The translations under genes and the position numbers were made by a program. From Rhodanobacter sp. B05 (GTDB lineage Bacteria > Pseudomonadota > Gammaproteobacteria > Xanthomonadales > Rhodanobacteraceae), in contig NZ_MUNU01000004.1 of NCBI RefSeq assembly GCF_002001085.1, forward strand, positions 62,001-126,000: a stretch of DNA of 64,000 bases, written 5' to 3'. Position 1 is the stretch's first letter. The number at the start of each line of letters is the position of its first letter. Positions 1 through 64,000 of the stretch are shown one piece after another. The notes under the pieces are model-generated. The model did no database searches. It saw only the letters and a program-made list of their open reading frames with translations, and had not been told where the DNA came from.

Positions 1-1
1 G

Positions 2-721
2 CTGGCGCGCACCTCCCATCCGGGCAATATCGGCAGTGCCGCGCGGGCGATCCGCACGATGGGTTTCAATCGGCTGGAGCTGGTGCTGCCCGCGCGGTTT
101 CCCGACCGCGAGGCGAATGCGCTGGCCGCCGGCGCCGACGAGGTGCTGGTCAATGCCGGCGTGCATGCCGAACTGGTCGACGGCCTGGCGGGTTGCAACT
201 TCGTGCTGGGCCTGTCGGCGCGTCGGCGCGGCGTGACCCTGCCGGAGTTGAGTCCGCGCGAGGCGGCGCGGCAGGCACTGGCCGCGGCGGCCCGCGGCGA
301 GCAGGTGGCGCTGCTGTTCGGCAACGAGCGCAGCGGTCTGGAAAACGAGGAGCTGGCGCGCTGCCACGCGATGGTGCGGATTCCCAGCGTGGACGATTTC
401 AGTTCGCTCAACCTGTCGCAGGCGGTGCAGGTGATGGCCTACGAGTTGCGCATGGCCATGCTCGGCGACGAGCTGCCGGCAGCGCCGCCCGAACACGACG
501 AGCCGCCTGCCGACGCAACGCAGATGGAGCAGTTCTACCGACACCTGGCGCAGGCGCTGGACGACATCGAGTTCCACAAGGGGCGCGAGCCGACCACGAT
601 CATGCTGCGCCTGCGCAAGCTGTTCCAGCGCGCCCAGCCGGACGAACGCGAGCTGCGCGTGCTGCACGGCATCCTGGCCGATGCGCAGCGCATGGCGGGG
701 TTGGCGAAGAGCGAGAAGTGA
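2..721 (+). CDS. trmJ: tRNA (cytidine/uridine-32-2'-O)-methyltransferase TrmJ, 3' part
   Basis: SPOUT-class methyltransferase that 2'-O-methylates position 32 of the tRNA anticodon loop in the cytoplasm. The gene enters from the left edge: the open frame starts at base 2 with the TSHPGNIGSAARA signature of the family N-terminus, so only a few residues are missing and an internal ATG at 59 is not the start. The SAM-binding knot is visible as LLFGNERSGLENEEL, followed by IPSVDDFSSLNLSQAVQ, the family hallmark. The C-terminal helical extension (FYRHLAQALDDIEFHKG) is also typical. The TGA stop (719-721) lies inside a GAGTGA-rich repeat. Confidence 0.93.
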   Translation: MARTSHPGNIGSAARAIRTMGFNRLELVLPARFPDREANALAAGADEVLVNAGVHAELVDGLAGCNFVLGLSARRRGVTLPELSPREAARQALAAAARGEQVALLFGNERSGLENEELARCHAMVRIPSVDDFSSLNLSQAVQVMAYELRMAMLGDELPAAPPEHDEPPADATQMEQFYRHLAQALDDIEFHKGREPTTIMLRLRKLFQRAQPDERELRVLHGILADAQRMAGLAKSEK

Positions 722-806
722 GTGGAGAGGAATGAGGAGTGAGGAGTGAGAGAAGGCCGATGCCGGGCCGGTTGTTGCTTTCTCTCACTCCTCTCCACTC
801 ACTCCT
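713..806. repeat. GAGTGA-rich inverted repeat between convergent genes
   Basis: Left arm, about 713-754, is purine-rich (GTGGAGAGGAATGAGGAGTG...). The right arm at 779-806 (TTTCTCTCACTCCTCTCC...) is largely its reverse complement, giving a long imperfect hairpin that includes the trmJ stop codon and ends next to the stop of the convergent CNNM gene. It probably acts as a bidirectional terminator or mRNA end stabiliser. A related element occurs at 11418-11579. Confidence 0.7.
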
Positions 807-811
807 GTTCC

Positions 812-2140
812 TCAGCCCGTTTCCTCGTCGCCGGTGGTGTCGTTCGCCGATGGCGCGGGAGTGACCAGCAGCTTGTCGATGCGTGCGCCGTCGAGGTCCA
901 CCACCTCGAAACGGATGCCGCGCCAGGCGAACACCTCGCCGGTCTGCGGCACGTGGCCAAGCGCGGTCATCACCATGCCGGCGGCGGTGCGGTATTCGTG
1001 TTCGTCCTCGCCGGGCAGTTCGCCGACCTGCAGCAGTTCGCGCAGGTCGTCGGTGGGCAGGCTGCCGTCGATCAGCCAGCTGCCATCGGCGCGCTGCAGG
1101 ATCGGACCCTCCTCGTTGCCGCCGTGGCCGATCTGGCTGGCGCCGACCACCGCCGCCAGCAGGTCGTTGACGGTGACCACGCCCTCGATGTCGCCGTATT
1201 CGTCGACCACCAGGGCCAGCGGCGTCTCGGCATCGCGAAACTCCTCCAGCAGATCCAGCGCGCGCGCCGCGGCCGGCACGAACAGCGGCTTGGAGAGGTG
1301 GCCGAACAGCTCGGGACTGCCGGCAGCAAAGCTGTGCAGCATCAGCTTGACTTCGACCACGCCGACCACATCGCTCTCGTCGCCGCGATAGACCGGATAG
1401 CGCGAATACGGCGTCTGCCGCATCACCTCGATGTTTTCCTCGCGCGGTGCGGCCATGTCCAGCCACGCGATGCGCATGCGCGGGGTCATCACGCTGTCGA
1501 CGGTGCGGTCGCCCAGGCGCAGCACGCGGTTGACCATGTTGTGCTCGTCCTGGTCGAGCACGCCCTGTTCGGCGCTTTCGGCCACCAGCAGGCGGATCTC
1601 GTCCTCGGTGACCACGCCACGACCTTGCGGGTTGATCCGCAACAGCCGCAGCAGCAGGTTGCTGGACATGTTCAGCAGCCACACGAACGGCGCGGCGAGC
1701 CGCGACAGCAGCAGCATCGGGATCGCCACATAGGAGGACAACTTCTCCGGCGCCGACAGTGCCAGCCGCTTGGGCACCAGCTCGCCGATCACCACCTGCA
1801 GGAACGAGATCAGGATGAAGCCGAGCACGATGCCGATGATTCGCGCGTAGGGCAGCAGCCAGGCCAGCTGTTCGCCTTGCAGGGCCTCGGCGATGTGGCC
1901 GCCCAGCGCGTCTCCGGCCACGGCGCCGGTGATCAGCATCACCATGGTGATGCCGACCTGCACGGTGGACAGGAAATACTCGGGCGCTTCGGCATGGCGC
2001 AGCGCCAGCGCAGCCTTGCGGCTGGTCCTGGCCATCTGCTTGAGCCGGCTCTTGCGCGAAACCACCAGCGCCATCTCCGACAGCGCAAAGAAGCCGTTGC
2101 ACAACGAAAGCACGAGGACGAGCGCGATTTCGGTCAGCAT
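812..2140 (-). CDS. CNNM/CorC-HlyC family transporter with CBS pair
   Basis: Predicted inner-membrane protein of 442 residues in the hemolysin C/CorC (CNNM) family, members of which handle Mg2+/Co2+ or other cations. The order is the usual one: a DUF21 membrane domain (residues about 1-190, opening MLTEIALVLVLSLCNGFFAL), a CBS pair (about 205-330, including PYSRYPVYRGD and VVDEYGDIEGVVT), and a C-terminal CorC_HlyC domain (about 345-430, GMVMTALGHVP). The start at 2140 fits the family; the longer frame to 2260 lacks family similarity. It is convergent with trmJ and divergent from the DUF47 gene. Substrate cannot be decided from sequence. Confidence 0.88.
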   Translation of the reverse strand: MLTEIALVLVLSLCNGFFALSEMALVVSRKSRLKQMARTSRKAALALRHAEAPEYFLSTVQVGITMVMLITGAVAGDALGGHIAEALQGEQLAWLLPYARIIGIVLGFILISFLQVVIGELVPKRLALSAPEKLSSYVAIPMLLLSRLAAPFVWLLNMSSNLLLRLLRINPQGRGVVTEDEIRLLVAESAEQGVLDQDEHNMVNRVLRLGDRTVDSVMTPRMRIAWLDMAAPREENIEVMRQTPYSRYPVYRGDESDVVGVVEVKLMLHSFAAGSPELFGHLSKPLFVPAAARALDLLEEFRDAETPLALVVDEYGDIEGVVTVNDLLAAVVGASQIGHGGNEEGPILQRADGSWLIDGSLPTDDLRELLQVGELPGEDEHEYRTAAGMVMTALGHVPQTGEVFAWRGIRFEVVDLDGARIDKLLVTPAPSANDTTGDEETG

Positions 2141-2233
2141 CGCGGCGATGATGGCGGAGGGTGCATGGCCACAGTGTAAGGGCAGTCGGGCCCGCACTTC
2201 ACCCCGGGCCGGGTGCGGCTGGGTACGGCCGTC

Positions 2234-2251
2234 CTGTAACATTCCGGTCAT
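2234..2251 (+). promoter_or_regulatory. possible PhoB (pho) box
   Basis: CTGTAAC-ATTC-CGGTCAT has the 7-4-7 layout of the pho box (CTGTCAT-N4-CTGTCAT) with 11 of 14 positions matching. It ends 25 bp before the ATG of the DUF47-PiT phosphate genes. No clear -10 follows at the usual distance, so this is tentative. Confidence 0.35.
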
Positions 2252-2276
2252 CCCGTTCACTCAGGCATGCCGAACC

Positions 2277-2906
2277 ATGTTTTCCCTGCAGACGATTTTC
2301 GGCAAAGGCGACAAGTTCTACGGCCTGCTGGAACAGAGCGCCGCCACCGCCTGCGAGAGCGCCCAGGCGCTGCACGACCTGCTGACCAAGCCGGACCAGG
2401 GCGCGGTGATGGCCTCCTTCGCGGCAACCCGGGCGCGCGAGAAGGAGCTGGCCGCGCAGATCAGCGAGGGCCTGGTGAATACCTTCGTCACCGCGCTCGA
2501 CCGCGAGGATATCGAGGCGCTCAATTCCTCGCTGTACAAGATTCCCAAGACCATCGAGAAGTTCGCCGAGCGCTACGAGATCGTCGCCTCGCGCCTGCTC
2601 GGCGTGGACTTCGCCCAGCGCGCCCTGGTGCTGCAGCGTTCCAGCGAAGTGGTCGCCGAGATGATCGGCGAGCTGCGCCGCGGCCTGCGCATCGATCCGG
2701 TCAAGAAACTGCAGGATCGGCTGCAGGCGCTGGAATCGGAAGGCGACCGCATGCTGCTGGCGCCTTACCGCACCTTGTACGTCGAGGGCAACGACGCGAT
2801 GCGCGCGATGCTGGCCAAGGACCTGTTCGAGCTGATCGAGAAGGCCATCGACAAGTGCCGCGACGTCGGCAACATCGTCTATTCGATCGTGCTGAAAAAC
2901 TCCTGA
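2277..2906 (+). CDS. DUF47 (PhoU-like) phosphate transport regulator
   Basis: All-helical cytosolic protein of 209 residues in the DUF47/TIGR00153 family, related to PhoU. Members are encoded beside PiT permeases and are thought to regulate or partner them. The start MFSLQTIFGKGDKFYGLLEQ matches the family N-terminus (FFD/LF..FF.LLEE), which fixes the ATG at 2277; the longer open frame upstream overlaps the divergent promoter region. Conserved helical segments include EDIEALNSSLYKIPKTIEKF and DLFELIEKAIDKCRDVGNIV. The PiT gene follows 87 bp downstream on the same strand, so the two very likely form an operon. Confidence 0.9.
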   Translation: MFSLQTIFGKGDKFYGLLEQSAATACESAQALHDLLTKPDQGAVMASFAATRAREKELAAQISEGLVNTFVTALDREDIEALNSSLYKIPKTIEKFAERYEIVASRLLGVDFAQRALVLQRSSEVVAEMIGELRRGLRIDPVKKLQDRLQALESEGDRMLLAPYRTLYVEGNDAMRAMLAKDLFELIEKAIDKCRDVGNIVYSIVLKNS

Positions 2907-2993
2907 GGGCGTCACCGTGACCGAGCGCAATCCGCTTCGCGAAGTGCCGCCGATGTCGCCTTGCAGCAATCGCGTTCCCGTGGGGAGCGCCGC

Positions 2994-4106
2994 ATGAGCG
3001 TGGTCATCGCGGTGGTGGTGATCGCGCTGCTGTTCACCTACATCAACGGCTTCCACGACACCGCCAACTCGATCGCCACCGTGGTGGCGACGAAGGTGCT
3101 CACGCCCGGGCAGGCCGTGTTGATGGCCGCCGGCACCAACCTCATCGGTGCCTTCCTCGGTACCGCGGTGGCGGCCACCATCGCTTCCGGGCTGATCAAT
3201 GCCGGGGTGGTCGAGATGAGCTCCCAGCTGCTGATCTGCGCCCTGCTGGCGGCGATCGTGTGGAACCTGATCACCTGGTGGCTGGGCCTGCCGTCGAGCT
3301 CCAGTCACGCCCTGGTCGGCTCGCTGGTGGGAGCGGCGATTGCCGCCTCGGGCAACGATTTCGGCTCGGTGATCTGGGAGCAGGGCAGCTGGCTCAAGGG
3401 CCATGGCGTGATTCCCAAGGTGGTCGTTCCGATGGTGCTGTCGCCGCTGGCCGGGTTCATCATCAGCTTCATCCTGATGGGCTCGCTGTATGCGCTGCTG
3501 GCCTGGTTCGCGAACCGGCAAGGCTGGTCGCGCCGGTTCGGGCGCACGCCGTTCGTCAACTTCTTCTTCGGCAAGGCGCAGATCATCTCGGCCAGCGCGA
3601 TGGGCGTGGCGCACGGCATGAACGACGCGCAGAAGAGCATGGGCATCATCGCGCTGGCGCTGGCCGGCGCCACCGCGGCGCACCAGTTCGATCACCTGCC
3701 GGCGGTCTTCGGTTTCCTGCGCATCGACGAGAACCCGGCCGGCGGCTTCGTCATCCCGGTATGGGTCAAGGTGGTATCGGCGCTGACCATGGCGGCCGGC
3801 ACCGCCGGTGGCGGCTGGCGCATCATCAAGACGCTGGGCCACAAGATGGTCAAGCTGCATCCGATCAACGGGTTCGCCGCCGAAACGAGTTCCGCGCTGG
3901 TGATCCTCACCGCCTCGGTATTCGGCATCCCGGTGTCGACCACCCACAACGTGTCGGCTTCGATCATGGGCGTGGGTGCGGCCAAGCGCTTCAACGCGAT
4001 CCGCTGGTCGGTGGTCGAGCGCATGGTGTGGGCATGGATCCTGACCCTGCCGGTCACCGCCTTGCTGGCCTACGGGTTCGTGGTGGGGTTCCGGCTGCTT
4101 TTCTGA
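2994..4106 (+). CDS. PiT family inorganic phosphate permease
   Basis: Inner-membrane low-affinity phosphate:cation symporter, 370 residues. Both halves of the internally duplicated PiT signature are present: GFHDTANSIATVVATK near residue 20 and HGMNDAQKSMGIIALAL near residue 205, with about ten hydrophobic segments and the VPVSTTHNVSASIMG motif late in the protein (PVSTTH is conserved in PiT). The ATG at 2994 has GGGGAG upstream; an in-frame ATG at 2961 adds an unrelated MQQSRSRGERR leader and was not chosen. It is paired with DUF47 upstream. Confidence 0.93.
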   Translation: MSVVIAVVVIALLFTYINGFHDTANSIATVVATKVLTPGQAVLMAAGTNLIGAFLGTAVAATIASGLINAGVVEMSSQLLICALLAAIVWNLITWWLGLPSSSSHALVGSLVGAAIAASGNDFGSVIWEQGSWLKGHGVIPKVVVPMVLSPLAGFIISFILMGSLYALLAWFANRQGWSRRFGRTPFVNFFFGKAQIISASAMGVAHGMNDAQKSMGIIALALAGATAAHQFDHLPAVFGFLRIDENPAGGFVIPVWVKVVSALTMAAGTAGGGWRIIKTLGHKMVKLHPINGFAAETSSALVILTASVFGIPVSTTHNVSASIMGVGAAKRFNAIRWSVVERMVWAWILTLPVTALLAYGFVVGFRLLF

Positions 4107-4133
4107 GACTGGCGCCGTTCGGGTTCCGTGGCG

Positions 4134-4538
4134 CTACAGCGAGTCGTCGCCGCTGGCGATCACCTGTTCCAGCTGGTCGCCCAGCGAGCCCAGCTCGTGG
4201 ATCACCCGTTCCAGCTCCGGCGCATCGAGGAATTCGTACAGGCGGTTTTCGCACAGGTGCAGGTAGGGCGAGCCGTCGAGGTCGGCCACCGCCAGGAAGC
4301 CGGTGCGCTGCTGCCAGTTGAAGCGCAGGCAGCGTTGTGGATCGGTACCGGCGAGCGGGCCGATCGGGGTGGACACGCGCAGGTAGCGGCGCCCGGCGTC
4401 GCCTTCCAGCTCGGCCAGGTAGATGCCCTGGTGACGATCCTGCCCGAGCTTCAGGTCGAAGCTGATCAGGTAGGGATCGTTGTGATGCAGCTGGTGCCGG
4501 CTGCCGATGTGGGAGCGCACGGCTTCGAAGTGGCGCAT
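4134..4538 (-). CDS. conserved hypothetical protein, 134 residues
   Basis: Soluble protein without a recognised domain name. It begins MRHFEAVRSHIGSRHQLHHN and carries alternating beta/alpha segments (YLISFDLKLGQ, GIYLAELEGD, RYLRVSTPIG, LAVADLDGSPYLHLCENRLY) ending in a helical tail (ELERVIHELGSLGDQLEQVI). This alternation resembles small chaperone-like folds, but that is only an impression. The long open frame continuing to 4928 is the complement of the ATL gene and is not used. It is convergent with the PiT gene and divergent from the ATL gene. Confidence 0.65.
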   Translation of the reverse strand: MRHFEAVRSHIGSRHQLHHNDPYLISFDLKLGQDRHQGIYLAELEGDAGRRYLRVSTPIGPLAGTDPQRCLRFNWQQRTGFLAVADLDGSPYLHLCENRLYEFLDAPELERVIHELGSLGDQLEQVIASGDDSL

Positions 4539-4613
4539 GGTGCCGTTTCCGTTGGGAGAACCCGAGGTTACTCTGTCACGGATGACATTCCGAGTCGCCC
4601 CGCCGGAGTACCC

Positions 4614-4955
4614 ATGAAGGATCGCAACGCCCGCATCTACGCCGCCATCGCCGCGATCCCGCCGGGTCGTGTGGCCAGTTACGGCGCCATCGCCGCCCGC
4701 GCGGGCCTGCCCGGCCGGGCGCGGCTGGTGGGGCGTCTGCTCGGCGAGGTGCCGGACGGGATGGTGCTGCCGTGGTTCCGCGTGCTGCGCGCCAGCGGCT
4801 ACATCGCGATGCCGCCGGGCAGCCGCGGCTTTCGCGAACAGTGCCGGCGGCTGCGTGCCGAAGGCGTCGAGGTACGCAACGGCCGGGTGCCGCTGTCGCG
4901 GTTCGGCCTGGACGGCAACCTCGACCACGCGCTGTGGGGACTGCCGGATCGGTAA
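4614..4955 (+). CDS. alkyltransferase-like protein (ATL), MGMT C-domain family
   Basis: 113-residue protein with only the DNA-binding domain of O6-alkylguanine-DNA alkyltransferase. ATL proteins bind O6-alkylguanine without repairing it and hand the lesion to nucleotide excision repair. Visible motifs: IPPGRVASYGAIAARAG (residues 15-31), GRARLVGRLL, and the former active-site segment VLPWFRVLRASG (residues 51-62). In MGMT this is PCHR with a catalytic Cys; ATLs usually have PWHR. Here it is PWFR, so both Cys and His are replaced, and alkyl transfer is excluded. The start is at 4614, right after a purine-rich GGAG. Confidence 0.85.
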   Translation: MKDRNARIYAAIAAIPPGRVASYGAIAARAGLPGRARLVGRLLGEVPDGMVLPWFRVLRASGYIAMPPGSRGFREQCRRLRAEGVEVRNGRVPLSRFGLDGNLDHALWGLPDR

Positions 4956-4964
4956 GACGCCGGC

Positions 4965-6263
4965 TCAGGCCACCGCCGGCGCATCCCCGGCTCTGCGCAC
5001 CAGCGTCGCGGCCTTGGCCGGCTGGTCGAACTGGCGGATGAAGTCGCGCACCTGCGGATAAACCGTTTCGCGCCAGCGTCGACCGCTGAAGATGCCGTAA
5101 TGGCCGGCCCCCTCGATCACCCGGTGCGCGCGTCGTTTCGCCGGGATGCTGCTGCACAGGTCGTGCGCCGCCTCGGTCTGGCCAAGGCCGGAGATGTCGT
5201 CCAGTTCGCCTTCGATGGTCAGCAGGGCGCTGCGCCGGATCGCGCCCGGGTCCACCCGTTCGCCGGCCACGTCCCACAGCCCGCGGGGCAACAGGAACTG
5301 CTGGAACACCTTCTCGATCGTGTCCAGGTAGAACCGCGCCGGCATGTCCAGCACGGCGTTGTATTCGTCGTAGAACTTGCGGTGCGCCTCGGCGTCTTCC
5401 TGGTCGCCGCGCAGCAGGTCCTGGTAGAAGTCCCAGTGCGAACTCATGTGCCGGCCCGGGTTCATCGCGATGAACCCGGCGTGCTGCAGGAAACCGGGAT
5501 AGACCTCGCGCCCGCGGCCCGGGTAGTTCGGCGGCACCGTGTGGATCACGTTGCCCTTGAACCAGGACAGCGGCTGCTGGGTGGCCAGGTTGTCGACGCT
5601 GGTGGGGCTGCGGCGCGGATCGATCGGGCCGCCCATCATGGTCAGACTGCGCGGCGTGGGCTCGCCGCGCGCGGCCATCAGCGACACCGCGGCCAGCACC
5701 GGCACGGTGGGCTGGCATACCGAGATGACGTGCAGCGACTCGGCGCCGATGTGCCGGATGAAGTCCTCCACGTAGGCGACGTAGTCATCCAGGCCGAACG
5801 TGCCTTCCGACGCCGGCACCATGCGCGCGTCGACCCAGTCGGTGATGTACACCTTGTGGTCGCGCAGCAGGGTGCGCACGGTGTCGCGCAGCAAGGTGGC
5901 GTGGTGGCCGGACAACGGCGCCACCAGCAGCACGACCGGGTCGTTCTTCATCTTTTCGATGGTGGCCGGGTCGTCGCTGAAGCGCTTGAACCGCTTCAGC
6001 TGGCAGAACGGCCTGGCCATCGCCACGCGTTCGATCACCGCGATCTCCTGATCGTGGGCGCTGGCCACGTGGATGCCGAATTCCGGCTTCTCGTACTCCT
6101 TGCCCAGGCGGTAAATCAGTTCGTTGCCGGCGGCCAGCCTTGGCACGCCGGGAAACTGGGCGAACGGGTTGCCGGGAGCGCTCAGCATGCGGGCGTTGGC
6201 TTCGGCGAAATAGCTCAACGGACCGAGCAGCGAGCGCTGCCACTCATGGATTTGATAAAGCAT
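4965..6263 (-). CDS. phaZ: intracellular polyhydroxyalkanoate (PHB) depolymerase
   Basis: 432-residue alpha/beta-hydrolase of the PhaZ type (TIGR01849) that mobilises cytoplasmic PHB granules. Family features: N-terminus MLYQIHEWQRSLLGPLSYFAEA, the segment HKVYITDWVDARMVP, the nucleophile region VISVCQPTVP (the intracellular PHB depolymerases use Cys here instead of the lipase-box Ser), and a C-terminal GAGHYGIFSGRRWRE carrying the catalytic His. The start at 6263 matches the family; an in-frame ATG at 6299 adds 12 unrelated residues. No PHA synthase or phasin gene is in the window. Confidence 0.9.
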   Translation of the reverse strand: MLYQIHEWQRSLLGPLSYFAEANARMLSAPGNPFAQFPGVPRLAAGNELIYRLGKEYEKPEFGIHVASAHDQEIAVIERVAMARPFCQLKRFKRFSDDPATIEKMKNDPVVLLVAPLSGHHATLLRDTVRTLLRDHKVYITDWVDARMVPASEGTFGLDDYVAYVEDFIRHIGAESLHVISVCQPTVPVLAAVSLMAARGEPTPRSLTMMGGPIDPRRSPTSVDNLATQQPLSWFKGNVIHTVPPNYPGRGREVYPGFLQHAGFIAMNPGRHMSSHWDFYQDLLRGDQEDAEAHRKFYDEYNAVLDMPARFYLDTIEKVFQQFLLPRGLWDVAGERVDPGAIRRSALLTIEGELDDISGLGQTEAAHDLCSSIPAKRRAHRVIEGAGHYGIFSGRRWRETVYPQVRDFIRQFDQPAKAATLVRRAGDAPAVA

Positions 6264-6342
6264 CGAGGAGGGTGACCCCTGGGACGGAAACGTTTGCATC
6301 TTAGCGGGTTTGCCGCTGTCGTGTTGCGATGCCGCAGAGACA

Positions 6343-6540
6343 GGCTGAGAGGCTGTGAAACGAACAGCCTCTCAGCCCGGCCATGGCGAGGGCATGGATG
6401 CCCGAGTTGAGGCAATGCAGGAGCAGTTGCCCGATGGCCGGACGCGAAGTCAGGCATGCGAGTGCCTGACTTCGCGGGAGCGAGTACGGACATGTGCCGG
6501 ACTCGTGACTGAAAGAAACCACAGGACGTGGTTTCTTTCA
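6343..6540. repeat. compound intergenic element with three perfect hairpins
   Basis: Three separate perfect inverted repeats lie in 198 bp. First: GGCTGAGAGGCTGT (6343-6356) with 6364-6377, 7-nt loop. Second: CGCGAAGTCAGGCA (6443-6456) with 6463-6476, 6-nt loop. Third: TGAAAGAAACCAC (6510-6522) with 6528-6540, 5-nt loop. The layout looks like a dispersed structured repeat rather than a simple terminator. No coding potential is apparent in the stretch 6264-6558. It separates phaZ from the end of the methyltransferase gene, both on the minus strand. Confidence 0.75.
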
Positions 6541-6558
6541 CAGGCTCTGCGCCGTTTC

Positions 6559-7308
6559 TCAGCCTGCGTAACGGCAGCGCAGCAGCAATTCGTCGACACC
6601 GCGGGTGTCACCGAGTCCTTCGCGCCAGCGCAAGGGTTTCTGGAAGCACAGGCCCAGCGGCATGAACACGCGGTTGTACCACCACATGGCGCGCTCGCGC
6701 CGATGGGTGAGATACCACTGGCCGAGGTCGAGCAGGCGCGAGGACTTCGGCTGCATGCCGTAGACCGCGCTGTGCTCGAGGCGAAAGCCGTGTCGTTCCA
6801 GCAAGGCGGGAATGCCTGCCGGGTCGTAACGGCGACAATGCCCCACGAACTCGTCGAAGGCCGTCCACGCCTCCGGGTGCAGCGGCACCGACAGCAGCAC
6901 GCTGGCGCCGGGGGCGGCGACCCGTGCCAGCTCGGCCAGGGCGGCATGGTCGTCGGCCACATGTTCGAGGATGTCCAGCGCACAGATCAGGTCGAAGCAG
7001 GCATTGCCGCAGGGCAGCGCACCGATCAAGCCGTGAACCGCGTCGGCGCCGTTCGAGCGCAGCCGGCGCAAGGCGGCCCGGCTGAGGTCGACGAAGCAGG
7101 TGCCTTGCAGCGGCAGCCGCGGACGCAGGCCGGGCGCCACTTCCAGCCGGCGTGGGGCGCGCTGCGCCAGTTCATGCAGCAGCGGCCAGGTGTTGAAGCG
7201 CGCCGGATCGATCAGCCTCGCCTGCGCCCACAGCGATTCGTAGAAGCCGCGGTTGCTGCGGATCAGTTCGGCGTCGCTGCGGTTTTCGGTGGAGCGCGCT
7301 GGCGGCAT
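6559..7308 (-). CDS. class I SAM-dependent methyltransferase
   Basis: 249-residue soluble protein with a Methyltransf_11-like core. The SAM-binding loop is degenerate (LEVAPGLRPRLP in place of the usual GxGxG), followed by GTCFVDLSRAAL, FDLICALDILEHVADD (motif II/III, residues about 105-120) and PGASVLLSVPLHPEAWTAFDEF. The C-terminal third contains SSRLLDLGQWYLTHRRERAMWWYNRV. Substrate unknown. The ATG at 7308 follows the end of the RDD gene by 41 bp on the same strand, so they are probably co-transcribed. Confidence 0.8.
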   Translation of the reverse strand: MPPARSTENRSDAELIRSNRGFYESLWAQARLIDPARFNTWPLLHELAQRAPRRLEVAPGLRPRLPLQGTCFVDLSRAALRRLRSNGADAVHGLIGALPCGNACFDLICALDILEHVADDHAALAELARVAAPGASVLLSVPLHPEAWTAFDEFVGHCRRYDPAGIPALLERHGFRLEHSAVYGMQPKSSRLLDLGQWYLTHRRERAMWWYNRVFMPLGLCFQKPLRWREGLGDTRGVDELLLRCRYAG

Positions 7309-7349
7309 CGCCGGATTGAACCGTGCCGGCCCTGAGCGCCATGTGAAGT

Positions 7350-7862
7350 TCAGCCCAGCCGGCGCAGCTCGGTCGCGGCGACGATGTCGTGCAGCGCGCG
7401 TCGGCGCGGATCGACCAGGGCCACCGCAAACCACGCGGCCCACGCCGCCAGCGAGGTCCACAGCGTGCTGCGCAATCCCAGCGCCGGCGCCAGCATCAGC
7501 AGCAGCATCGGCGTCGCCGCCACCAGCAGCCGCAGCACGGCCTGCTGCAGGGTCGGGCTGCCACCGTCGCGGCCGGTCAGCCGGATATGCCATGGCCGCA
7601 TGCCCACGGTCTGTCCCCCGCGCAGCCAGGAGCTGACGAAATACGCCGACACCACCAGCCCCTGCAATGGCCGGTACCAGACGGGAATCACCGCGTGCCC
7701 GTCGGTGCGGATCAGCTGGCCGCCGGTCGCCAGCTGGCACAGCAGGCCCACCACCATCACGATCGCCAGCACGATCAGCAGGTCGTAGAGCAGGGCCAGC
7801 AGGCGGCGCCACAACGGGCAGGGCGCGGAGGAAACGGCATCGGGAAGGGTCGGCATCGGCAT
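7350..7862 (-). CDS. RDD family membrane protein
   Basis: 170-residue inner-membrane protein of the RDD family. An N-terminal segment PLWRRLLALLYDLLIVLAIVMV carries the Arg and Asp that name the family, followed by a second hydrophobic stretch (LQGLVVSAYFVSSWLRGGQTVGMRPWHIRL) and a C-terminal pair of helices ending in DPRRRALHDIVAATEL, where the DxxxRxLHD signature of the family is clear. Function is not established for the family in general; some members affect ion exchange. It is divergent from xerD. Confidence 0.85.
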   Translation of the reverse strand: MPMPTLPDAVSSAPCPLWRRLLALLYDLLIVLAIVMVVGLLCQLATGGQLIRTDGHAVIPVWYRPLQGLVVSAYFVSSWLRGGQTVGMRPWHIRLTGRDGGSPTLQQAVLRLLVAATPMLLLMLAPALGLRSTLWTSLAAWAAWFAVALVDPRRRALHDIVAATELRRLG

Positions 7863-7888
7863 CGAATCGCTTGCGTGGAGCGCGCGCG

Positions 7889-8824
7889 ATGGTCAGCATC
7901 GTGCGCATGAAGAATGGAGAAAACCCTGCCAGTATCGCCGAAGCCGACCGGCGCAGCATCGCCACGTTCCTGGAGCGAGTGTGGTCCGAGGATGGCCTGG
8001 CCGAGCGCACGCTGGAGGCGTACCGGCGCGATCTGGAGGCCTTGGCGCGGTGGCTGGCCGCGCGCCGTTGCGATCTGCATGCCGCCACGCGCGAGCAGAT
8101 TTCCGCCTACCACGGCGCGCAGCGGGGCGCCGTCCGATCGATGGCGCGGCGCCAATCGGCGTTTCGCCGTTACTACGCATTTGTCGCACGCGACGAGCCG
8201 GGTTTTGTCGATCCGACCCTGCTGATCGAGCGGCCGAAAATGCCGCGCAGTCTGCCCAAGGCACTGGCCGAGCGCGAGATCGAAGGCCTGTTGCAGGCGC
8301 CGGACCTCGGTACTCCGCTGGGCCTGCGCGATCGCGCCATGCTCGAGCTGATGTACGCCTCCGGCCTGCGCGTTTCCGAACTGGTCGAACTGCCGCTGGC
8401 CGCGCTGAACACGCGCCAGGGCGTGCTGCGGGTCACCGGCAAGGGCGGCAAGGATCGGCTGGTGCCGGTCGGCGAGCTGGCGCTCGAACATATCGGTACC
8501 TATCTGGCTGCGGCGCGCCCCGCGCTGGCCCGGGGTCGGCAGCCAGCGGCGCTGTTCCTCAGTAATCGCGGTGAAGGCATGAGCCGGCAGATGTTCTGGA
8601 CCCTGGTGAAACGCCACGCACTGCAGGCCGGCATCCACGCGAAACGCATCTCGCCCCATGTATTGCGGCATTCCTTCGCCACCCACCTGCTCAACCACGG
8701 CGCCGACCTGCGCGCGTTGCAGATGCTGCTCGGCCACAGCTCGCTCAGCACCACGCAGATCTATACGCTGGTGGCGAAGGAAGGCCTGAAGCGGTTGCAT
8801 GCGCAGCATCATCCGCGCGGGTGA
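7889..8824 (+). CDS. xerD: site-specific tyrosine recombinase XerD
   Basis: 311-residue chromosome dimer resolution recombinase that acts with XerC at dif, under FtsK control. An N-terminal SAM-like core-binding domain (residues about 18-100, FLERVWSEDGLAERTLEAYRRDL) precedes the catalytic domain. The conserved active residues are visible: Arg in ASGLRVSELVELPL, Lys in GKGGKDRLVP, HxLRH in SPHVLRHSFATHL, His in LGHSSLSTTQ, and the nucleophile Tyr in QIYTLVAKEGL. The C-terminal HAQHHPRG is typical of XerD. ATG 7889 has GGAG about 10 nt upstream; ATG 7907 is a possible alternative. Confidence 0.93.
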   Translation: MVSIVRMKNGENPASIAEADRRSIATFLERVWSEDGLAERTLEAYRRDLEALARWLAARRCDLHAATREQISAYHGAQRGAVRSMARRQSAFRRYYAFVARDEPGFVDPTLLIERPKMPRSLPKALAEREIEGLLQAPDLGTPLGLRDRAMLELMYASGLRVSELVELPLAALNTRQGVLRVTGKGGKDRLVPVGELALEHIGTYLAAARPALARGRQPAALFLSNRGEGMSRQMFWTLVKRHALQAGIHAKRISPHVLRHSFATHLLNHGADLRALQMLLGHSSLSTTQIYTLVAKEGLKRLHAQHHPRG

Positions 8825-9017
8825 TGCGAAGGGGCCTTGCGTTGACCTCGGCCATTGCCGATCCCCGGCGAGCCGGGTCGCATGGCATGTCGATTTTCGC
8901 CAACGCCGTTCGTCGCCCGATCGAATACCGCGCAAAACGGAGCACCCTGATCGCGCAGGTCGCGTGATGCAGGCCGTCATTACTCCATCCATCCATTCCC
9001 CACCAGAGGAAACCGAC

Positions 9018-9437
9018 ATGCAACTCGTCAACTATCTGTTTTTCAGGAACCAGGCCGCGGAAGCGTTCGATTTCTACGCGCGTTGCCTCGGCGGCAAGAT
9101 CGTGATGAAGGTGACGCTTGGCGAGATGCCCGATGGCGGGAACGCCTTGCCGGAGACACGCGACCTGATCGCCCATGTACGCCTGGCAGTCGGCGATGCC
9201 GTGCTGATGGGCTCGGACTGGTGCACGCCGACCGGCGAGCCCTATCCGGGCATCCACGGCAATGCGGTATCGCTGAGCGTGGATCAGCCCGGTGAGGTGG
9301 AGCGGCTGTTTGCCGCCCTGAGCGAAGGCGCCAACGTGAGCATGCCGATGGCGGAGACCTCGTGGGCACTGCGCTTCGGCATGCTGACCGACCGCTACGG
9401 TGCGATGTGGATGGTCAACTGCAACCGACCGGCATGA
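9018..9437 (+). CDS. VOC (glyoxalase/PhnB-like) family protein
   Basis: 139-residue protein of the vicinal oxygen chelate superfamily, PhnB/DUF1987-like group. It starts MQLVNYLFFRNQAAEAFDFY and shows the paired beta-alpha-beta-beta-beta modules: LGGKIVMKVTLGEMPDGG, HVRLAVGDAVLMGSD, GNAVSLSVDQPGEVERLFAAL and WALRFGMLTDRYGAMWMVNC. The closing motif (FGxxxDRYGxxWxxN) is typical of the PhnB-like 3-demethylubiquinone/glyoxalase group. The ATG is preceded by AGAGGA at 9004-9009. The actual substrate is not evident. Confidence 0.85.
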   Translation: MQLVNYLFFRNQAAEAFDFYARCLGGKIVMKVTLGEMPDGGNALPETRDLIAHVRLAVGDAVLMGSDWCTPTGEPYPGIHGNAVSLSVDQPGEVERLFAALSEGANVSMPMAETSWALRFGMLTDRYGAMWMVNCNRPA

Positions 9438-9496
9438 TTCTCGCGGTGAAACCAGGTACCGACCTGCCGTTTACTCCTTTCCGACCCGGACATCCC

Positions 9497-10144
9497 ATGA
9501 AACCGACATATCGCCGGACACCATCCTTGTCCTTGCTGGCCTTGCCCTGGCTGGCACTGCCGTTGCTCCTCGCTGCCATGACGGCCGCGGCGCAACCCGT
9601 CGCCTACACCATCGACCCCGCGCACACCTATCCGAGTTTCGCCGCCGATCACATGGGTCTCTCGACCTGGCGCGGCAAGTTCGATCACAGCGCCGGCACG
9701 ATCACGCTGGATCGCGCCGCGCGCACGGGCACGGTGCATGTCGTGACCGAAACGGCCAGCGTCAACTTCGGCCTCGCCGAACTCGACAAGATGGTGCTGC
9801 GCGCGGCGCTGCCCGCATCACTGTGCAAGACGCAATGTGCCTTCTTCGATGCGGCGACCTTTCCGCAAGCGGTTTACGACGGCAGGCTCACGGATTTCGT
9901 CCATGGCGCACCGACGCGCGTGATCGGCAAGCTGACCCTGCACGGCGTGACGCGCCCGCTGGATCTCCAGATCGGGCACTTCAAGTGCGTGCCCGACTTC
10001 ATGCTCAAGCCGCGCGAGCGCTGCGGCGCCGAAGCCTCGGCGAGTTTCGACCGCGCCACGTTCGGCGTCGACGCCGGCCAGTCGTTCGGCCTGGATACGA
10101 AGGTGACGCTGCAGATCCAGGTCGAGGCCGTGCAGGACAAGTGA
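9497..10144 (+). CDS. YceI family periplasmic lipid-binding protein
   Basis: 215-residue exported protein of the YceI family, lipocalin-like proteins that bind polyprenoid or isoprenoid lipids. It has a clear signal peptide (LSLLALPWLALPLLLAAMTAAAQP, cleavage near residue 33), then the YceI start YTIDPAHTYPSFAADHMGLSTWRGKFD. Later elements are FFDAATFPQAVYDG, IGKLTLHGVTRPLDL and RATFGVDAGQSFGLDTKVTLQIQVEA. Two Cys pairs (CKTQC; C...C near CVPDF and RCGA) could form disulfides in the periplasm. It lies 59 bp after the VOC gene. Confidence 0.9.
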   Translation: MKPTYRRTPSLSLLALPWLALPLLLAAMTAAAQPVAYTIDPAHTYPSFAADHMGLSTWRGKFDHSAGTITLDRAARTGTVHVVTETASVNFGLAELDKMVLRAALPASLCKTQCAFFDAATFPQAVYDGRLTDFVHGAPTRVIGKLTLHGVTRPLDLQIGHFKCVPDFMLKPRERCGAEASASFDRATFGVDAGQSFGLDTKVTLQIQVEAVQDK

Positions 10145-10178
10145 GGCTGGGACGGCAAGGTGTCGCCCAGTCCGGGCT

Positions 10179-10781
10179 TCACGGCTCCGGCACGACATCC
10201 ACGCTCTCGACATAGATCAACTCGCACGCTCCCGCACCGGTATCGTTGCGGGTCATCGAGGTGTTCCAGTGCCAGCCGCCGGGGCGGCTGGCGTCGACCA
10301 GGAAGCCTTCGAGGTGGATGATCTGGCCGGTGCGCACACTTTCCAGCTGGCTTTTCACGCCGGGATCGGCGGGAATCATGTGCATGTTGGCGCTGGAGGT
10401 CTCGATCTCGCGGCGCGGGATCGGGAACTCCTTCACGTGCCAATAGTAGAAGCGTCCGGACTGGCTGATGTCGATGTGCGCCAGCACGGCGCTGTCCGAC
10501 ATGCGGCCCCAGCCGAGGGCGAGGTCCAGCGGCACCAGGTCGGAGCCTTCGCCCCAGGAATAGTCCTTGCGCGAGAGCACGCGGGCGGTGATGTCGAAGT
10601 GTGCGCGGGTGGTGAGGGTGGTGTCGCCTTTCTGCAACCGGGCGCCGTGATCGAGGTCGACCTGGACCGGCGCCTCGGCGGCGAGCACGCCGGGCCCTGG
10701 CTGCACGGCGCCGTGCTGGTGGTGCTTGAGCACACCAAGGACTAGCAGCAGCGCGGCGGCAAGGATCAGGAGTTTGCGCAT
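10179..10781 (-). CDS. conserved hypothetical exported/anchored protein
   Basis: 200-residue protein with a short N-terminal hydrophobic helix (KLLILAAALLLVLGVLKHH), probably a signal anchor that places the rest in the periplasm. The body is mainly predicted beta: TTLTTRAHFDITARVLSRKDYSWGEG, LVPLDLALGWGRMSD, GRFYYWHVKEFPIP, QIIHLEGFLVDASRPGGWHWNTS, with conserved-looking Trp/Gly positions. I do not recognise a named family. It is convergent with the YceI gene and lies downstream of the DUF3501 gene on the same strand. Confidence 0.7.
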   Translation of the reverse strand: MRKLLILAAALLLVLGVLKHHQHGAVQPGPGVLAAEAPVQVDLDHGARLQKGDTTLTTRAHFDITARVLSRKDYSWGEGSDLVPLDLALGWGRMSDSAVLAHIDISQSGRFYYWHVKEFPIPRREIETSSANMHMIPADPGVKSQLESVRTGQIIHLEGFLVDASRPGGWHWNTSMTRNDTGAGACELIYVESVDVVPEP

Positions 10782-10835
10782 TCGGACTGCAGCGGTGGGA
10801 ATGCGCGCAGTGTAAGTCAGGCCATGGTATCCGGC

Positions 10836-11417
10836 TCAGCTGAAGTCGGCCGCCAGCATGTCGCGTTGCGCGCTGGTCAGGGTGGCCTTTACCGGCATCG
10901 CGGGCAGGGTGGAGGCCAGCGTGACGGGTTTGCCGTCGTGCCAGTCCCTGATCATCGCGGAATCCAGTTCGAAGCGCAGGAAATGCACGGCGGCGGTCTT
11001 TTCGTCGTTGCTGCGATCCATGTCTTCGTCGGCGATCGCAACGACAGCTGCGTGGCCTTCCACCGTCAGTTCGATGGCATGCTCGATTTTCCGCAATCGC
11101 ACCAGTTCGACGCGGCGCTGTTCCTCGTCGGGAAACTCGACCATCAGCGTGGCCTTGAGGTTGTGGCCGTCCGGGATCAGCGGGTTGTAGGCATCGAGTT
11201 CTTCCTGGATGCCTGCGGCCTCGAAGATCCGTTCGATGCGCAGCATCTCCTGCACCTGGTACTGCACGGTGAGGCGATCCTCGAAGATCAGGGTAAGGTG
11301 CTCGCCCAGATGCACCGTGCGCTGCTTCTTGTGCGCCAGCACGCGGGCGCGGAACTCGCCGCGCTGCTGGGCGTAGGCTTCGAGGGAGAGTAGGTCGGCG
11401 CGGGTGAGTTTGGTCAT
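10836..11417 (-). CDS. DUF3501 family protein
   Basis: 193-residue soluble protein, DUF3501. It starts MTKLTRADLLSLEAYAQQRG and includes RTVHLGEHLTLIFEDRLTVQYQVQEMLRIERIF and LMVEFPDEEQRRVELVRLRKIEHAIEL. Genes of this family almost always follow a rubrerythrin gene and a two-cluster Fe-S protein gene, as they do here, which suggests a role in the same peroxide or electron-transfer pathway; the biochemical function is unknown. The open frame continues upstream to 11573 through a low-complexity repeat, but the family start is the ATG at 11417. Confidence 0.85.
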   Translation of the reverse strand: MTKLTRADLLSLEAYAQQRGEFRARVLAHKKQRTVHLGEHLTLIFEDRLTVQYQVQEMLRIERIFEAAGIQEELDAYNPLIPDGHNLKATLMVEFPDEEQRRVELVRLRKIEHAIELTVEGHAAVVAIADEDMDRSNDEKTAAVHFLRFELDSAMIRDWHDGKPVTLASTLPAMPVKATLTSAQRDMLAADFS

Positions 11418-11579
11418 GAGGCGAAGAGCGAGGAGTGAGTGGAGAGGAGTGAGAAGTGAGCGAGGAGCGAGGAGCGAAGAGCGAAGAGCGAGGAGTGAGT
11501 GGAGATGAGTGAGTAGTGAGAGAGGAGCGAAGAGCGACGTGATGACCGGTGGTGGCTTTCTCTCACTACTCACTCCTCA
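11418..11579. repeat. GAGTGA/GAGCGA-rich repeat within an operon
   Basis: About 130 bp of short tandem units (GAGGAGTGAGTGGA, GAGGAGCGAAGAGC) followed by TTTCTCTCACTACTCACTCC at 11559-11578, which is the reverse complement of part of it. It fills the gap between the Fe-S protein and DUF3501 genes and includes the TGA stop of the Fe-S gene (11577-11579). It is the same family as the element at 713-806. Confidence 0.7.
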
Positions 11580-12917
11580 TATCCCGTAGGCCTTGCGTAG
11601 CAGGCTCAGCGGATGTTCCGCCGCGGGTTTGTCGTCGAGCCCGTGGGCGATGTGGCCGCCGGCCATCGGGCAGTCGCTGGTGAAGTGATCGGGGGCCGCT
11701 TCGGCGACGCGCTTCTCCACCGGTCTGGCCAGCTTGCGCGACAGTGCGTAGGTCTTGTGCTTGACGCCGTAGGTGCCGTCGTGGCCGGAGCAGCGCTCGA
11801 TCGTGGTGACTTCGGTGTTCGGCACCAGTTGCAGGATGTCGCGGGTTTTCGGTCCGATCTTCTGCACGCGCTGGTGGCAGGGCACCTGCCAGGCGACCTT
11901 GCCCAGTGAAGTCTTGAAGTCCGTCTTGAGCAAGTCTGCCTTGTGCCGTTCGGCCAGGTATTCGAACGGGTCGAAGAAGTGATCGTGCACCAGCGCAACC
12001 TCCGTGTCGTCCGGAAACATCAGCGGCAGCTCCTGCTTGAACATCAGCACGCAGGAGGGAATCGCGGCGATGAAATCCCAGCCTTCGCGGGCCATCTTCG
12101 CCAGCACCGGGATGTTGCGCTCCTTGTACTTCTTCACGGTCTTGAGGTCGCCCAGCTCCAGCTTCGGCATGCCGCAGCAGGCTTCCTGTTCGACCAGCCG
12201 GGTCGGGATCTCGTTGTACTGGAGGATGGCGGCGAGGTCCTCGACCACGCCGGGTTCGGAATGGTCGCAGTAGCAGGTAGCGAACAGCGCAACCTTGCCG
12301 CGCGTGCGTCCCGCCGCGATCGCCTCGCCGCTGCCGTCCAGGTCACGCAAACGCTTGCGTGCGGTAGGCGAGTGGTATTCGGGCACGCGCGCCTTCGCGT
12401 CGACGCCCATGGTTTTTTCCAGCAGCTTGCGTGCGCCCGGGTTGCGGTTCGCCGCATTGATCACCTGCACCACCACCGGGATCGACGCCAGCTTGCCGAC
12501 CGCGCGCGTGCTGGACAGGATTTTTGCCGACAATGGCGCGCCATCACGCTCGAACGCCACCGCCTTGGCGCGCAGCATCAGGTGCGGAAAATCCACGTTC
12601 CACGGATGCGGCGGGGTGTACGGACACTTGACCTGATAGCACAGGTCGCACAGATAGCACTGCTCGGTGACCTTGGGGTAGTCGGCCTTGTCGACGCCGT
12701 CGATCTCCATCGTCTTCGACTCGTCGATCAGGTCGAACAAGGTGGGGAAGGCGTGGCACAGGCTGACGCAGCGGCGGCAGCCGTGGCAGATGTTGAACAC
12801 CCGCTCCATTTCGGCGTCCAGTGCCTGCTGATCCATAAATTCCGGATTGAGCCAGTCCAGCGGGTGCCGGGTCGGCGCCTGCAGGTTGCCTTCGCCCTTC
12901 TCGTGGATCAGGTCCAT
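11577..12917 (-). CDS. heterodisulfide reductase-related (4Fe-4S) binding oxidoreductase
   Basis: 446-residue Fe-S protein. Two ferredoxin-type clusters near the N-terminus are visible as CHGCRRCVSLCHAFP and CYLCDLCYQVKCPYTPPH (residues about 45-100). Two CCG-type cysteine segments follow: CYCDHSEPG...EACCGMP (about 215-255) and CHQRVQKIGP...CSGHDGTYG (about 365-400), as in HdrB/GlpC-like proteins. It probably carries electrons to the rubrerythrin encoded just upstream. The start at 12917 is set by GGAGG seven bases before the ATG; an upstream in-frame ATG at 12971 lacks one. It is the middle gene of the rubrerythrin/Fe-S/DUF3501 operon. Confidence 0.88.
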   Translation of the reverse strand: MDLIHEKGEGNLQAPTRHPLDWLNPEFMDQQALDAEMERVFNICHGCRRCVSLCHAFPTLFDLIDESKTMEIDGVDKADYPKVTEQCYLCDLCYQVKCPYTPPHPWNVDFPHLMLRAKAVAFERDGAPLSAKILSSTRAVGKLASIPVVVQVINAANRNPGARKLLEKTMGVDAKARVPEYHSPTARKRLRDLDGSGEAIAAGRTRGKVALFATCYCDHSEPGVVEDLAAILQYNEIPTRLVEQEACCGMPKLELGDLKTVKKYKERNIPVLAKMAREGWDFIAAIPSCVLMFKQELPLMFPDDTEVALVHDHFFDPFEYLAERHKADLLKTDFKTSLGKVAWQVPCHQRVQKIGPKTRDILQLVPNTEVTTIERCSGHDGTYGVKHKTYALSRKLARPVEKRVAEAAPDHFTSDCPMAGGHIAHGLDDKPAAEHPLSLLRKAYGI

Positions 12918-12992
12918 CGGTGGCCTCCGGTAGTTGGCGAGCACGATCCACGGTGGGGTGGAAGGGGACACTCTGACCCCGATCCGCTGTAG

Positions 12993-13075
12993 CCGTTCGC
13001 CCTGAGCGTAGGTCCGCAGGACCGAAGTCGAAGGGCAGCCCTTCGACTTCGCTGCGCTACGCTCAGGGCGAACGG
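12993..13075. repeat. nested palindrome between rubrerythrin and Fe-S genes
   Basis: The outer arms are CCGTTCGCCCTGAGCGTAG at 12993-13011 with its exact complement at 13057-13075. The inner arms are GAAGTCGAAGGG at 13024-13035 with 13039-13050 around a 3-nt loop. The GTTCGCCCTGAGC / GAAGTCGAAGGG combination is a dispersed repeat type common in Xanthomonadales and relatives. In mRNA it would form a strong stem inside the operon. Confidence 0.8.
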
Positions 13076-13107
13076 TTACTGAAGTACGACGCTGATCGTG
13101 ATTTCGT

Positions 13108-13527
13108 TCAGCCCAGGTCGCCGAGCGCCTTGGTGAAGCGGTTCGCGTGCGAGCGCTCCGCCTTGGCCAGGGTCTCGAACCAGTCGGCGATTTCCTCGAA
13201 GCCTTCCTCGCGCGCGGCTTTCATCATTCCCGGATACATGTCGGTGTACTCGTGGGTTTCGCCGGCAATGGCGCTTTTCAGATTCAGGTGGGTTTCGCCA
13301 AACGGCAATCCGGTGGCGGGGTCGCCGACCGCTTCCAGGTATTCGAGATGGCCGTGCGCATGGCCGGTCTCGCCCTCGGCGGTGGAACGGAACACGGCCG
13401 AAACATCGTTGTAGCCTTCGACGTCGGCCTTGCCGGCGAAGTAGAGGTAGCGCCGGTTGGCCATCGATTCGCCGGCAAAGGCGTCCTTCAGGTTCTGCTC
13501 GGTTTTGGATCCTTTCAACTTGCTCAT
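13108..13527 (-). CDS. rubrerythrin family diiron protein
   Basis: 139-residue four-helix diiron protein that reduces H2O2 with electrons from a redox partner. The four metal-binding helices are recognisable: [45 protein letters not shown] and [16 protein letters not shown], supplying the expected Glu and His ligands. It lacks the C-terminal rubredoxin FeS4 domain, so electrons must come from another protein, plausibly the Fe-S protein encoded next. The first gene of a three-gene operon; a predicted OxyR site lies about 96 bp upstream of its start, which fits peroxide induction. Confidence 0.9.
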
Positions 13528-13622
13528 GACATCACCTCGTGGCGTGTGGCTGGGAGGGAAAAGTCTGCGCGGCCTTGCGGTCGTCTCAGCCGGAGCCTAG
13601 CCCGCGCTGGCCGAATGATGAA

Positions 13623-13659
13623 ATTGACTGTTTCGATGGAGTACATAGCCTCCGGCTAT
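13623..13659. promoter_or_regulatory. predicted OxyR binding site upstream of the rubrerythrin operon
   Basis: ATTG-N7-CGAT-N7-ATAG-N7-CTAT, 14 of 16 core positions matching the OxyR tetramer pattern ATAG-N7-CTAT-N7-ATAG-N7-CTAT with exact spacing. It sits between the oxyR stop codon (overlapping its first base at 13659) and the rubrerythrin ATG at 13527. The inner T/A positions of the E. coli consensus are not all kept. Confidence 0.6.
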
Positions 13660-14627
13660 CAGTGCACGCGTGCGTGCTTCGTCGGAATGCTCTTCGCTGC
13701 CGGCATCGGGGTGGCCGCGGGGTGTGCGTCGAGCAGTTCGGGCGGCAGTTGCCGCAGCACCCCGGCCAGGCGCTTCAGGAACTCGTCCATCGCCGAGCTC
13801 TTGCGCCAGACCATGGCGATGCGCCGGCTCGGCGGATGGCCCTTGAATTCGATCAGGTGCAGGCCGTCCACGGGCGCTACCGGCGGCTTCACCGCCATCA
13901 CCGGCAGCAGGGTGATGCCGACGTTCGCGGCCACCATCTGGCGCAGCGTCTCCAGGCTGGTCGCGCGGAAGCCGCCGTGTTCGCCGGCGCCCGACAGGTG
14001 GCAGACCTCCAGCGCCTGGTCGCGCAGGCAGTGGCCATCCTCCAGCAGCAGCAGGTTCTGGTTGGACAGGTCGCGCAGCTTGAGCAGGCCCTGCTTGTGC
14101 GCCAGCGGATGTACGTCGGAAACGGCAAGCAGGAACGGTTCCTCGAACAGGAACTCGCTGTGCATGCTGTCCTCGTGCAGGGGCAGGGCGAGGATGCCGG
14201 CATCAAGCCGGCCTTCGCGCAGCAGGCGCAGGAGCGCTTCGGTTTTCTCCTCGACCAGCAGCAGTTCAAGCTTCGGAAACGCGGCCCGCACCAGTGGCAA
14301 CGCATGCGGCAGCAAATAGGGCCCCAGGGTCGGGAAGATGCCCAGCCGCACCGTGCCGGATTCCGGGTCCAGCGTGCGCCGGGCCACCGCGCGGATCTGC
14401 TCGACGCCGCCGAGCACGTCGCGTGCGCGGATCGCGATGTCGCGGCCCACCTCGGTCAGCAGCACTTTGCGCGGCGTGCGTTCGACCAGCGGCACGCCGA
14501 GTTCCTCCTCCAGCTTCTTGATCTGGGTGGACAAGGTCGGCTGGCTGACGAAGCAGGCTTCGGCTGCGCGGCCGAAATGCCGGTGCTCAGCCAGGGCCAC
14601 CAGATATTGGAGATCGCGCAGGTTCAT
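13659..14627 (-). CDS. oxyR: LysR-type hydrogen peroxide sensor OxyR
   Basis: 322-residue LysR-family regulator. The N-terminal winged HTH is standard (MNLRDLQYLVALAEHRHFGRAA, FVSQPTLSTQIKKLEEELG). The effector domain has the redox-switch motif EDGHCLRDQALEVC with Cys200 and Cys209, equivalent to E. coli Cys199 and Cys208, which identifies OxyR rather than a generic LysR protein. The ATG at 14627 is chosen on family alignment; 14654 is an in-frame alternative that would overlap the operator. Sites resembling OxyR operators flank the gene on both sides, pointing to autoregulation and control of the rubrerythrin operon. Confidence 0.93.
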   Translation of the reverse strand: MNLRDLQYLVALAEHRHFGRAAEACFVSQPTLSTQIKKLEEELGVPLVERTPRKVLLTEVGRDIAIRARDVLGGVEQIRAVARRTLDPESGTVRLGIFPTLGPYLLPHALPLVRAAFPKLELLLVEEKTEALLRLLREGRLDAGILALPLHEDSMHSEFLFEEPFLLAVSDVHPLAHKQGLLKLRDLSNQNLLLLEDGHCLRDQALEVCHLSGAGEHGGFRATSLETLRQMVAANVGITLLPVMAVKPPVAPVDGLHLIEFKGHPPSRRIAMVWRKSSAMDEFLKRLAGVLRQLPPELLDAHPAATPMPAAKSIPTKHARVH

Positions 14628-14646
14628 CGGCGAGTCCGTCCAGGCA

Positions 14647-14683
14647 ATAGTCAAAAACTATGGTGCTGATGCCAACAATCAAT
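14647..14683. promoter_or_regulatory. predicted OxyR operator in the oxyR divergent region
   Basis: ATAG-N7-CTAT-N7-ATGC-N7-CAAT: the first half-site is perfect in its core and the second has five of eight positions, with exact 7-bp spacing. It is 19 bp from the oxyR ATG, a usual position for OxyR autorepression and activation of a divergent promoter. TTGGAA (14683-14688) and TATCGT (14707-14712), 18 bp apart, could be the divergent promoter. Confidence 0.6.
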
Positions 14684-14718
14684 TGGAACAATACACCGGC
14701 GCGCCCTATCGTGCACCG

Positions 14719-14822
14719 CGTATCCCCGTGATACCCCGCGCGTCGGAGCCCCTCCCTCTCCCCCGCAGACGCGCGGGTTGCACCCCACCGGCGCGAGCCT
14801 GTCCTCGTCGCCGGTTTTTTTT
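14719..14822 (+). ncRNA. candidate OxyS-like small RNA divergent from oxyR
   Basis: Inferred transcript of about 104 nt. It would start near 14719, downstream of the predicted OxyR-site promoter (TTGGAA / TATCGT), and end at a strong intrinsic terminator (14788-14822). No open reading frame with family resemblance lies in it. Position, divergent orientation and size match E. coli OxyS (109 nt), but there is no demonstrated sequence homology. The alternative is a long leader with an attenuator for the downstream aminopeptidase gene. Confidence 0.4.
14788..14822 (+). terminator. strong intrinsic terminator between oxyR and the aminopeptidase gene
   Basis: Stem CCGGCGCGAG (14788-14797) pairs with CTCG-T-CGCCGG (14804-14814) with a single bulged T around the loop CCTGTC, followed directly by eight T residues. 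On the plus strand no annotated gene ends here, so it terminates an unannotated transcript or acts as an attenuator. Confidence 0.85.
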
Positions 14823-14926
14823 GCGCGCGGCCACATCCCTGGCAAGCCGGCCGTGCCTTCTGGCACTGTGTCGAAAGTCATGCGGATCCTACGGTGGTGC
14901 TCTTTGGATCGCCTGGGGGTCTCCTG

Positions 14927-17629
14927 ATGCATCGTCTTGTCCGTCCGCTCCTGTTCACTGCGCTGGCCAGTTGCTGCGCCGCTGCGTTTGGTAATGCCAC
15001 CGACCACGCGCCGCAGGGTCGCCTGCCCGGCTGGGCGGTACCGCAGTCGTACCGGATCGCGTTCAAGGTCGATCCCGCCCGGCAGGATTTTTCCGGCACC
15101 ACCACGATCAAGGTCAAGCTGACCAAGGCTTCCGATCACCTCTGGCTGGACGGCAAGGAGCTGAAGGTGTCGAAGGTGACGATCACCGACGCCGCCGGCA
15201 AGCTGCATGACGGCGAATACGTCGACGTCGACCCCGCGGCCGGCGTGGTGCGGGTGGATTTCGGCAGTACGCTCCAGCCGCAGGAATTGAGCCTGAAGTT
15301 CGAATACAGCGCACCGCTGAATGCGCAGTTGCAGGGCCTGTACAAGGTCAGCGCCAGGGGCCAGCCGTATGCGATGACGCAGATGGAGCCGATCAGTGCG
15401 CGCTATGCGTTCCCCGGCTTCGACGAGCCCGGCTTCAAGACCCCGTTCGACATCAGCCTGACCATTCCGAGCAGCGAGGTCGGCATCGCCAATACCAGCC
15501 AGGTGAGCGACACGCCTGCCGGCCAGGGCTGGAAGACGCTGACCTTCGCGCAAACCTTGCCGCTGCCGACCTACCTGGTCGCCTTCGGCGTCGGTCCGTG
15601 GAGCATCGCCAACGCGCCGGACATCGCGCCGGATGCCTATCGTTCGAAACCGCTGCCGCTGCGCGGCGTGGCACCCGCCGGCCAGGCCCATCGCATGCAG
15701 CATGTGCTGAGCGAGACGCCGAGCATCATTCATGCGCTGGAGAACTACTACGGGTTCGGCTATCCGTGGGACAAGCTCGATCTGCTCGCCGCGCCGGATT
15801 TCTCCGCCGGCGCGATGGAGAACGCCGGCCTGGTCACGTTCCGCGACTGGCTGCTGCTGCTCGACAAGGATTCCCCCGCGCGCAACGTGCGCGGATCGTT
15901 CAACGTCACAGCGCATGAGTTGGCGCATCAGTGGACCGGCGACACGGTGACGCTCGAATGGTGGAACGACATCTGGCTCAACGAGGCGTTCGCCACCTGG
16001 ATGCAGCAGAAGGTCACCATGGAAGTGCATCCCGAATACCGCGCCGACCTTGATCGCGTGCGCGGTTCGGAAGGGGCGATGAACAGCGATGGGCTGGTCA
16101 GCGCGCGCAGCATCCGCCAGCCGATCACTGGCAACGGCGACATCCTCACCGCGTTCGACGGCATCACCTACCAGAAGGGTGCCGGCGTGATCGCGATGTT
16201 CGAGAACTATGTCGGCGACAAGACCTTCCAGAAGGGCATGCGTGCCTATATCCAGGCGCACAAGTTCGGCAACGCCACCGCCAGCGACCTGGTCGGTGCG
16301 ATCGCCACCGCGGCGGGCAAGGGCGAGGCGTTCAAGCATGCCTTCAACAGCTTCCTCGACCAGAGCGGCGTGCCGTATGTGCAGACGAAGCTGGTGCAGA
16401 AAGACGGCAAGACCGTGCTGCAGCTGAGCCAGAGCCGTTACCTGCCGCTGGGCAGCAAGGGCGATGCAAAACGCAGCTGGGGTGTGCCGGTGTGCGTGCG
16501 CTACGGCACGACCGCCAACGGCAAAGACAAAGCACAGTACAGCAAGGTCGCCTGCGAGATGCTCGACAAGGCCAGCGGCTCGATGGTGCTGGCCGGCGCC
16601 AGCACGCCGACCTGGATCATGCCCAACGCGAATGCCAGCGGCTATTACCGCTTCAGCCTGGACAAGCCGCAACTGGTCCGGCTCACCGCCGAGGTCGGCA
16701 AGCTCGGCGACGCCGAACAACTGGCCTATGCCGACGCCGTCGGTGCCAGCTTCCGTCGCGGCGATCTCGATGCCGGCGATGTGCTCGCCGCCTTCAAGCC
16801 GCTGACCGCGTCGAAGGTTCGCGACGTGGCCACCGCGCCACTGGGCCAGCTGGAATGGATCCATCAGCACGAGGCGCGCACCGATGCGCAGCGTGCCCGC
16901 CTCACTGCGTGGGTGAAGGATGCCTACCTGCCGCGCCTGCAACAGCTCGGCTACCAGCGCAAGGCTGGCGAATCCGAGGACGACTCGCTGTTGCGCAGCA
17001 CCCTGGCCAGTGCGCTCGCCTTCGATTTCAAGGTGCCCGAAGTACGCGCTGCCCTGCTCGAACAGGGTGAGGCGGTACTCAAGCCCACCGCCGATGGCAG
17101 CCTCGACTTCGCCGCTGCCGATCCCGACCTGCTCGGCGATGCGCTGGGCGTGGCGGTGCAGACGCAGGGAAAGCCCGCGGTCGATGCGTTGATCGGCGCG
17201 TTGCCGAAGACCACGGATGCGGCCTTGCGCAATGGCATCCTCGGCGGACTCGCCCGCGTGGAAGTTCCGACGCTGGCCACGCAGGTGCGCGACTTCGCGC
17301 TGGACAAGCAGGTCAAGGTCGGCGAGATGGGTTCGCTGCTGATGGGCGGTCGCGAGACCCGGGCGAGTCGTGATGCGATGTGGCAGTGGTTCACCGGCCA
17401 CTACAAGGAAGTGCTCGGCCGTACCGGCAGCTTCGCGGGTGGTTATCTGCCGCGCCTGGCCGCTGGCGGCGGTTGCTCCACACCCGAAGTCGAGCGGCTG
17501 CAGGCGTTCTTCAAGCCGCGCATGAACGATGCGGCAGGCATCGCGCGCGGACTCGCGCAGACGGGTGAATCAATCCAGCTGTGCGCGGCCTTGAAAGGGG
17601 CGCAGGATCCCGCAGCCATCCTGAAATAA
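14927..17629 (+). CDS. M1 family zinc aminopeptidase, exported
   Basis: 900-residue metallopeptidase (gluzincin, M1 family) that removes N-terminal residues from peptides. A signal peptide (HRLVRPLLFTALASCCAAAFG) suggests a periplasmic or envelope location, unlike cytoplasmic PepN. The N-terminal beta domain is followed by the exopeptidase motif GAMENAG (near residue 296) and the zinc site HELAHQW (near residue 330) with the third ligand in NEAFATW about 19 residues later. The C-terminal half is the ERAP1_C-like helical domain. The start is taken at 14927 after a GGGGG tract; an earlier ATG at 14894 would put residues before the signal peptide. Confidence 0.93.
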   Translation: MHRLVRPLLFTALASCCAAAFGNATDHAPQGRLPGWAVPQSYRIAFKVDPARQDFSGTTTIKVKLTKASDHLWLDGKELKVSKVTITDAAGKLHDGEYVDVDPAAGVVRVDFGSTLQPQELSLKFEYSAPLNAQLQGLYKVSARGQPYAMTQMEPISARYAFPGFDEPGFKTPFDISLTIPSSEVGIANTSQVSDTPAGQGWKTLTFAQTLPLPTYLVAFGVGPWSIANAPDIAPDAYRSKPLPLRGVAPAGQAHRMQHVLSETPSIIHALENYYGFGYPWDKLDLLAAPDFSAGAMENAGLVTFRDWLLLLDKDSPARNVRGSFNVTAHELAHQWTGDTVTLEWWNDIWLNEAFATWMQQKVTMEVHPEYRADLDRVRGSEGAMNSDGLVSARSIRQPITGNGDILTAFDGITYQKGAGVIAMFENYVGDKTFQKGMRAYIQAHKFGNATASDLVGAIATAAGKGEAFKHAFNSFLDQSGVPYVQTKLVQKDGKTVLQLSQSRYLPLGSKGDAKRSWGVPVCVRYGTTANGKDKAQYSKVACEMLDKASGSMVLAGASTPTWIMPNANASGYYRFSLDKPQLVRLTAEVGKLGDAEQLAYADAVGASFRRGDLDAGDVLAAFKPLTASKVRDVATAPLGQLEWIHQHEARTDAQRARLTAWVKDAYLPRLQQLGYQRKAGESEDDSLLRSTLASALAFDFKVPEVRAALLEQGEAVLKPTADGSLDFAAADPDLLGDALGVAVQTQGKPAVDALIGALPKTTDAALRNGILGGLARVEVPTLATQVRDFALDKQVKVGEMGSLLMGGRETRASRDAMWQWFTGHYKEVLGRTGSFAGGYLPRLAAGGGCSTPEVERLQAFFKPRMNDAAGIARGLAQTGESIQLCAALKGAQDPAAILK

Positions 17630-18108
17630 GCGCTGCCGCATCGGCGGGGTGCATATGGCGTGTCAGTCGTCCGGCTGGCGCGCCATATTTTCCTTGATCA
17701 TCGCCGATCCTGTTCCGGGGCCTTCCTCGCAGGCGCCTGATGAACGTCACCGCATCATCGAGCACCGGCGCCTTGCCGCGGAACGGTCGCGACATGGCCA
17801 GCAGGATCGCGGCGTGGCCGATGTCCGGATACATTTTCACTTCGACCGGCTCGCCCATGCGCTGCATCGTGGCGGCGAGTGAGCGGAGGTGGGCTTCGGG
17901 GTTGCGAACATGCGCTCTCCTGGCGGGGCGACTGAAGGTGATGTGCGGGCCTTGACCCCATTCCGCCGCGTGCTGCGTTGAATGGGGAGTGCAGCATGCG
18001 CATCGATAGATACGTGTTACAGCCGCCAGAAAATGCAGGCCGCTTCGTGTGCCTGACGTGTTCCACTTACACTGCGCCGGCCGACCGGCATACATGGGGG
18101 AGAGCGGC
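17630..18108. other. intergenic region with a gene remnant
   Basis: 479 bp without an intact gene. It holds the hydrolase fragment described at 17727-17906 on the minus strand and the leader of the large membrane protein gene. No terminator or operator was recognised in the rest. Confidence 0.6.
17727..17906 (-). pseudogene. C-terminal remnant of an alpha/beta-hydrolase (esterase/lipase)
   Basis: A 60-codon stretch on the minus strand reads RNPEAHLRSLAATMQRMGEP, then VEVKMYPDIGHAAILLAMSR and PFRGKAPVLDDAVTFIRRLR. This is recognisable as the end of an alpha/beta-hydrolase of the esterase/BD-FAE kind: substrate helix, VYPGxGH with the catalytic His, and the DDAVTFI helix. The upstream part of the frame (to 18254) and the downstream part (to 17511) show no family similarity and there is no nucleophile GxSxG, so only the tail of the gene survives. 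Confidence 0.6.
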
Positions 18109-21100
18109 ATGCTTCGTCGATGGTGCACCTTGCTGGGCCTGGGACTGTTGCTGGCCGCGCCGCTGCTGGCGCAGGACATACCGCCGCCGCTGCGCGACTG
18201 GCAGGGCTGGGTGCTGCACGACGTGCCGCGGCATGCTTGCCCGTTCCTGGCCAACCAGGCGCCGGGTTCGGACAGCTACCGTTGCGCCTGGCCCGGCCGG
18301 CTCGTGCTCGATGCGGACAAGGACGGCGGCCGCTTCAGTCTGGACGTGCATGTGGATGCGCCGAGCTGGGTGGCCTTGCCGGGCGACAATCGCCATTGGC
18401 CGCAGCAGGTGAGCCTGGGCAAGCAGCCGGCCACGGTGCTGCTGCATGACGACGCGCCGATGCTGTGGCTGGCCGCGGGTGACTACCAGATTCACGGCCA
18501 GCTGCCGTGGACATCCCGTCCCGCCGATCTGCGCGTGCCGGACACGATCGGTCTGGTGAAGCTCAGTGTCGACGGCGTCGCGGTCACGCGGATCGAGCGT
18601 GACGGCCAGCAACTCACGTTGGGCGAGGCCGCCAGCGCGCAACGCGCGGCGGATGCACTCTCGCTGCGTGTCTATCGTCGCCTGGGCGATGGCCTGCCGG
18701 CCACGCTGGAGACGCAGCTTCAGTTCAATGTCACCGGCAGCGCACGCGAACAGCTGCTGGGTCCTGCCTTGCCGAAGGGTTTCGTGGCGACCGCGCTGAG
18801 CGGCGATCTGCCGGCGCGGCTGGAGAACGATGGCCATTTGCGCGTGCAACTGTGCCCGGGCCGCTGGACGCTCACCCTGCTGGCGCGCAGCGTCGCGCCG
18901 CTGCAGAAGGTCGGCGTGAGTTTGCCGCCCGCGCCGTGGCCGAAGCAGGAAGTGTGGAGCTATGCCGACGACAACGCGCTGCGTGGCACGCGCATCGAAG
19001 GCAACGCCGTCGACGCCGCGCAGGCCGGGGTGCCGGACGACTGGGCCAGCTTGCCGGCCTATGTGCTGGACGACCGTAGCGGACTGCGCGTGGAGCAGGG
19101 CAATCGCGGCAACGAGGGCGGCCAGGGCGACGCGCTGCATCTGCGGCGGGAGATGTGGCTGGACTTCGACGGTCGCAGCTTCAGTGTTTCCGATCAGCTG
19201 AGCGGCGAGCTGCGCCATCACCAGCGGCTCGATGTTGGCGCACCGTGGCAGTTGCAGCGCGCCTCGGAAAACGGCGATCCGCTGCTGGTCACCCGGGATG
19301 CCAAGGGTCAGGCGGGGGTCGAGCTGCGTGACCGCCGCATCGATGTCTCCGCCGGCCTGCGACTGCCGGCACATGCCGGTGCGGTGGCCAGTTCCGGCTG
19401 GCAACTGCCGCTGGACGGCATCGAGGCCACCGTGCACCTGCCGCACGGTTATCGCCTGCTGGGGGCGATCGGCGCGGATCGTTCGAACGATACCTGGGCA
19501 GCGCAATGGAGCCTGCTCGACCTGTTCGTGGTGGCGCTGATCGCGCTGCTGGCCGGACGGCTGCTGGGCTGGCCGTGGGCACTGCTGGCGGCCGGCTATC
19601 TGGCGCTGGCCCAGCACGAGGCGATGGCGCCACTGTGGACGCTGGCACTCGCGCTGGCGTTCGCCTTGCTGCTGCGCGCCTTGCCCGAGGGTCGCCTGCG
19701 CACGTTCGCACGCGGTGGCGCGCTGGCACTGTTCGCCCTGGCAGCGCTGTGGGCGCTGCCGTTCACCGCCGCGCAATTGCAGTACGCGTTGCATCCGCAA
19801 CTGGAGCAGGGTTCGACGGCGCGTGCTGTTTCCGTGGCCTTCGTGCCGCCAGGGCAGGACATGGACAAGGCCCGGGCAGGCATGCCGGCACCGCCGCCGC
19901 CACCCTCGCCGCCGGCTCCCATACAGGAGATGAGCGCCAATGCCGTTTCCACGGGCGCTGGCGTCTTGCAGAGCGTGGTGGTTACCGGTTCCACCATCTC
20001 GGTCAGTCAGCTGGTCGGCGAAGATCAGGACAATCGCGCCGTGATCCAGGCCGGTGCCGGCAAGCCGCATTGGAACGAGGGCAACAACTATCGACTCGGC
20101 TGGTCCGGGCCGGTGACACCGCAGCAGACGACCCGACTGGTGATCGCGCCGGTCTGGCTGGTGCGAATGATGCGGGTGTTGATGGTCGGTCTGCTGGTGA
20201 TCGTGCTGGGCCGGCTGGCGATGAATCTGGTGCGGCCGCTGCGCGGGCGCTGGATGCCCACGCGTGGTGCCGGCGTGGTCGGGGCTGCCTTGCTGGCGAT
20301 CGCCCTGATGCCTGCGGGCGTACGTGCCCAGGCGCTGCCCGACGCGCAGATGCTCAACCAGCTGCGCAACCGCCTCACCGAGGCACCGAAATGTGCGCCG
20401 CAATGCGCCGAGGTGGCGCAGGCGCAACTGCGGGTCAGCGGTGCGGTGCTCGACGTGGAGCTGGAAACGCATGCCGGCGCCGCGGTCGCCTTGCCCTTGC
20501 CGGCGCCCGACGAGGCGATGCCACTGATCGACGTCAGCCTCGATGGCCAGGCCAGCCCCGCACTGCTGCGCAGCGACGATCGACTTTTGCTGCGCGTCGA
20601 TCGCGGCGTGCACCGGGTCAGCCTGCATTACCGCCTGGACGCCGTGGAAAGCGCGGCACTTCATTTCGCCTTGCCGCCTCAACGCATCGACTTCAGCGGT
20701 TCGGGCTGGTCGCTCGAAGGTGTCGATGGCGATCGGCTGCTCGGCGACAGCGTGACCCTGCGCCGCGTGCAGACGGCGGCCGACGGGAAACAGTTGCCGA
20801 CCGTGCAGAGTTTTCCGCCGTATGTGCGCCTCACCCGCAGCATCGGTTTCGGGCTGGACTGGATCGTGCTGAACCGGGTCGAGCGCATCGCGCCGCAGAC
20901 CGGGGGATTCAGCATCAGCCTGCCCTTGCTGCCGGGCGAGCATCCGAAGGGCGAGGGCGTGCTGGTCAAGGACGGCCGGATCAACGTCACCTTCAAGGCC
21001 GGTGAATCGGTGGTCACATGGAGCAGCCAGCTCGATCGTTCCGCGCAGATCATCTTGCAGGCGCCGCCCTTGAACGAACGTGCCGAGGTGTGGGAAGTGG

Positions 21101-22203
21101 GCGCCGCACCGATGTGGCATGTCGATGCCACCGGTGTACCGACAAGCGCCAGCGATGACGGTTTGCGTTTCGATCCGTTGCCGGGCGAAAAGCTGCAGCT
21201 GGCGATCACGCGGCCGGTGGCGATTGCCGGCGACAGCCTGGCCATCGACAGCGTGCGGCTGGACAGCGGCATCGGCGAGCGCGCCGGCGATCTGCAGCTG
21301 AACGTGCATGCACGCAGCACACGCGGCGGCGAGCATGCCATCGACGTGCCGCCCGGCAGCGAGTTGCTCGATGCCAAGCGCGACAACCAGGCGATCAACC
21401 TGGCCATACGCGATGGCAGGATCAGCCTGCCGTTGCTGCCCGGCGAACACGACTACGCCCTGCATCTGCGCGAGCCGCAGGGCGTGGCCGCGCGCGTGCG
21501 CACGCCAGCGCTGGACCTGCATGCACCGGTGGCGAACATCGACCTCGCCGTGCACCTGCCACAGGATCGCTGGGTGCTGTGGACCTGGGGGCCGACCGAC
21601 GGCCCGGCCGTGCTGTACTGGTCGCAACTGCTGGTACTGCTGTTCGCCGCGTGGCTGCTGGCGCGGTACGCACCCACGCCGCTGCGTTTGCGTCACTGGT
21701 TGCTGCTCGGGCTGGGGTTCTCCGCGTTTGCATGGACGGCGTATGCGCTGGTGGTGATGTGGTTGATCGCGCTGGGCCTGCGTGCGCGCATGCGTGCGCC
21801 CGAGCAGATGCCAGGCGTGCGTTTCGACCTGCTGCAGCTGGGACTGGTGGCGTTGACCGTGCTGGCGCTGGGTGTGCTGATCGGCGCCATCCCGCAGGGT
21901 TTGCTCGGGCTGCCGGACATGCATGTGGCAGGCAACGGATCGAGTGCTGGCACCCTCCGCTGGTTCTCCGACCGCAGCAGCGGCGCGCTGCCGTCGGCCG
22001 GCGTGCTGAGCCTGCCGCTGTGGGTGTACAAGGTCGCCATGCTGGCGTGGGCGCTGTGGCTGGCGAATGCCCTGATCGGCTGGCTGCGCTGGGCCTTCGA
22101 TGCCTGGACGCACGGCGGCTACTGGCGCAAGCGTCAGCCGAAGGTGGGCGTGGCGCCGCCGCAGCTGCCGCCCTCGGCAAACGGGTCGGGCGCCGATGTC
22201 TGA
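18109..22203 (+). CDS. large multi-domain membrane protein of unknown function
   Basis: 1364-residue protein that I cannot assign to a family. A signal peptide ([20 protein letters not shown]) is followed by about 440 residues of beta-rich periplasmic-type sequence, a cluster of helices at about 465-585, a Pro-rich linker near residue 594 and a motif [11 protein letters not shown] near 622 that resembles the first strand of TonB-dependent receptor plugs. Further helices lie at about 686-740; the second of them, ending [11 protein letters not shown], resembles an internal signal sequence. A second beta-rich region of about 420 residues follows, then four or five helices at 1168-1330. The two halves look alike in plan, suggesting duplication. 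ATG 18109 follows GGGGGAGAG. The stop overlaps prmC by 8 nt. Confidence 0.8.
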
Positions 22204-23023
22204 TGTGCGTGATGCGCTGGCGGCGGCGACGCGACGGCTCGGTGAGCGCGCCGATGCCGAGCTGTTGCTGCTGCACGTGCTGCACAAGCCGCGCAGCTGG
22301 CTGTTCACGCATGCGGACGACACGCTGGACGTGGATGCCGAGTCGGCCTACGACGCCTTGCTGGATCGTCGCGAGGCGGGCGAACCGGTTGCCTATATCA
22401 CCGGTCGCCGTGGCTTCTGGACGCTGGAGCTGGAGGTGACCCCGGCCACGCTGATCCCGCGCCCGGAGACCGAACTGCTGGTCGAACTGGTGCTGCAACG
22501 CCTGCCACCCGACTTCAGCGGCAGGGTGGCCGATCTGGGCACGGGCAGCGGCGCGATCGCGCTGGCCATCGCGCGCGAGCGGCCGCGTGCGCAGGTGGTC
22601 GCCACCGACGCCAGCATCGCGGCACTCGAAGTCGCCAAGCGCAATGCGCAGCGTCATGCGATCGGCAACGTCGATTTCGTGCACGGCGACTGGCTGCTGC
22701 CGCTGGCCGGAAAGCGCTTCGAGCTGATCGCCTCCAACCCGCCGTATATCGAAGCGGCCGACCCGCATCTGGCGCGCGGGGACCTGCGCTTCGAGCCGGC
22801 CTCCGCACTGGCTTCCGGCAGCGACGGTCTGGACGATATCCGTCGCATCGTCGACGGTGCACGCCGTCACCTCGATCCTTCCGGCTGGCTGCTGCTCGAG
22901 CACGGCTGGAACCAGGGCGCGGCGGTGCGTGCCTTGCTGCTGCACGCCGGCTACATGCAGATATTCACGGTGCAGGATATCGAGCGACGCGATCGCGTCA
23001 GCGGAGGCCGCGTGGCCGGTTGA
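22196..23023 (+). CDS. prmC: peptide chain release factor N5-glutamine methyltransferase PrmC
   Basis: 275-residue cytoplasmic enzyme that methylates the Gln of the GGQ motif in RF1 and RF2. The helical N-terminal domain ([43 protein letters not shown]) leads into the Rossmann core with the SAM loop [16 protein letters not shown] and the substrate-binding [12 protein letters not shown]. The C-terminal [18 protein letters not shown] is also characteristic. It overlaps the preceding large membrane-protein gene by 8 nt, so translation is probably coupled. In many bacteria prmC follows prfA; here the context is different. Confidence 0.93.
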
Positions 23024-23136
23024 TGGCCGAGCAGACTGTGGACCGGGTCCGTGGCGCATAAACGACGTGATGTACCGCAACGTCCGATCGCAAATTGCCG
23101 GGACCGTTGTCCGAACAACCCGGCGAGGGTGATGTC

Positions 23137-24738
23137 CTACAGGTTCTGGTAATTCGGCCCGGAGCCACCCTCGGGCGTGACCCAGGTGATGATCTCGTAC
23201 GGGTCCTTGATGTCGCAGGTCTTGCAGTGCACGCAGTTGGCGGCATTGATCTGCAGGCGTTTGCCGGCGCCATCGTCGACGATCTCGTAGACGTTGGCGG
23301 GGCAGAAGCGGGTGCACGGGTTGCCGTATTCGGTGGTGCACTGGTCGATGCAGATGCTGGTGTCGGCCACGTGCAGATGGATCGGCTGGTCCTCGTCGTG
23401 TTCGGTGGCGGCGAAGTAGACGCCGGCGAGGCGGTCGCGCGGCGGCAGCGTGCGCTGCACGTAGTCGCGCTTCGGTTCCTCGCATTCGCTCAGCTTGTGC
23501 AGACTCGACCAGTCGGCCTTGTTCTTCAGCGTCCATGGCGACAGGCCGGCCGTGACGGTTTCCCAGGCGGCGTTGAACAGGCCGAACCACAGTCCCTTCT
23601 TGAAGGCGGGCTTGATGTTGCGCACCTTCTTCAGCTCGGCCATCACGTCCGAGCCGCGCAGCTTCGCATCGAAGCCGGCCGGGTCCAGCGCATTCGCCGT
23701 CAGGTGCTCGGCGGCAAGCATGCCGCTCTTGATCGCCTGGTGGGTGCCCTTGACCTTGGGCACGTTGAGCAGGCCGGCGGTGTCGCCGATCAGCAGCGCA
23801 CCGGGCATCTCGCACTTCGGCAACGACTGGTAGCCGCCGGTGACGATCGCGCGTGCACCGGCCGAGAGGATCGTGCCGTCCTCCAGCAGCGGCTTGACCA
23901 TCGGATGGTTCTTCCATTGCTGGAAGGCCTCCCACGGCTTGTAGTCGGGATCGCTGTAGTCGAGCCCGCTGATATAGCCGAGCGCGATGCGATCGCCATC
24001 CAGGTGGTACATGAAGCTGCCGCCATAAGTATGCGTATCGGCTGGCCAGCCGAAGCTGTGCACGATCCGGCCCGGCGTGACCCGGCCGGGCGGCAGTTGC
24101 CACAGTTCCTTGATGCCGATCGAATAGCCCTGCGGATCGCAGTCGGCATCGAGCTTGAAGCGTTTGACCAATTGCTTGGTCAGGCTGCCGCGCGCGCCTT
24201 CGGCGAGCACGGTGACCTTCGCCTTGATGTCGATGCCTTCGGTATAGCCGGGTTTGTGCGAGCCGTCCTTCGCCACGCCCATGTCGCCGATGCGCACGCC
24301 GGCGACCGAGCCATCCTCGTTGTGGATGGTGTCGGCGGCGGCGAAGCCGGGGAACACGTCCACGCCCAGCGCTTCGGCCTGCGGCGCCATCCAGGCGCAC
24401 ATCGCGCCCAGCGAGACGATGAAATTGCCGTGGTTCTTCATCCCTGGCGGCACCGGCAGCTTGCGCCCGCCGGTCTTGTTGAGCAGCCAGAATTCATCCT
24501 CGCCCGCGGGCACGCAGATCGGCGGTGGCGCGTCGCGCCAGCCCGGCAGCAGGGCGTCCAGCGGTTGCGGTTCGATCACCGCACCGGACAGGATCTGTGC
24601 GCCGATCGTCGAGGCCTTCTCGATGACGCACACGCTGACGTCCGGCTTGAGCTGCTTCAGGCGGATCGCGAACGACAGGCCGGATGGGCCGGCGCCGACC
24701 ACGACGACATCGTATTCCATGGTTTCGCGTTCGCTCAT
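23137..24738 (-). CDS. electron transfer flavoprotein-ubiquinone oxidoreductase
   Basis: 533-residue membrane-associated ETF-QO, which passes electrons from ETF (fatty acid and amino acid dehydrogenases) to ubiquinone. The FAD site is at the N-terminus (VVVVGAGPSGLSFAIRL), the second FAD segment is PGALLIGDTAGLLNVPKVKG, and the C-terminal 4Fe-4S ferredoxin domain shows CIDQCTTEYGNPCTRFCP and CVHCKTCDIKDP. Length and order match the family. The start at 24738 has GAGGAAGG upstream. It is convergent with prmC and divergent from the amidase gene. The fadE gene at 52671 encodes a likely source of electrons. Confidence 0.95.
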   Translation of the reverse strand: MSERETMEYDVVVVGAGPSGLSFAIRLKQLKPDVSVCVIEKASTIGAQILSGAVIEPQPLDALLPGWRDAPPPICVPAGEDEFWLLNKTGGRKLPVPPGMKNHGNFIVSLGAMCAWMAPQAEALGVDVFPGFAAADTIHNEDGSVAGVRIGDMGVAKDGSHKPGYTEGIDIKAKVTVLAEGARGSLTKQLVKRFKLDADCDPQGYSIGIKELWQLPPGRVTPGRIVHSFGWPADTHTYGGSFMYHLDGDRIALGYISGLDYSDPDYKPWEAFQQWKNHPMVKPLLEDGTILSAGARAIVTGGYQSLPKCEMPGALLIGDTAGLLNVPKVKGTHQAIKSGMLAAEHLTANALDPAGFDAKLRGSDVMAELKKVRNIKPAFKKGLWFGLFNAAWETVTAGLSPWTLKNKADWSSLHKLSECEEPKRDYVQRTLPPRDRLAGVYFAATEHDEDQPIHLHVADTSICIDQCTTEYGNPCTRFCPANVYEIVDDGAGKRLQINAANCVHCKTCDIKDPYEIITWVTPEGGSGPNYQNL

Positions 24739-24910
24739 GGCGGCCTTCCTCGGGTGGTACGGTGAACGGCATGCTCGGCGCGTAATCGACGCACGATACC
24801 CTGCCGCATTGTCCGGGTTCGCGCCGCGCGGGGCAACGCGTGCTGCGTCACGGCTTGCAATCGTTGCCGGTGGCGCGGCGATAATCGAAGCCGATTTGCA
24901 AGGAGATTTC

Positions 24911-26311
24911 ATGAATTCGATGCCGCCGATCGCCGATATCGACCTGCGCCGCGCCTCGCTGTGCCAGCTGCTGCACTGGCTGGCGGCAGGCAGGGTGCAG
25001 CCGGAGGCATTGGCCGACGTTTACCAGGAGGCGATCGAGCGGCTCGATCCGCAGCTCAACTGCTATGTCGACCAGCGCTCCGGCCTGATGCAGGAACAGG
25101 CGCACATGGCCGACCGGCGTCGCCGCGACGGCGTGATCGGGCGGCTGGACGGCATCCCGCTGGCGCTCAAGGACAATTTCGACATGGCCGGGTGGCCGAC
25201 CCGGGCCGGCCTGCCCGGGCGACGCAAGCCGGCGGAGAACGATGCGCACGTGGTGGCGCGCCTGCGCGCGTCGGGTGCGGTGGTGATCGGCAAGACCAAC
25301 ATGGACGAAGGGGCGCTGGGGGCGGCGACGGACAATCCGCATTTCGGCGCGACCCACAATCCGCATCGACATGGCTACAGCGCCGGTGGATCCTCCGGCG
25401 GCGCGGCGGCCGCGGTGGCGGCTGGCCTGGCCGTGGCGGCGGTCGGCTCTGACAGCCTGGGTTCGATCCGCATCCCGGCCAGCTATTGCGGTGTGTATGC
25501 ATTGAAGCCCACGCATGGCGAGATTTCCGCGCGCGGTCTGGTGCCGGCGGCGCGGCGACTGGATGCGGTGGGTCTGCTCGCGCGCAGCGTCGAAGACCTG
25601 ACCGTGCTGCTGCAGGTGCTGGCCGGCTACGACGCCGACGATGCCCGCTCGCGCCGGCGCCGGGTGGCGTTCGCGCTGCCGGACTGGGACCCGGGCCACC
25701 TGCGTGCGGGCCTGTTGCCGGACCTGGCGGCGGTCGGCGTGGAGGCCGAGGTGATCGAGGTATTCGAGCGCGCCATGGCCCGATTGCCGCATGCGCTGGG
25801 CGACCGTCGCACGGTCGACTTCACCGACTGGGATTTCGCGCGTACTCGCCGCGCTGGCCTGCTCCTGATGGAAGCGGAAATGCTGGGCACGTTTGCCGAC
25901 GATCTTGCCGACACCTCGCAGCACCCGGTGTCGGATCGCTTCCGCCGCATGCTGGGCTATGCCGCCGGCAAGGGCGCCGCCGACTACGCGATGGCCGACC
26001 GCGTGCTCGATGCAGCCACTCTGAAGATGCGCCGACTGTTTTCCCAGGTCGACGTGCTGGTGCTGCCGACCACGCCGCAAGCCGCGTTTGCGCTGGATGG
26101 CCCGGTGCCGGATTCGGTCGCCGACCTCACCAGTTTCGCCAGCCTGGCAGGGTGTCCGGCGGTGAGCCTGCCGATGGGCCACCTGTCCAGCGGACTGCCG
26201 GTGGGGCTGCAACTGGTCGGTCCACGCGGGTCGGATCTGCGTCTGCTGGAACTGGCCGCGGCATGTGCGTCGACGCTGGACGTCGAGCCGACCTACCCGG
26301 TGCTGGAATGA
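24911..26311 (+). CDS. amidase signature family enzyme
   Basis: 466-residue amidase signature hydrolase. The Ser-cisSer-Lys triad is visible: Lys in GIPLALKDNFDMAG, and the signature GYSAGGSSGGAAAAVAAGLA followed by GSDSLGSIRIPASYCGVY with the nucleophile in GSIRIP. Later, LTSFASLAGCPAVSLPMG is the usual substrate-channel segment. Overall similarity is to biuret/allophanate-type and 6-aminohexanoate-type amidases as much as to GatA; with no gatB or gatC beside it, a metabolic amidase is likelier than tRNA amidotransferase. AGGAGA precedes the ATG. Confidence 0.85.
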   Translation: MNSMPPIADIDLRRASLCQLLHWLAAGRVQPEALADVYQEAIERLDPQLNCYVDQRSGLMQEQAHMADRRRRDGVIGRLDGIPLALKDNFDMAGWPTRAGLPGRRKPAENDAHVVARLRASGAVVIGKTNMDEGALGAATDNPHFGATHNPHRHGYSAGGSSGGAAAAVAAGLAVAAVGSDSLGSIRIPASYCGVYALKPTHGEISARGLVPAARRLDAVGLLARSVEDLTVLLQVLAGYDADDARSRRRRVAFALPDWDPGHLRAGLLPDLAAVGVEAEVIEVFERAMARLPHALGDRRTVDFTDWDFARTRRAGLLLMEAEMLGTFADDLADTSQHPVSDRFRRMLGYAAGKGAADYAMADRVLDAATLKMRRLFSQVDVLVLPTTPQAAFALDGPVPDSVADLTSFASLAGCPAVSLPMGHLSSGLPVGLQLVGPRGSDLRLLELAAACASTLDVEPTYPVLE

Positions 26312-26388
26312 CGTCGTGGCGGCGTTGAGCTGCCGCCGGCCCCGTGTCCGTCGTGCAAGGTATGGTGCGCAGGCATGTCGATATGAAA

Positions 26389-26436
26389 AGTCGTTTGGAC
26401 GTCCATTCGGTGGGGAGGTCCGATGCGGCCTATAAT
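26389..26436 (+). promoter_or_regulatory. possible cysD promoter with met-box-like operator
   Basis: A consensus -10 hexamer TATAAT is at 26431-26436. Just upstream, AGTCGTTT-GGACGTCC (26389-26404) resembles two adjacent MetJ boxes (consensus AGACGTCT), 6 of 8 in each. No good -35 is present at 17 bp, so the promoter may need an activator such as CysB. Confidence 0.35.
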
Positions 26437-26510
26437 CCACGTCTTCGGGACGCCGCCAGATCCGTTGTCGATGCCGTTCCCCACGTAACAGCCACCGAGT
26501 TCGCCACGTC

Positions 26511-27428
26511 ATGACGGCCACCGCCCTCAAGCTGCATTCCCATCTCGACGACCTCGAGGCCGAGAGCATCCACATCTTTCGCGAGGTGCAGGCGGCCTTT
26601 CGCCATCCGGTGATGCTGTATTCGATCGGCAAGGACTCGTCGGTGCTGTTGCACCTGCTGCGCAAGGCGTTCCATCCGGCGAAACCGGCGATGCCGATGC
26701 TGCACGTCGACACCACCTGGAAGTTCCGCGAGATGATCGCGTTTCGCGACCAGGTCGCGGCGGCGGGCGATGTGGAGGTGCTGGTGCACATCAACCAGGA
26801 CGGCGTGCGCCAGGGCATCTCGCCGCTGACCCACGGCGCCACCATGCACACCGACGTGATGAAGACCCAGGCGCTGAAGCAGGCGCTGGACCAGCACGGC
26901 TTCGACGCCGCGATCGGCGGCGCGCGCCGCGACGAGGAGAAATCGCGTGCGAAGGAGCGCATCTTCTCGTTCCGCAATGCGCAGCACCGCTGGGATCCGA
27001 AGAGCCAGCGCCCCGAGCTGTGGCACAACTACAACACCTTCATCCGCAAGGGCGAGAGCGTGCGCGTGTTCCCGCTGTCCAACTGGACCGAGATGGACGT
27101 GTGGCTGTACATCCAGCGCGAGAACATCCCGGTGGTGCCGCTGTATTTCGCCAAGCCGCGTCCGGTGGTGGAGCGCGACGGCGCCCTGATCATGGTCGAC
27201 GACGATCGTTTCACCCTGCGCGAGGGCGAAACCATCCGGATGCGCGAAGTGCGCTTCCGTACGCTGGGCTGCTATCCGCTGACCGGTGCGGTGGAGTCCA
27301 CGGCCGATACCTTGCAGAAGGTGATCGACGAGATGGCCGCCTCGCGTACCTCCGAGCGCCAGGGGCGGGTGATCGACCAGGACCCCACGGCATCGATGGA
27401 ACGCAAGAAGCAGGAGGGGTACTTCTGA
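26511..27428 (+). CDS. cysD: sulfate adenylyltransferase subunit 2 CysD
   Basis: 305-residue ATP sulfurylase catalytic subunit, which makes adenosine 5'-phosphosulfate from ATP and sulfate with GTP hydrolysis by CysN. It belongs to the PAPS-reductase-like PP-loop family: [19 protein letters not shown] (SxGKDSS loop, residues about 33-51), [32 protein letters not shown] and the C-terminal [13 protein letters not shown]. Length is normal. The TGA stop overlaps the cysNC ATG by 1 nt (TGATG), so the two subunits are translationally coupled. Upstream there is a possible regulated promoter (26389-26436). Confidence 0.96.
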
Positions 27429-29320
27429 TGGGCGCGCAGACACAGGACGCGCCCGCTGCGCAGGACAAGGGGCTGCTGCGCTTCATCACCTGCGGAAGCG
27501 TGGACGACGGCAAGAGCACCCTGCTCGGGCGCCTGCTGTACGACGCCGGCATGCTGTCCGACGACCAGCTGGCGACGCTGGCACGCGAGAGTCGCCGCCA
27601 GCACGCCGATGCCGGCGAGGACGTGCTCGACTTCGCCCTGCTCACCGATGGCCTGGATGCGGAACGCGAGCAGGGCATCACCATCGACGTGGCCTACCGC
27701 TATTTCCATACCGCGCGGCGCAGCTTCATCGTGGCCGATTGCCCGGGCCACGAGCAGTACACCCGCAACATGGCCACCGGCGCCTCCAACGCGGAGCTGG
27801 CCGTGGTGCTGGTCGATGCGCGCAAGGGCCTGCTGCCGCAGACGCGCCGGCATACCTATATCTGTGGTTTGCTCGGCATCCGTCACGTGGTGCTGGCGGT
27901 CAACAAGATGGACCTGGTCGGCTATGACCAGGGCACCTATGCAGCGATTGCCACGCAATACCGCGAGCTCGCACAAACCCTGGGCATCCATCACGTGCAG
28001 TGCCTGCCGGTGTCGGCACTGACCGGCGACAACGTGGGCAGTCGCTCGTCGAACATGCCCTGGCACGACGGCGGCAGCCTGCTCGACGCCCTGGAGACGG
28101 CGGATGTGGCGCGCTTCCGCGCCGCCGACTTCCGCATGCCGGTGCAATGGGTGAACCGCCCGGATCAATCGTTCCGCGGCTACGCCGGCACCATCTGCGG
28201 CGGCAGCGTGGCCCGCGGCGACGAGATCGTGGTGCAACCGGGCGTGCAGCGCGCGCGCATCGAGCGCATCGTCACGTTCGACGGCGATCTGGAGCGCGCC
28301 AGCGAAGGGCAGGCGGTGACCCTCTGCTTCGACCGCGAGCTCGATGCCAGCCGCGGCGACGTGGTCGCCGACGCCCTGCGCCCGGCGCCGGTGGCCGACC
28401 AGTTCACCTGCCACCTGCTGTGGATGGGCGACAACGCGCTGCTGCCCAACCGCACCTACCGCCTGAAGATCGGCACCCGCACCGTGAACGCGCGGGTGAT
28501 GTCGATCAAGCACAAGGTGGACGTCAACAACCAGGCCAAGCTGGCGGCCCGCCATCTCGAACTCAACGAGGTGGGCTACTGCACGATGGGCCTGGACGAT
28601 GCGATCGCGTTCGAGGCCTATGCGGCCAACCGCAGCCTGGGCGGATTCATCCTGATCGATCGCCAGAGCAATGCCACGGTGGCCTGCGGCATGCTCGACT
28701 TCGCGCTGGGCCGATCCAGCAACGTGCACTGGCAGCATGTCGACATCGACAAGCGCGTGCGTGGCGGCAGCAAGGGCCAGCGACCGTTGTGCCTGTGGTT
28801 CACCGGCCTGTCCGGCGCGGGCAAGTCGACCATCGCCAACCTGGTCGAACGCAAGCTGCATGCGCTCGGCTTCCACACCTACCTGCTCGATGGCGACAAC
28901 GTGCGCCACGGCATCAACAAGGATCTCGGCTTCACGCCCGAGGATCGCGTCGAGAACATCCGCCGCATCGCCGAGGTGGCGCACCTGATGGTCGACGCGG
29001 GGCTGATCGTGCTGGTCAGCGCCATTTCGCCCTACCGCAGCGAGCGGCGTTCGGCACGCGAGCTGTTCGATGCGGGCGAGTTCCTGGAGGTTTTCGTCGA
29101 CGCCCCGCTGGAGGAATGCGAGCGGCGCGATCCCAAGGGCCTGTATCGCAAGGCGCGGGCGGGCGAGATCCGCAACTTCACCGGTATCGACGCGCCTTAT
29201 GAACGGCCCGAGGCGCCGGATATCCACCTGCTCAGCGGCGGCCATCGCGCCGAGCAGCTGGCCGAACAGCTCACCGCGCAACTGCTGGCCAGCATCGAGC
29301 AGGATGGCGCCGGCGACTGA
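27428..29320 (+). CDS. cysNC: bifunctional sulfate adenylyltransferase subunit 1 / APS kinase (CysN-CysC fusion)
   Basis: 630-residue fusion that completes sulfate activation to PAPS. The N-terminal CysN GTPase has [19 protein letters not shown] (P-loop, residues about 18-36), [25 protein letters not shown] and NKMDL, followed by two beta-barrel domains. A linker of a few residues ([10 protein letters not shown]) leads to APS kinase with its own P-loop [11 protein letters not shown] near residue 460, [15 protein letters not shown], and SPYRSERR. Such fusions (NodQ type) are common in Xanthomonadales and rhizobia. It overlaps cysD by 1 nt. Confidence 0.95.
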
Positions 29321-29398
29321 GCGGGTTGTTGCGGCGTGGCTTGGATTGCCGCTGGCCGGCGGCGATAATGGGCGCTCACCCTGCCAGGCGCCGCCGCG

Positions 29399-30499
29399 AT
29401 GACCGAAAAGACCGTACTCAACGCCACCCACCGCGCGCTTGGCGCGCGGATGGTCGATTTCGGTGGTTGGGACATGCCGATCAACTACGGTTCGCAGATC
29501 GAGGAGCATCACGCGGTGCGTCGCGATGTCGGCATGTTCGATGTCTCGCACATGACCGTGGTCGACCTGCATGGCGCGCGGGCGCGAGACTTCCTGCGGC
29601 ACCTGCTGGCCAACAATGTCGACAAGCTCAAGGTGCACGGCAAGGCGCTGTATTCGTGCATGCTGAACGAGCGCGGTGGCGTGATCGACGACCTGATCGT
29701 GTATTTCCTCGGCGAGGAACACTTTCGGCTGGTGGTCAATGCCGGCACCCGCGCCAAGGACCTGGCCTGGATCGAGAAACAGGCCGCCCCGTTCGAGGTG
29801 CAGGTGAAGGAGCGCCCCGAGTTCGCGATGATCGCGGTGCAGGGGCCGCACGCGCGGGCGAAGGTGCTCGACCTGCTGCGCGAGGTGGATCGCCCCCGCA
29901 TCGAGAAACTGGGCAAATTTGCCGCGGCGGCCGCACAGGGTCCGCATGGCATGCCGCTGTTCGTGGCCCGCACCGGCTATACCGGCGAGGACGGCTTCGA
30001 GATCATCGTGCCGCAGGAGCATGCCGTCGCCCTGTGGGAAGCGCTGCATGCCGCCGGCGTGGCACCGGCCGGGCTGGGGGCACGCGACACCTTGCGGCTG
30101 GAAGCCGGCATGAATCTCTACGGCCAGGACATGGATGAGAGCGTGACGCCGTGGGAAGCCAATCTAGGCTGGACGGTGTCGCTGGACGAGGGGCGCGCCT
30201 TCATCGGCCGCGCCGCACTCGAACAGCAGAAGGCCGCCGGCGTGCCACGGGTGATGGTCGGCCTGGTGCTGGACGGCAAGGGCGTGCTGCGCCACGGCCA
30301 GAAAGTGCTGGCGGCGAACGGCGAGGGCGAGATCCTCTCCGGCAGCTTTGCTCCCACCCTCGACAAGGCGATCGCCTTCGCGCGCATTCCCGCCGGCGAG
30401 GCGGGCGACCTGCGCGTCGACATTCGTGGCCGCGAAGTCCCGGTGCGTCAGGTGAAGTATCCGTTCGTGCGCGACGGCAAGGCCTGCGACGGGATCTGA
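29399..30499 (+). CDS. gcvT: glycine cleavage system aminomethyltransferase (T protein)
   Basis: 366-residue tetrahydrofolate-dependent enzyme that takes the aminomethyl group from lipoylated GcvH and releases ammonia and 5,10-methylene-THF. Landmarks: [97 protein letters not shown]. Length is typical. The gap from cysNC is 78 bp and contains no glycine riboswitch-like structure that I can see. gcvH follows 86 bp later; gcvP is not in the window. Confidence 0.95.
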
Positions 30500-30585
30500 G
30501 CCGGCATCTTGCGCTTTCCCTCACGGCGGATGCGGCTAGAATCTGCGCCTGTACCCAAGACCCACCCCAACGACTGGACCCGATC

Positions 30586-30981
30586 ATGAGCGAGATTCCC
30601 GGCGATCTGAAATTCCTCAAGTCCCACGAATGGGCCCGCGTCGAAGACGATGGCCTGGTTCGGGTGGGCATATCCGACCACGCACAGGGCCAGCTCGGCG
30701 ACCTGGTCTATGTCGAGCTGCCCGAGATCGGCGCGGCCATCCAGGCCGGCAACGGCGTCGCCGTGGTGGAGTCGGTCAAGGCCGCCTCGGACATCTACGC
30801 ACCGGTCTCCGGCGAGATCGTCGAGGTCAACGAGCTGCTCAACGACAAGCCCGAGACGATCAACGAGGATGCCTTCGGCGCTGGCTGGATCTACCTTGTA
30901 CGCCCCAGCGATCGCGCCGAGCTCGACGAACTGCTTGATGCCAAAGACTACGAAGAGTTGATCGAAAGCGACGATCACTGA
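30586..30981 (+). CDS. gcvH: glycine cleavage system lipoyl carrier protein (H protein)
   Basis: 131-residue lipoyl-domain protein that shuttles the aminomethyl intermediate between GcvP and GcvT. The lipoylation site is Lys65 in [19 protein letters not shown], in the usual ESVKAASD context. [38 protein letters not shown] at the N-terminus is diagnostic. It follows gcvT on the same strand. A strong hairpin lies just past the stop. Confidence 0.96.
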
Positions 30982-30996
30982 ATCATTCTCCGTGGG

Positions 30997-31035
30997 GAAA
31001 TGCAGCCGGCCGCCGTGAGCGGCCGGTTGCATTTC
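30997..31035 (+). terminator. hairpin after gcvH
   Basis: GAAATGCA-G-CCGGCCGC (30997-31013) pairs with GCGGCCGG-T-TGCATTTC (31019-31035) around CGTGA, 16 of 17 positions paired. There is no T-tract, so it may be a factor-assisted terminator or an mRNA 3'-end stabiliser. Confidence 0.55.
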
Positions 31036-31457
31036 CGGCCTGCCGGCGTTCGATGCGTGGGTGCGATCGCCTGACGAAATCCGCGCGTGCTGCACCGATC
31101 GTCGCGGCGTTTCCGCGAATCGAAATGATGGTTTTCGCACATCGATCGATGATCGCCAGACCGGTTTTCACCATCGCCTTCGTGGGCTGTCCGGTCGCTG
31201 CGCCGGAATGGTCCGGGTCCTGTTCGAGTGGCGCATCACTCCCGATATCCCGGATATCCGACGCCGGTCGGGGGTCGGCTCAATTCCTCCCGGTCGTGTC
31301 CCGTTCATTTGCCGAAGCACCCGCGCGGCCATCAAAAATCGCGGCTGCGCTTGAAGCCTGTTCAAATAGGTATCAGGAACACATTTCGACAATGGCTTCG
31401 ACAAAAGCGCGGTTTTCAAGGTGTTTTGTGCGAATTTCGATCAAGGCGATGAAATGG

Positions 31458-31486
31458 TTGTAGACGTATAGACGTCCATGCATAAG
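31458..31486 (+). promoter_or_regulatory. predicted promoter with two tandem met boxes
   Basis: AGACGTAT-AGACGTCC at 31462-31477 is two adjacent 8-bp MetJ boxes (consensus AGACGTCT), 7 of 8 in each. They fall between a -35-like TTGTAG (31458-31463) and a -10-like CATAAG (31481-31486) spaced 17 bp, an ideal repressor position. The MetJ-like gene starts 146 bp further on, which suggests autoregulation. Confidence 0.6.
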
Positions 31487-31631
31487 CTCCCTTATGGAGC
31501 CCGGAGTCGCGTGGCTGCTGGGCTCCGACCGGTTGGGGGTGATCGGGGCGGTCGAATTTGATTGTTGAAATCAATTGACAGCCGAAATCTTCGGGGATAG
31601 CTTTCGCAGCAGATCACGGGGAATGCGTTTT

Positions 31632-32153
31632 ATGGCGACAGCAAAATTCATCAAACCCTATGTCGAGCACGGTGAGAAAGCCAATGCAGTTCGCAAGATC
31701 ACCGTCTCGATTCCACTTCATGTTCTGCGACGTCTTTCCGATCTGCGCACCCACCGCCAGGTGAACAATCTTCGGCACGCTACGAACAGCGATTTGCTGG
31801 TTGAAGCGTTCCTGCATGCTTTTACTGGGCAACCACTGCCAACTGATGAGGAGCTGAGACGAACTATGGCCACTGCCAAGAAATCCGCTGCAAAGAAACC
31901 GGCCGCCAAGAAGGCTGCTGCCAAGAAATCCGCTGCCAAGAAGCCCGCCGCCAGGAAGCCGGCGGCGAAGAAGGCCGCCGTGAAGAAAGTCGCCAAGAAG
32001 CCGGCGGCAAAGAAAGCTGCCGCCAAGAAGCCGGCTGCTGCCAAGAAAGCTGCCGTGAAGAAAGTCGCCAAGAAGCCGGCGAAGAAAGCCGCAGCGGCCA
32101 AGGTGGTGAAGGCCACCAAGACCGCGAAGGCCAAGACCAAGGCCAAGAAGTAA
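31632..32153 (+). CDS. MetJ-type repressor with histone H1-like Lys/Ala-rich C-terminal tail
   Basis: 173-residue protein in two parts. Residues about 1-77 match the ribbon-helix-helix methionine repressor Met[21 protein letters not shown], then [20 protein letters not shown], then [20 protein letters not shown] and [12 protein letters not shown]; the [10 protein letters not shown] strand and the [13 protein letters not shown]-type helix are the DNA-binding and dimer parts. Instead of the MetJ C-terminal helix that contributes to the SAM corepressor pocket, residues about 78-173 are repeats of [20 protein letters not shown], as in histone H1 or AlgR3-type DNA-compacting tails. The start is 31632 (GGGGA nine bases upstream). 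Whether it still responds to SAM is unknown. Confidence 0.85.
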
Positions 32154-32482
32154 GCAACAGGCAACATGCGTTACCACCAATAAGATACGTTATCGACTTC
32201 TCTCCCCGCGGTGCCCAGCGCGGGGAGAGCACTTCGAAAAATTCGTCCCGGCCTGGCCGGGACGCTTCGTTTCCGGGGACGCAAAAGCCGTTCTCGAGCG
32301 GCTCCACCCGACTCGTCACGGATTCTGCCGGCGCTTCGTCGCGAGCGCCCGCGTGGCCCGCCATTGCCGTGATGCGCCAATGGAGTTACCTTTCGCACAT
32401 CCGCGCCGCGGTGCATCCGGGGGGTGCGCCGCTCCTACAGGGGGAAAAAGCGCGGGTATCTGTCGACACTCAGCGAGAGACC
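32154..32482. other. intergenic region with stem-loops and a repeat end
   Basis: 329 bp without a gene. It contains CTCTCCCCGCG (32200-32210) paired with 32219-32229, a second palindrome CGTCCCGGCC (32244-32253)/32255-32264, and at about 32401-32439 a segment ending GGTGCGCCGCTCCTACAG. The last is the reverse of the CTGTAGGAGC... repeat family seen also at 37497 and 59251. The first stem probably ends the MetJ-like transcript. Confidence 0.55.
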
Positions 32483-33511
32483 ATGGATACCCGATTCTTA
32501 CTAGATACGCGTCGGCGTGCGCGTGGGGCGATCAAGCCCACCTTCATCGCCATCATTGCCGTGTTCGTCCTGCTTGCCCTGGGCGCATGGTTCCTCATCA
32601 TCAAGCCGCACCAGGAACTGCTCATGGCCGACTCCGGTGGCCATCCGTCCACCCCGGTCACCACCGCGACGCGAGCAGTTGCGCCGCCCGTCAACGTGGC
32701 GGGCATGGACGTCAACCAGCTGGTCAGCGAGGCGCGGTCCGCGATGGGCTCGCAGCGTTATCTGGCACCGGCCGGCAACAACGCGTTCGAGTTCTACCTG
32801 CGGGTGCTGGAGAAGGACCCCGGCAACAAGGTGGCCTCCGATGCCTTGCGCGAGACATTTCCGTTTGCGGCCAACCAGGCGGAGCAGGCGATCAACTCGC
32901 GCGACTTCGGCGAAGCCCAGCGCGAGATCGACCTGCTGGCCAAGGCCGATCCGACCAACTTCACGCTGACCATCCTCCGCTCCAAGCTGGACGCCCAGCG
33001 CAAGACGCTGGACCAACAGCAGCAGAAGGCGCTGGACGACCAGAAGGCCGCGGCACTGGCGGCACAGAAAGCTGTCACCGAGAAGGCCGCCGCGGACCAG
33101 TTGGCACTGCAGGAGCAGGTCACCGCGAAGCAGAAGGCGACGCAGGAAGCCGCCGCAACCCAGACCCACAAACCGGCAGCAGCCAATCCGGCCGAGCCGG
33201 CCAACGCTGCGCCCGACAACACCGCCGCCGCGACCACCGGACCGACCACCGAGGCGGTGCTGACCAAGGCGGCGGCACCGAGTTATCCGTCGTCGGCGGT
33301 GCGTTCGCACCAGCAGGGCTGGGTGATACTGTCGTTCAAGGTCGATGCGGACGGTCGAACCAGCGACATCAAGGTGGTCGATTCACAACCTCGCCGGGTC
33401 TTTGATCGGGCCGCGATGGATGCGGTGGAACGCTATCAATTCACTCCGGCGATGAAGGATGGCGTGGCCGTCGCCAGTACAAGGCAGCAGCGGATCGAGT
33501 TCAAGCTCTGA
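32483..33511 (+). CDS. TonB-like energy transducer protein
   Basis: 342-residue inner-membrane protein with periplasmic C-terminus. One N-terminal helix (FIAIIAVFVLLALGAWFLII, residues about 20-40), a TPR-like helical region (FEFYLRVLEKDPGNKVASDAL ... AQREIDLLAKADPTNFTL), a long Gln/Ala/Lys-rich predicted coiled coil (residues about 170-240), a Pro/Ala/Thr linker, and a TonB C-terminal domain (APSYPSSAVRSHQQGWVILS ... FDRAAMDAVERYQFTPA). No exbB or exbD genes are nearby. The start at 32483 places the helix near the N-terminus; the earlier ATG at 32369 adds unrelated sequence. An intrinsic terminator follows. Confidence 0.85.
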   Translation: MDTRFLLDTRRRARGAIKPTFIAIIAVFVLLALGAWFLIIKPHQELLMADSGGHPSTPVTTATRAVAPPVNVAGMDVNQLVSEARSAMGSQRYLAPAGNNAFEFYLRVLEKDPGNKVASDALRETFPFAANQAEQAINSRDFGEAQREIDLLAKADPTNFTLTILRSKLDAQRKTLDQQQQKALDDQKAAALAAQKAVTEKAAADQLALQEQVTAKQKATQEAAATQTHKPAAANPAEPANAAPDNTAAATTGPTTEAVLTKAAAPSYPSSAVRSHQQGWVILSFKVDADGRTSDIKVVDSQPRRVFDRAAMDAVERYQFTPAMKDGVAVASTRQQRIEFKL

Positions 33512-33534
33512 TAGCTGGCAATTCGCGATGTCCC

Positions 33535-33568
33535 GACGGCGCATGGATTCCATGCGCCGTCTTTCTTT
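33535..33568 (+). terminator. intrinsic terminator after the TonB-like gene
   Basis: A perfect 12-bp stem GACGGCGCATGG (33535-33546) / CCATGCGCCGTC (33550-33561), 3-nt loop, followed by TTTCTTT. It separates the TonB-like gene from the convergent beta-lactamase-family gene. Confidence 0.85.
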
Positions 33569-33599
33569 GCATCGAGGCGCACAGCGGTATTTCCTGATC

Positions 33600-34886
33600 T
33601 CAGGGGTGCCGTTTCGAGCGGGTCTTGCGCTGTTTCCGGCGCGGCGCCGCCGCCTTCTTTGCATCGCTTTCGATCCGTGCCCAGTCCACATGCGGCAGGC
33701 CGAGCAGGTCATCGAAGACCATCGGCATCAATCCGCTTGGCGTTGGCCCGCTGGAATTCCACAGGGTCACTACTCCGGCGTGGTACTTCGGAAAGAAGCC
33801 GATCATGGTGCGATAACCCGCCACGGCGCCGGCGTGGTAGACCAGCGTTTCGCCGGCGTATTCGTAGACCCGCCAGCCCAGGGCGTAGTGTGCGTCGGTC
33901 AGACGTGCGCGGCGCCATGGCGTGGCGCGCAATTCACTGGGCGTGACGATGCCGGGGGCGTGCAGGACGTCAAGCAGCGAGGTCGGCAGCACGTCCTGAC
34001 GGCCGCCCATCTGCGCGATCAGCCAGTTTTCCATGTCGCGCAGGCTGGCGTTCACCCCGGCAGCGGGAGCGACCCGGTAATAGGCTTCGCTCGGTTCGAA
34101 CGGCACCCAGCCATGTCTCGACGCATGATGTGGGTGCGCCCAACTCTCGCTCGACTCCAGCGCGGCGCGGCCGTAGCTGGCCGTGCTCATGCCCAGCGGA
34201 TAGAACAGGCGCTTGTCGACCTGGTGGTAGAAGAAGTCGCCGGTGCGCGCGAGCACCACGTCGCCGATCATGCTGAAGGCGACATTCTGATAGCCGTAGC
34301 ATTGGCCAACGCCGCAGGTCATGTCGACTTCGTCGAGCTTTCGCACCAGCTCCTGGTACGGGATGTCTCCCTCCAGCATCTTGTCGTAGGTGTTGCGTGG
34401 CAGGCCGAGCTTCTGGCCCAGGATATCGCTGACCGTGGCCTGATCGGACGCCTGCATGTCCTTGAGCTTGAAATAGGGCAGCACGTCGATCAGCCTGGTG
34501 TCCCAGCTCAGCCTGCCGTCGTCCACCAGCAGGCCGGCGAGGGCCGTGGCAAATGCCTTGGACAGCGACGCCAGCCGGAACACCGTGGTTGGAGTCACCG
34601 GTTCCTTGGTGGCGGCATCGGCATAGCCGATGGTTCCTTCGAAAACCACCTTGTCGTCGATCACCACGGCGGTGGCCAGGCCAGCCACCGCGTCGCGCTG
34701 CTCAACGAGGTCCAACCATCGTTTGTAGTCGGCGAGGGTCTTCTCGATGCGAGCTGCAGGCAGCGGCGTCGTCACGGAAACGACGGCCGATGGCGGACTC
34801 GTGGCTGTTGGGGGGCTGGCGCAGACGGACGTGCAGGCAAGGCCGAGCACGCCTGCGGACAGCAGGAAAATCTTGCGAAACGGCAT
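33600..34886 (-). CDS. serine hydrolase, class C beta-lactamase/esterase family
   Basis: 428-residue exported protein of the Beta-lactamase (PF00144) family. Signal peptide at residues 1-24 (KIFLLSAGVLGLACTSVCAS). The SxxK motif is Ser107-Leu-Ser-Lys110 in VFRLASLSKAFATALAGLL, and the YxN motif is Tyr199-Gln-Asn201 in CYGYQNVAFSMIGDV; a late HAGAVAGYRTMI takes the place of KTG. Members are D-aminopeptidases, esterases or peptidoglycan-active enzymes as well as AmpC lactamases, so resistance should not be assumed. The C-terminus is very basic (KKAAAPRRKQRKTRSKRHP). The start at 34886 begins the signal peptide. Confidence 0.87.
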   Translation of the reverse strand: MPFRKIFLLSAGVLGLACTSVCASPPTATSPPSAVVSVTTPLPAARIEKTLADYKRWLDLVEQRDAVAGLATAVVIDDKVVFEGTIGYADAATKEPVTPTTVFRLASLSKAFATALAGLLVDDGRLSWDTRLIDVLPYFKLKDMQASDQATVSDILGQKLGLPRNTYDKMLEGDIPYQELVRKLDEVDMTCGVGQCYGYQNVAFSMIGDVVLARTGDFFYHQVDKRLFYPLGMSTASYGRAALESSESWAHPHHASRHGWVPFEPSEAYYRVAPAAGVNASLRDMENWLIAQMGGRQDVLPTSLLDVLHAPGIVTPSELRATPWRRARLTDAHYALGWRVYEYAGETLVYHAGAVAGYRTMIGFFPKYHAGVVTLWNSSGPTPSGLMPMVFDDLLGLPHVDWARIESDAKKAAAPRRKQRKTRSKRHP

Positions 34887-34941
34887 GGTATTCTGGCGAC
34901 ATTCCGGCGTGGGGATACGCCTTTGGGTGGAGAGCGTGGCG

Positions 34942-35529
34942 ATGGGTCTGATCATCTTTCTGGTTATCGTCGTTCTGATTGTCTTGTACTTCGTGGCGAT
35001 CTACAACGGACTGGTCACGTCACGCAACAGCTACAGAAACGCTTTTGCGCAGATCGACGTGCAACTGACCCGACGGCACGACCTGATCCCGAATCTGGTC
35101 GAGACGGCCAAGGGTTACCTCGCGCATGAACGCGGCACCCTCGAGGCCGTGGTGCAGGCGCGCAACGCGGCGGTCAGCGGACTGGCCGGCGCCAAGGCCA
35201 ACCCGGGCGATCCGGCCGCGATGCAGCAGCTCGGTGCCAGCGAAAACGCCTTGACCCAGACGCTGGGCCATCTGTTCGCGCTGCAGGAAGCTTATCCCGA
35301 TCTGAAGGCCAACCAGACCATGATGCAGCTCTCCGAGGAGCTGACCTCGACCGAGAATCGCGTGGCATTTGCGCGGCAGGCCTATAACGACTCGGTGTTG
35401 ACCTACAACAACAAGCGCGAGGTCTTCCCGGCTTCGTTCGTGGCCAACAGCTTCGGTTTCGTTTCCGCGGAGCCCCTCAAGATCGAGGATCCGGCCGTGC
35501 GCGACGTGCCGAAGGTCTCCTTCAGCTGA
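34942..35529 (+). CDS. LemA family protein
   Basis: 195-residue membrane-anchored protein, LemA family. One N-terminal helix (GLIIFLVIVVLIVLYFVAIYNGLV) is followed by the family signature RNAFAQIDVQLTRRHDLIPNLVETAKGYLAHE and a four-helix bundle ending ENRVAFARQAYNDSVLTYNN and FGFVSAEPLKIEDPA. LemA proteins are commonly encoded with an M48 protease, as here; the pair is often linked to envelope stress or ageing-protein turnover, but the mechanism is not established. GGTGGAGAG lies upstream of the ATG. Confidence 0.92.
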   Translation: MGLIIFLVIVVLIVLYFVAIYNGLVTSRNSYRNAFAQIDVQLTRRHDLIPNLVETAKGYLAHERGTLEAVVQARNAAVSGLAGAKANPGDPAAMQQLGASENALTQTLGHLFALQEAYPDLKANQTMMQLSEELTSTENRVAFARQAYNDSVLTYNNKREVFPASFVANSFGFVSAEPLKIEDPAVRDVPKVSFS

Positions 35530-35584
35530 CTGCGCGGCATTGCGGCCGCGGCCGCAATGCCGATGATCGGTCGCCGGAGCCCGC

Positions 35585-37501
35585 ATGGATTTCTTTGCCC
35601 AACAGGCGCGCGTGCGCGGCAGCAGTCGGCGGCTGGTTGCGCTGTTCGTGCTGGCGGTGGTCGCGATCGTGGCGACGATCGACGCGGTCGTGTGGCTGAC
35701 GATGGGGCACCGTCCGGTCGATGGGGAACCGGTGGCGTCGAACCTGCCATTACTGTTCGCCAGCAGCCTGATCGTGCTGGCCGGGATCGGGTTCAGTTCG
35801 CTGTTTCGCATCATGAGCCTGTCCGGCGGCGGCAAGAGCGTGGCCGAGAGCGTCGGTGCGGTCCCGGTGCCGCCGGATACTTCCGACCCGGCCCTGCGCC
35901 AGTTGCGCAACGTGATCGAGGAGGTGGCGATCGCCGCCGGCGTGCCGGTGCCGGACATCTACCTGATGGCCGACGAACCCGGCATCAATGCGTTCGCCGC
36001 GGGCTACTCGGCGTCGGACGCGGCGGTATGCGTGACCCAGGGCTGTCTCGACAACCTCAGTCGGGACGAACTGCAGGGCGTGATCGCGCATGAGTTCAGC
36101 CACGTGCTCAACGGCGACATGCGGCTCAACATCCGCCTGATGGGCCTGCTGTTCGGCATCCTGGTGCTGGCGATCGTGGGGCGCCGGGTGATCTGGTTCG
36201 GCGGCGGCCGCAGCAGCCGCCGCGACGGCGGCGGTGGCCAGGTCTGGATGATCGGACTGGCGCTGATCGTGGTCGGTTACATCGGCTATTTCTTCGGACG
36301 TCTGATCCAGGCGGCGGTGGCGCGCTCGCGCGAATCGCTGGCCGACGCCTCGGCGGTGCAGTTCACCCGCCAGACCGACGGCATCGCCGGCGCGCTGAAG
36401 AAGATCGCCATCCTCAGCGAAGGCTCGCAATTGCAGGCTGCCAACAAGCAGGAAGTGGCGCACATGCTGTTCGGCGAAGCCGGCAGTTACAGCGCGCTGT
36501 TCGCGACCCATCCGCCGTTGCTGCAGCGAATCCAGGCGCTGGAGCCGGGCTTCCGCGAACAGGATCTGGTCCAGTTGGCCGCGTCGATGCAGCGTGCTGC
36601 CGAGACGTCACCTGCGGCCCCATCCCCGACCCCGCCGACCAGTCAGTTGGGAGTGCCTGGCGTGCGGCTGCCACCGGTGTTGCCCGCCGTGCTGGCCGGG
36701 GCGGCAGCTGTCGGCAACAGCGCGGGTTCGCCGGCCTTCCAGCACGCCGCGGCAGTGCAGCAGGCGATCCCGGCCACGTTGACGGCTGCCGTGCAGCAGC
36801 CCGAATCGGCACTCTGCGTGATGCTGGCATTGGCGCTGTCGCTGGAAGCGGAACTGCAGCCGGCACAGCGGCGCATCGTCGCCGACGCGTTCGGCGATGA
36901 TGTGCAGCGGGCCGTGCAGGCGCAGACCGTCGAGTTGGCGACCCTGCCGCCGATCGCGCGCCTGCCGCTGGTCGCGCTCGCCTTTCCCGCGCTGAAACAA
37001 CTGCCGGATGGACGTCAGCAAACCCTGCTGGGTGCGCTCGATGGTCTGGTCAAGGTGGATGGCCGGGTCGATCTCAACGAGTATTGCCTGGCGCGGTTGC
37101 TGCGTATCCAGTTGCAGGAGGCGCGCCAGCCCCGTCGCGCGCCGGTCGATGGCCTCAAGAAACTTCCCGCATGTCGGGACAGCATGATCCTGGTATGCAC
37201 CGTGGTGGCGTCGGCGGGTTGTTCGGACGAGGCGAGCGCCCGGCGCGCTTGGCTGCTCGCGATGCAGCAGGCATTCCCGGGGGAGGCGATCGAGTGGTCG
37301 CCACCGCCGTCGGCGTGGCAGGCCTCGTTCGAGCGCGCGCTGGACGATCTTGACGGGTTGAGCCCGGTGGCGAAGGAACTGGTGATCCAGAGCCTGCTGC
37401 GTGCCATCCAGGCCGACGGCATGGTCAGCGTGGAGGAGGCCGAACTGCTGCGGGTGATTTGCGCCAGCCTGCATTGCCCGGTGCCGGCAGTCTCCGCGTA
37501 G
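35585..37501 (+). CDS. M48 family membrane metalloprotease
   Basis: 638-residue integral membrane zinc protease related to HtpX/Ste24. Two N-terminal helices, then the catalytic HEFSHVLNGD (HExxH near residue 169), two further helices around FGILVLAIVGRRVIWF and MIGLALIVVGYIGYFFGRL, and the third ligand in SRESLADASAVQFTR. A Pro-rich break near residue 340 leads to a roughly 290-residue C-terminal extension that is not part of HtpX and has TerB/DnaJ-like helical content (LGALDGLVKVDGRVDLNEY, AIQADGMVSVEEAELLRVI), which resembles the metal-binding TerB fold. It follows lemA by 55 bp. The TAG stop lies inside a palindromic repeat. Confidence 0.9.
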   Translation: MDFFAQQARVRGSSRRLVALFVLAVVAIVATIDAVVWLTMGHRPVDGEPVASNLPLLFASSLIVLAGIGFSSLFRIMSLSGGGKSVAESVGAVPVPPDTSDPALRQLRNVIEEVAIAAGVPVPDIYLMADEPGINAFAAGYSASDAAVCVTQGCLDNLSRDELQGVIAHEFSHVLNGDMRLNIRLMGLLFGILVLAIVGRRVIWFGGGRSSRRDGGGGQVWMIGLALIVVGYIGYFFGRLIQAAVARSRESLADASAVQFTRQTDGIAGALKKIAILSEGSQLQAANKQEVAHMLFGEAGSYSALFATHPPLLQRIQALEPGFREQDLVQLAASMQRAAETSPAAPSPTPPTSQLGVPGVRLPPVLPAVLAGAAAVGNSAGSPAFQHAAAVQQAIPATLTAAVQQPESALCVMLALALSLEAELQPAQRRIVADAFGDDVQRAVQAQTVELATLPPIARLPLVALAFPALKQLPDGRQQTLLGALDGLVKVDGRVDLNEYCLARLLRIQLQEARQPRRAPVDGLKKLPACRDSMILVCTVVASAGCSDEASARRAWLLAMQQAFPGEAIEWSPPPSAWQASFERALDDLDGLSPVAKELVIQSLLRAIQADGMVSVEEAELLRVICASLHCPVPAVSA

Positions 37502-37583
37502 GAGCCCGTTCGCGGGCGATGCGGTTGCTCTATCTTCTATCGTGCATCAGAGCAAGAGCATCGCCCGCGAGCGGGCTCCTACG
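37497..37583. repeat. GTAGGAGC-type palindromic repeat pair
   Basis: CGTAGGAGCCCG (37497-37508) and CGGGCTCCTACG (37572-37583) are exact inverted ends, each followed inward by a short palindrome (TTCGCGGGCGATGC; GCATCGCCCGCGAG). This is a REP-like doublet. It contains the TAG stop of the M48 gene at 37499-37501 and ends inside the last codons of the convergent GMC gene. Confidence 0.75.
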
Positions 37584-39210
37584 GCTTGCCAGCCAGGATC
37601 AATGCGCTGACCCGCTCGGCAATCATGATCGTCGGTGCGTTGGTGTTGCCGGTGGGCAGGCACGGCATGATCGAGGCATCGACCACGCGTAGTCCCTCGA
37701 CACCGCGCACGCGCAGTTCGCTGTCGACCACCGCGCGATCGTCACGGCCCATGCGGCACGAGCCGACCGGGTGATAGACCGTTTCCGCCTTGCGCCGGAT
37801 GAACTCGATGTATTCGGCGTCGGTATCCAGCTCGCGCTCGGGAAACACGGGGACACCCCGGCAATGATCGAACGCTCCCTGGGCGAGGATCTCGCGCGAC
37901 AGCCGCGCCGCTTCGATCATCCGCTTGAGGTCATGGCCTTCGGCATCGCCGAGGTAGTTGGCGTGGATCGCCACGGGCTGCGCCGGGTCGGCCGAACGCA
38001 GGCGCAGGCGCCCGCGGCTGCGCGGATGCAGATGGCACGCATGCACGGTGTAGCCGTCGCCGGGCAGGCGGTGGCGGCCATGGTCGTCCAGCTGCGCCGG
38101 CACGAAATGGAACTGGATGTCGCAACGTTCGTCGTCGGCCAACGCGCTGCGCACGAAACCGCCGGACTCGGCGATATTCGAGGTGCCCGGTCCGTCACGA
38201 TGACGCCACCAGCGGATCGCCGTGCCGAGTTGGTTGAGATGATCGTAGGTGAGGTGTTTCCGGCGACTGCCCACCACGGTGCAGATGTCCAGGTGATCCT
38301 GCAGCTCGCCGCCGACATCGGGCAGGTCTGCCACGACCGCGATTCCGTGTTCGCGCAGGTGGTCGGCCGGGCCCAGGCCCGAGAGCATCAGCAATTGGGG
38401 CGAGTTGATGGCGCCGCCGCAGACCAGCACTTCGCCCGCCTCGATGCGCTCGCTGCCATGCCGTCCCCGGCGCAACTGCACGCCCACCGCGCGCCCGTGT
38501 TCGAGCCATACCCGCTCGACCAGCGAGCCTGTGCGCACGGTCAGGTTGCCGCGATCGCGCACCGGCTTCAGAAAGCCGGCCGCGGTCGAACACCGCGCCC
38601 CGCCGCGCTGGGTCACCTGATACAGGCCGAAGCCGGCCTGCTGCGCGCCGTTGAAGTCGTCGTTGCGTGCATGGCCGGCGCTGGTCGCCGCCTCGATGAA
38701 GTCGTCCGAGAGCGGGTTGTGATAGCGCAGGTCGGAGACGCCGAGCGGGCCGCTGACGCCGTGCATGGCGCTGGCGCCGCGGCTGTTGTCCTCGCTGTGC
38801 AGGAACCATGGCAAGACCTGTTGCCACGACCAGCGTGGATCGCCGCTGGCGTCGGCCCAGCTGTCGTAGTCGGCCGGCACGCCGCGCACGTAGCACATCG
38901 CATTGATCGAGCTGGAGCCGCCCAGCGTCTTGCCGCGCGGCCACCACAGGCGGCGTCGGTCCAGCGCCGGCTCCGGCTCGGTTTCATAGCACCAGTTCAT
39001 CGTGCGCTTCCTGGCCAGCTGCGCCAGGCCCGCCGGCATGTGGATCAGCGGATTCCAGTCGCTCGGGCCTGCTTCGAGTAGCAATACACGGGTGGCCGGA
39101 TTCGCGCTGAGCCGGTTGGCCAGCACGCAGCCGGCGGAGCCGGCACCGACGATCACATAGTCGTAGTTGTCCAAGCAGGATTCCCCGGTGCGGCCGAGCG
39201 ATGCCGGCAT
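37579..39210 (-). CDS. GMC family FAD oxidoreductase (choline/alcohol dehydrogenase type)
   Basis: 543-residue flavoprotein of the glucose-methanol-choline family. The FAD-binding DYVIVGAGSAGCVLANRLS is near the N-terminus, followed by GMC signature 1 (PRGKTLGGSSSINAMCYVRG) and signature 2 (GGAINSPQLLMLSGLGP). The C-terminal catalytic His region is YHPVGSCRMGRDDRAVVD and the closing segment is NTNAPTIMIAERVSALI. It is close to choline dehydrogenase BetA and to alkanol dehydrogenase AlkJ; with no bet genes near, an alcohol dehydrogenase role is more likely. The start is uncertain: ATG 39210 overlaps the divergent gene, while TTG 39174 has GGGGA upstream. Confidence 0.9.
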   Translation of the reverse strand: MPASLGRTGESCLDNYDYVIVGAGSAGCVLANRLSANPATRVLLLEAGPSDWNPLIHMPAGLAQLARKRTMNWCYETEPEPALDRRRLWWPRGKTLGGSSSINAMCYVRGVPADYDSWADASGDPRWSWQQVLPWFLHSEDNSRGASAMHGVSGPLGVSDLRYHNPLSDDFIEAATSAGHARNDDFNGAQQAGFGLYQVTQRGGARCSTAAGFLKPVRDRGNLTVRTGSLVERVWLEHGRAVGVQLRRGRHGSERIEAGEVLVCGGAINSPQLLMLSGLGPADHLREHGIAVVADLPDVGGELQDHLDICTVVGSRRKHLTYDHLNQLGTAIRWWRHRDGPGTSNIAESGGFVRSALADDERCDIQFHFVPAQLDDHGRHRLPGDGYTVHACHLHPRSRGRLRLRSADPAQPVAIHANYLGDAEGHDLKRMIEAARLSREILAQGAFDHCRGVPVFPERELDTDAEYIEFIRRKAETVYHPVGSCRMGRDDRAVVDSELRVRGVEGLRVVDASIMPCLPTGNTNAPTIMIAERVSALILAGKP

Positions 39211-40555
39211 GTTAGTCTTTTTGCGTTTCCCACTGGATGCACCCTTGAGTCCGCCCCGTCCCGCCGTCGAGGAACAAGCCAGCGCGCCGTGGTTGTCCGC
39301 GCTGGCGTTTTTCTTCGTGATGACCTCGTACTACATCGTGCGGCCGGTGATGAACCAGCTCGGTGGTGCGGTGGGCTCGCAGTCGCTGCCGCTTTTCTAC
39401 GGCGCGGTATTCGTGGTGATGCTTCTGCTGACGCCGGTCTTCGGCATGCTGGTGGCGCGCGTCCCGCGTCGCCGGCTGGTGGGCTGGAGCTACAGCTTTT
39501 TCATCCTGTGTCTGCTGGTCTTCGTGCCGGCCTTTCTCGCGCAGGACCGCATCGGTGCGCGCGCCTTGGGGGTGGTGTTCTTCGTGTGGGTCAGCGTGTT
39601 CAACCTGTTCGTGGTGTCGCTGTTCTGGAGCTTCATGGCCGACATCTTTTCCAGCGGCGAGGCGCGCAAGGCATTTTCGCTGATCGCGCTGGGCGGCATG
39701 GCCGGAGCCATCTTCGGCCCATTGGTGACCAAATTCCTGGTGCAGCTGATCGGGGTGGCTCCGCTGCTGCTCGTTTCGGCACTCGCATTGAGCGCGGCGA
39801 TGGTATTGCTGCTGCGATTGTCCACGCAACACGATCGGCAACCCGGCAGTCGCGGCGGCGAGGCGATCGGCGGTTCGTTGTGGGCCGGCGTCAAGGAGCT
39901 GTGGTCGCGTCCGTTCCTGCGCTACATGGCCTTGCTGATGCTGTTCGGCGACGGCATCGGCACGCTGGCCTACGCGCTGGTGGCCGATTATGCCAAGGCG
40001 CACTTCACCGGCGAGGTGGCCCGCACGCAGTTCTACAACGACCTTGACCTGGCCACCAACCTGCTTGGCGCGGTGTTGCAGCTGAGTGTGACGCGCTGGC
40101 TGTTGGTCCGACACGGTGCCGGCTGGGGACTCGTGGTGCCATCGTTGGTGAATGTGGCGCTGCTGGTGGCGGTAGTAGCAGTCGGCGCAAGCAGCAGCCT
40201 GATCCTGTTCGGTGCGAGCGTGCCGTTGCTGGCCTTGATGATGATCGTGACGCGCGGCTTCGCATACGGCATGACCAAGCCGGCCACGGATGCTCTATAC
40301 ACGCGGGTGCCGCGCGAGACGCGCTACAAGGGCAAGAACTTCGTCGAGACTGCCGTATGGCGGTTCGGCGATGTGGTGGTGACCAGTGCGGTGAGCGGCC
40401 TGCGCATGCTGGGCTGGAGCGTCGGTGGCATGGCCCTGATCGGAGCCGGTGTCGCCACCCTGGCCACCGTGGTGGCTCGCCGTGCCGGCTGGTCGCCCGA
40501 TTTGCTGCCGGACGAACGCTCGCTCGTCGGTGACGCGAGAACCTCACGTACTTGA
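39209..40555 (+). CDS. MFS/NTT-like transporter
   Basis: 448-residue inner-membrane carrier with about twelve helices. The opening FFFVMTSYYIVRPVMNQLG resembles the start of the bacterial NTT/Npt1-like nucleotide transporter and AAA antiporter group within the MFS clan. Other landmarks are FWSFMADIFSSGEARKAFSLIALGGMAGAIFGP and RETRYKGKNFVETAVWRFGDV, which is conserved in this group. The substrate is unknown. The ATG at 39209 shares a CATG with the ATG proposed for the divergent GMC gene, so at least one of the two starts is probably different (39167 upstream or TTG near 39245). Confidence 0.8.
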   Translation: MLVFLRFPLDAPLSPPRPAVEEQASAPWLSALAFFFVMTSYYIVRPVMNQLGGAVGSQSLPLFYGAVFVVMLLLTPVFGMLVARVPRRRLVGWSYSFFILCLLVFVPAFLAQDRIGARALGVVFFVWVSVFNLFVVSLFWSFMADIFSSGEARKAFSLIALGGMAGAIFGPLVTKFLVQLIGVAPLLLVSALALSAAMVLLLRLSTQHDRQPGSRGGEAIGGSLWAGVKELWSRPFLRYMALLMLFGDGIGTLAYALVADYAKAHFTGEVARTQFYNDLDLATNLLGAVLQLSVTRWLLVRHGAGWGLVVPSLVNVALLVAVVAVGASSSLILFGASVPLLALMMIVTRGFAYGMTKPATDALYTRVPRETRYKGKNFVETAVWRFGDVVVTSAVSGLRMLGWSVGGMALIGAGVATLATVVARRAGWSPDLLPDERSLVGDARTSRT

Positions 40556-40582
40556 ATCCGGCAGGTTCCCCGTTGCCCAGCC

Positions 40583-41011
40583 TCAGCTGGTGATGTATCG
40601 CTGCAGATGCTCGATCTGTTCGGCCTGCGCGTCGATCACCGCCTTGACCAGGTCGCCGATCGAGATGACCCCGATCACCGCCCCGTCCACCACCACGGGC
40701 AGATGGCGGATGCGTCTGTCGGTGCATAGGCGCATGCAGTCGAATACATCCGTGTCCGGGCCCACGGTGAGCGGACTGCCGGTCATGATGTCGGATACTG
40801 CCGTTTGCGACGAGGATTTTCCCTGCAGGATGACCTTGCGCGCGTAATCGCGTTCGGACATCACGCCGACCAGTTCGGTACCGCGCATCACCAGCAGCGC
40901 GCCGATCCGGTGTTCGGCCATCTGCTTGATCGCCTCGAGTACGGGTGCGTCCGGCGTGACGCTGAAGATCGCGCTGCCCTTGCTTTGCAGCAGATGTTTG
41001 ACCTGGCTCAT
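40583..41011 (-). CDS. CBS domain pair protein
   Basis: 142-residue soluble protein made almost only of two CBS modules, probably an adenine-nucleotide sensor. Module 1: VTPDAPVLEAIKQMAEHRIGALLVMRGTELVGVMSERDYARKV. Module 2: MTGSPLTVGPDTDVFDCMRLCTDRRIRHLPVVVDGAVIGVISIGDLVKAVI. The SERDYARKVILQGKSSSQT linker is typical of the stand-alone CBS proteins of Proteobacteria that bind AMP/ATP or NADH. Start at 41011 (MSQVKHLLQSKG). It is convergent with the MFS gene. Confidence 0.9.
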   Translation of the reverse strand: MSQVKHLLQSKGSAIFSVTPDAPVLEAIKQMAEHRIGALLVMRGTELVGVMSERDYARKVILQGKSSSQTAVSDIMTGSPLTVGPDTDVFDCMRLCTDRRIRHLPVVVDGAVIGVISIGDLVKAVIDAQAEQIEHLQRYITS

Positions 41012-41182
41012 GCTTGGGTCTCCCAGCGGCCCGGGCGGCGGGCCGTCTGGGACGAGTCTAGCGCCGGTGCCGACCCCACGTGTAGCGAAGTTGTGAAGCG
41101 GCCTGGCCGGTGCGCCGAACCCGGTGCGATGCGCGTTGCGCCTTGAGGGAATGCGGCAGTCGCCGCTCACCTTCGGTCCGAT

Positions 41183-41923
41183 TCAATGCTTCGGTCTTGG
41201 CGGGGCGCGACCTTCGACATAGCCGGGACCACCCAGCTGTCCCATCTGCTGCTGGATCCAGTTGGCGCGGCGCATCACGTACGCGCTGGGTCGATCCGCG
41301 TGCAATCGGCGCGGGCTCGGCAGCACCGCGGCCAGGCGCGCGGCCTGGGCCGGGCCGAGCTGCGCCGGCGCTGCATGGAAATACGCTTCGCTGGCCGCCC
41401 CCACGCCATAGATGCCATTGCCGAATTCGGCGATGTTCACGTAGACCTCCAGGATGCGCCGCTTCGGCCAGGTCAGCTCGATCAGCACCGTGAAATACGC
41501 TTCCAGCCCCTTGCGCACGAAGCTGCGGCCGTTCCACAGAAACAGGTTCTTGGCGGTCTGCTGGCTGATCGTGCTGGCGCCACGCAGGCGTTTGCCATCG
41601 TCGGCGGCGTCGATCGCCTTGTCGATGGAATCAAAATCGAAACCGTGATGGTAGGGAAACTTCTGATCCTCGCCGGCTACCATCGCCAGCGGCACCCAGG
41701 GCGATATGTTTTTCCACGACACCCAGTGCTGGTGCAGCCGGAAATCCCTGTCGCCGTGAATCCACGCACTGAACTGGCGCTCGACCATGACGGCCGAGGT
41801 CCACGGCGGCACGAAGCGCAGCACCAGTACCACCAACCAGGTCGACGCCAGCCAGGCCAGTGCAAGGATGCCCAGCCAGCGCGGCAGTTTGCGCCATCGG
41901 ATTTGGCGGAACGGAGAAGCCAT
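41183..41923 (-). CDS. mtgA: monofunctional peptidoglycan glycosyltransferase MtgA
   Basis: 246-residue inner-membrane GT51 enzyme that polymerises lipid II in the periplasm, without a transpeptidase domain. The N-terminal helix is LGILALAWLASTWLVVLVL. The GT51 motifs are visible: MVAGEDQKFPYHHGFDFDSI with catalytic Glu85, RGASTISQQTAKNLFLW, RKGLEAYFTVLIELTWPKRRILEVYVNIAEFGNGIYGVGAAS, and AARLAAVLPSPRR. Length matches MtgA. The start at 41923 begins before the membrane helix; a longer in-frame ATG at 42052 would run into the divergent hslO leader. Confidence 0.95.
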   Translation of the reverse strand: MASPFRQIRWRKLPRWLGILALAWLASTWLVVLVLRFVPPWTSAVMVERQFSAWIHGDRDFRLHQHWVSWKNISPWVPLAMVAGEDQKFPYHHGFDFDSIDKAIDAADDGKRLRGASTISQQTAKNLFLWNGRSFVRKGLEAYFTVLIELTWPKRRILEVYVNIAEFGNGIYGVGAASEAYFHAAPAQLGPAQAARLAAVLPSPRRLHADRPSAYVMRRANWIQQQMGQLGGPGYVEGRAPPRPKH

Positions 41924-41989
41924 GGGGTGCACCAGCAAGGACAGCACAGTATAAGAGGCGTTGTACGGCCACCGCCGCGCCCCCATCTG

Positions 41990-42919
41990 ATGTGGCCGCT
42001 CCCAACGAGAACCCCGATCGTGCAAAGCCAGCCTCATGATGATGTCCTGCACCGCTTTCTGCTGCCGCGCGCCGGTGTGCGCGGCGCCCTGGTGCGGCTG
42101 GGTTCGTGCTGGCGCGAGGTGGCCGGACGGGCCGAGTATCCACCGACGTTGCGCACCTGCCTGGGCGAGGCGTTGGCGGCCAGCGCCTTGCTGACGGGCA
42201 ATATCAAGCTCGATGGTTCACTATCGATCGAACTGAAGAGTTCGTCGGCCTTGCGCCTGCTGTTTGCCGAATGCAGCGATCAGGGCCATCTGCGCGGATT
42301 GGCGCGCTGGAACGAACCGTTGCCCGAGCCGCTGGCACTCGATGCGCTCGCCGATGCCGTGCTGGCGATCACCTTGGGCAATGTCGAACGCGGACAGCGT
42401 TATCAGGGCCTGGTCGAGTTGCGCCATGCTGGTCTGGCCGAGTCGCTGGAGAATTATTTCGTCCAGTCCGAGCAGTTGCCGGCGCGAATCCTGCTCGCCG
42501 CGAACGCGGAACATGCAGTCGGTCTCATGCTGCAGAAAATGCCCGATGAGGGAGGCCATGCCGCCGCTGCGGACGACGATGCGTGGAACCGTGTGGTGCA
42601 CCTGACCGCCACGCTGGGCCCGGAGGAACTCATTGCCACACCGGCGGACGCCTTGCTGTATCGGCTCTACCACGAGGAGTCGGCGCGCCTTATCGATACG
42701 CGGTCACTGGCCTTCGGCTGCAGTTGCAGTCGCGAGCGGGTCACCTCGATGTTGCGTTCGCTCGGTCGCGACGAGGTGGAGGCGGCGCTGGCCGCACGTG
42801 GCGATGAAATCGAGGTGGTCTGCGAGTTCTGTGCACAGCGCTACGCGTTCGACCGGATCGACGCCGAGCACTTGCTCAGCGAAGGCGCGGTGCCCGGCGC
42901 GCCGGACACCGCCCAGTAA
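41990..42919 (+). CDS. hslO: redox-regulated chaperone Hsp33
   Basis: 309-residue cytoplasmic holdase chaperone activated by oxidation. The N-terminal core includes LHRFLLPRAGVRGALVRLGSCW and LLTGNIKLDGSLSIELKSSS, and the C-terminal zinc-binding redox switch is intact: Cys244-x-Cys246 (FGCSCSRERV) and Cys278-x-x-Cys281 (VCEFCAQRY). An in-frame GTG at 42020 is an alternative start that would place the protein closer to the usual length. It is divergent from mtgA and is another oxidative-stress gene in the window. Confidence 0.93.
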   Translation: MWPLPTRTPIVQSQPHDDVLHRFLLPRAGVRGALVRLGSCWREVAGRAEYPPTLRTCLGEALAASALLTGNIKLDGSLSIELKSSSALRLLFAECSDQGHLRGLARWNEPLPEPLALDALADAVLAITLGNVERGQRYQGLVELRHAGLAESLENYFVQSEQLPARILLAANAEHAVGLMLQKMPDEGGHAAAADDDAWNRVVHLTATLGPEELIATPADALLYRLYHEESARLIDTRSLAFGCSCSRERVTSMLRSLGRDEVEAALAARGDEIEVVCEFCAQRYAFDRIDAEHLLSEGAVPGAPDTAQ

Positions 42920-42925
42920 ACCTGC

Positions 42926-45829
42926 TCAGGCGAGCAGCAAGGGCTTGTCCGCACTGAGCCATGTGCTGGCCGGCTGCGGCGTGGCGAACAGGAAGCCCTG
43001 TCCGTAGCGGCAACCCACGCGCCGCAGGGCCTGGCGCTGGGAATCCTGCTCGATGCCCTCCGCGATCACCTTCATGTGCAGCGAATCGGCCAGCACCTGG
43101 ATCGCGCGAACCAGCGCCAAGCCCTGGGTTTCGCCGTCATCCAGCGGAAGCTCGGTGATGAACGAGCGGTCGATTTTCAGGCTCTCGAACGGATACTGGT
43201 GCAGGTAGCTGAGCGAGGAATAGCCGGTGCCGAAATCGTCCAGCGAGATACCGACGCCCTTGTTGCGCAGGTTCTGCAGCATCTGCTTGACCTGGGTTGG
43301 GTTCTCCAGCAGCGCGTGTTCGGTGACTTCGATGTGGATGCAATGGGTGGGTACGGCGTATTGATCCAGCAAGGCGAGCAGGCGCTGATCGAGATCGACC
43401 GATCGGAAGTGCCGGCCGGATACGTTGATGCTGATGAATCCCTCGGTGCCGATCAGGCGCACCGCCTGGATGCACACTTGTTCGAAGATCTGCCAGTCGA
43501 TCGCCTCGGCGCAGCCGCATTCCTCCGCGATCAGCAGGAAATCATGCGGTGACAGCAGCCCGCGCTCGGGATGGTGCCAGCGCAACAGCGCCTCGTAGCC
43601 GATCACGCGACCATCGGCCAGCTCGACGATCGGCTGGTAATACGGCTCGAATTCGTTGCGACTGAGTGCGTGGCGAAGATCGCTCTCCATGTCCAGCAGC
43701 GACAGCGCTTCGCGGCGCAGGCGATCGTCGAACATCGCCGCGCGATGGCGACCGCCGTCCTTGGCGTTGTACATCGCCGCATCGGCGTCGCGCAGCAACT
43801 CCTCCGGCTGGCGGTAGTGCGGCGCCGACAGCGCAATGCCGATCGAGGCGGAAGTGAATATCTCCTTGGTGCCGAGCCGGAACGGCGTTTGCAGTTCGCT
43901 GATGATGCGTTCGGCGATCAGCGAGGCCTTGCCGGTATTGGCGATGCCTTCCAGCAGCACCGCAAATTCGTCGCCGCCCAGGCGCGCCACCACATCCCGG
44001 GTCTTCAGGCAGGCGCGGATGCGGCCGCCGACCTGGAACAGCAGGTCGTCGCCGACCAGGTGGCCGACCGAATCGTTGATGACCTTGAAACGATCGAGGT
44101 CGATGAACAGCACGGCGAACTGCTCGTTCGGATTGGCGCCGTAGCGCTGCATCGCCTGTTCCAGCCGCTGCAGGAGCAGGGTGCGATTGGGCAATCCGGT
44201 GAGCGAATCGTGCAGGGTCTCGTACTTCAGCCGACGCTCCACCCGCTCGCGTTCGGCGATCTGTTCGCGCAGGTCGCGGTTGGCCAGCGCCAGCGCGCGG
44301 GTGCGTTCGGTGACGCGGCGCTCCAGGCTGGCGTTGGCCTGCTTGAGCGAGGTGGCGGTCTGCTTGCGCTGCAACGCGTTGGCGATGTGGTAGCTGACGA
44401 AGGTCAGCAGTTCCTGGTCGCGCTCGTTGTAGGTGTGTTCCGGCGAGTAGCTTTGCAGGGCAAGCACGCCCATCGCCTTGCCACCCCAGATCAGCGGCAC
44501 GCCGAGCCAGCACACCGAGCGCGTGCCGAAATGGGTGATTTCGCCCAGGGCATGCAGCTTTTCGATGTCCGCCGGCGTCGCCAGCAAGGGCTTGGCGTGG
44601 CGCAACACGTATTCGGTGGCGCCACGGCCATGCACGCGCGCCGGCCGCACGCTGTCGACTTCGTCCACCGAGTAGGGAAAGCTCAGCTGGTCGGTTTCCT
44701 CGTCGACCAGTGCGATGTAGAAATTGCGCGAGTACAACAGGCCGCTGATCACCTGGTGCACGGCGGCGTAGAACTTGTCCAGGCTGTCGGAGGTGCTGGC
44801 CAGTTCGGCAATCCGGAACAACGCCGCCTGCAGGCGTTCGCCGCGCTGGCGTTGCAGCACCTGCTGGCGCAGCACCCGATTGGCTTCGCGCAGCGCCGCG
44901 GTGCGATCGGTCACACGGCGTCCCAGCTCCAGATGCGCCTCACGCCGTTCCAGCGCGGTCTGCACATGCTGCGCCACGTAGTTGAGCAGCTCCAGGTCGT
45001 GCCGGGAGTAATGCGTGTCGGCGCGGTAACTCTGCACGATGATGCCGCCGACCACGCGCCCGTCACGCAACATGGGTACGCCCAGCCAGTCTTCGCACGG
45101 CGGGCCGAGCAGGACAAAACGGTCACCGAGCTGTCGCTTCAATTCGTCGATCGACCCCATCAGGGGTCGACCCTCCCGCAACAGATTCCAGGTCAGGCCA
45201 TGCAGCATGTCCTGCAGCGGCAGCGTCTCGTCTCGTGGCGGCAGGTCGGTGTCCAGGACATCGACGCAATAGGGGAAACGGACGCGGTCGGTGGCCGCGT
45301 CGTACAGCACGATGTAGAAGTTTTCCGCATACATCAGGCTGCTTACGATCGCATGCAGCGAACGCATCATCTGCGGCATGTCGTGTTCGGCGCTGGCCTG
45401 GTCGGCAATCGCGTACAGCGCTCGCTGCAGGCGTTCGGCCAGGGCCAGGCGCGAGATCGCTTCGTACAGGCGACTGGTCTCGGCCAACTGGGCCAGACGG
45501 ATGCCGGCCAGACGACTCACCCATTGCAGCGATTCATGCGCCGAACCCGACAAGGGCAGGTCGGTCAGTTCGAGCGACAAGGTTCGGCTGGACAGCGGAT
45601 CTTCGGCCAGGTCGTGCCAATGTTCGGCCGGATTGACCGCGGTGTCATCGCGAAGTCGCCAGCGCAGCCGGCCGTGCGCGCTCAAATGGCCCAGCATGAA
45701 CTCGCAGATTTCCATCACGCTGGCGGCATCGGCGGCTTCGAACAATCGCTCGACGGCGCCGTCAAGGCCCGCAAGATCCCGCACCAGCCGCGGCGGCTGG
45801 GATGAGCGGATCGTCGGCGTGGCGTTCAT
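42926..45829 (-). CDS. GAF-GAF-GGDEF-EAL cyclic-di-GMP signalling protein
   Basis: 967-residue cytoplasmic protein with no membrane segment. Two GAF-type sensor domains (residues about 130-300 and 345-500, both containing a NFYIxLxDxxTDxxxFPY segment, so they arose by duplication) are each followed by a coiled linker. The GGDEF domain comes next with an intact RLGGDEFAVL (near 617) and inhibitory-site spacing, then an EAL domain with intact GYEALLRWHHP (near 745), DDFGTGYSSLSYL and KIDRSFI. Both catalytic motifs look functional, so it could make or degrade c-di-GMP; hybrid proteins of this type often act mainly as phosphodiesterases with GTP activating through the GGDEF domain. Confidence 0.93.
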   Translation of the reverse strand: MNATPTIRSSQPPRLVRDLAGLDGAVERLFEAADAASVMEICEFMLGHLSAHGRLRWRLRDDTAVNPAEHWHDLAEDPLSSRTLSLELTDLPLSGSAHESLQWVSRLAGIRLAQLAETSRLYEAISRLALAERLQRALYAIADQASAEHDMPQMMRSLHAIVSSLMYAENFYIVLYDAATDRVRFPYCVDVLDTDLPPRDETLPLQDMLHGLTWNLLREGRPLMGSIDELKRQLGDRFVLLGPPCEDWLGVPMLRDGRVVGGIIVQSYRADTHYSRHDLELLNYVAQHVQTALERREAHLELGRRVTDRTAALREANRVLRQQVLQRQRGERLQAALFRIAELASTSDSLDKFYAAVHQVISGLLYSRNFYIALVDEETDQLSFPYSVDEVDSVRPARVHGRGATEYVLRHAKPLLATPADIEKLHALGEITHFGTRSVCWLGVPLIWGGKAMGVLALQSYSPEHTYNERDQELLTFVSYHIANALQRKQTATSLKQANASLERRVTERTRALALANRDLREQIAERERVERRLKYETLHDSLTGLPNRTLLLQRLEQAMQRYGANPNEQFAVLFIDLDRFKVINDSVGHLVGDDLLFQVGGRIRACLKTRDVVARLGGDEFAVLLEGIANTGKASLIAERIISELQTPFRLGTKEIFTSASIGIALSAPHYRQPEELLRDADAAMYNAKDGGRHRAAMFDDRLRREALSLLDMESDLRHALSRNEFEPYYQPIVELADGRVIGYEALLRWHHPERGLLSPHDFLLIAEECGCAEAIDWQIFEQVCIQAVRLIGTEGFISINVSGRHFRSVDLDQRLLALLDQYAVPTHCIHIEVTEHALLENPTQVKQMLQNLRNKGVGISLDDFGTGYSSLSYLHQYPFESLKIDRSFITELPLDDGETQGLALVRAIQVLADSLHMKVIAEGIEQDSQRQALRRVGCRYGQGFLFATPQPASTWLSADKPLLLA

Positions 45830-46074
45830 GGGCGGCGGTCAGTTCCGGAACAATTCCGACGGGATCAGGGTCAAACCGCTTTTATACAGGGTAAGGCGGC
45901 GCCCTTGCCAGCCGGATCATAACGGGAACCAGGCCGTCTCGAACGAGTCAGAACGTGAAACAGGCCCGCATGAATTTGTGCGTTGGGGCGGGTTTTTGGC
46001 TGTTAGCAAAACGTAAAATGAAGTACACTCGGCCTCGACAAGTCCCACCCTATCGTGTGATCGCTGAAACCCTC

Positions 46075-46986
46075 ATGCGCCGTCCGTATGCCCTGCTGTT
46101 GATTGCCCTGTTGCCGTTTGCCGCGGCGGGTCAGTCCGTGGGCGGCGACAGCGCACAGGCGGAGCACCTGCTGGCGCAGCCGCAGGCGGTATCGGCCGCG
46201 ACGGATGCCGGCATCAGTGTGCCGTTGTGGCGTGGCAAGGGCAATCGCATGCTGCTGCTCAAGGCGGACAGTGGCGATGCGGGCGACCCGATGTCGGCCC
46301 TGAAAACACCGTTGGCCATGCATCCGGGCGATGCGGGCAGCGTGGTTCGGACGGGCCTGCAGTACGGCGTGGGTCCGCTCACGGCGCACGCCGAGGTCAG
46401 CGAGCATTCATGGCTGAACCAGAACTCCAGGATGCTCGGCAGTGAAGTGGGCGCCACCTACGATGCCGGCGATTACAGCGTCGGGCTGAGTGTCGGCACC
46501 ACCAGCACGCCACATCGCGATGTGGTTTTGCCACGCGTGCTGCCGGGTGTCGTCACCGGGGTTGATGGCCTGTCCGCTTTTGACAGCAGCAGTCAACTCA
46601 ATGCGCGCGGTCGGCTGGCGCTTGGCAACAAGAGCGGCATCGACCTTGGTGCCAGCGTCGGTCGCGTCTATCTGTTGCCGGGCAACCTGCTGGGCGTCAA
46701 CGCGCTTGACCAGAAGGCCTTGAGCTTCGGCGTCGACCACGGCCCCCTGAGCGGCGTGGTGACGGGTCGAACCATGCAGCCCGAAGCTGGCATCCCGGGT
46801 GGTCTGTATGCCGACAAGCGCTGGAACAGCATCGACCTGGGTGTGACCTGGCGCCTGCCGTGGCGGGGCTCGCTCAGCGTGGGCGCGCAGAACCTGTGGT
46901 CGTCCGGCACGCCGGCGAATACACCGGTCGGTCCGGAGCCGGATCAGTCGCGCACGCCTTACGTGCAGTACCACCAGGATCTCTGA
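46075..46986 (+). CDS. predicted outer-membrane or exported beta-rich protein, unknown
   Basis: 303-residue protein with a signal peptide (RRPYALLLIALLPFAAAGQS, cleavage near residue 20). The rest has alternating short beta segments with Gly turns: VRTGLQYGVGPLTAHAEVSE, GSEVGATYDAGDYSVGLSVGTTS, GRLALGNKSGIDLGASVGRVY, KRWNSIDLGVTWRLPWRGSLSVGAQNLWSSG. This pattern is that of an 8- to 12-stranded barrel, and TWRLPWRGSLSVGAQNLW resembles the last strands of porin-like proteins. No named family recognised. A stretch with TAAAAT and TACACT (46014-46029) may be its promoter. An intrinsic terminator follows. Confidence 0.7.
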   Translation: MRRPYALLLIALLPFAAAGQSVGGDSAQAEHLLAQPQAVSAATDAGISVPLWRGKGNRMLLLKADSGDAGDPMSALKTPLAMHPGDAGSVVRTGLQYGVGPLTAHAEVSEHSWLNQNSRMLGSEVGATYDAGDYSVGLSVGTTSTPHRDVVLPRVLPGVVTGVDGLSAFDSSSQLNARGRLALGNKSGIDLGASVGRVYLLPGNLLGVNALDQKALSFGVDHGPLSGVVTGRTMQPEAGIPGGLYADKRWNSIDLGVTWRLPWRGSLSVGAQNLWSSGTPANTPVGPEPDQSRTPYVQYHQDL

Positions 46987-47014
46987 GGCCGCCAGCTCGG
47001 CCGCCGTGCCCTTG

Positions 47015-47041
47015 ACGCCACCGCCAGCGCGGTGGCGTTTT
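47015..47041 (+). terminator. intrinsic terminator after the predicted outer-membrane protein gene
   Basis: ACGCCACCGC (47015-47024) pairs perfectly with GCGGTGGCGT (47029-47038) around CAGC, ending in a short run of four T residues. It lies between convergent genes. Confidence 0.75.
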
Positions 47042-47081
47042 CGCATCCGTTCCCGCTGCCGGGATGGATGTTTCGCTTGGC

Positions 47082-47984
47082 TCAGTCCTGTTTGCGCAAG
47101 CGCAGGTCGCCGCTGAAGGTCTCGATGCGGATCTTGCCGTTGCCGGCGCCGAGGTGCGCGTCCAGCGAACTGCCGGGACCATGTTCGGGCTTCGTCGGCG
47201 TGCCGAAATCACTGCGCAAGTCACCGCTGAAACTGCTGGCATGCAGGTTGGCGGAGGTGTCTGCAGGCAGTCTCAGTTGAACGTCGCCACTCATGCTGTC
47301 GACGTCAACGGTGCCGCCCGCGGTCAATCCGCCGGCCAGTTGCACGTTGCCCGACACCGTACTCAACGAGAACTTCTGCCAGGGACCACCGCTCGCCTGG
47401 ACGCGGCCGGAAATGGTTTGCAGCCTGGCTTGGCCGCCCAACGCCGGGGCCAGGATCTCGCCGCTCACGGTTTGCAGCGAAGCCTGCTCGGCGTGGCCGG
47501 AAAACTCGATGCCGCCGCTGACACTGTCCACGTCCAGCGAAGGCGTGCGCGCGTTGATGCGGGCGTTGCCGCTGACGGTATTGATCTTGATGCGGCCACC
47601 GGCAAGGCCGTCGATCACCAGCGGCGCGCTGATCACGTTGACGTCCATTGACGAGGCCCGTGGCACGTGCAGTTCCAGCGTGGTCGGCGCCATTCGGCTG
47701 TCGCCGCCGAAGTTGAACCAGCCGGAACCGCCGTTCGGCTCGACCTTGATCACCAGGTGGTCGTTGTCGCCGGTGATCGCCAGCGGCTTGGCGCCTTCGC
47801 CCAGCTCACCGCCGACCTGCACTTCGTTGCGATCCCACGCGATCACGTTGACCGAGCCGGCGATGTTGCTGACGCTGATCCGGGCGGCGGCGCTGGCGGC
47901 ATGCTGCAGCTGGATCGGCGTACCGGCCAGCGCATCGCTCATGCACAGGCAAAGCAGCAGGGGCAGATAGCGGGTGGTCTTCAT
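47082..47984 (-). CDS. DUF4097 beta-repeat exported protein
   Basis: 300-residue exported protein (signal peptide RYLPLLLCLCMSDALAG) in the DUF4097 family of beta-helix-like putative adhesins. Six or more repeats of the type IKINTVSGNARI, LDVDSVSGGIEFSG, LQTVSGEILA, LQTISGRVQAS, LSTVSGNVQLAG, VDVDSMSGDVQL can be counted, each providing one strand pair of a right-handed fold. The ATG at 47984 has GAGGAG five bases upstream, inside the end of the anti-sigma gene region. It is the third gene of the ECF sigma operon, a frequent arrangement for DUF4097. Confidence 0.87.
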   Translation of the reverse strand: MKTTRYLPLLLCLCMSDALAGTPIQLQHAASAAARISVSNIAGSVNVIAWDRNEVQVGGELGEGAKPLAITGDNDHLVIKVEPNGGSGWFNFGGDSRMAPTTLELHVPRASSMDVNVISAPLVIDGLAGGRIKINTVSGNARINARTPSLDVDSVSGGIEFSGHAEQASLQTVSGEILAPALGGQARLQTISGRVQASGGPWQKFSLSTVSGNVQLAGGLTAGGTVDVDSMSGDVQLRLPADTSANLHASSFSGDLRSDFGTPTKPEHGPGSSLDAHLGAGNGKIRIETFSGDLRLRKQD

Positions 47985-48003
47985 GGTCACTCCTCATGCT
48001 TGA

Positions 48004-48438
48004 TCAGCTGGCGCGATCGGCCAGTTGGCGCAGTTGCGCCTGTTGTTGTTCGGTGCGGCGAAGCAGGCGCTGCAGCCCGGCCGAGTCCGGTGCCTGCCGG
48101 ATCGCCAGCTCCAGTTCCATGCGCGCGGCGTCCAGTTCGATGGCGGCGCCGGCGAGGCGCGGGTCGGCGGGCTTCCAGTTCGATGTTGCTGTCGCGCCTG
48201 CGTTGCCGGGCGGCGCCTGCAGCAGTCGCCAACCCACGCCGCCGGCCACGCACAGGGAAGCGGCGAGGCCGGCGCCAAGCAGCCAGCGCTGCCGACGGGA
48301 CGGCTGTGTCCGGGTGGCGGGTGTGCCTGCCTGTGCCGCGCGGTCCAGTGCGGAATCGATGGCCGGCCACAGGTCGTGGTCCGGTGCGCGCGGCTGGCGC
48401 AATGCGCGCAATTGTCGACGCCATTCGAATTCGTTCAT
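48004..48438 (-). CDS. putative anti-sigma factor, single-pass membrane protein
   Basis: 144-residue protein with a basic N-terminal cytoplasmic part (MNEFEWRRQLRALRQPRAPDHDLW), one membrane helix (WLLGAGLAASLCVAGGVGWRLL, residues about 52-73) and a periplasmic helical tail (ELDAARMELELAIRQAPDSA, LLRRTEQQQAQLRQLADRAS). It overlaps the sigma factor gene by 4 nt (ATGA), and this position and topology are the evidence for an anti-sigma role. There is no HxxxCxxC zinc-binding anti-sigma motif, so it is not of the ZAS type. Confidence 0.7.
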   Translation of the reverse strand: MNEFEWRRQLRALRQPRAPDHDLWPAIDSALDRAAQAGTPATRTQPSRRQRWLLGAGLAASLCVAGGVGWRLLQAPPGNAGATATSNWKPADPRLAGAAIELDAARMELELAIRQAPDSAGLQRLLRRTEQQQAQLRQLADRAS

Positions 48439-48980
48439 GAGCGTTCTCCGAGTGCCTTGCGCAGCAGGCTGCGCGCACGATGCAGTTGTGCCTTCGACGT
48501 ACCCACGGCCATGCCCAGCTCGTCACCGATGTCCTCGTGCCGCCAGCCTTCGATGTCGTGCAGCACCAGTACGGCGCGGGCACGGGGCGGCAGTTGGCCG
48601 ATCGCCTGCTCGAGTTCCTCGCGTTCGGCGGCGCAGAATGGCGTTTCGCCGGGATCCGGCAACAGTTCGTGGTCGCGCACGCTGACCGGGTCGGCGCCGC
48701 GCGCACGGATGTCCATCAGGGCCACGTTGACCGCCAGCCGGTACAACCAGGTGCCGAACGCACTTTCGTGGCGAAACCCCGGCAACTTCTGCCAGGCGCG
48801 GATGAATGCCTCCTGGGTGAGGTCTTCGGCGCGGGCGTGGTCGTAGCCGGCGAGGCGCTGCAGCGCGCCATACACGCGGCCCACGTGCAGCGTGTACAGC
48901 CGCTGGAACGCGTGGCGATCGCCGGCGGCCGCGGCGCGTACATCGTCGCTGTCATGCGCGGCTGTCGGGACAGGCGGCAT
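48435..48980 (-). CDS. ECF RNA polymerase sigma factor
   Basis: 181-residue sigma-70 family ECF factor. Region 2 is clear (AFQRLYTLHVGRVYGALQRLAG ... AEDLTQEAFIRAWQKLPGF ... FGTWLYRLAVNVALMDIRAR) and so is region 4 (LPPRARAVLVLHDIEGWRHEDIGDELGMAVGTSKAQLHRARSLLRKAL). The start at 48980 has GGAAG upstream; ATG 49013 is a possible alternative. The genes for its probable anti-sigma factor and a DUF4097 protein follow, overlapping or closely spaced, so this is a small envelope-response regulon gene set. Confidence 0.92.
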   Translation of the reverse strand: MPPVPTAAHDSDDVRAAAAGDRHAFQRLYTLHVGRVYGALQRLAGYDHARAEDLTQEAFIRAWQKLPGFRHESAFGTWLYRLAVNVALMDIRARGADPVSVRDHELLPDPGETPFCAAEREELEQAIGQLPPRARAVLVLHDIEGWRHEDIGDELGMAVGTSKAQLHRARSLLRKALGERS

Positions 48981-49110
48981 CGGACTTCCGGAGGCGGGGC
49001 AGGCAGCAATCATCTTGCCAGCTTGGATGCGGCGTTGCGCGAAAGGGTTTGAAGCGGAGGGTGCCGTGGCATCACGGGCAGGTTCGACGTACCTGCCCGT
49101 GATGCGTGCC

Positions 49111-50898
49111 TCAGGAGGCGGTGGCGGCGCGAGGCGATGACCGTGCGTCGTCTTTCCGCAACGCCTGGACCACGCGCTGCTGTTCGCGGCGCAGGCGTTC
49201 GGGCAGGCGCGGAGCGAAGCTTTCGAGATAGTCGCCGATGGCATTCAGCTCGGCCTGCCAGCCTGCATGGTCGACGTCGAGCAACTCGTCGAGGCGGGCG
49301 CGATCGAGCTTGAGTCCGTCCAGCTTCAGCTCACCTTCTGCGGGCAGGATGCCGATCGGCGTTTCCACGCCGCCGACGCGGCCCTCGGCGCGGTCGATCA
49401 TCCACTCCAGCACGCGCAGGTTTTCGCCGAAGCCGGGCCACAGGAACTTGCCATCGGCGCCCTTGCGGAACCAGTTGACGTGGAAGATCTTCGGCAGCTT
49501 CGCGCCGGGCTGGTCGAACGACAGCCAGTGCGCGAAGTAGTCGCCGTAGTGATAGCCGCAGAACGGCTTCATCGCCATCGAGTCGCGGCGCAGCACGCCA
49601 ACCGCACCGGTGGCGGCGGCGGTGGTTTCCGAACCCATCGCGGCGCCCATCAGCACGCCGTGGCTCCAGTCGCGCGCCTCCATCACCAGCGGCAGCAGGG
49701 AGGGGCGGCGGCCGCCGAACACGATCGCGCTGATCGGCACGCCTTGCGCGGCCTCGGCCATTTCCGACCAGGTCGGGCATTGCTTCGCGCTGACCGTGAA
49801 GCGCGAGTTGGGATGCGCCGCCGGGCCGTTCGCCGGATCGTACGGACGTCCCTGCCAGTCGGTGACCGGCGTGCCGGGCAGACCTTCCCACCACGGCTGG
49901 TTGTCGGCGGTGACGGCGACGTTGGTGAAGATGGTGTCGTGCGAGATGCTCTTCAGCGCGTTCGGGTTGGTGTTGTCGCTGGTGCCCGGTGCCACGCCGA
50001 AGAAGCCGGCCTCCGGGTTGATCGCGTACAGCCGTCCATCCGCGCCGGGGCGCATCCAGCAGATGTCGTCGCCGACCGTCCATACCTTCCAGCCATCGCG
50101 GCGATAACCTTCGGGCGGGATCAGCATCGCCAGGTTGGTCTTGCCGCAGGCGGACGGGAAGGCGGCGGCGATGTAATGCGTCTCGCCTCGCGGATCCTCG
50201 ATGCCCACGATCAGCATGTGCTCGGCCAGCCAGCCTTCGTCGCGGGCCTGGTTGCTGGCGATGCGCAGCGCGTGGCATTTCTTGCCCAGCAGTGCGTTGC
50301 CGCCGTAGCCGGAGCCGTAGGACTTGATCGACAGCTCGGCCGGGAAGTGCATGATCCAGCGACGCTCCGGATCGAGTTCCCCCTTGGAATGCAGGCCCTT
50401 CACGAAGCTGCCTTCGCGTTCGATCCGCGCCTGTGCGGCGGCGCCCATGCGGGTCATGATCTTCATGTTGGCCACGACGTACGGGCTGTCGGTGATCTCC
50501 ACCCCGCAGCGCGACAGCGGCGAGTCGATCGGGCCCATGCAATACGGGATGACATACATGGTGCGGCCTTCCATGCAACCGTCGAACAGCGCATCGATCT
50601 TCGCGTGCGCCTCGGCCGGGTCCGTCCAGTGGTTGTTCGGACCGGCGTCGTCCTCGTCCGGATGACAGACCAGGGTGAGCTGCTCGACCCGGGCCACGTC
50701 CTTCGGATCGGAGCGGTGCAGGTAGCAGCCGGGGTGGGTTTGCTGGTTGAGCTCGATCAGGGTGCCGTCGCCCAGCATCTGCTGTACCAGCGACCGGTAT
50801 TCCGTGTCCGAGCCATCGCACCAGTGAATCTTCGCAGGGCGCGTCAGCGCCGCCACCTGATCGACCCACTGCGTGAGCGCTTCCAGCTTGCTGGTCAT
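49111..50898 (-). CDS. pckG: phosphoenolpyruvate carboxykinase (GTP)
   Basis: 595-residue GTP-dependent PEPCK converting oxaloacetate and GTP to PEP, CO2 and GDP in gluconeogenesis. Landmarks: [10 protein letters not shown] near the N-terminus, [18 protein letters not shown], the kinase-1 loop [13 protein letters not shown] (residues 247-259) with the reactive Cys of the GTP-dependent enzymes, [31 protein letters not shown], and [28 protein letters not shown]. The start at 50898 has GAGGAA. Upstream the tetR terminator (50977-51002) insulates it from the TetR gene. Confidence 0.96.
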
Positions 50899-50976
50899 CT
50901 TGTTCCTCGGCGGATTGCGAAAAAATGAAACCGGCACGGTAGTTTGCGTGCACTGGTATTGCAAGGCACGACGCAA

Positions 50977-51002
50977 CAAAAACGGCGCCAGCAGGCGCCG
51001 TT
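50977..51002 (-). terminator. intrinsic terminator after tetR
   Basis: Read on the minus strand: AACGGCGCC (51002-50994), loop TGCT, GGCGCCGTT (50989-50981), then TTT, giving a run of five T. A perfect 9-bp GC stem. Confidence 0.85.
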
Positions 51003-51024
51003 CGGGGGTTGTTGCGGGAATCCG

Positions 51025-51603
51025 TCAGGCCGGGATCAGGGTCGCGATCATGTGTTCGACGTAGGCCTCGAACTCTTCGTGGTTGATGCGCGGCAGGCCG
51101 AGGGTGAAGTTCAGCTGCAGGAAGCCCACGTAGGCCGCATAGGTCAGCCGCGCCCGGTTCAGCGCCTGTGGCGGGGCCAGGCCGGCCTCGCGATAGGCGG
51201 TGGTCAGGAACTCCATCCGCCGCTGCGACACCCGCGCCATCACCGGCACCACCTGGGGATGATCCAGCGCCTTGAGCAGGGCGGCGTAGACGCGGTGCGG
51301 CTGCAGCTCGTGCGCGACGCGCCGGAACAGCTCGGGCAGACGTTTGCGCGGGTCGCTGATCTGCGCGATCTCGTCGATGATCTCGCGCTCGCCGTACTGC
51401 TCCCAGCGTTCGAGCGCCGCATTCAGCAGCGCCTCGCGGGTGCGGAAATGCCAGTAGAAACTGCCCTTGGTGACGCCGAGCTGGCGGGCCAGGGCCTCCA
51501 CCGCCAGTGCGCCGACGCCTTGTTCCGCGATCAGGCCCAGGGCGGCGACTTCCCAATCCTCCGCCGACAGGCGGGTACGTTCCGGTTTGCTGCCTACATT
51601 CAT
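51025..51603 (-). CDS. TetR/AcrR family transcriptional regulator
   Basis: 192-residue repressor. The N-terminal HTH is standard: LSAEDWEVAALGLIAEQGVGALAVEALARQLGVTKGSFYWHFRTREALLNAALERWE. The C-terminal ligand domain (RRVAHELQPHRVYAALLKALDHPQVVPVM, LTYAAYVGFLQLNFTLGLP) has no named subfamily that I recognise. It is divergent from an alpha/beta hydrolase-fadE pair and probably controls it; acyl-CoA or a fatty acid is a plausible ligand. The ATG at 51603 is six bases below a -10-like TACCAT, so the mRNA may be leaderless. A longer in-frame start (51660) would lie upstream of that promoter. Confidence 0.9.
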   Translation of the reverse strand: MNVGSKPERTRLSAEDWEVAALGLIAEQGVGALAVEALARQLGVTKGSFYWHFRTREALLNAALERWEQYGEREIIDEIAQISDPRKRLPELFRRVAHELQPHRVYAALLKALDHPQVVPVMARVSQRRMEFLTTAYREAGLAPPQALNRARLTYAAYVGFLQLNFTLGLPRINHEEFEAYVEHMIATLIPA

Positions 51604-51605
51604 TT

Positions 51606-51731
51606 GCGTATGGTAGCCATACGCCGTGTCTTTTGTAATGCGGGCGTTCCGGCCCGCCACGTCCGGGCCGCGAACGAATCACGGGCATGGTTGACGGCGG
51701 CCGGCCAGGCAATCCATACTCAAGCGTATGG
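51606..51731. promoter_or_regulatory. divergent promoters with paired GTATGG/CCATAC operators
   Basis: Site 1: GCGTATGG-TAG-CCATACGC at 51606-51624, a perfect palindrome on the tetR -10. Site 2: CCATAC-TCAAGC-GTATGG at 51714-51731, over the hydrolase -10 and ATG. Promoters: TTACAA-17 bp-TACCAT toward tetR, and TTGACG (51691-51696)-18 bp-CATACT (51715-51720) toward the hydrolase. Both predicted start points fall on the ATG. Confidence 0.65.
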
Positions 51732-52657
51732 TAACCGACAGCCTTTCCAATGCCGTCAGCAAACGCTTCCGGGTCGCCGACCTGGATCTCGCCGTGCAGG
51801 TGCGCAACCCGACGGGCAAGCCCTGCCTGCTGTTCGCGCATGGCTTCGGGCAGACCGGTGGCGCCTGGAACGGCGCGGCGTCTGCGCTCGCCGCGGCGGG
51901 CTGTCGCTGCGTGACCTACGATGCGCGCGGCCATGGCGAAAGCGATCGGGTAGCGCGCGGCGCGGATTCTGCAGGTGCGGATTCTGCAGGTGGTTATCAG
52001 ATGGACCAGTTCGCCGATGACATGCTGCGGCTGGCTGCCGCGCAGCCGCAGCCGCCGATCCTGGTCGGCGCGTCGATGGGCGGACTGCTCGGCATGGTGA
52101 TCGCCGGGGAAGTGCGTCCGGTACCGTTTCGTGCCCTGGTGCTGGTCGACATCACGCCGCGCTGGGAAACCGCCGGGGTCGAACGCATCCTCGGTTTCAT
52201 GCAGGCGCACCCCGACGGCTTTGCCGATTACACGGAGGCGGCCGAACGGATCGCCGCCTATCAGCCGCAGCGGCGCGAGCGCAAGAGCGAGCAGCAGCTG
52301 CGCCCGCTGCTGCGCAAGGGCAGCGACGGCCGGCTGCGCTGGCACTGGGATCCGGCCCTGCTGGCCGGCGGCATGGTCGACGAAAGCGAACGCTACCAGC
52401 CACGCCTGCTGGCCGCCGCCGCGAAGATCGGGATTCCCGTGCTGCTGCTGTCGGGCGCGCGCAGCGACGTGGTGTCGCGCACCACCGTCGACGAGTTCCT
52501 GCGCCTGGTGCCGCAGGCGCAGCACATCGAATTGCCGCAGGCCACGCACATGCTGGCCGGCGACGCCAACGACGCATTTACGCGCGAAGTGATCCACTAC
52601 GTGCAAGGTCTTGATTCCCCCGCGATGCCGCGACACGCCGGCGTCGTTCAACCGTGA
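51728..52657 (+). CDS. alpha/beta hydrolase
   Basis: 309-residue alpha/beta-fold hydrolase. The oxyanion segment is LLFAHGFGQTGGAWNG, the nucleophile elbow is VGASMGGLLG (Ser116), the acid is likely in LLLSGARSDVVS and the His in LPQATHMLAGD. It resembles epoxide hydrolase/haloperoxidase-like esterases; the substrate is not evident, but fadE follows 13 bp downstream, suggesting an acyl ester or acyl-CoA. The ATG overlaps a TetR-type operator half-site and has no ribosome binding site upstream, which points to a leaderless mRNA. A 15-bp tandem duplication (51962-51991) adds ADSAG twice at residues 79-88. Confidence 0.88.
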   Translation: MVTDSLSNAVSKRFRVADLDLAVQVRNPTGKPCLLFAHGFGQTGGAWNGAASALAAAGCRCVTYDARGHGESDRVARGADSAGADSAGGYQMDQFADDMLRLAAAQPQPPILVGASMGGLLGMVIAGEVRPVPFRALVLVDITPRWETAGVERILGFMQAHPDGFADYTEAAERIAAYQPQRRERKSEQQLRPLLRKGSDGRLRWHWDPALLAGGMVDESERYQPRLLAAAAKIGIPVLLLSGARSDVVSRTTVDEFLRLVPQAQHIELPQATHMLAGDANDAFTREVIHYVQGLDSPAMPRHAGVVQP

Positions 52658-52670
52658 CGAGGTGCTTCAG

Positions 52671-55118
52671 ATGTCCGTGTTCCTGACCCTGCTGGCGGCA
52701 CTGCTTGCCACCGGCGCCTGTGCCTACCATCGCAGCAGCCTGCGTACCTGGGCGATCGTCGCCATCATCACCACCCTGGTGGTCGGGCTGCTGGTGCACG
52801 CACCGGTGACCATGGTGATCCTGCTGATCATCGAGCTTGTCATCGCCGTACCGCTGCTGCTGGTGGATTTCCGCCGCCGCCAGATCAGCGCGCCGCTGCT
52901 GAAGCTGTTCGCCAAGGTCACCCCGAAGCTGTCCGAGACCGAGCAGACCGCACTGGAGGCCGGCACGGTCGGGTTCGAGGGCGAACTGTTCTCCGGCAAG
53001 CCGGACTGGCACGAACTGCTGAAGCAGCCCAAGCCCGAACTGAGCGTGGAGGAACAGGCTTTCATGGACGGCCCGGTGGAAGAGCTGTGCGGCATGATCG
53101 ACGACTGGCAGATCACCCACGAACTGGCCGACCTGCCGCCGAACGTGTGGGAGTTCATCAAGAAGAACAAGTTCTTCGGCATGATCATTCCCAAGCAGTA
53201 CGGTGGCCTGCAGTTCTCCGCGCTGGCGCATTCGGCGGTGCTGCAGAAGCTTTCCACCATGTCGGCGACGGTGTCCTCCACCGTGGCGGTGCCGAACTCG
53301 CTGGGCCCGGCCGAACTACTGCTGCACTACGGCAGCGACGAGCAGAAGGATTACTACCTGCCGCGCCTGGCGGTGGGCGAGGAGATTCCCTGCTTTGCGT
53401 TGACCGGCCCGTATGCCGGTTCCGACGCCACCTCGATTCCGGACGTCGGCATCGTCTGCAAGCAGCTGGTCGACGGGGTCGAAACGCTGGGCATCAGGCT
53501 CACCTTCGACAAGCGCTACATCACGCTTGCCCCGGTGGCCACCGTGGTCGGCCTGGCCTTCCGCATGTACGACCCGGAGCACCTGCTGGGCGACAAGGAC
53601 GATCTCGGCATCAGCCTCGCGCTGCTGCCGCGCTCCACTCCCGGCCTGCAGATCGGCCGCCGCCACTTCCCGCTGAACATCCCGTTCCAGAACGGCCCGG
53701 TGCACGGCAAGGACGTGTTCGCGCCGCTGTCGGTGCTGATCGGCGGCCCGCAGATGGCCGGCCACGGTTGGCGCATGCTGGTCGAGGTGTTGTCGGTGGG
53801 GCGTGCCATTTCGCTGCCGTCCAACGCCACCGGTGCGATGCGCGCCTCGGCGCTGGCCACCGGCACCTATGCGCGCATGCGCAAACAGTTCGGCCTGGCG
53901 GTGGCCCGTTTCGAGGGCGTCGAGGAGGCGCTGGCACGCATCGGCGGGCTGACCTACGCCACCACTGCCTTGTCGCGCGCCACGGCGGCGGCGGTGGATC
54001 GCGGCGAGAAGCCGGCGGTGACCTCGGCGATCGCCAAGTACCACGCCACCGAATGGGCGCGGCGGATTGCCAGCGACACCATGGACGTGCACGGCGGCAA
54101 GGCGGTGCAGCTGGGTCCGAAGAATTACGCCGGCCGCGGCTGGTCGAGCGTGCCGATCGCGATCACGGTCGAGGGCGCCAACATCATGACGCGCAGCCTG
54201 ATGATCTTCGGCCAGGGCGCCATCCGCTGCCATCCATACGTGCTCAAGGAAATGCAGGCGCTGTTGATCGGCGATCGCGGCGAGCAGCTGAAGACGTTCG
54301 ACCGGCTGCTGTTCGGCCATCTCGGCTTCGGCATTTCCAACGCAGTGCGCAGCTTCGCGATGGGCCTCACCGGGTCGCGCATCGGCGACAGCGCAGGTGA
54401 TGCCTACACGCGCCGCTACTATCGCAAGTTGAACCGCTACTCCGCCGCGCTGGCCTTGTGCGCGGACGTGTTCATGGGCGTGCTCGGCGGCAAGCTGAAG
54501 TTCAAGGAAAAACTGTCGGCGCGCCTCGGCGACGTGCTCAGCTATCTGTACATCGCCAGCAGCATGCTCAAGCAGTACGAGGACAACGGCCGGCCGGAAG
54601 CGGATCGACCGTTCCTGGCGTGGGGCTTCCACGAGTGCATGTGGCTGATCCAGAACGCGCTGGACGGCGCGATCCGCAATTTCCCGGTGCGCCCGGTGGC
54701 GTGGTTGCTGCGCGGGCTGGTGTTCCCGTTCGGCCGGCGCGAGGTGCCGCCGTCCGATCGCCTGGGCCGTCGCGTTGCGGCGCTGCTCACCGCGCCGAAT
54801 GAGGCGCGCGATCGCCTGGTCGAGTGGGTCTACCGCACGCCGACGCCGAACAACACCGTCGGTCGCATGAACGCGCTGCTGCCGGACGTGATCGCTGCCG
54901 AGCCGGTGGATCGCAAGTTCGGCAAGGCCTTGAAGGCGGGTCAATTCAAGTCGCACGACTACATGGATCAACTGGCCGAGGCCGAACAGGCCGGCGTGCT
55001 CAACACCAGCGAGGCAGCGCTGCTCAAGCGCGTGCGCGAGGGCGTGTTCGAGTTCATCTCGGTGGACGATTTCGATACCGACGAGTTGCGTGCATTCAAG
55101 ACCCGCGCCGATGCCTGA
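52671..55118 (+). CDS. fadE: acyl-CoA dehydrogenase FadE
   Basis: 815-residue inner-membrane-associated acyl-CoA dehydrogenase of the FadE/DUF1974 type, first step of beta-oxidation, which would feed electrons through ETF to the ETF-QO encoded at 23137. N-terminal helices (SVFLTLLAALLATGACAY, AIVAIITTLVVGLLV, TMVILLIIELVIAVPLLLV), then the dehydrogenase core (FFGMIIPKQYGGLQFSALAHSA; CFALTGPYAGSDATSIPD; ASDTMDVHGGKAVQLGPKNYAGRGW; TVEGANIMTRSLMIFGQGAIRCHP) and the DUF1974 C-terminal domain. GAGG precedes the ATG. Together with the hydrolase it forms an operon under the TetR regulator. Confidence 0.95.
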   Translation: MSVFLTLLAALLATGACAYHRSSLRTWAIVAIITTLVVGLLVHAPVTMVILLIIELVIAVPLLLVDFRRRQISAPLLKLFAKVTPKLSETEQTALEAGTVGFEGELFSGKPDWHELLKQPKPELSVEEQAFMDGPVEELCGMIDDWQITHELADLPPNVWEFIKKNKFFGMIIPKQYGGLQFSALAHSAVLQKLSTMSATVSSTVAVPNSLGPAELLLHYGSDEQKDYYLPRLAVGEEIPCFALTGPYAGSDATSIPDVGIVCKQLVDGVETLGIRLTFDKRYITLAPVATVVGLAFRMYDPEHLLGDKDDLGISLALLPRSTPGLQIGRRHFPLNIPFQNGPVHGKDVFAPLSVLIGGPQMAGHGWRMLVEVLSVGRAISLPSNATGAMRASALATGTYARMRKQFGLAVARFEGVEEALARIGGLTYATTALSRATAAAVDRGEKPAVTSAIAKYHATEWARRIASDTMDVHGGKAVQLGPKNYAGRGWSSVPIAITVEGANIMTRSLMIFGQGAIRCHPYVLKEMQALLIGDRGEQLKTFDRLLFGHLGFGISNAVRSFAMGLTGSRIGDSAGDAYTRRYYRKLNRYSAALALCADVFMGVLGGKLKFKEKLSARLGDVLSYLYIASSMLKQYEDNGRPEADRPFLAWGFHECMWLIQNALDGAIRNFPVRPVAWLLRGLVFPFGRREVPPSDRLGRRVAALLTAPNEARDRLVEWVYRTPTPNNTVGRMNALLPDVIAAEPVDRKFGKALKAGQFKSHDYMDQLAEAEQAGVLNTSEAALLKRVREGVFEFISVDDFDTDELRAFKTRADA

Positions 55119-55173
55119 AGACCGGGGGAGGCCTCGATACCGGTAATCCCGGGTAACCACTTGGTTGCCCGAC

Positions 55174-55269
55174 ATTCCTGCGCAGGCGGGAATCCATCTT
55201 CATCGTGCGGCACGGCAACCGGGATGACCCGCTTTGCTGTGGTGGAGCTGTTCCCGCCTGCGCGGGAAT
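55174..55269. repeat. inverted TTCCCGCCTGCGCGGGAA repeat pair
   Basis: ATTCCTGCGCAGGCGGGAAT (55174-55193) and TTCCCGCCTGCGCGGGAA (55251-55268) are near-palindromes in inverted orientation to each other, 57 bp apart. They are of the widespread ATTCCCGC-GCGGGAAT repeat type and occupy most of the 206-bp fadE-DUF4442 gap. Confidence 0.7.
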
Positions 55270-55324
55270 AATGTCATGGGGGCGAGATCCGCTTGCGGGA
55301 TCGCATCACTGGGAGGGCTGGTCA

Positions 55325-55798
55325 ATGAGCACACCCGTACTGCAGTCGTATCGCCGCATCACGCGCTGGCCGGCGGGGCACTGGCTGTTCTCGCGGTTGG
55401 TTTGCCTCAAGGCGCCGTACTTCGCGACCATCGCGCCGCGCTTCGTGGCGCTGGAGCCGGGTCGCTGCGAGATTCGCCTGCGCGACCGCCGCCGCGTGCA
55501 CAACCACATCGGCACGGTGCATGCGATCGCGCTGTGCAACCTGGCCGAACTCGGCGCTGGCGTGATGACCGACGTGACCGTTCCCGCGGACATGCGCTGG
55601 ATTCCCAAGGGCATGACGGTCGAATACCTGAAGAAGGCGACAGGCACGATGCTTGGCGTCGCCACCCCCGAGGCACCGGCGCGTTCCAGCGCCGAAGGCT
55701 ATGAGTGGCCGGTGGACGTACGGATCAGCGATGCCGATGGCGAGGTGGTGTTCCGCGCCCGCGTGAACATGTGGGTATCGCCACGCAAACATGCCTGA
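55325..55798 (+). CDS. DUF4442 hotdog-fold thioesterase-like protein
   Basis: 157-residue protein of the DUF4442 hotdog superfamily (YiiD-C/PaaI-like). Recognisable parts: APRFVALEPGRCEIRLRDRRRVHNHIGTVHAIALCNLAELGAGVMTDVTVP (with HNHIGTVHA in the position of the hotdog helix start and active site) and the strands MTVEYLKKATGTMLGVA and DVRISDADGEVVFRARVNMWV. Probably an acyl-CoA thioesterase, consistent with the preceding fadE, but the substrate is unproven. It is convergent with the CPBP gene, 18 bp apart. Confidence 0.85.
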   Translation: MSTPVLQSYRRITRWPAGHWLFSRLVCLKAPYFATIAPRFVALEPGRCEIRLRDRRRVHNHIGTVHAIALCNLAELGAGVMTDVTVPADMRWIPKGMTVEYLKKATGTMLGVATPEAPARSSAEGYEWPVDVRISDADGEVVFRARVNMWVSPRKHA

Positions 55799-55816
55799 AC
55801 GCGCGGAGCGACCGTC

Positions 55817-56716
55817 TCAACGCCGCCAGCAGGGCGGCACGATGCTGCCCCGCCGCCGCGCGACGATCAGCAGGGCCAGCGAAAGCAGCAAACAGACCAG
55901 CAGCGCCACCACCGAGGCTTCGGCGCCGAACGCACCGCCGCTGAGCCAGTCCGGGCCGGTTCGCTGCGACACCAGCCAACCATTCACCTTGCCGCCCGAC
56001 ACCGGGATGCCGTACACCGTGCCTTGCATGATGTTCCACGCCGCATGCAGGCCGATGCAGGCCCACAACGAACGGGTAACGGCATACAGCAGTGCCAGCA
56101 GCACGCCGGCCTCGATCGCGATCGCCGCCGAACTCCACGGCGTGGCGCCGGGATTGAAGATGTGCGCGGCGCCAAAGAACAGCGCCGAAATCACCAGCGC
56201 CCACCAGCTGCCGAGGCCTTCCTCGACGATACGGAACAGCACGCCGCGCACCACGATTTCCTCGCCGATGCCGGCGCCGATGCCGGCCACCAGTACGCCG
56301 GGCAACCAGTTCACCTGCGGGTCGGTGCCGGTGACGTGGTAGCTGCCGGCCAGCCACAGCACGGCCACCACGAGGCTGAACAGCACCGCGCCGATGAGCA
56401 GTCCGGCGGCGCCGAACCTGGGGATGTCGCGTGGCGAGAGTTCGCTCACGCGGCGCTGCTCGATCAGCTTCACCAGGATCAGGTAAGCGGCCAGGGCTGG
56501 CAGCAACTGGATGCTCAGCGTCGCCAGCGCATGCTGCAACGGGCCGGCCGACGGGATGGCCCAGCCCCATGCGACGACGAGTGTTTCAACCAGGAAACCG
56601 AAACCAAGCAGCATCGCGGCGAAGAACAGGATGCGCGCGGCCGGTGAAAACACCAGCCAGCGCAGCCAGCGCGGAGAGTCGGGTGGCGTGCTGAAGGCGA
56701 CGGTGCTGGCGGGCAT
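55817..56716 (-). CDS. CPBP family intramembrane metalloprotease (Abi)
   Basis: 299-residue integral membrane protein of the CPBP (CAAX protease and bacteriocin-processing) family, about seven helices. The three conserved motifs are intact: EExxxR as Glu152-Glu153...Arg157 (GIGEEIVVRGVLF), FxxxH as Phe181...His185 (FFGAAHIFNP), and HxxxN as His224...Asn228 (GLHAAWNIMQG). Members process prenylated or signal-bearing peptides or act in regulated proteolysis; the substrate here is unknown. It follows prfC by 76 bp on the same strand. Confidence 0.88.
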   Translation of the reverse strand: MPASTVAFSTPPDSPRWLRWLVFSPAARILFFAAMLLGFGFLVETLVVAWGWAIPSAGPLQHALATLSIQLLPALAAYLILVKLIEQRRVSELSPRDIPRFGAAGLLIGAVLFSLVVAVLWLAGSYHVTGTDPQVNWLPGVLVAGIGAGIGEEIVVRGVLFRIVEEGLGSWWALVISALFFGAAHIFNPGATPWSSAAIAIEAGVLLALLYAVTRSLWACIGLHAAWNIMQGTVYGIPVSGGKVNGWLVSQRTGPDWLSGGAFGAEASVVALLVCLLLSLALLIVARRRGSIVPPCWRR

Positions 56717-56792
56717 GCTTGCGAGGCTCGGCGGATGGAGCCTGCAGATTATCAGCGTGGCGGGGCGAGAACGGATCCCTGGCGAGCGCGTC

Positions 56793-58394
<1,602 letters not shown>

Positions 58395-58681
58395 GGGGGC
58401 GGGTCAGCGAGAACGCGAACCGGCAATTGTAGCGTGGTTCGGGGGCGGGCCTTTGCTACTCCTGCGGTATCCGCTGCGTGGTCAACTACGGGTGGACTGC
58501 TGTAGCAAGTGCGCGCTGAAGACGGTCATTCCTGAAGCGTCGGGCGCTGCTGCAGATATCGCGCTTCACGGTTGAACCCATCGACCATTGCTTGAGGCCC
58601 ACCGGAATTATTCAGCACGCTTTACCGTGCGATTGATGATACGATAAACAGCGCGCAAAGTTTCGACGAGGAGCCCCCATC

Positions 58682-58939
58682 ATGAGTTCGATCAGTGCCA
58701 ACGAATTGAAGACCCAAGGCGTCTCGGCGATTGCCGAGGCCTTGTCCGAGGCACCGGAGGCGATGGTGTCGGTGCGTGGCAAGGATCGCTTCGTGGTGAT
58801 GGGTATCGAGCACTACCACTATCTGCGCGAGTGCGAGTTGACCGCCGCGCTGGCCGAAAGCCAGGCCGATATCGCCGCCGGTCGTTTCGTCAAGGAGTCG
58901 GTCGACGCGCACATGAAGCGTCTGGCCAAGCTGTCGTGA
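58682..58939 (+). CDS. type II antitoxin, Phd/YefM family
   Basis: 85-residue antitoxin. The N-terminal DNA-binding part is typical (MSSISANELKTQGVSAIAEAL ... EAMVSVRGKDRFVVMGIEHYHYLRECEL), with the beta strand VRGKDRFVVM and the helix pair of Phd/YefM. The C-terminal part (ADIAAGRFVKESVDAHMKRLAKL) should bind the toxin. GAGGAG is 9 bp upstream of the ATG. The stop overlaps the toxin gene by 4 nt (GTGA). It should repress its own promoter. Confidence 0.88.
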   Translation: MSSISANELKTQGVSAIAEALSEAPEAMVSVRGKDRFVVMGIEHYHYLRECELTAALAESQADIAAGRFVKESVDAHMKRLAKLS

Positions 58940-59211
58940 GCCATGTGCTGGTCTTTACCGACCAGTACAACCGGCGCGCGGCGCGGTTCCTGAAACGCCA
59001 CCCGCAGGTACGCGAGCAGTACCGCAAGACCTTGTTGCTGCTGCAAGCCAACCCGCAGCATCCGTCGCTGCGACTGCACGCGTTGTCCGGTCGGTTGAAC
59101 GGTTTGCATTCGGTGTCGATCAATCTGTCGTATCGCATCACCCTGGAACTGGTGATCCGCGACCGGCAGATCGTGCCGATCAATGTAGGCGATCACGACG
59201 CGGTGTATTGA
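58936..59211 (+). CDS. type II toxin, RelE/YafQ-like mRNA interferase
   Basis: 91-residue toxin starting at GTG 58936 (VSHVLVFTDQYNRRAARFLK), overlapping the antitoxin stop in GTGA. The RelE/ParE fold elements are visible: RRAARFLKRHPQVREQYRKTLLLLQANPQHPSLRLHALSGRLNGLHSVSINLSYRITLEL and VPINVGDHDAVY. The Pro-His-x-x-Ser-Leu-Arg-x-His-x-Leu segment and the late His (GDHDAVY) match the YafQ/RelE mRNA interferase group. The longer frame starting at 58831 overlaps the antitoxin and is not used. Confidence 0.87.
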   Translation: MSHVLVFTDQYNRRAARFLKRHPQVREQYRKTLLLLQANPQHPSLRLHALSGRLNGLHSVSINLSYRITLELVIRDRQIVPINVGDHDAVY

Positions 59212-59250
59212 GCGTCGGTTGCGTGATGCGATGCGACCTGTAGGAGCGCA

Positions 59251-59310
59251 CCTTGTGCGCGATGCTCTTGGCTTGGAGCGGCAGAAGACGATCGCGCAGA
59301 GGGTGCGCCG
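59251..59310. repeat. GTAGGAGC-type palindromic repeat doublet
   Basis: TAGGAGCGCACCTTGTGCGCGAT (in two parts, 59251-59260 and 59261-59273) and its imperfect inverted partner ATCGCGCAGA-GGGTGCGCCG (59291-59310). It is related to the element at 37497-37583. Confidence 0.65.
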
Positions 59311-59381
59311 CTGACGCAGCTCTGGTTGTTCGTTGTCGTTACCTAGATCAAGGGCTTTCGTGCGCCTTCGGCGCCCGAGTC

Positions 59382-59571
59382 ACCTTTCTCTTGCGTGGCC
59401 AAGAGAAAGGTAACCGAAAGAGAAGGCTACCCCGCTTGGCGCTTGCCGCCCATCCATGGGCGGCAAGTCCGTGAGGTGGGGCCGGGCTTTTCGACAGCAC
59501 ATCCATGTGCTGGCGAAAAGGAGTCGACCTCCTGTCGACTCCCGCTACGCGGCCTGTTGTCCCCACCTCAC
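59382..59571. repeat. compound block of nested hairpins
   Basis: Stem A: ACCTTTCTCTTG (59382-59393)/59400-59411. Stem B: CTTGCCGCCCAT (59442-59453)/59456-59467 with a 2-nt loop. Outer stem C: GTGAGGTGGGG (59471-59481)/59561-59571, enclosing stem D (TTTTCG and CAGCACAT, 59488-59502, with 59505-59519) and stem E (GGAGTCGAC, 59520-59528/59534-59542). All main arms are perfect. It resembles the three-hairpin element at 6343-6540 in plan. Confidence 0.75.
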
Positions 59572-59822
59572 CGCCGCACAGGGGCCCCGGGTAGAGCAGC
59601 GCGCCATCCTGGCGCGCACTCGGTGTGCCACCGCTGCGCGGTAGTGGAAGAGCCGAGCCAGAGCATTTGCTTTAAGCACCATTCCCAAGCGTGCGAATGT
59701 CTTAATTCGGCGCCACTACCGGACATCGAAAATCACGGCTGTAAACCACGGTTGCCGCGCTCAGGCGTATGCTTCCAGTAGGGGCTAGGCGCGGGACCTA
59801 GAAGCAACCGGGGTAAGTTCTG

Positions 59823-62765
59823 ATGGGGAAACGTTCGGTCGGGGTCGGTGTGTGGCTGGCCCTCGGGGCACTGGTGCTAGTCGCCATAGCGCCCAAGGAG
59901 GTCTGGATCTGGCTCGGGGTGATCGGCGTGAGTGCCCTGATCGCATACTTGGCCATCAAGCATCCGAGCCAAAAAGGGGGGCGCGACGCCCACCAGCATG
60001 AGCCTACTCTGGCCGAGCTGATCGCCAAGAGCGAGCCTCAGCGATCTACCCGTCGGCCTGCGGCCCCGCCCGCCGGTCGACCCCGCACAGCCCCTGAAGA
60101 CCCGCTGGTGAAGAGTTCCGGTCAGTCATCCGAGTGGAGGGCAACTCGCCAAGCCACGATCGACGTGAACCGCGAGCATGCGCAAGCCTTGCGCGACAGG
60201 TTTCCTCCGACTTTGCCGCTAACGAATGTGCGGATAAACGCGCCAGCTCATCCCGCTCCGCCGGCATCGCCTCCGCCGCGCGCGCCACAGAACAGTATTC
60301 CCCCAGCAGACACGCCTTCCGGTTCGCAGACGACCGAGCTACCCGATCAGTCGGCTGAGTGGAACGCGACGCGCCAAGCCACGATCGATGCGATCCGCGA
60401 GCGTGCGCAAGCCTTGCGCGACAGGTTTCCTCCGACGTTGCCGCTAACGAATGAGCGGATAAACGCACCAACTCGTCCCCCTCCGCCGGCCTCTCCCATC
60501 ACCTTGCAGCCCCCGACACCACCCAGAGTGAGCGAACGGGCAATCACACCCAGTTCGCCGCCAGCCCCTCTGTCTCCTTCCAGCACTACGGACGTGCTTG
60601 CGCCCAACTCCGAGCGCAGCCCAGTGGACTTCATGCGTGTGCTCCAAGGTTCGCCTGAGCCCGAAGACATGTACTCGGCAACAGGGATTACGAAGCCCCC
60701 TTTGACTCACGCTCTACCTGCAACCCCCGCCGGCTTTGGCGAGGGGCGCTGGGTGCCCCCTGGCGAAAGTATCCAAGTCGCCGGTGTGAACTTGCCGGGC
60801 GGGATGCTTTATGTCGGCGGGAGGCTGAAAGCGCTCAATGGTGGCACCGAGCCATGTCTGATCAGTGGCCAACACACCGTAGCGCGTGTGGGCAACTATC
60901 GCGCACGTCAGATGGGCTATTGGCCCAGCTACATCGAGGCTTCCCCAGAGGAACGGCGCGCCTACCTGAACTGGTTGTCGGAAGGTCGCTCGCATCCCGA
61001 CTGTGACATCGGATACGTGTTCCTGTTCTTCTACGGGCTTGAACACCGCGTCGTCGTGGACTCGCGCGACGACCCCGCAGCGAGAAATGACTGGCCAGCC
61101 ATCATCGTCGAGCTTCGGCGACTGCTTGCGATCTATGGCGAGAAATCGGGATCGTTCAATCGCTACGCCGGCGAACTTCTGAGTTGGATCGAGCTGGACG
61201 GAAAGTTCGGTCAGCTCTACAAGCAGCCCGTACCAGATTTCCCGAGAACCTATGAACTGCCGCCATATCTTCGCCTGGCTCTCGGCCAAGCCGCCGTCGA
61301 TCGCGCTCCGCTTCCCGTGCATCTCGCGCTGGCTTGGCTCCGGTTGAGTCCGGAATGTTACCTGCGCACCGCAGCCACTCGTTGCCCCAACGAGTTCGAG
61401 CGCCTGTTCACCCAGCGCTATCACGAAATTCTCGGCCCAGGACTGGTTCTTCCGGAAAACCGCACCAAGCTCAAGTTCGTCTACCGAGCTGCCTCGGCGA
61501 GCCTGCGCGCCGCCAATATCACGATGGCGTTCGGGGATGTTCCGGACGTGATGGCCTTGACCGCACCCATCAGGAAGCTAATGGAGATAGCGAGCCAGTG
61601 CACGGACGAACTTGGTTCTTATAGCCGCCTCGTTGGAAAGGATCCTGATGCAGCCGGAGCGTTGGAAGGGCTGTTGCTGTTGCCCGCCACCCTCTGGCCC
61701 GATACCACGCAAGCAAAGTTGCAGGCGTTGACCGCACAGATGTACGAAGGCCGACTGTCGTTGCCGCTGAAGGAACTTCTTGCGGTGTTGGGAGGCGCCA
61801 ATCAAGCGGTCAATCGCGATCGCGCGCGGGGCTTGGCGCGGGCGCTTGAAGGCGCCGAGATTGGGATGGAACCGCACGTCCTCGGTGGCGCCAAGACGCC
61901 AGGCGAACGGGACACGGTCGTGCTGTTCGCTCAACCGCTCATGGACTCGAATGTGGGTGCGCGTGCTGAGTATCAAACGGCTGCGTTGACGCTGCAGCTG
62001 GCCTCGGCCGTGGCCCAGGCCGATGGAGTCTTCCATGATCGGGAGGTCGCACATCTGCGGGCGGAAATCGAAGGATGGGCGCACCTCACCCTCGCCGAGC
62101 GCCGCAGGCTGCACGCGCATCTCCAATGGTTGACCGCCTCGCCAATGAACCTGGCGGCGCTGAAAAAGAAGTTGGAGTCATTGCCCACCGCAGCACGCGA
62201 GACGCTCGCTGCCTTCATGGCGACGCTGGCCCAGGCCGACGGTGTCGTCTCACCCGATGAAGTTAAGTTTCTGGAAAAGGTCTACAAGGCTCTCGGCGTA
62301 GAACCCAAGCGCGTCTTCAGCGACATCCACACGGCGGGTTCCGGCGGCACGCCTGTCTCCACTGTCCGGGCTGGGAAGCAGGGCTTCCGCCTGGATGCTG
62401 AGCGTATTGCGGCGTTGCAAGAAGACACGGTGCGAGTCTCGGCGCTGCTGTCAAAGATTTTTGCCGAGGAAGCTGACAGTACGCCCGCGCCCGCGGCACA
62501 GGCTCCGGAACCTGAGCTCGAAGACGAAGCCGATTCGCCGCTGGGCCTGGACGAGGATCATTCCGCTCTGCTGCGCCTGCTGCTGTCGCGGCCCGAGTGG
62601 ACACGTGCCGAGCTGGAGGACGCTGCCGCCGACTTGAACCTGATGCTCGACGGCGCGATGGAACAGATCAACGAGGCGGCATTCGAGGCATTCGACGAGC
62701 CACTGTTCGAAGGCGAGGACCCGATTTCAGTGAACACCAAACTACTTGAGAAGATCGAAGCATGA
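59823..62765 (+). CDS. sngA: Shango anti-phage system protein SngA (TerB_N-TerB-TerB_C)
   Basis: 980-residue protein. A basic start and two membrane helices (VGVWLALGALVLVAIAP, IWLGVIGVSALIAYLAIK, residues about 5-42) anchor it. Then comes a Pro-rich linker with a duplicated ~47-residue unit (residues about 104-150 and 179-225). A TerB_N domain follows (about 305-530, opening ESIQVAGVNLPGGMLYVGG), then a helical middle part and a TerB domain (about 718-850, LASAVAQADGVFHDREVAHL and MATLAQADGVVSPDEVKFLEK with Asp/Glu metal-binding positions). TerB_C is at about 875-975. This architecture followed by an ATPase gene is that of Shango. The stop overlaps sngB by 4 nt. Confidence 0.82.
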   Translation: MGKRSVGVGVWLALGALVLVAIAPKEVWIWLGVIGVSALIAYLAIKHPSQKGGRDAHQHEPTLAELIAKSEPQRSTRRPAAPPAGRPRTAPEDPLVKSSGQSSEWRATRQATIDVNREHAQALRDRFPPTLPLTNVRINAPAHPAPPASPPPRAPQNSIPPADTPSGSQTTELPDQSAEWNATRQATIDAIRERAQALRDRFPPTLPLTNERINAPTRPPPPASPITLQPPTPPRVSERAITPSSPPAPLSPSSTTDVLAPNSERSPVDFMRVLQGSPEPEDMYSATGITKPPLTHALPATPAGFGEGRWVPPGESIQVAGVNLPGGMLYVGGRLKALNGGTEPCLISGQHTVARVGNYRARQMGYWPSYIEASPEERRAYLNWLSEGRSHPDCDIGYVFLFFYGLEHRVVVDSRDDPAARNDWPAIIVELRRLLAIYGEKSGSFNRYAGELLSWIELDGKFGQLYKQPVPDFPRTYELPPYLRLALGQAAVDRAPLPVHLALAWLRLSPECYLRTAATRCPNEFERLFTQRYHEILGPGLVLPENRTKLKFVYRAASASLRAANITMAFGDVPDVMALTAPIRKLMEIASQCTDELGSYSRLVGKDPDAAGALEGLLLLPATLWPDTTQAKLQALTAQMYEGRLSLPLKELLAVLGGANQAVNRDRARGLARALEGAEIGMEPHVLGGAKTPGERDTVVLFAQPLMDSNVGARAEYQTAALTLQLASAVAQADGVFHDREVAHLRAEIEGWAHLTLAERRRLHAHLQWLTASPMNLAALKKKLESLPTAARETLAAFMATLAQADGVVSPDEVKFLEKVYKALGVEPKRVFSDIHTAGSGGTPVSTVRAGKQGFRLDAERIAALQEDTVRVSALLSKIFAEEADSTPAPAAQAPEPELEDEADSPLGLDEDHSALLRLLLSRPEWTRAELEDAAADLNLMLDGAMEQINEAAFEAFDEPLFEGEDPISVNTKLLEKIEA

Positions 62766-64000
62766 ATGCTGCCATTCGCCCGAAGGATCGCGACGCCGTT
62801 ATTCAGTCCCTGCGTGCCGGCGTCGTGCCCCGTGCGGGCCAACACCTGATCCAGGTCGCCCGAGGGCGGGAGATCGAAGCGCTGATCGCGGACATCGACC
62901 GCGTTGCCGACGGTGGCTCATCGTTCCGCTTCGTCATCGGCGAATATGGTGCAGGCAAGACCTTCTTTCTCAATCTGATCCGCGCCATCGCCATGGAGCG
63001 CAAGCTCGTCGTGGCCAACGCCGACCTCAATCCCGATCGACGCCTGCACGCGTCCGGCGGGCAGGCACGGTCGTTGTATGCCGAGCTCATGCGCAACTTG
63101 GCCACGCGAACTAAACCAGAGGGTGGCGCCTTGTCCGGCGTGGTCGAGAAGTTCATCGCCACGGCCAAGTCCGAAGCCAAAGCGCAGAGCGTGTCCACCG
63201 AGCAGGTCATCCGGTCGAAGCTGGAACAGCTGACCGAGCTCGTCAGCGGTTATGACTTTGCCGATGTCATCGCGGCCTACTGCCGCGGCGTCGAGGAAGG
63301 AAACGAGCAGCTGAAATCAGACGCCGTCCGCTGGTTGCGCGGTGAGTTCGCGACCCGGACCGACGCACGCGCAGCACTGGGCGTTCGCACGATCGTCGAT
63401 GACGCCTCGATCTACGATCAGCTGAAACTCATGGCCAGGTTCGTACGCTTGGCCGGATACGCGGGGCTGTTCGTGTGTCTGGATGAAATGGTCAATCTCT
63501 ACAAGCTTGCCAACTCGCAAGCGCGCAACTCCAACTACGAGCAGATCCTGCGCATGCTCAACGACTCCTTGCAGGGCACGGCCGTGGGCCTCGGGTTCGT
63601 GCTGGGCGGCACGCCGGAGTTCCTTATGGATACGCGCCGTGGGATTTACAGCTACTCAGCACTCCAAAGTCGGCTTGCCCAGAACGCTTTCGCGACCAAT
63701 GAGCTTGTCGACTTCTCTGGACCCGTGCTGCGCCTTTCTAGCTTGACGGTTGAAGACTTCTACCTGCTTTTGGAGAAGATCCGCCATGTATACGCCGCCG
63801 GGGACGCCGCTCGGTATCTGCTTCCAGACCCGGCGATCGCGAGCTTCATGGAGCACTGCGCCAATCGCATCGGCGACAGCTTCTTCCGCACGCCGCGCAC
63901 CACGATCACGTCCTTCATCAATCTATTGGCCATCCTGGAACAAAACCCCGGCACCGACTGGAAGAACCTGATCGGCGAGGTCCGGGTGGAAGCTGATGAA
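62762..64000 (+). CDS. sngB: Shango anti-phage system ATPase SngB (DUF2791/BrxD-like), 5' part
   Basis: P-loop ATPase, open to the end of the window (413 codons seen). Walker A is FRFVIGEYGAGKTFFLNLI (near residue 60) and Walker B is YAGLFVCLDEMVNLYKL (near residue 238), with a sensor-like FVLGGTPEFLMDTRRG. This is the DUF2791 'BREX system ATP-binding domain' type, as in BrxD and in the second Shango protein. ATG 62762 overlaps the sngA stop (ATGA), so the two are translationally coupled. A helicase gene (sngC, Lhr/DEAD type) is expected next. Confidence 0.85.
   Translation, partial: MNAAIRPKDRDAVIQSLRAGVVPRAGQHLIQVARGREIEALIADIDRVADGGSSFRFVIGEYGAGKTFFLNLIRAIAMERKLVVANADLNPDRRLHASGGQARSLYAELMRNLATRTKPEGGALSGVVEKFIATAKSEAKAQSVSTEQVIRSKLEQLTELVSGYDFADVIAAYCRGVEEGNEQLKSDAVRWLRGEFATRTDARAALGVRTIVDDASIYDQLKLMARFVRLAGYAGLFVCLDEMVNLYKLANSQARNSNYEQILRMLNDSLQGTAVGLGFVLGGTPEFLMDTRRGIYSYSALQSRLAQNAFATNELVDFSGPVLRLSSLTVEDFYLLLEKIRHVYAAGDAARYLLPDPAIASFMEHCANRIGDSFFRTPRTTITSFINLLAILEQNPGTDWKNLIGEVRVEADE

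Follow-up and report, generated by a model that had tools for sequence, protein, structure and literature searches.

What is transcribed from the gap that separates the peroxide regulator gene oxyR from the aminopeptidase gene pepN in Rhodanobacter sp. B05, and how did it come to lie there? The locus was considered within a window of 64 kb, that is the whole stretch of DNA analysed (64,000 nucleotides). For this gap, a first-pass annotation had inferred an OxyR-induced RNA of about 100 nt on the strand opposite to oxyR, with an OxyR box at its promoter, a prediction that survives comparison across relatives. It appears fairly probable that the gap encodes an OxyR-activated RNA, non-coding and about 100 nt long, which stops at an intrinsic terminator, acts in trans through a C-rich loop and was left in place after the loss of ahpC and ahpD.

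Organisation of the oxyR-pepN gap

From left to right, the locus of Rhodanobacter sp. B05 holds oxyR on the minus strand, an OxyR box, a divergent promoter, two hairpins with a run of eight T, and pepN on the plus strand (Table 1). As read from the sequence, the OxyR translation retains the cysteine pair C-LRDQALEV-C of the peroxide regulator. The OxyR locus nearest to that of the window belongs to a MAG (93%), followed by those of Rhodanobacter strains and, interspersed with these, that of one Dyella strain. As first described, no plus-strand gene ends upstream of the terminator: oxyR occupies the opposite strand and the plus-strand ORFs found there are antisense to it.

Table 1. Coordinates of the features of the oxyR-pepN locus in the window
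Feature	Position	Strand	Basis
oxyR, LysR-type peroxide regulator	13659..14627	-	NCBIfam best match OxyR NF008361, 317 bits, slightly below the cut-off of 329
OxyR box, 4-7-4-7-4-7-4 spacing, 13/16 core bases	14647..14683		Sequence reading and shuffle test
Divergent promoter: -35 TTGGAA 14683-14688, 18-bp spacer, -10 TATCGT 14707-14712	14683..14712	+	Hexamers and recurrence in relatives
Predicted small RNA, ~100-104 nt (5' end placed from the -10, 3' end from the T-tract)	14719..14822	+	R1 match 14732-14822, 86.6 bits; folding z -5.2
Hairpin 1: stem CCCGCGCGTC/GACGCGCGGG, 23-nt loop, C/U run 14749-14764	14735..14777	+	Covariation and loop conservation
Hairpin 2: intrinsic terminator and T8	14787..14822	+	Covariation
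Separate conserved block before pepN, probably its promoter region (GCCTTCTGGCACTG...)	14855..14898	+	Identity 0.82
pepN-type M1 aminopeptidase, next gene, outside the RNA unit	14927..17629	+	NCBIfam aminopeptidase N models, below cut-offs

Regarding the regulatory site, the 37-bp OxyR box reads ATAG-N7-CTAT-N7-ATGC-N7-CAAT, with the ATG of oxyR at 14627 on the minus strand. Re-reading confirmed the exact spacing, the core bases and the distance of 19 bp from the oxyR ATG that had been attributed to it, and two OxyR-type sites with at most three mismatches were found in the 64-kb window versus 0.01 expected from dinucleotide shuffles. This arrangement conforms to that of OxyR-activated promoters, in which the box abuts the -35 element. 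The promoter-like pair TTGGAA/TATCGT previously noticed on the strand opposite to oxyR is present as well, and like hexamers recur at an equal distance from the box in relatives. A simple sigma-70 scan left the divergent promoter (14683-14712) unflagged and a simple terminator scan did not list the hairpin at 14787-14822, probably because of a bulged T in its stem; the evidence for both elements is their conservation.

The box together with a correctly placed promoter pattern was recovered in 29/34 RNA-only rows, 39/42 rows with ahpC and the RNA and 7/8 rows with ahpC only, as against 1/36 rows with neither, a class that includes Xanthomonas and Stenotrophomonas, where there is no divergent ahpC or RNA. 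Since this pattern occurs in 29/34 RNA-only rows and in none of the 13 'neither' rows having pepN downstream, the divergent promoter seems to be retained only where something remains to be transcribed, as far as such patterns indicate. In one MAG (L173), the box-bearing divergent partner of oxyR resembles the catalase-peroxidase gene katG, as judged by eye from the DNA, and replaces ahpC or the RNA.

The second OxyR-type box of the window (13623-13659, 14/16 core bases) lies about 95 bp upstream of a rubrerythrin gene on the minus strand (13108-13527). On this rubrerythrin side, a box with at most four mismatches is present in 40 of the 41 rows tested, window included, so that rubrerythrin is probably an OxyR target, judging from the recurrence of the site.

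Structure and covariation of the predicted RNA

With a folding energy of -45.8 kcal/mol (z = -5.2), the predicted RNA (14719-14822) is more stable than any of 200 shuffles; it comprises two stable stem-loops, of which one is C-rich. Hairpin 1, absent from the first-pass annotation, has a 10-bp GC stem (14735-14744/14768-14777) closing a 23-nt C-rich loop whose C/U run is CCCCUCCCUCUCCCCC. The GC stem followed by eight T that had been noticed earlier corresponds to hairpin 2 (ACCGGCG-CGAG/CTCG-(T)-CGCCGGT, 14787-14815, with the eight T at 14815-14822); it is present, albeit with one bulged T, and conserved in relatives.

In the clade of the window, 22 RNA-only loci were compared. Mean identity is high in the stem arms (0.87/0.88), the T-tract (0.90), the box (0.81, measured on 14645-14681) and the promoter (0.71); it is moderate in the loop (0.71), at 0.59 in the linker and at 0.67 in the stem-loop of the terminator, and falls to 0.49, 0.44 and 0.32 in the spacers.

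A comparison of the region across relatives had been proposed, and it shows that the stem and the terminator are kept with compensatory changes. In the alignment of 66 matches (A2), which was fitted to the covariance model and thus leans towards structure, 96.9% of cells pair and both sides have changed in 16/20 pairs, namely 7/9 stem pairs of hairpin 1 and 9/11 of hairpin 2, a level reached in 0/500 shuffles; sliding the pairing partners in this alignment destroyed the covariation signal. Both-side changes were also found in 11/20 pairs of a free MAFFT alignment of 20 sequences, and again in 11/20 pairs (47 cells) when the 31 RNA-only loci were taken alone. For the alignments of 20, 66 and 31 sequences alike, none of 500 shuffles equalled the number of both-side changes, whether counted by pairs or by cells.

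While stem bases vary, a C/U run of at least nine with CTCC/CCTC is found in the loop of all but four of the 67 best matches (63/67). Among these four, G215 and G220 (the latter judged to be L146 of the OxyR tree) are close relatives of the window by OxyR and have a degraded loop with no such run. In Dokdonella and Vulcaniibacterium, a hairpin with a similar loop follows ahpC, with a model score of just 18 to 21 bits. In two Rhodanobacter MAGs (L160 and L161), another hairpin (CGGGCCCGTCAGC...GCTGACGGGCC) occupies the ahpC-ahpD gap instead of the C-rich one.

Distribution of the RNA

R1, a covariance model that describes both hairpins and was built from 20 sequences, was searched against 233 genomes of the family, one per species and many of them drafts; 90 matched at E <= 0.01 and 67 at E <= 6.2e-7, with the reservation that the E-values of R1 and of the model R2 used at the order level are rough. 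All 67 places at E <= 6.2e-7 have oxyR within the fetched stretch. Down to an E-value of 5.0e-4, 79 of the 80 places listed were examined, a second place in G180 being left out, and oxyR adjoins 69 of them; the ten places away from oxyR were taken as chance matches or other terminators. Two weak matches away from oxyR (L129 and L132, from G166 and G138) consist of a hairpin with a CCCCCTCCCTCC loop and a terminator near a pirin-like ORF, as judged by eye, and are possibly another RNA with a C-rich loop. With R2, 47 of 398 genomes of the order matched at E <= 0.001, of which 46 belong to the same family. The sole match outside it (G451, E 2.5e-4) shows no oxyR, ahpC, ahpD or pepN in the 5.1 kb fetched and was taken as chance, and the weakest match within the family (G170) is not near oxyR. 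The window's own genome contains one clear copy of the RNA, five further matches all having E >= 3.3.

Loss of the terminator in close relatives had been regarded beforehand as evidence against the RNA. The element is kept in 36 of the 45 genomes of the genus (R1, E <= 2.1e-7), but 9/45 yield no model match. As the latter comprise 6 of 30 ahpC-less and 3 of 15 ahpC-bearing genomes, some lineages can do without the RNA. The six ahpC-less cases, like the plain hairpin of Dyella flava described below, speak against full selection of the RNA-only unit.

Relation to ahpC and ahpD

A DNA search of 197 genomes of the family returned, for three members of the same genus (G126, G189 and G195), matches split into two pieces, the oxyR end and the terminator, several hundred bases apart. 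The two pieces are separated by ahpC, while ahpD lies on the far side of the element (NCBIfam: AhpC below the cut-off, AhpD above it). Two gene orders can thus be distinguished: order (a), found in many relatives, reads oxyR, ahpC, RNA and ahpD, often followed by pepN, with ahpC divergent from oxyR; order (b), that of the window, reads oxyR, RNA and pepN. Where ahpC is present, the element forms its 3' UTR and terminator in the same orientation, a correspondence that the first-pass annotation did not contain, whereas the window has no ahpC. In such a context, the element probably ends the ahpC mRNA and limits read-through into ahpD.

Within the genus, 15/45 genomes have an ahpC of at least 88% identity; in the other 30, including the window's, there are only relatives of 36-40%, none exceeding 40% identity to the ahpC of the locus. 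The RNA is kept in 24 of these 30 genomes without a close ahpC and in 12 of the 15 with one. As for ahpD, the window's whole genome yielded no relative beyond one short weak match, while in other genomes its presence was scored at the locus only.

The history of the locus was approached with an OxyR tree of 120 rows, kept after removing proteins shorter than 240 aa and duplicates; the tree comes from a quick search and from one gene at the locus itself. Its labels were partly set by hand: all G-rows were counted as RNA-positive since they had been found by the model, five positives of the script (L199, L209, L213, L224 and L160) were reset to negative, and L190, though weak, was kept as RNA-positive and dropped in the AU test. 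On this tree, the RNA-only state needs eight changes, of which at least three are forced by well supported branches. A single clade of the 33 RNA-only rows is rejected (AU p 3e-48), in a test run after inspection of the tree and directed against a single clade, not against a single loss followed by regain. A clade with ahpC and the RNA (C03, L36, C05 and S184) falls with weak support within the RNA-only group, a placement that could reflect regain by recombination or tree error.

The RNA-only rows do not form one OxyR clade, and several losses would be the simplest reading of their scattered state. One loss, then regain or further loss, could also produce it; under regain, both ahpC and ahpD would have had to re-enter at exactly their former positions. 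Luteibacter, Dokdonella and Vulcaniibacterium share context (a), from which we infer that it would be the ancestral arrangement. Taken together as one scenario, to which we give slightly less than an even chance, the RNA would have arisen as the ahpC 3' UTR and been freed when its two neighbours, ahpC and ahpD, were lost, probably on several occasions, inheriting each time the OxyR-controlled ahpC promoter; it would then be a convergent analogue of OxyS, produced by the deletion of an enzyme gene from within its transcription unit, in which the RNA was kept instead of the enzyme.

Alternative explanations for the conserved element

Rather than acting on other transcripts, the element could be a relic terminator or insulator that, after ahpC loss, stops OxyR-driven transcription from reaching pepN, the RNA itself being inert in trans. 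Its position suits this role, between the OxyR promoter and pepN here and, as a terminator, between ahpC and ahpD in the ahpC genomes; besides, the 'neither' locus of Dyella flava (L166), without ahpC or RNA, retains a plain terminator-like hairpin devoid of a C-rich loop. Hairpin 1 and its C-rich loop would nevertheless be superfluous for insulation, yet they are kept in most loci, and the lack of any divergent promoter pattern in the 13 pepN loci with neither ahpC nor RNA suggests that losing the promoter is an alternative to insulating it. Insulation as the sole function is thus considered unlikely, though it fares best among the alternatives.

An RNA that binds protein instead of pairing with mRNA, either by titrating CsrA/RsmA through a GGAG at the loop edge or by binding a protein to the C-rich loop, would fit the presence of GGAG at the 5' edge of all 18 loops measured among the RNA-only loci of the window's clade. 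The motif is however missing in G215 of the same clade, in L048-L051 (genus g19) and in most sequences of genus g11 (Luteibacter-type), groups in which the C/U run is retained, and this mode of action is held to be improbable.

Still less credible is a cis-acting leader or attenuator of pepN, although this gene has the same orientation and starts 104 bp beyond the T-tract. In other genera, the RNA is followed by ahpD, and the spacer between the terminator and the block that precedes pepN is the least conserved part of the region (0.32), as opposed to 0.82 for the block itself (14855-14898) over the 22 RNA-only loci. The motif of this block accompanies pepN in 73 of 77 rows and in all contexts, i.e. 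31/31 RNA-only, 27/29 with ahpC and the RNA, 3/4 with ahpC only and 12/13 with neither; as pepN thus has its own conserved upstream block, a leader role is disfavoured. The block is probably the promoter of pepN or a regulator site; it contains a near-palindrome, GTGCCTTCTGGCAC, also seen in genomes with other contexts. Finally, a small protein gene, for which one could invoke an uninterrupted plus-strand frame that spans the element and might start at a GTG at 14728, can practically be set aside, as loop length varies between close relatives from 22 to 28 nt and not in threes (18/22 loci measured) and conservation tracks base pairs.

Proposed mode of action and candidate targets

For a trans-acting, OxyR-activated RNA, the following sequence of events can be proposed. 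In the lineage of the window, ahpC and ahpD would have been lost on either side of the element, leaving the old ahpC promoter to drive the RNA alone. Upon oxidation by peroxide, OxyR bound at 14647-14683 would, considering the layout, recruit the polymerase to the adjoining promoter and the RNA would accumulate. By analogy with sX13 and GsrN, the C/U-rich loop of hairpin 1 may then pair with G-rich or Shine-Dalgarno stretches of mRNAs and alter their translation.

The genome of the window shows no enrichment of the exact loop complement, with 22 sites, one of which is the antisense of the RNA itself, versus 44 for the reversed control, and the search for it revealed no target mRNA there. Several of the other 21 sites (L244, L248, L252 and L256) lie ahead of what may be the start codon of a longer ORF. 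The most convincing by eye, located before a GMP-synthase-like ORF (L252), was discarded as part of a repeated CCCTCTCCC...GGGAGAGGG palindrome. Of note, a repeated palindrome CCCTCTCCC...GGGAGAGGGAGC occurs at several places in this genome (L237, L238, L239, L245, L251 and L252), one copy being right before the GMP-synthase-like start codon, as judged by eye. The targets of sX13 have only four-G motifs in common, which would not suffice for a blind search.

If the proposed history is true, the locus would offer a natural case of the birth of a free-standing stress sRNA, in which the coding sequence vanishes and a 3' UTR is left with the promoter and terminator that once flanked it. It would also represent a second, unrelated solution to the enterobacterial design of OxyR plus a divergent RNA, with a simple mode of action, that is a C-rich loop directed against G-rich mRNA starts. 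As species pairs with and without ahpC are at hand, the idea that the RNA outlives the gene is directly testable.

Comparison with known systems

The OxyS RNA of E. coli (Rfam RF00035) is about 100 nt long, is transcribed divergently from oxyR with an OxyR box at its promoter, and is made up of hairpins and a terminator. The RNA predicted here shares its approximate length, its divergence from oxyR, the box at the promoter and the succession of hairpins and terminator. Unlike OxyS, it has no match to the OxyS covariance model, presents one C-rich hairpin loop, corresponds to the ahpC 3' UTR of relatives, and occurs in the family to which Rhodanobacter, Dyella and Luteibacter belong. The earlier view of an OxyS analogue without sequence homology to OxyS is in keeping with the Rfam searches: no match reached the gathering level in the 64-kb window, and OxyS was absent from the three matches obtained at E <= 10 on 14600-14900, namely anti-hemB (E 2.2), BcKCsr2 (E 8.7) and sR32 (E 3.4), which are all at chance level. 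No report of this oxyR-linked RNA was found in the open-licence PMC literature.

As to the loop, the sX13 RNA of Xanthomonas has GC stems topped by C-rich loops, through which it represses, independently of Hfq, mRNAs that carry a G-rich motif close to their start codon (PMC3771888); the words oxyR and oxidative do not occur in the main text of that study. The present RNA likewise has a stable GC stem and a conserved apical C-rich loop (63/67 keep the run), but displays two stem-loops, one of them C-rich, where sX13 has three stems with C-rich loops, and it has no Rfam match. A C-rich loop is also the point in common with GsrN of Caulobacter, which activates katG by base-pairing with its G-rich 5' leader and thereby improves survival under peroxide (PMC5869019); GsrN is tied to the sigma-T stress response, in other bacteria, whereas an OxyR box precedes the RNA considered here. 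In Xanthomonas campestris, many sRNAs are excised from mRNAs, some from 3' UTRs, according to PMC7694677, in whose text neither ahpC nor oxyR occurs. The element resembles such mRNA-derived sRNAs in forming an mRNA 3' end in the ahpC genomes, and differs from them in that the host gene is missing in the window and the RNA has its own predicted promoter. By analogy with these systems, the best reading is that of an RNA that would be OxyS-like in position and likely control and sX13-like in its loop, while being a member of neither.
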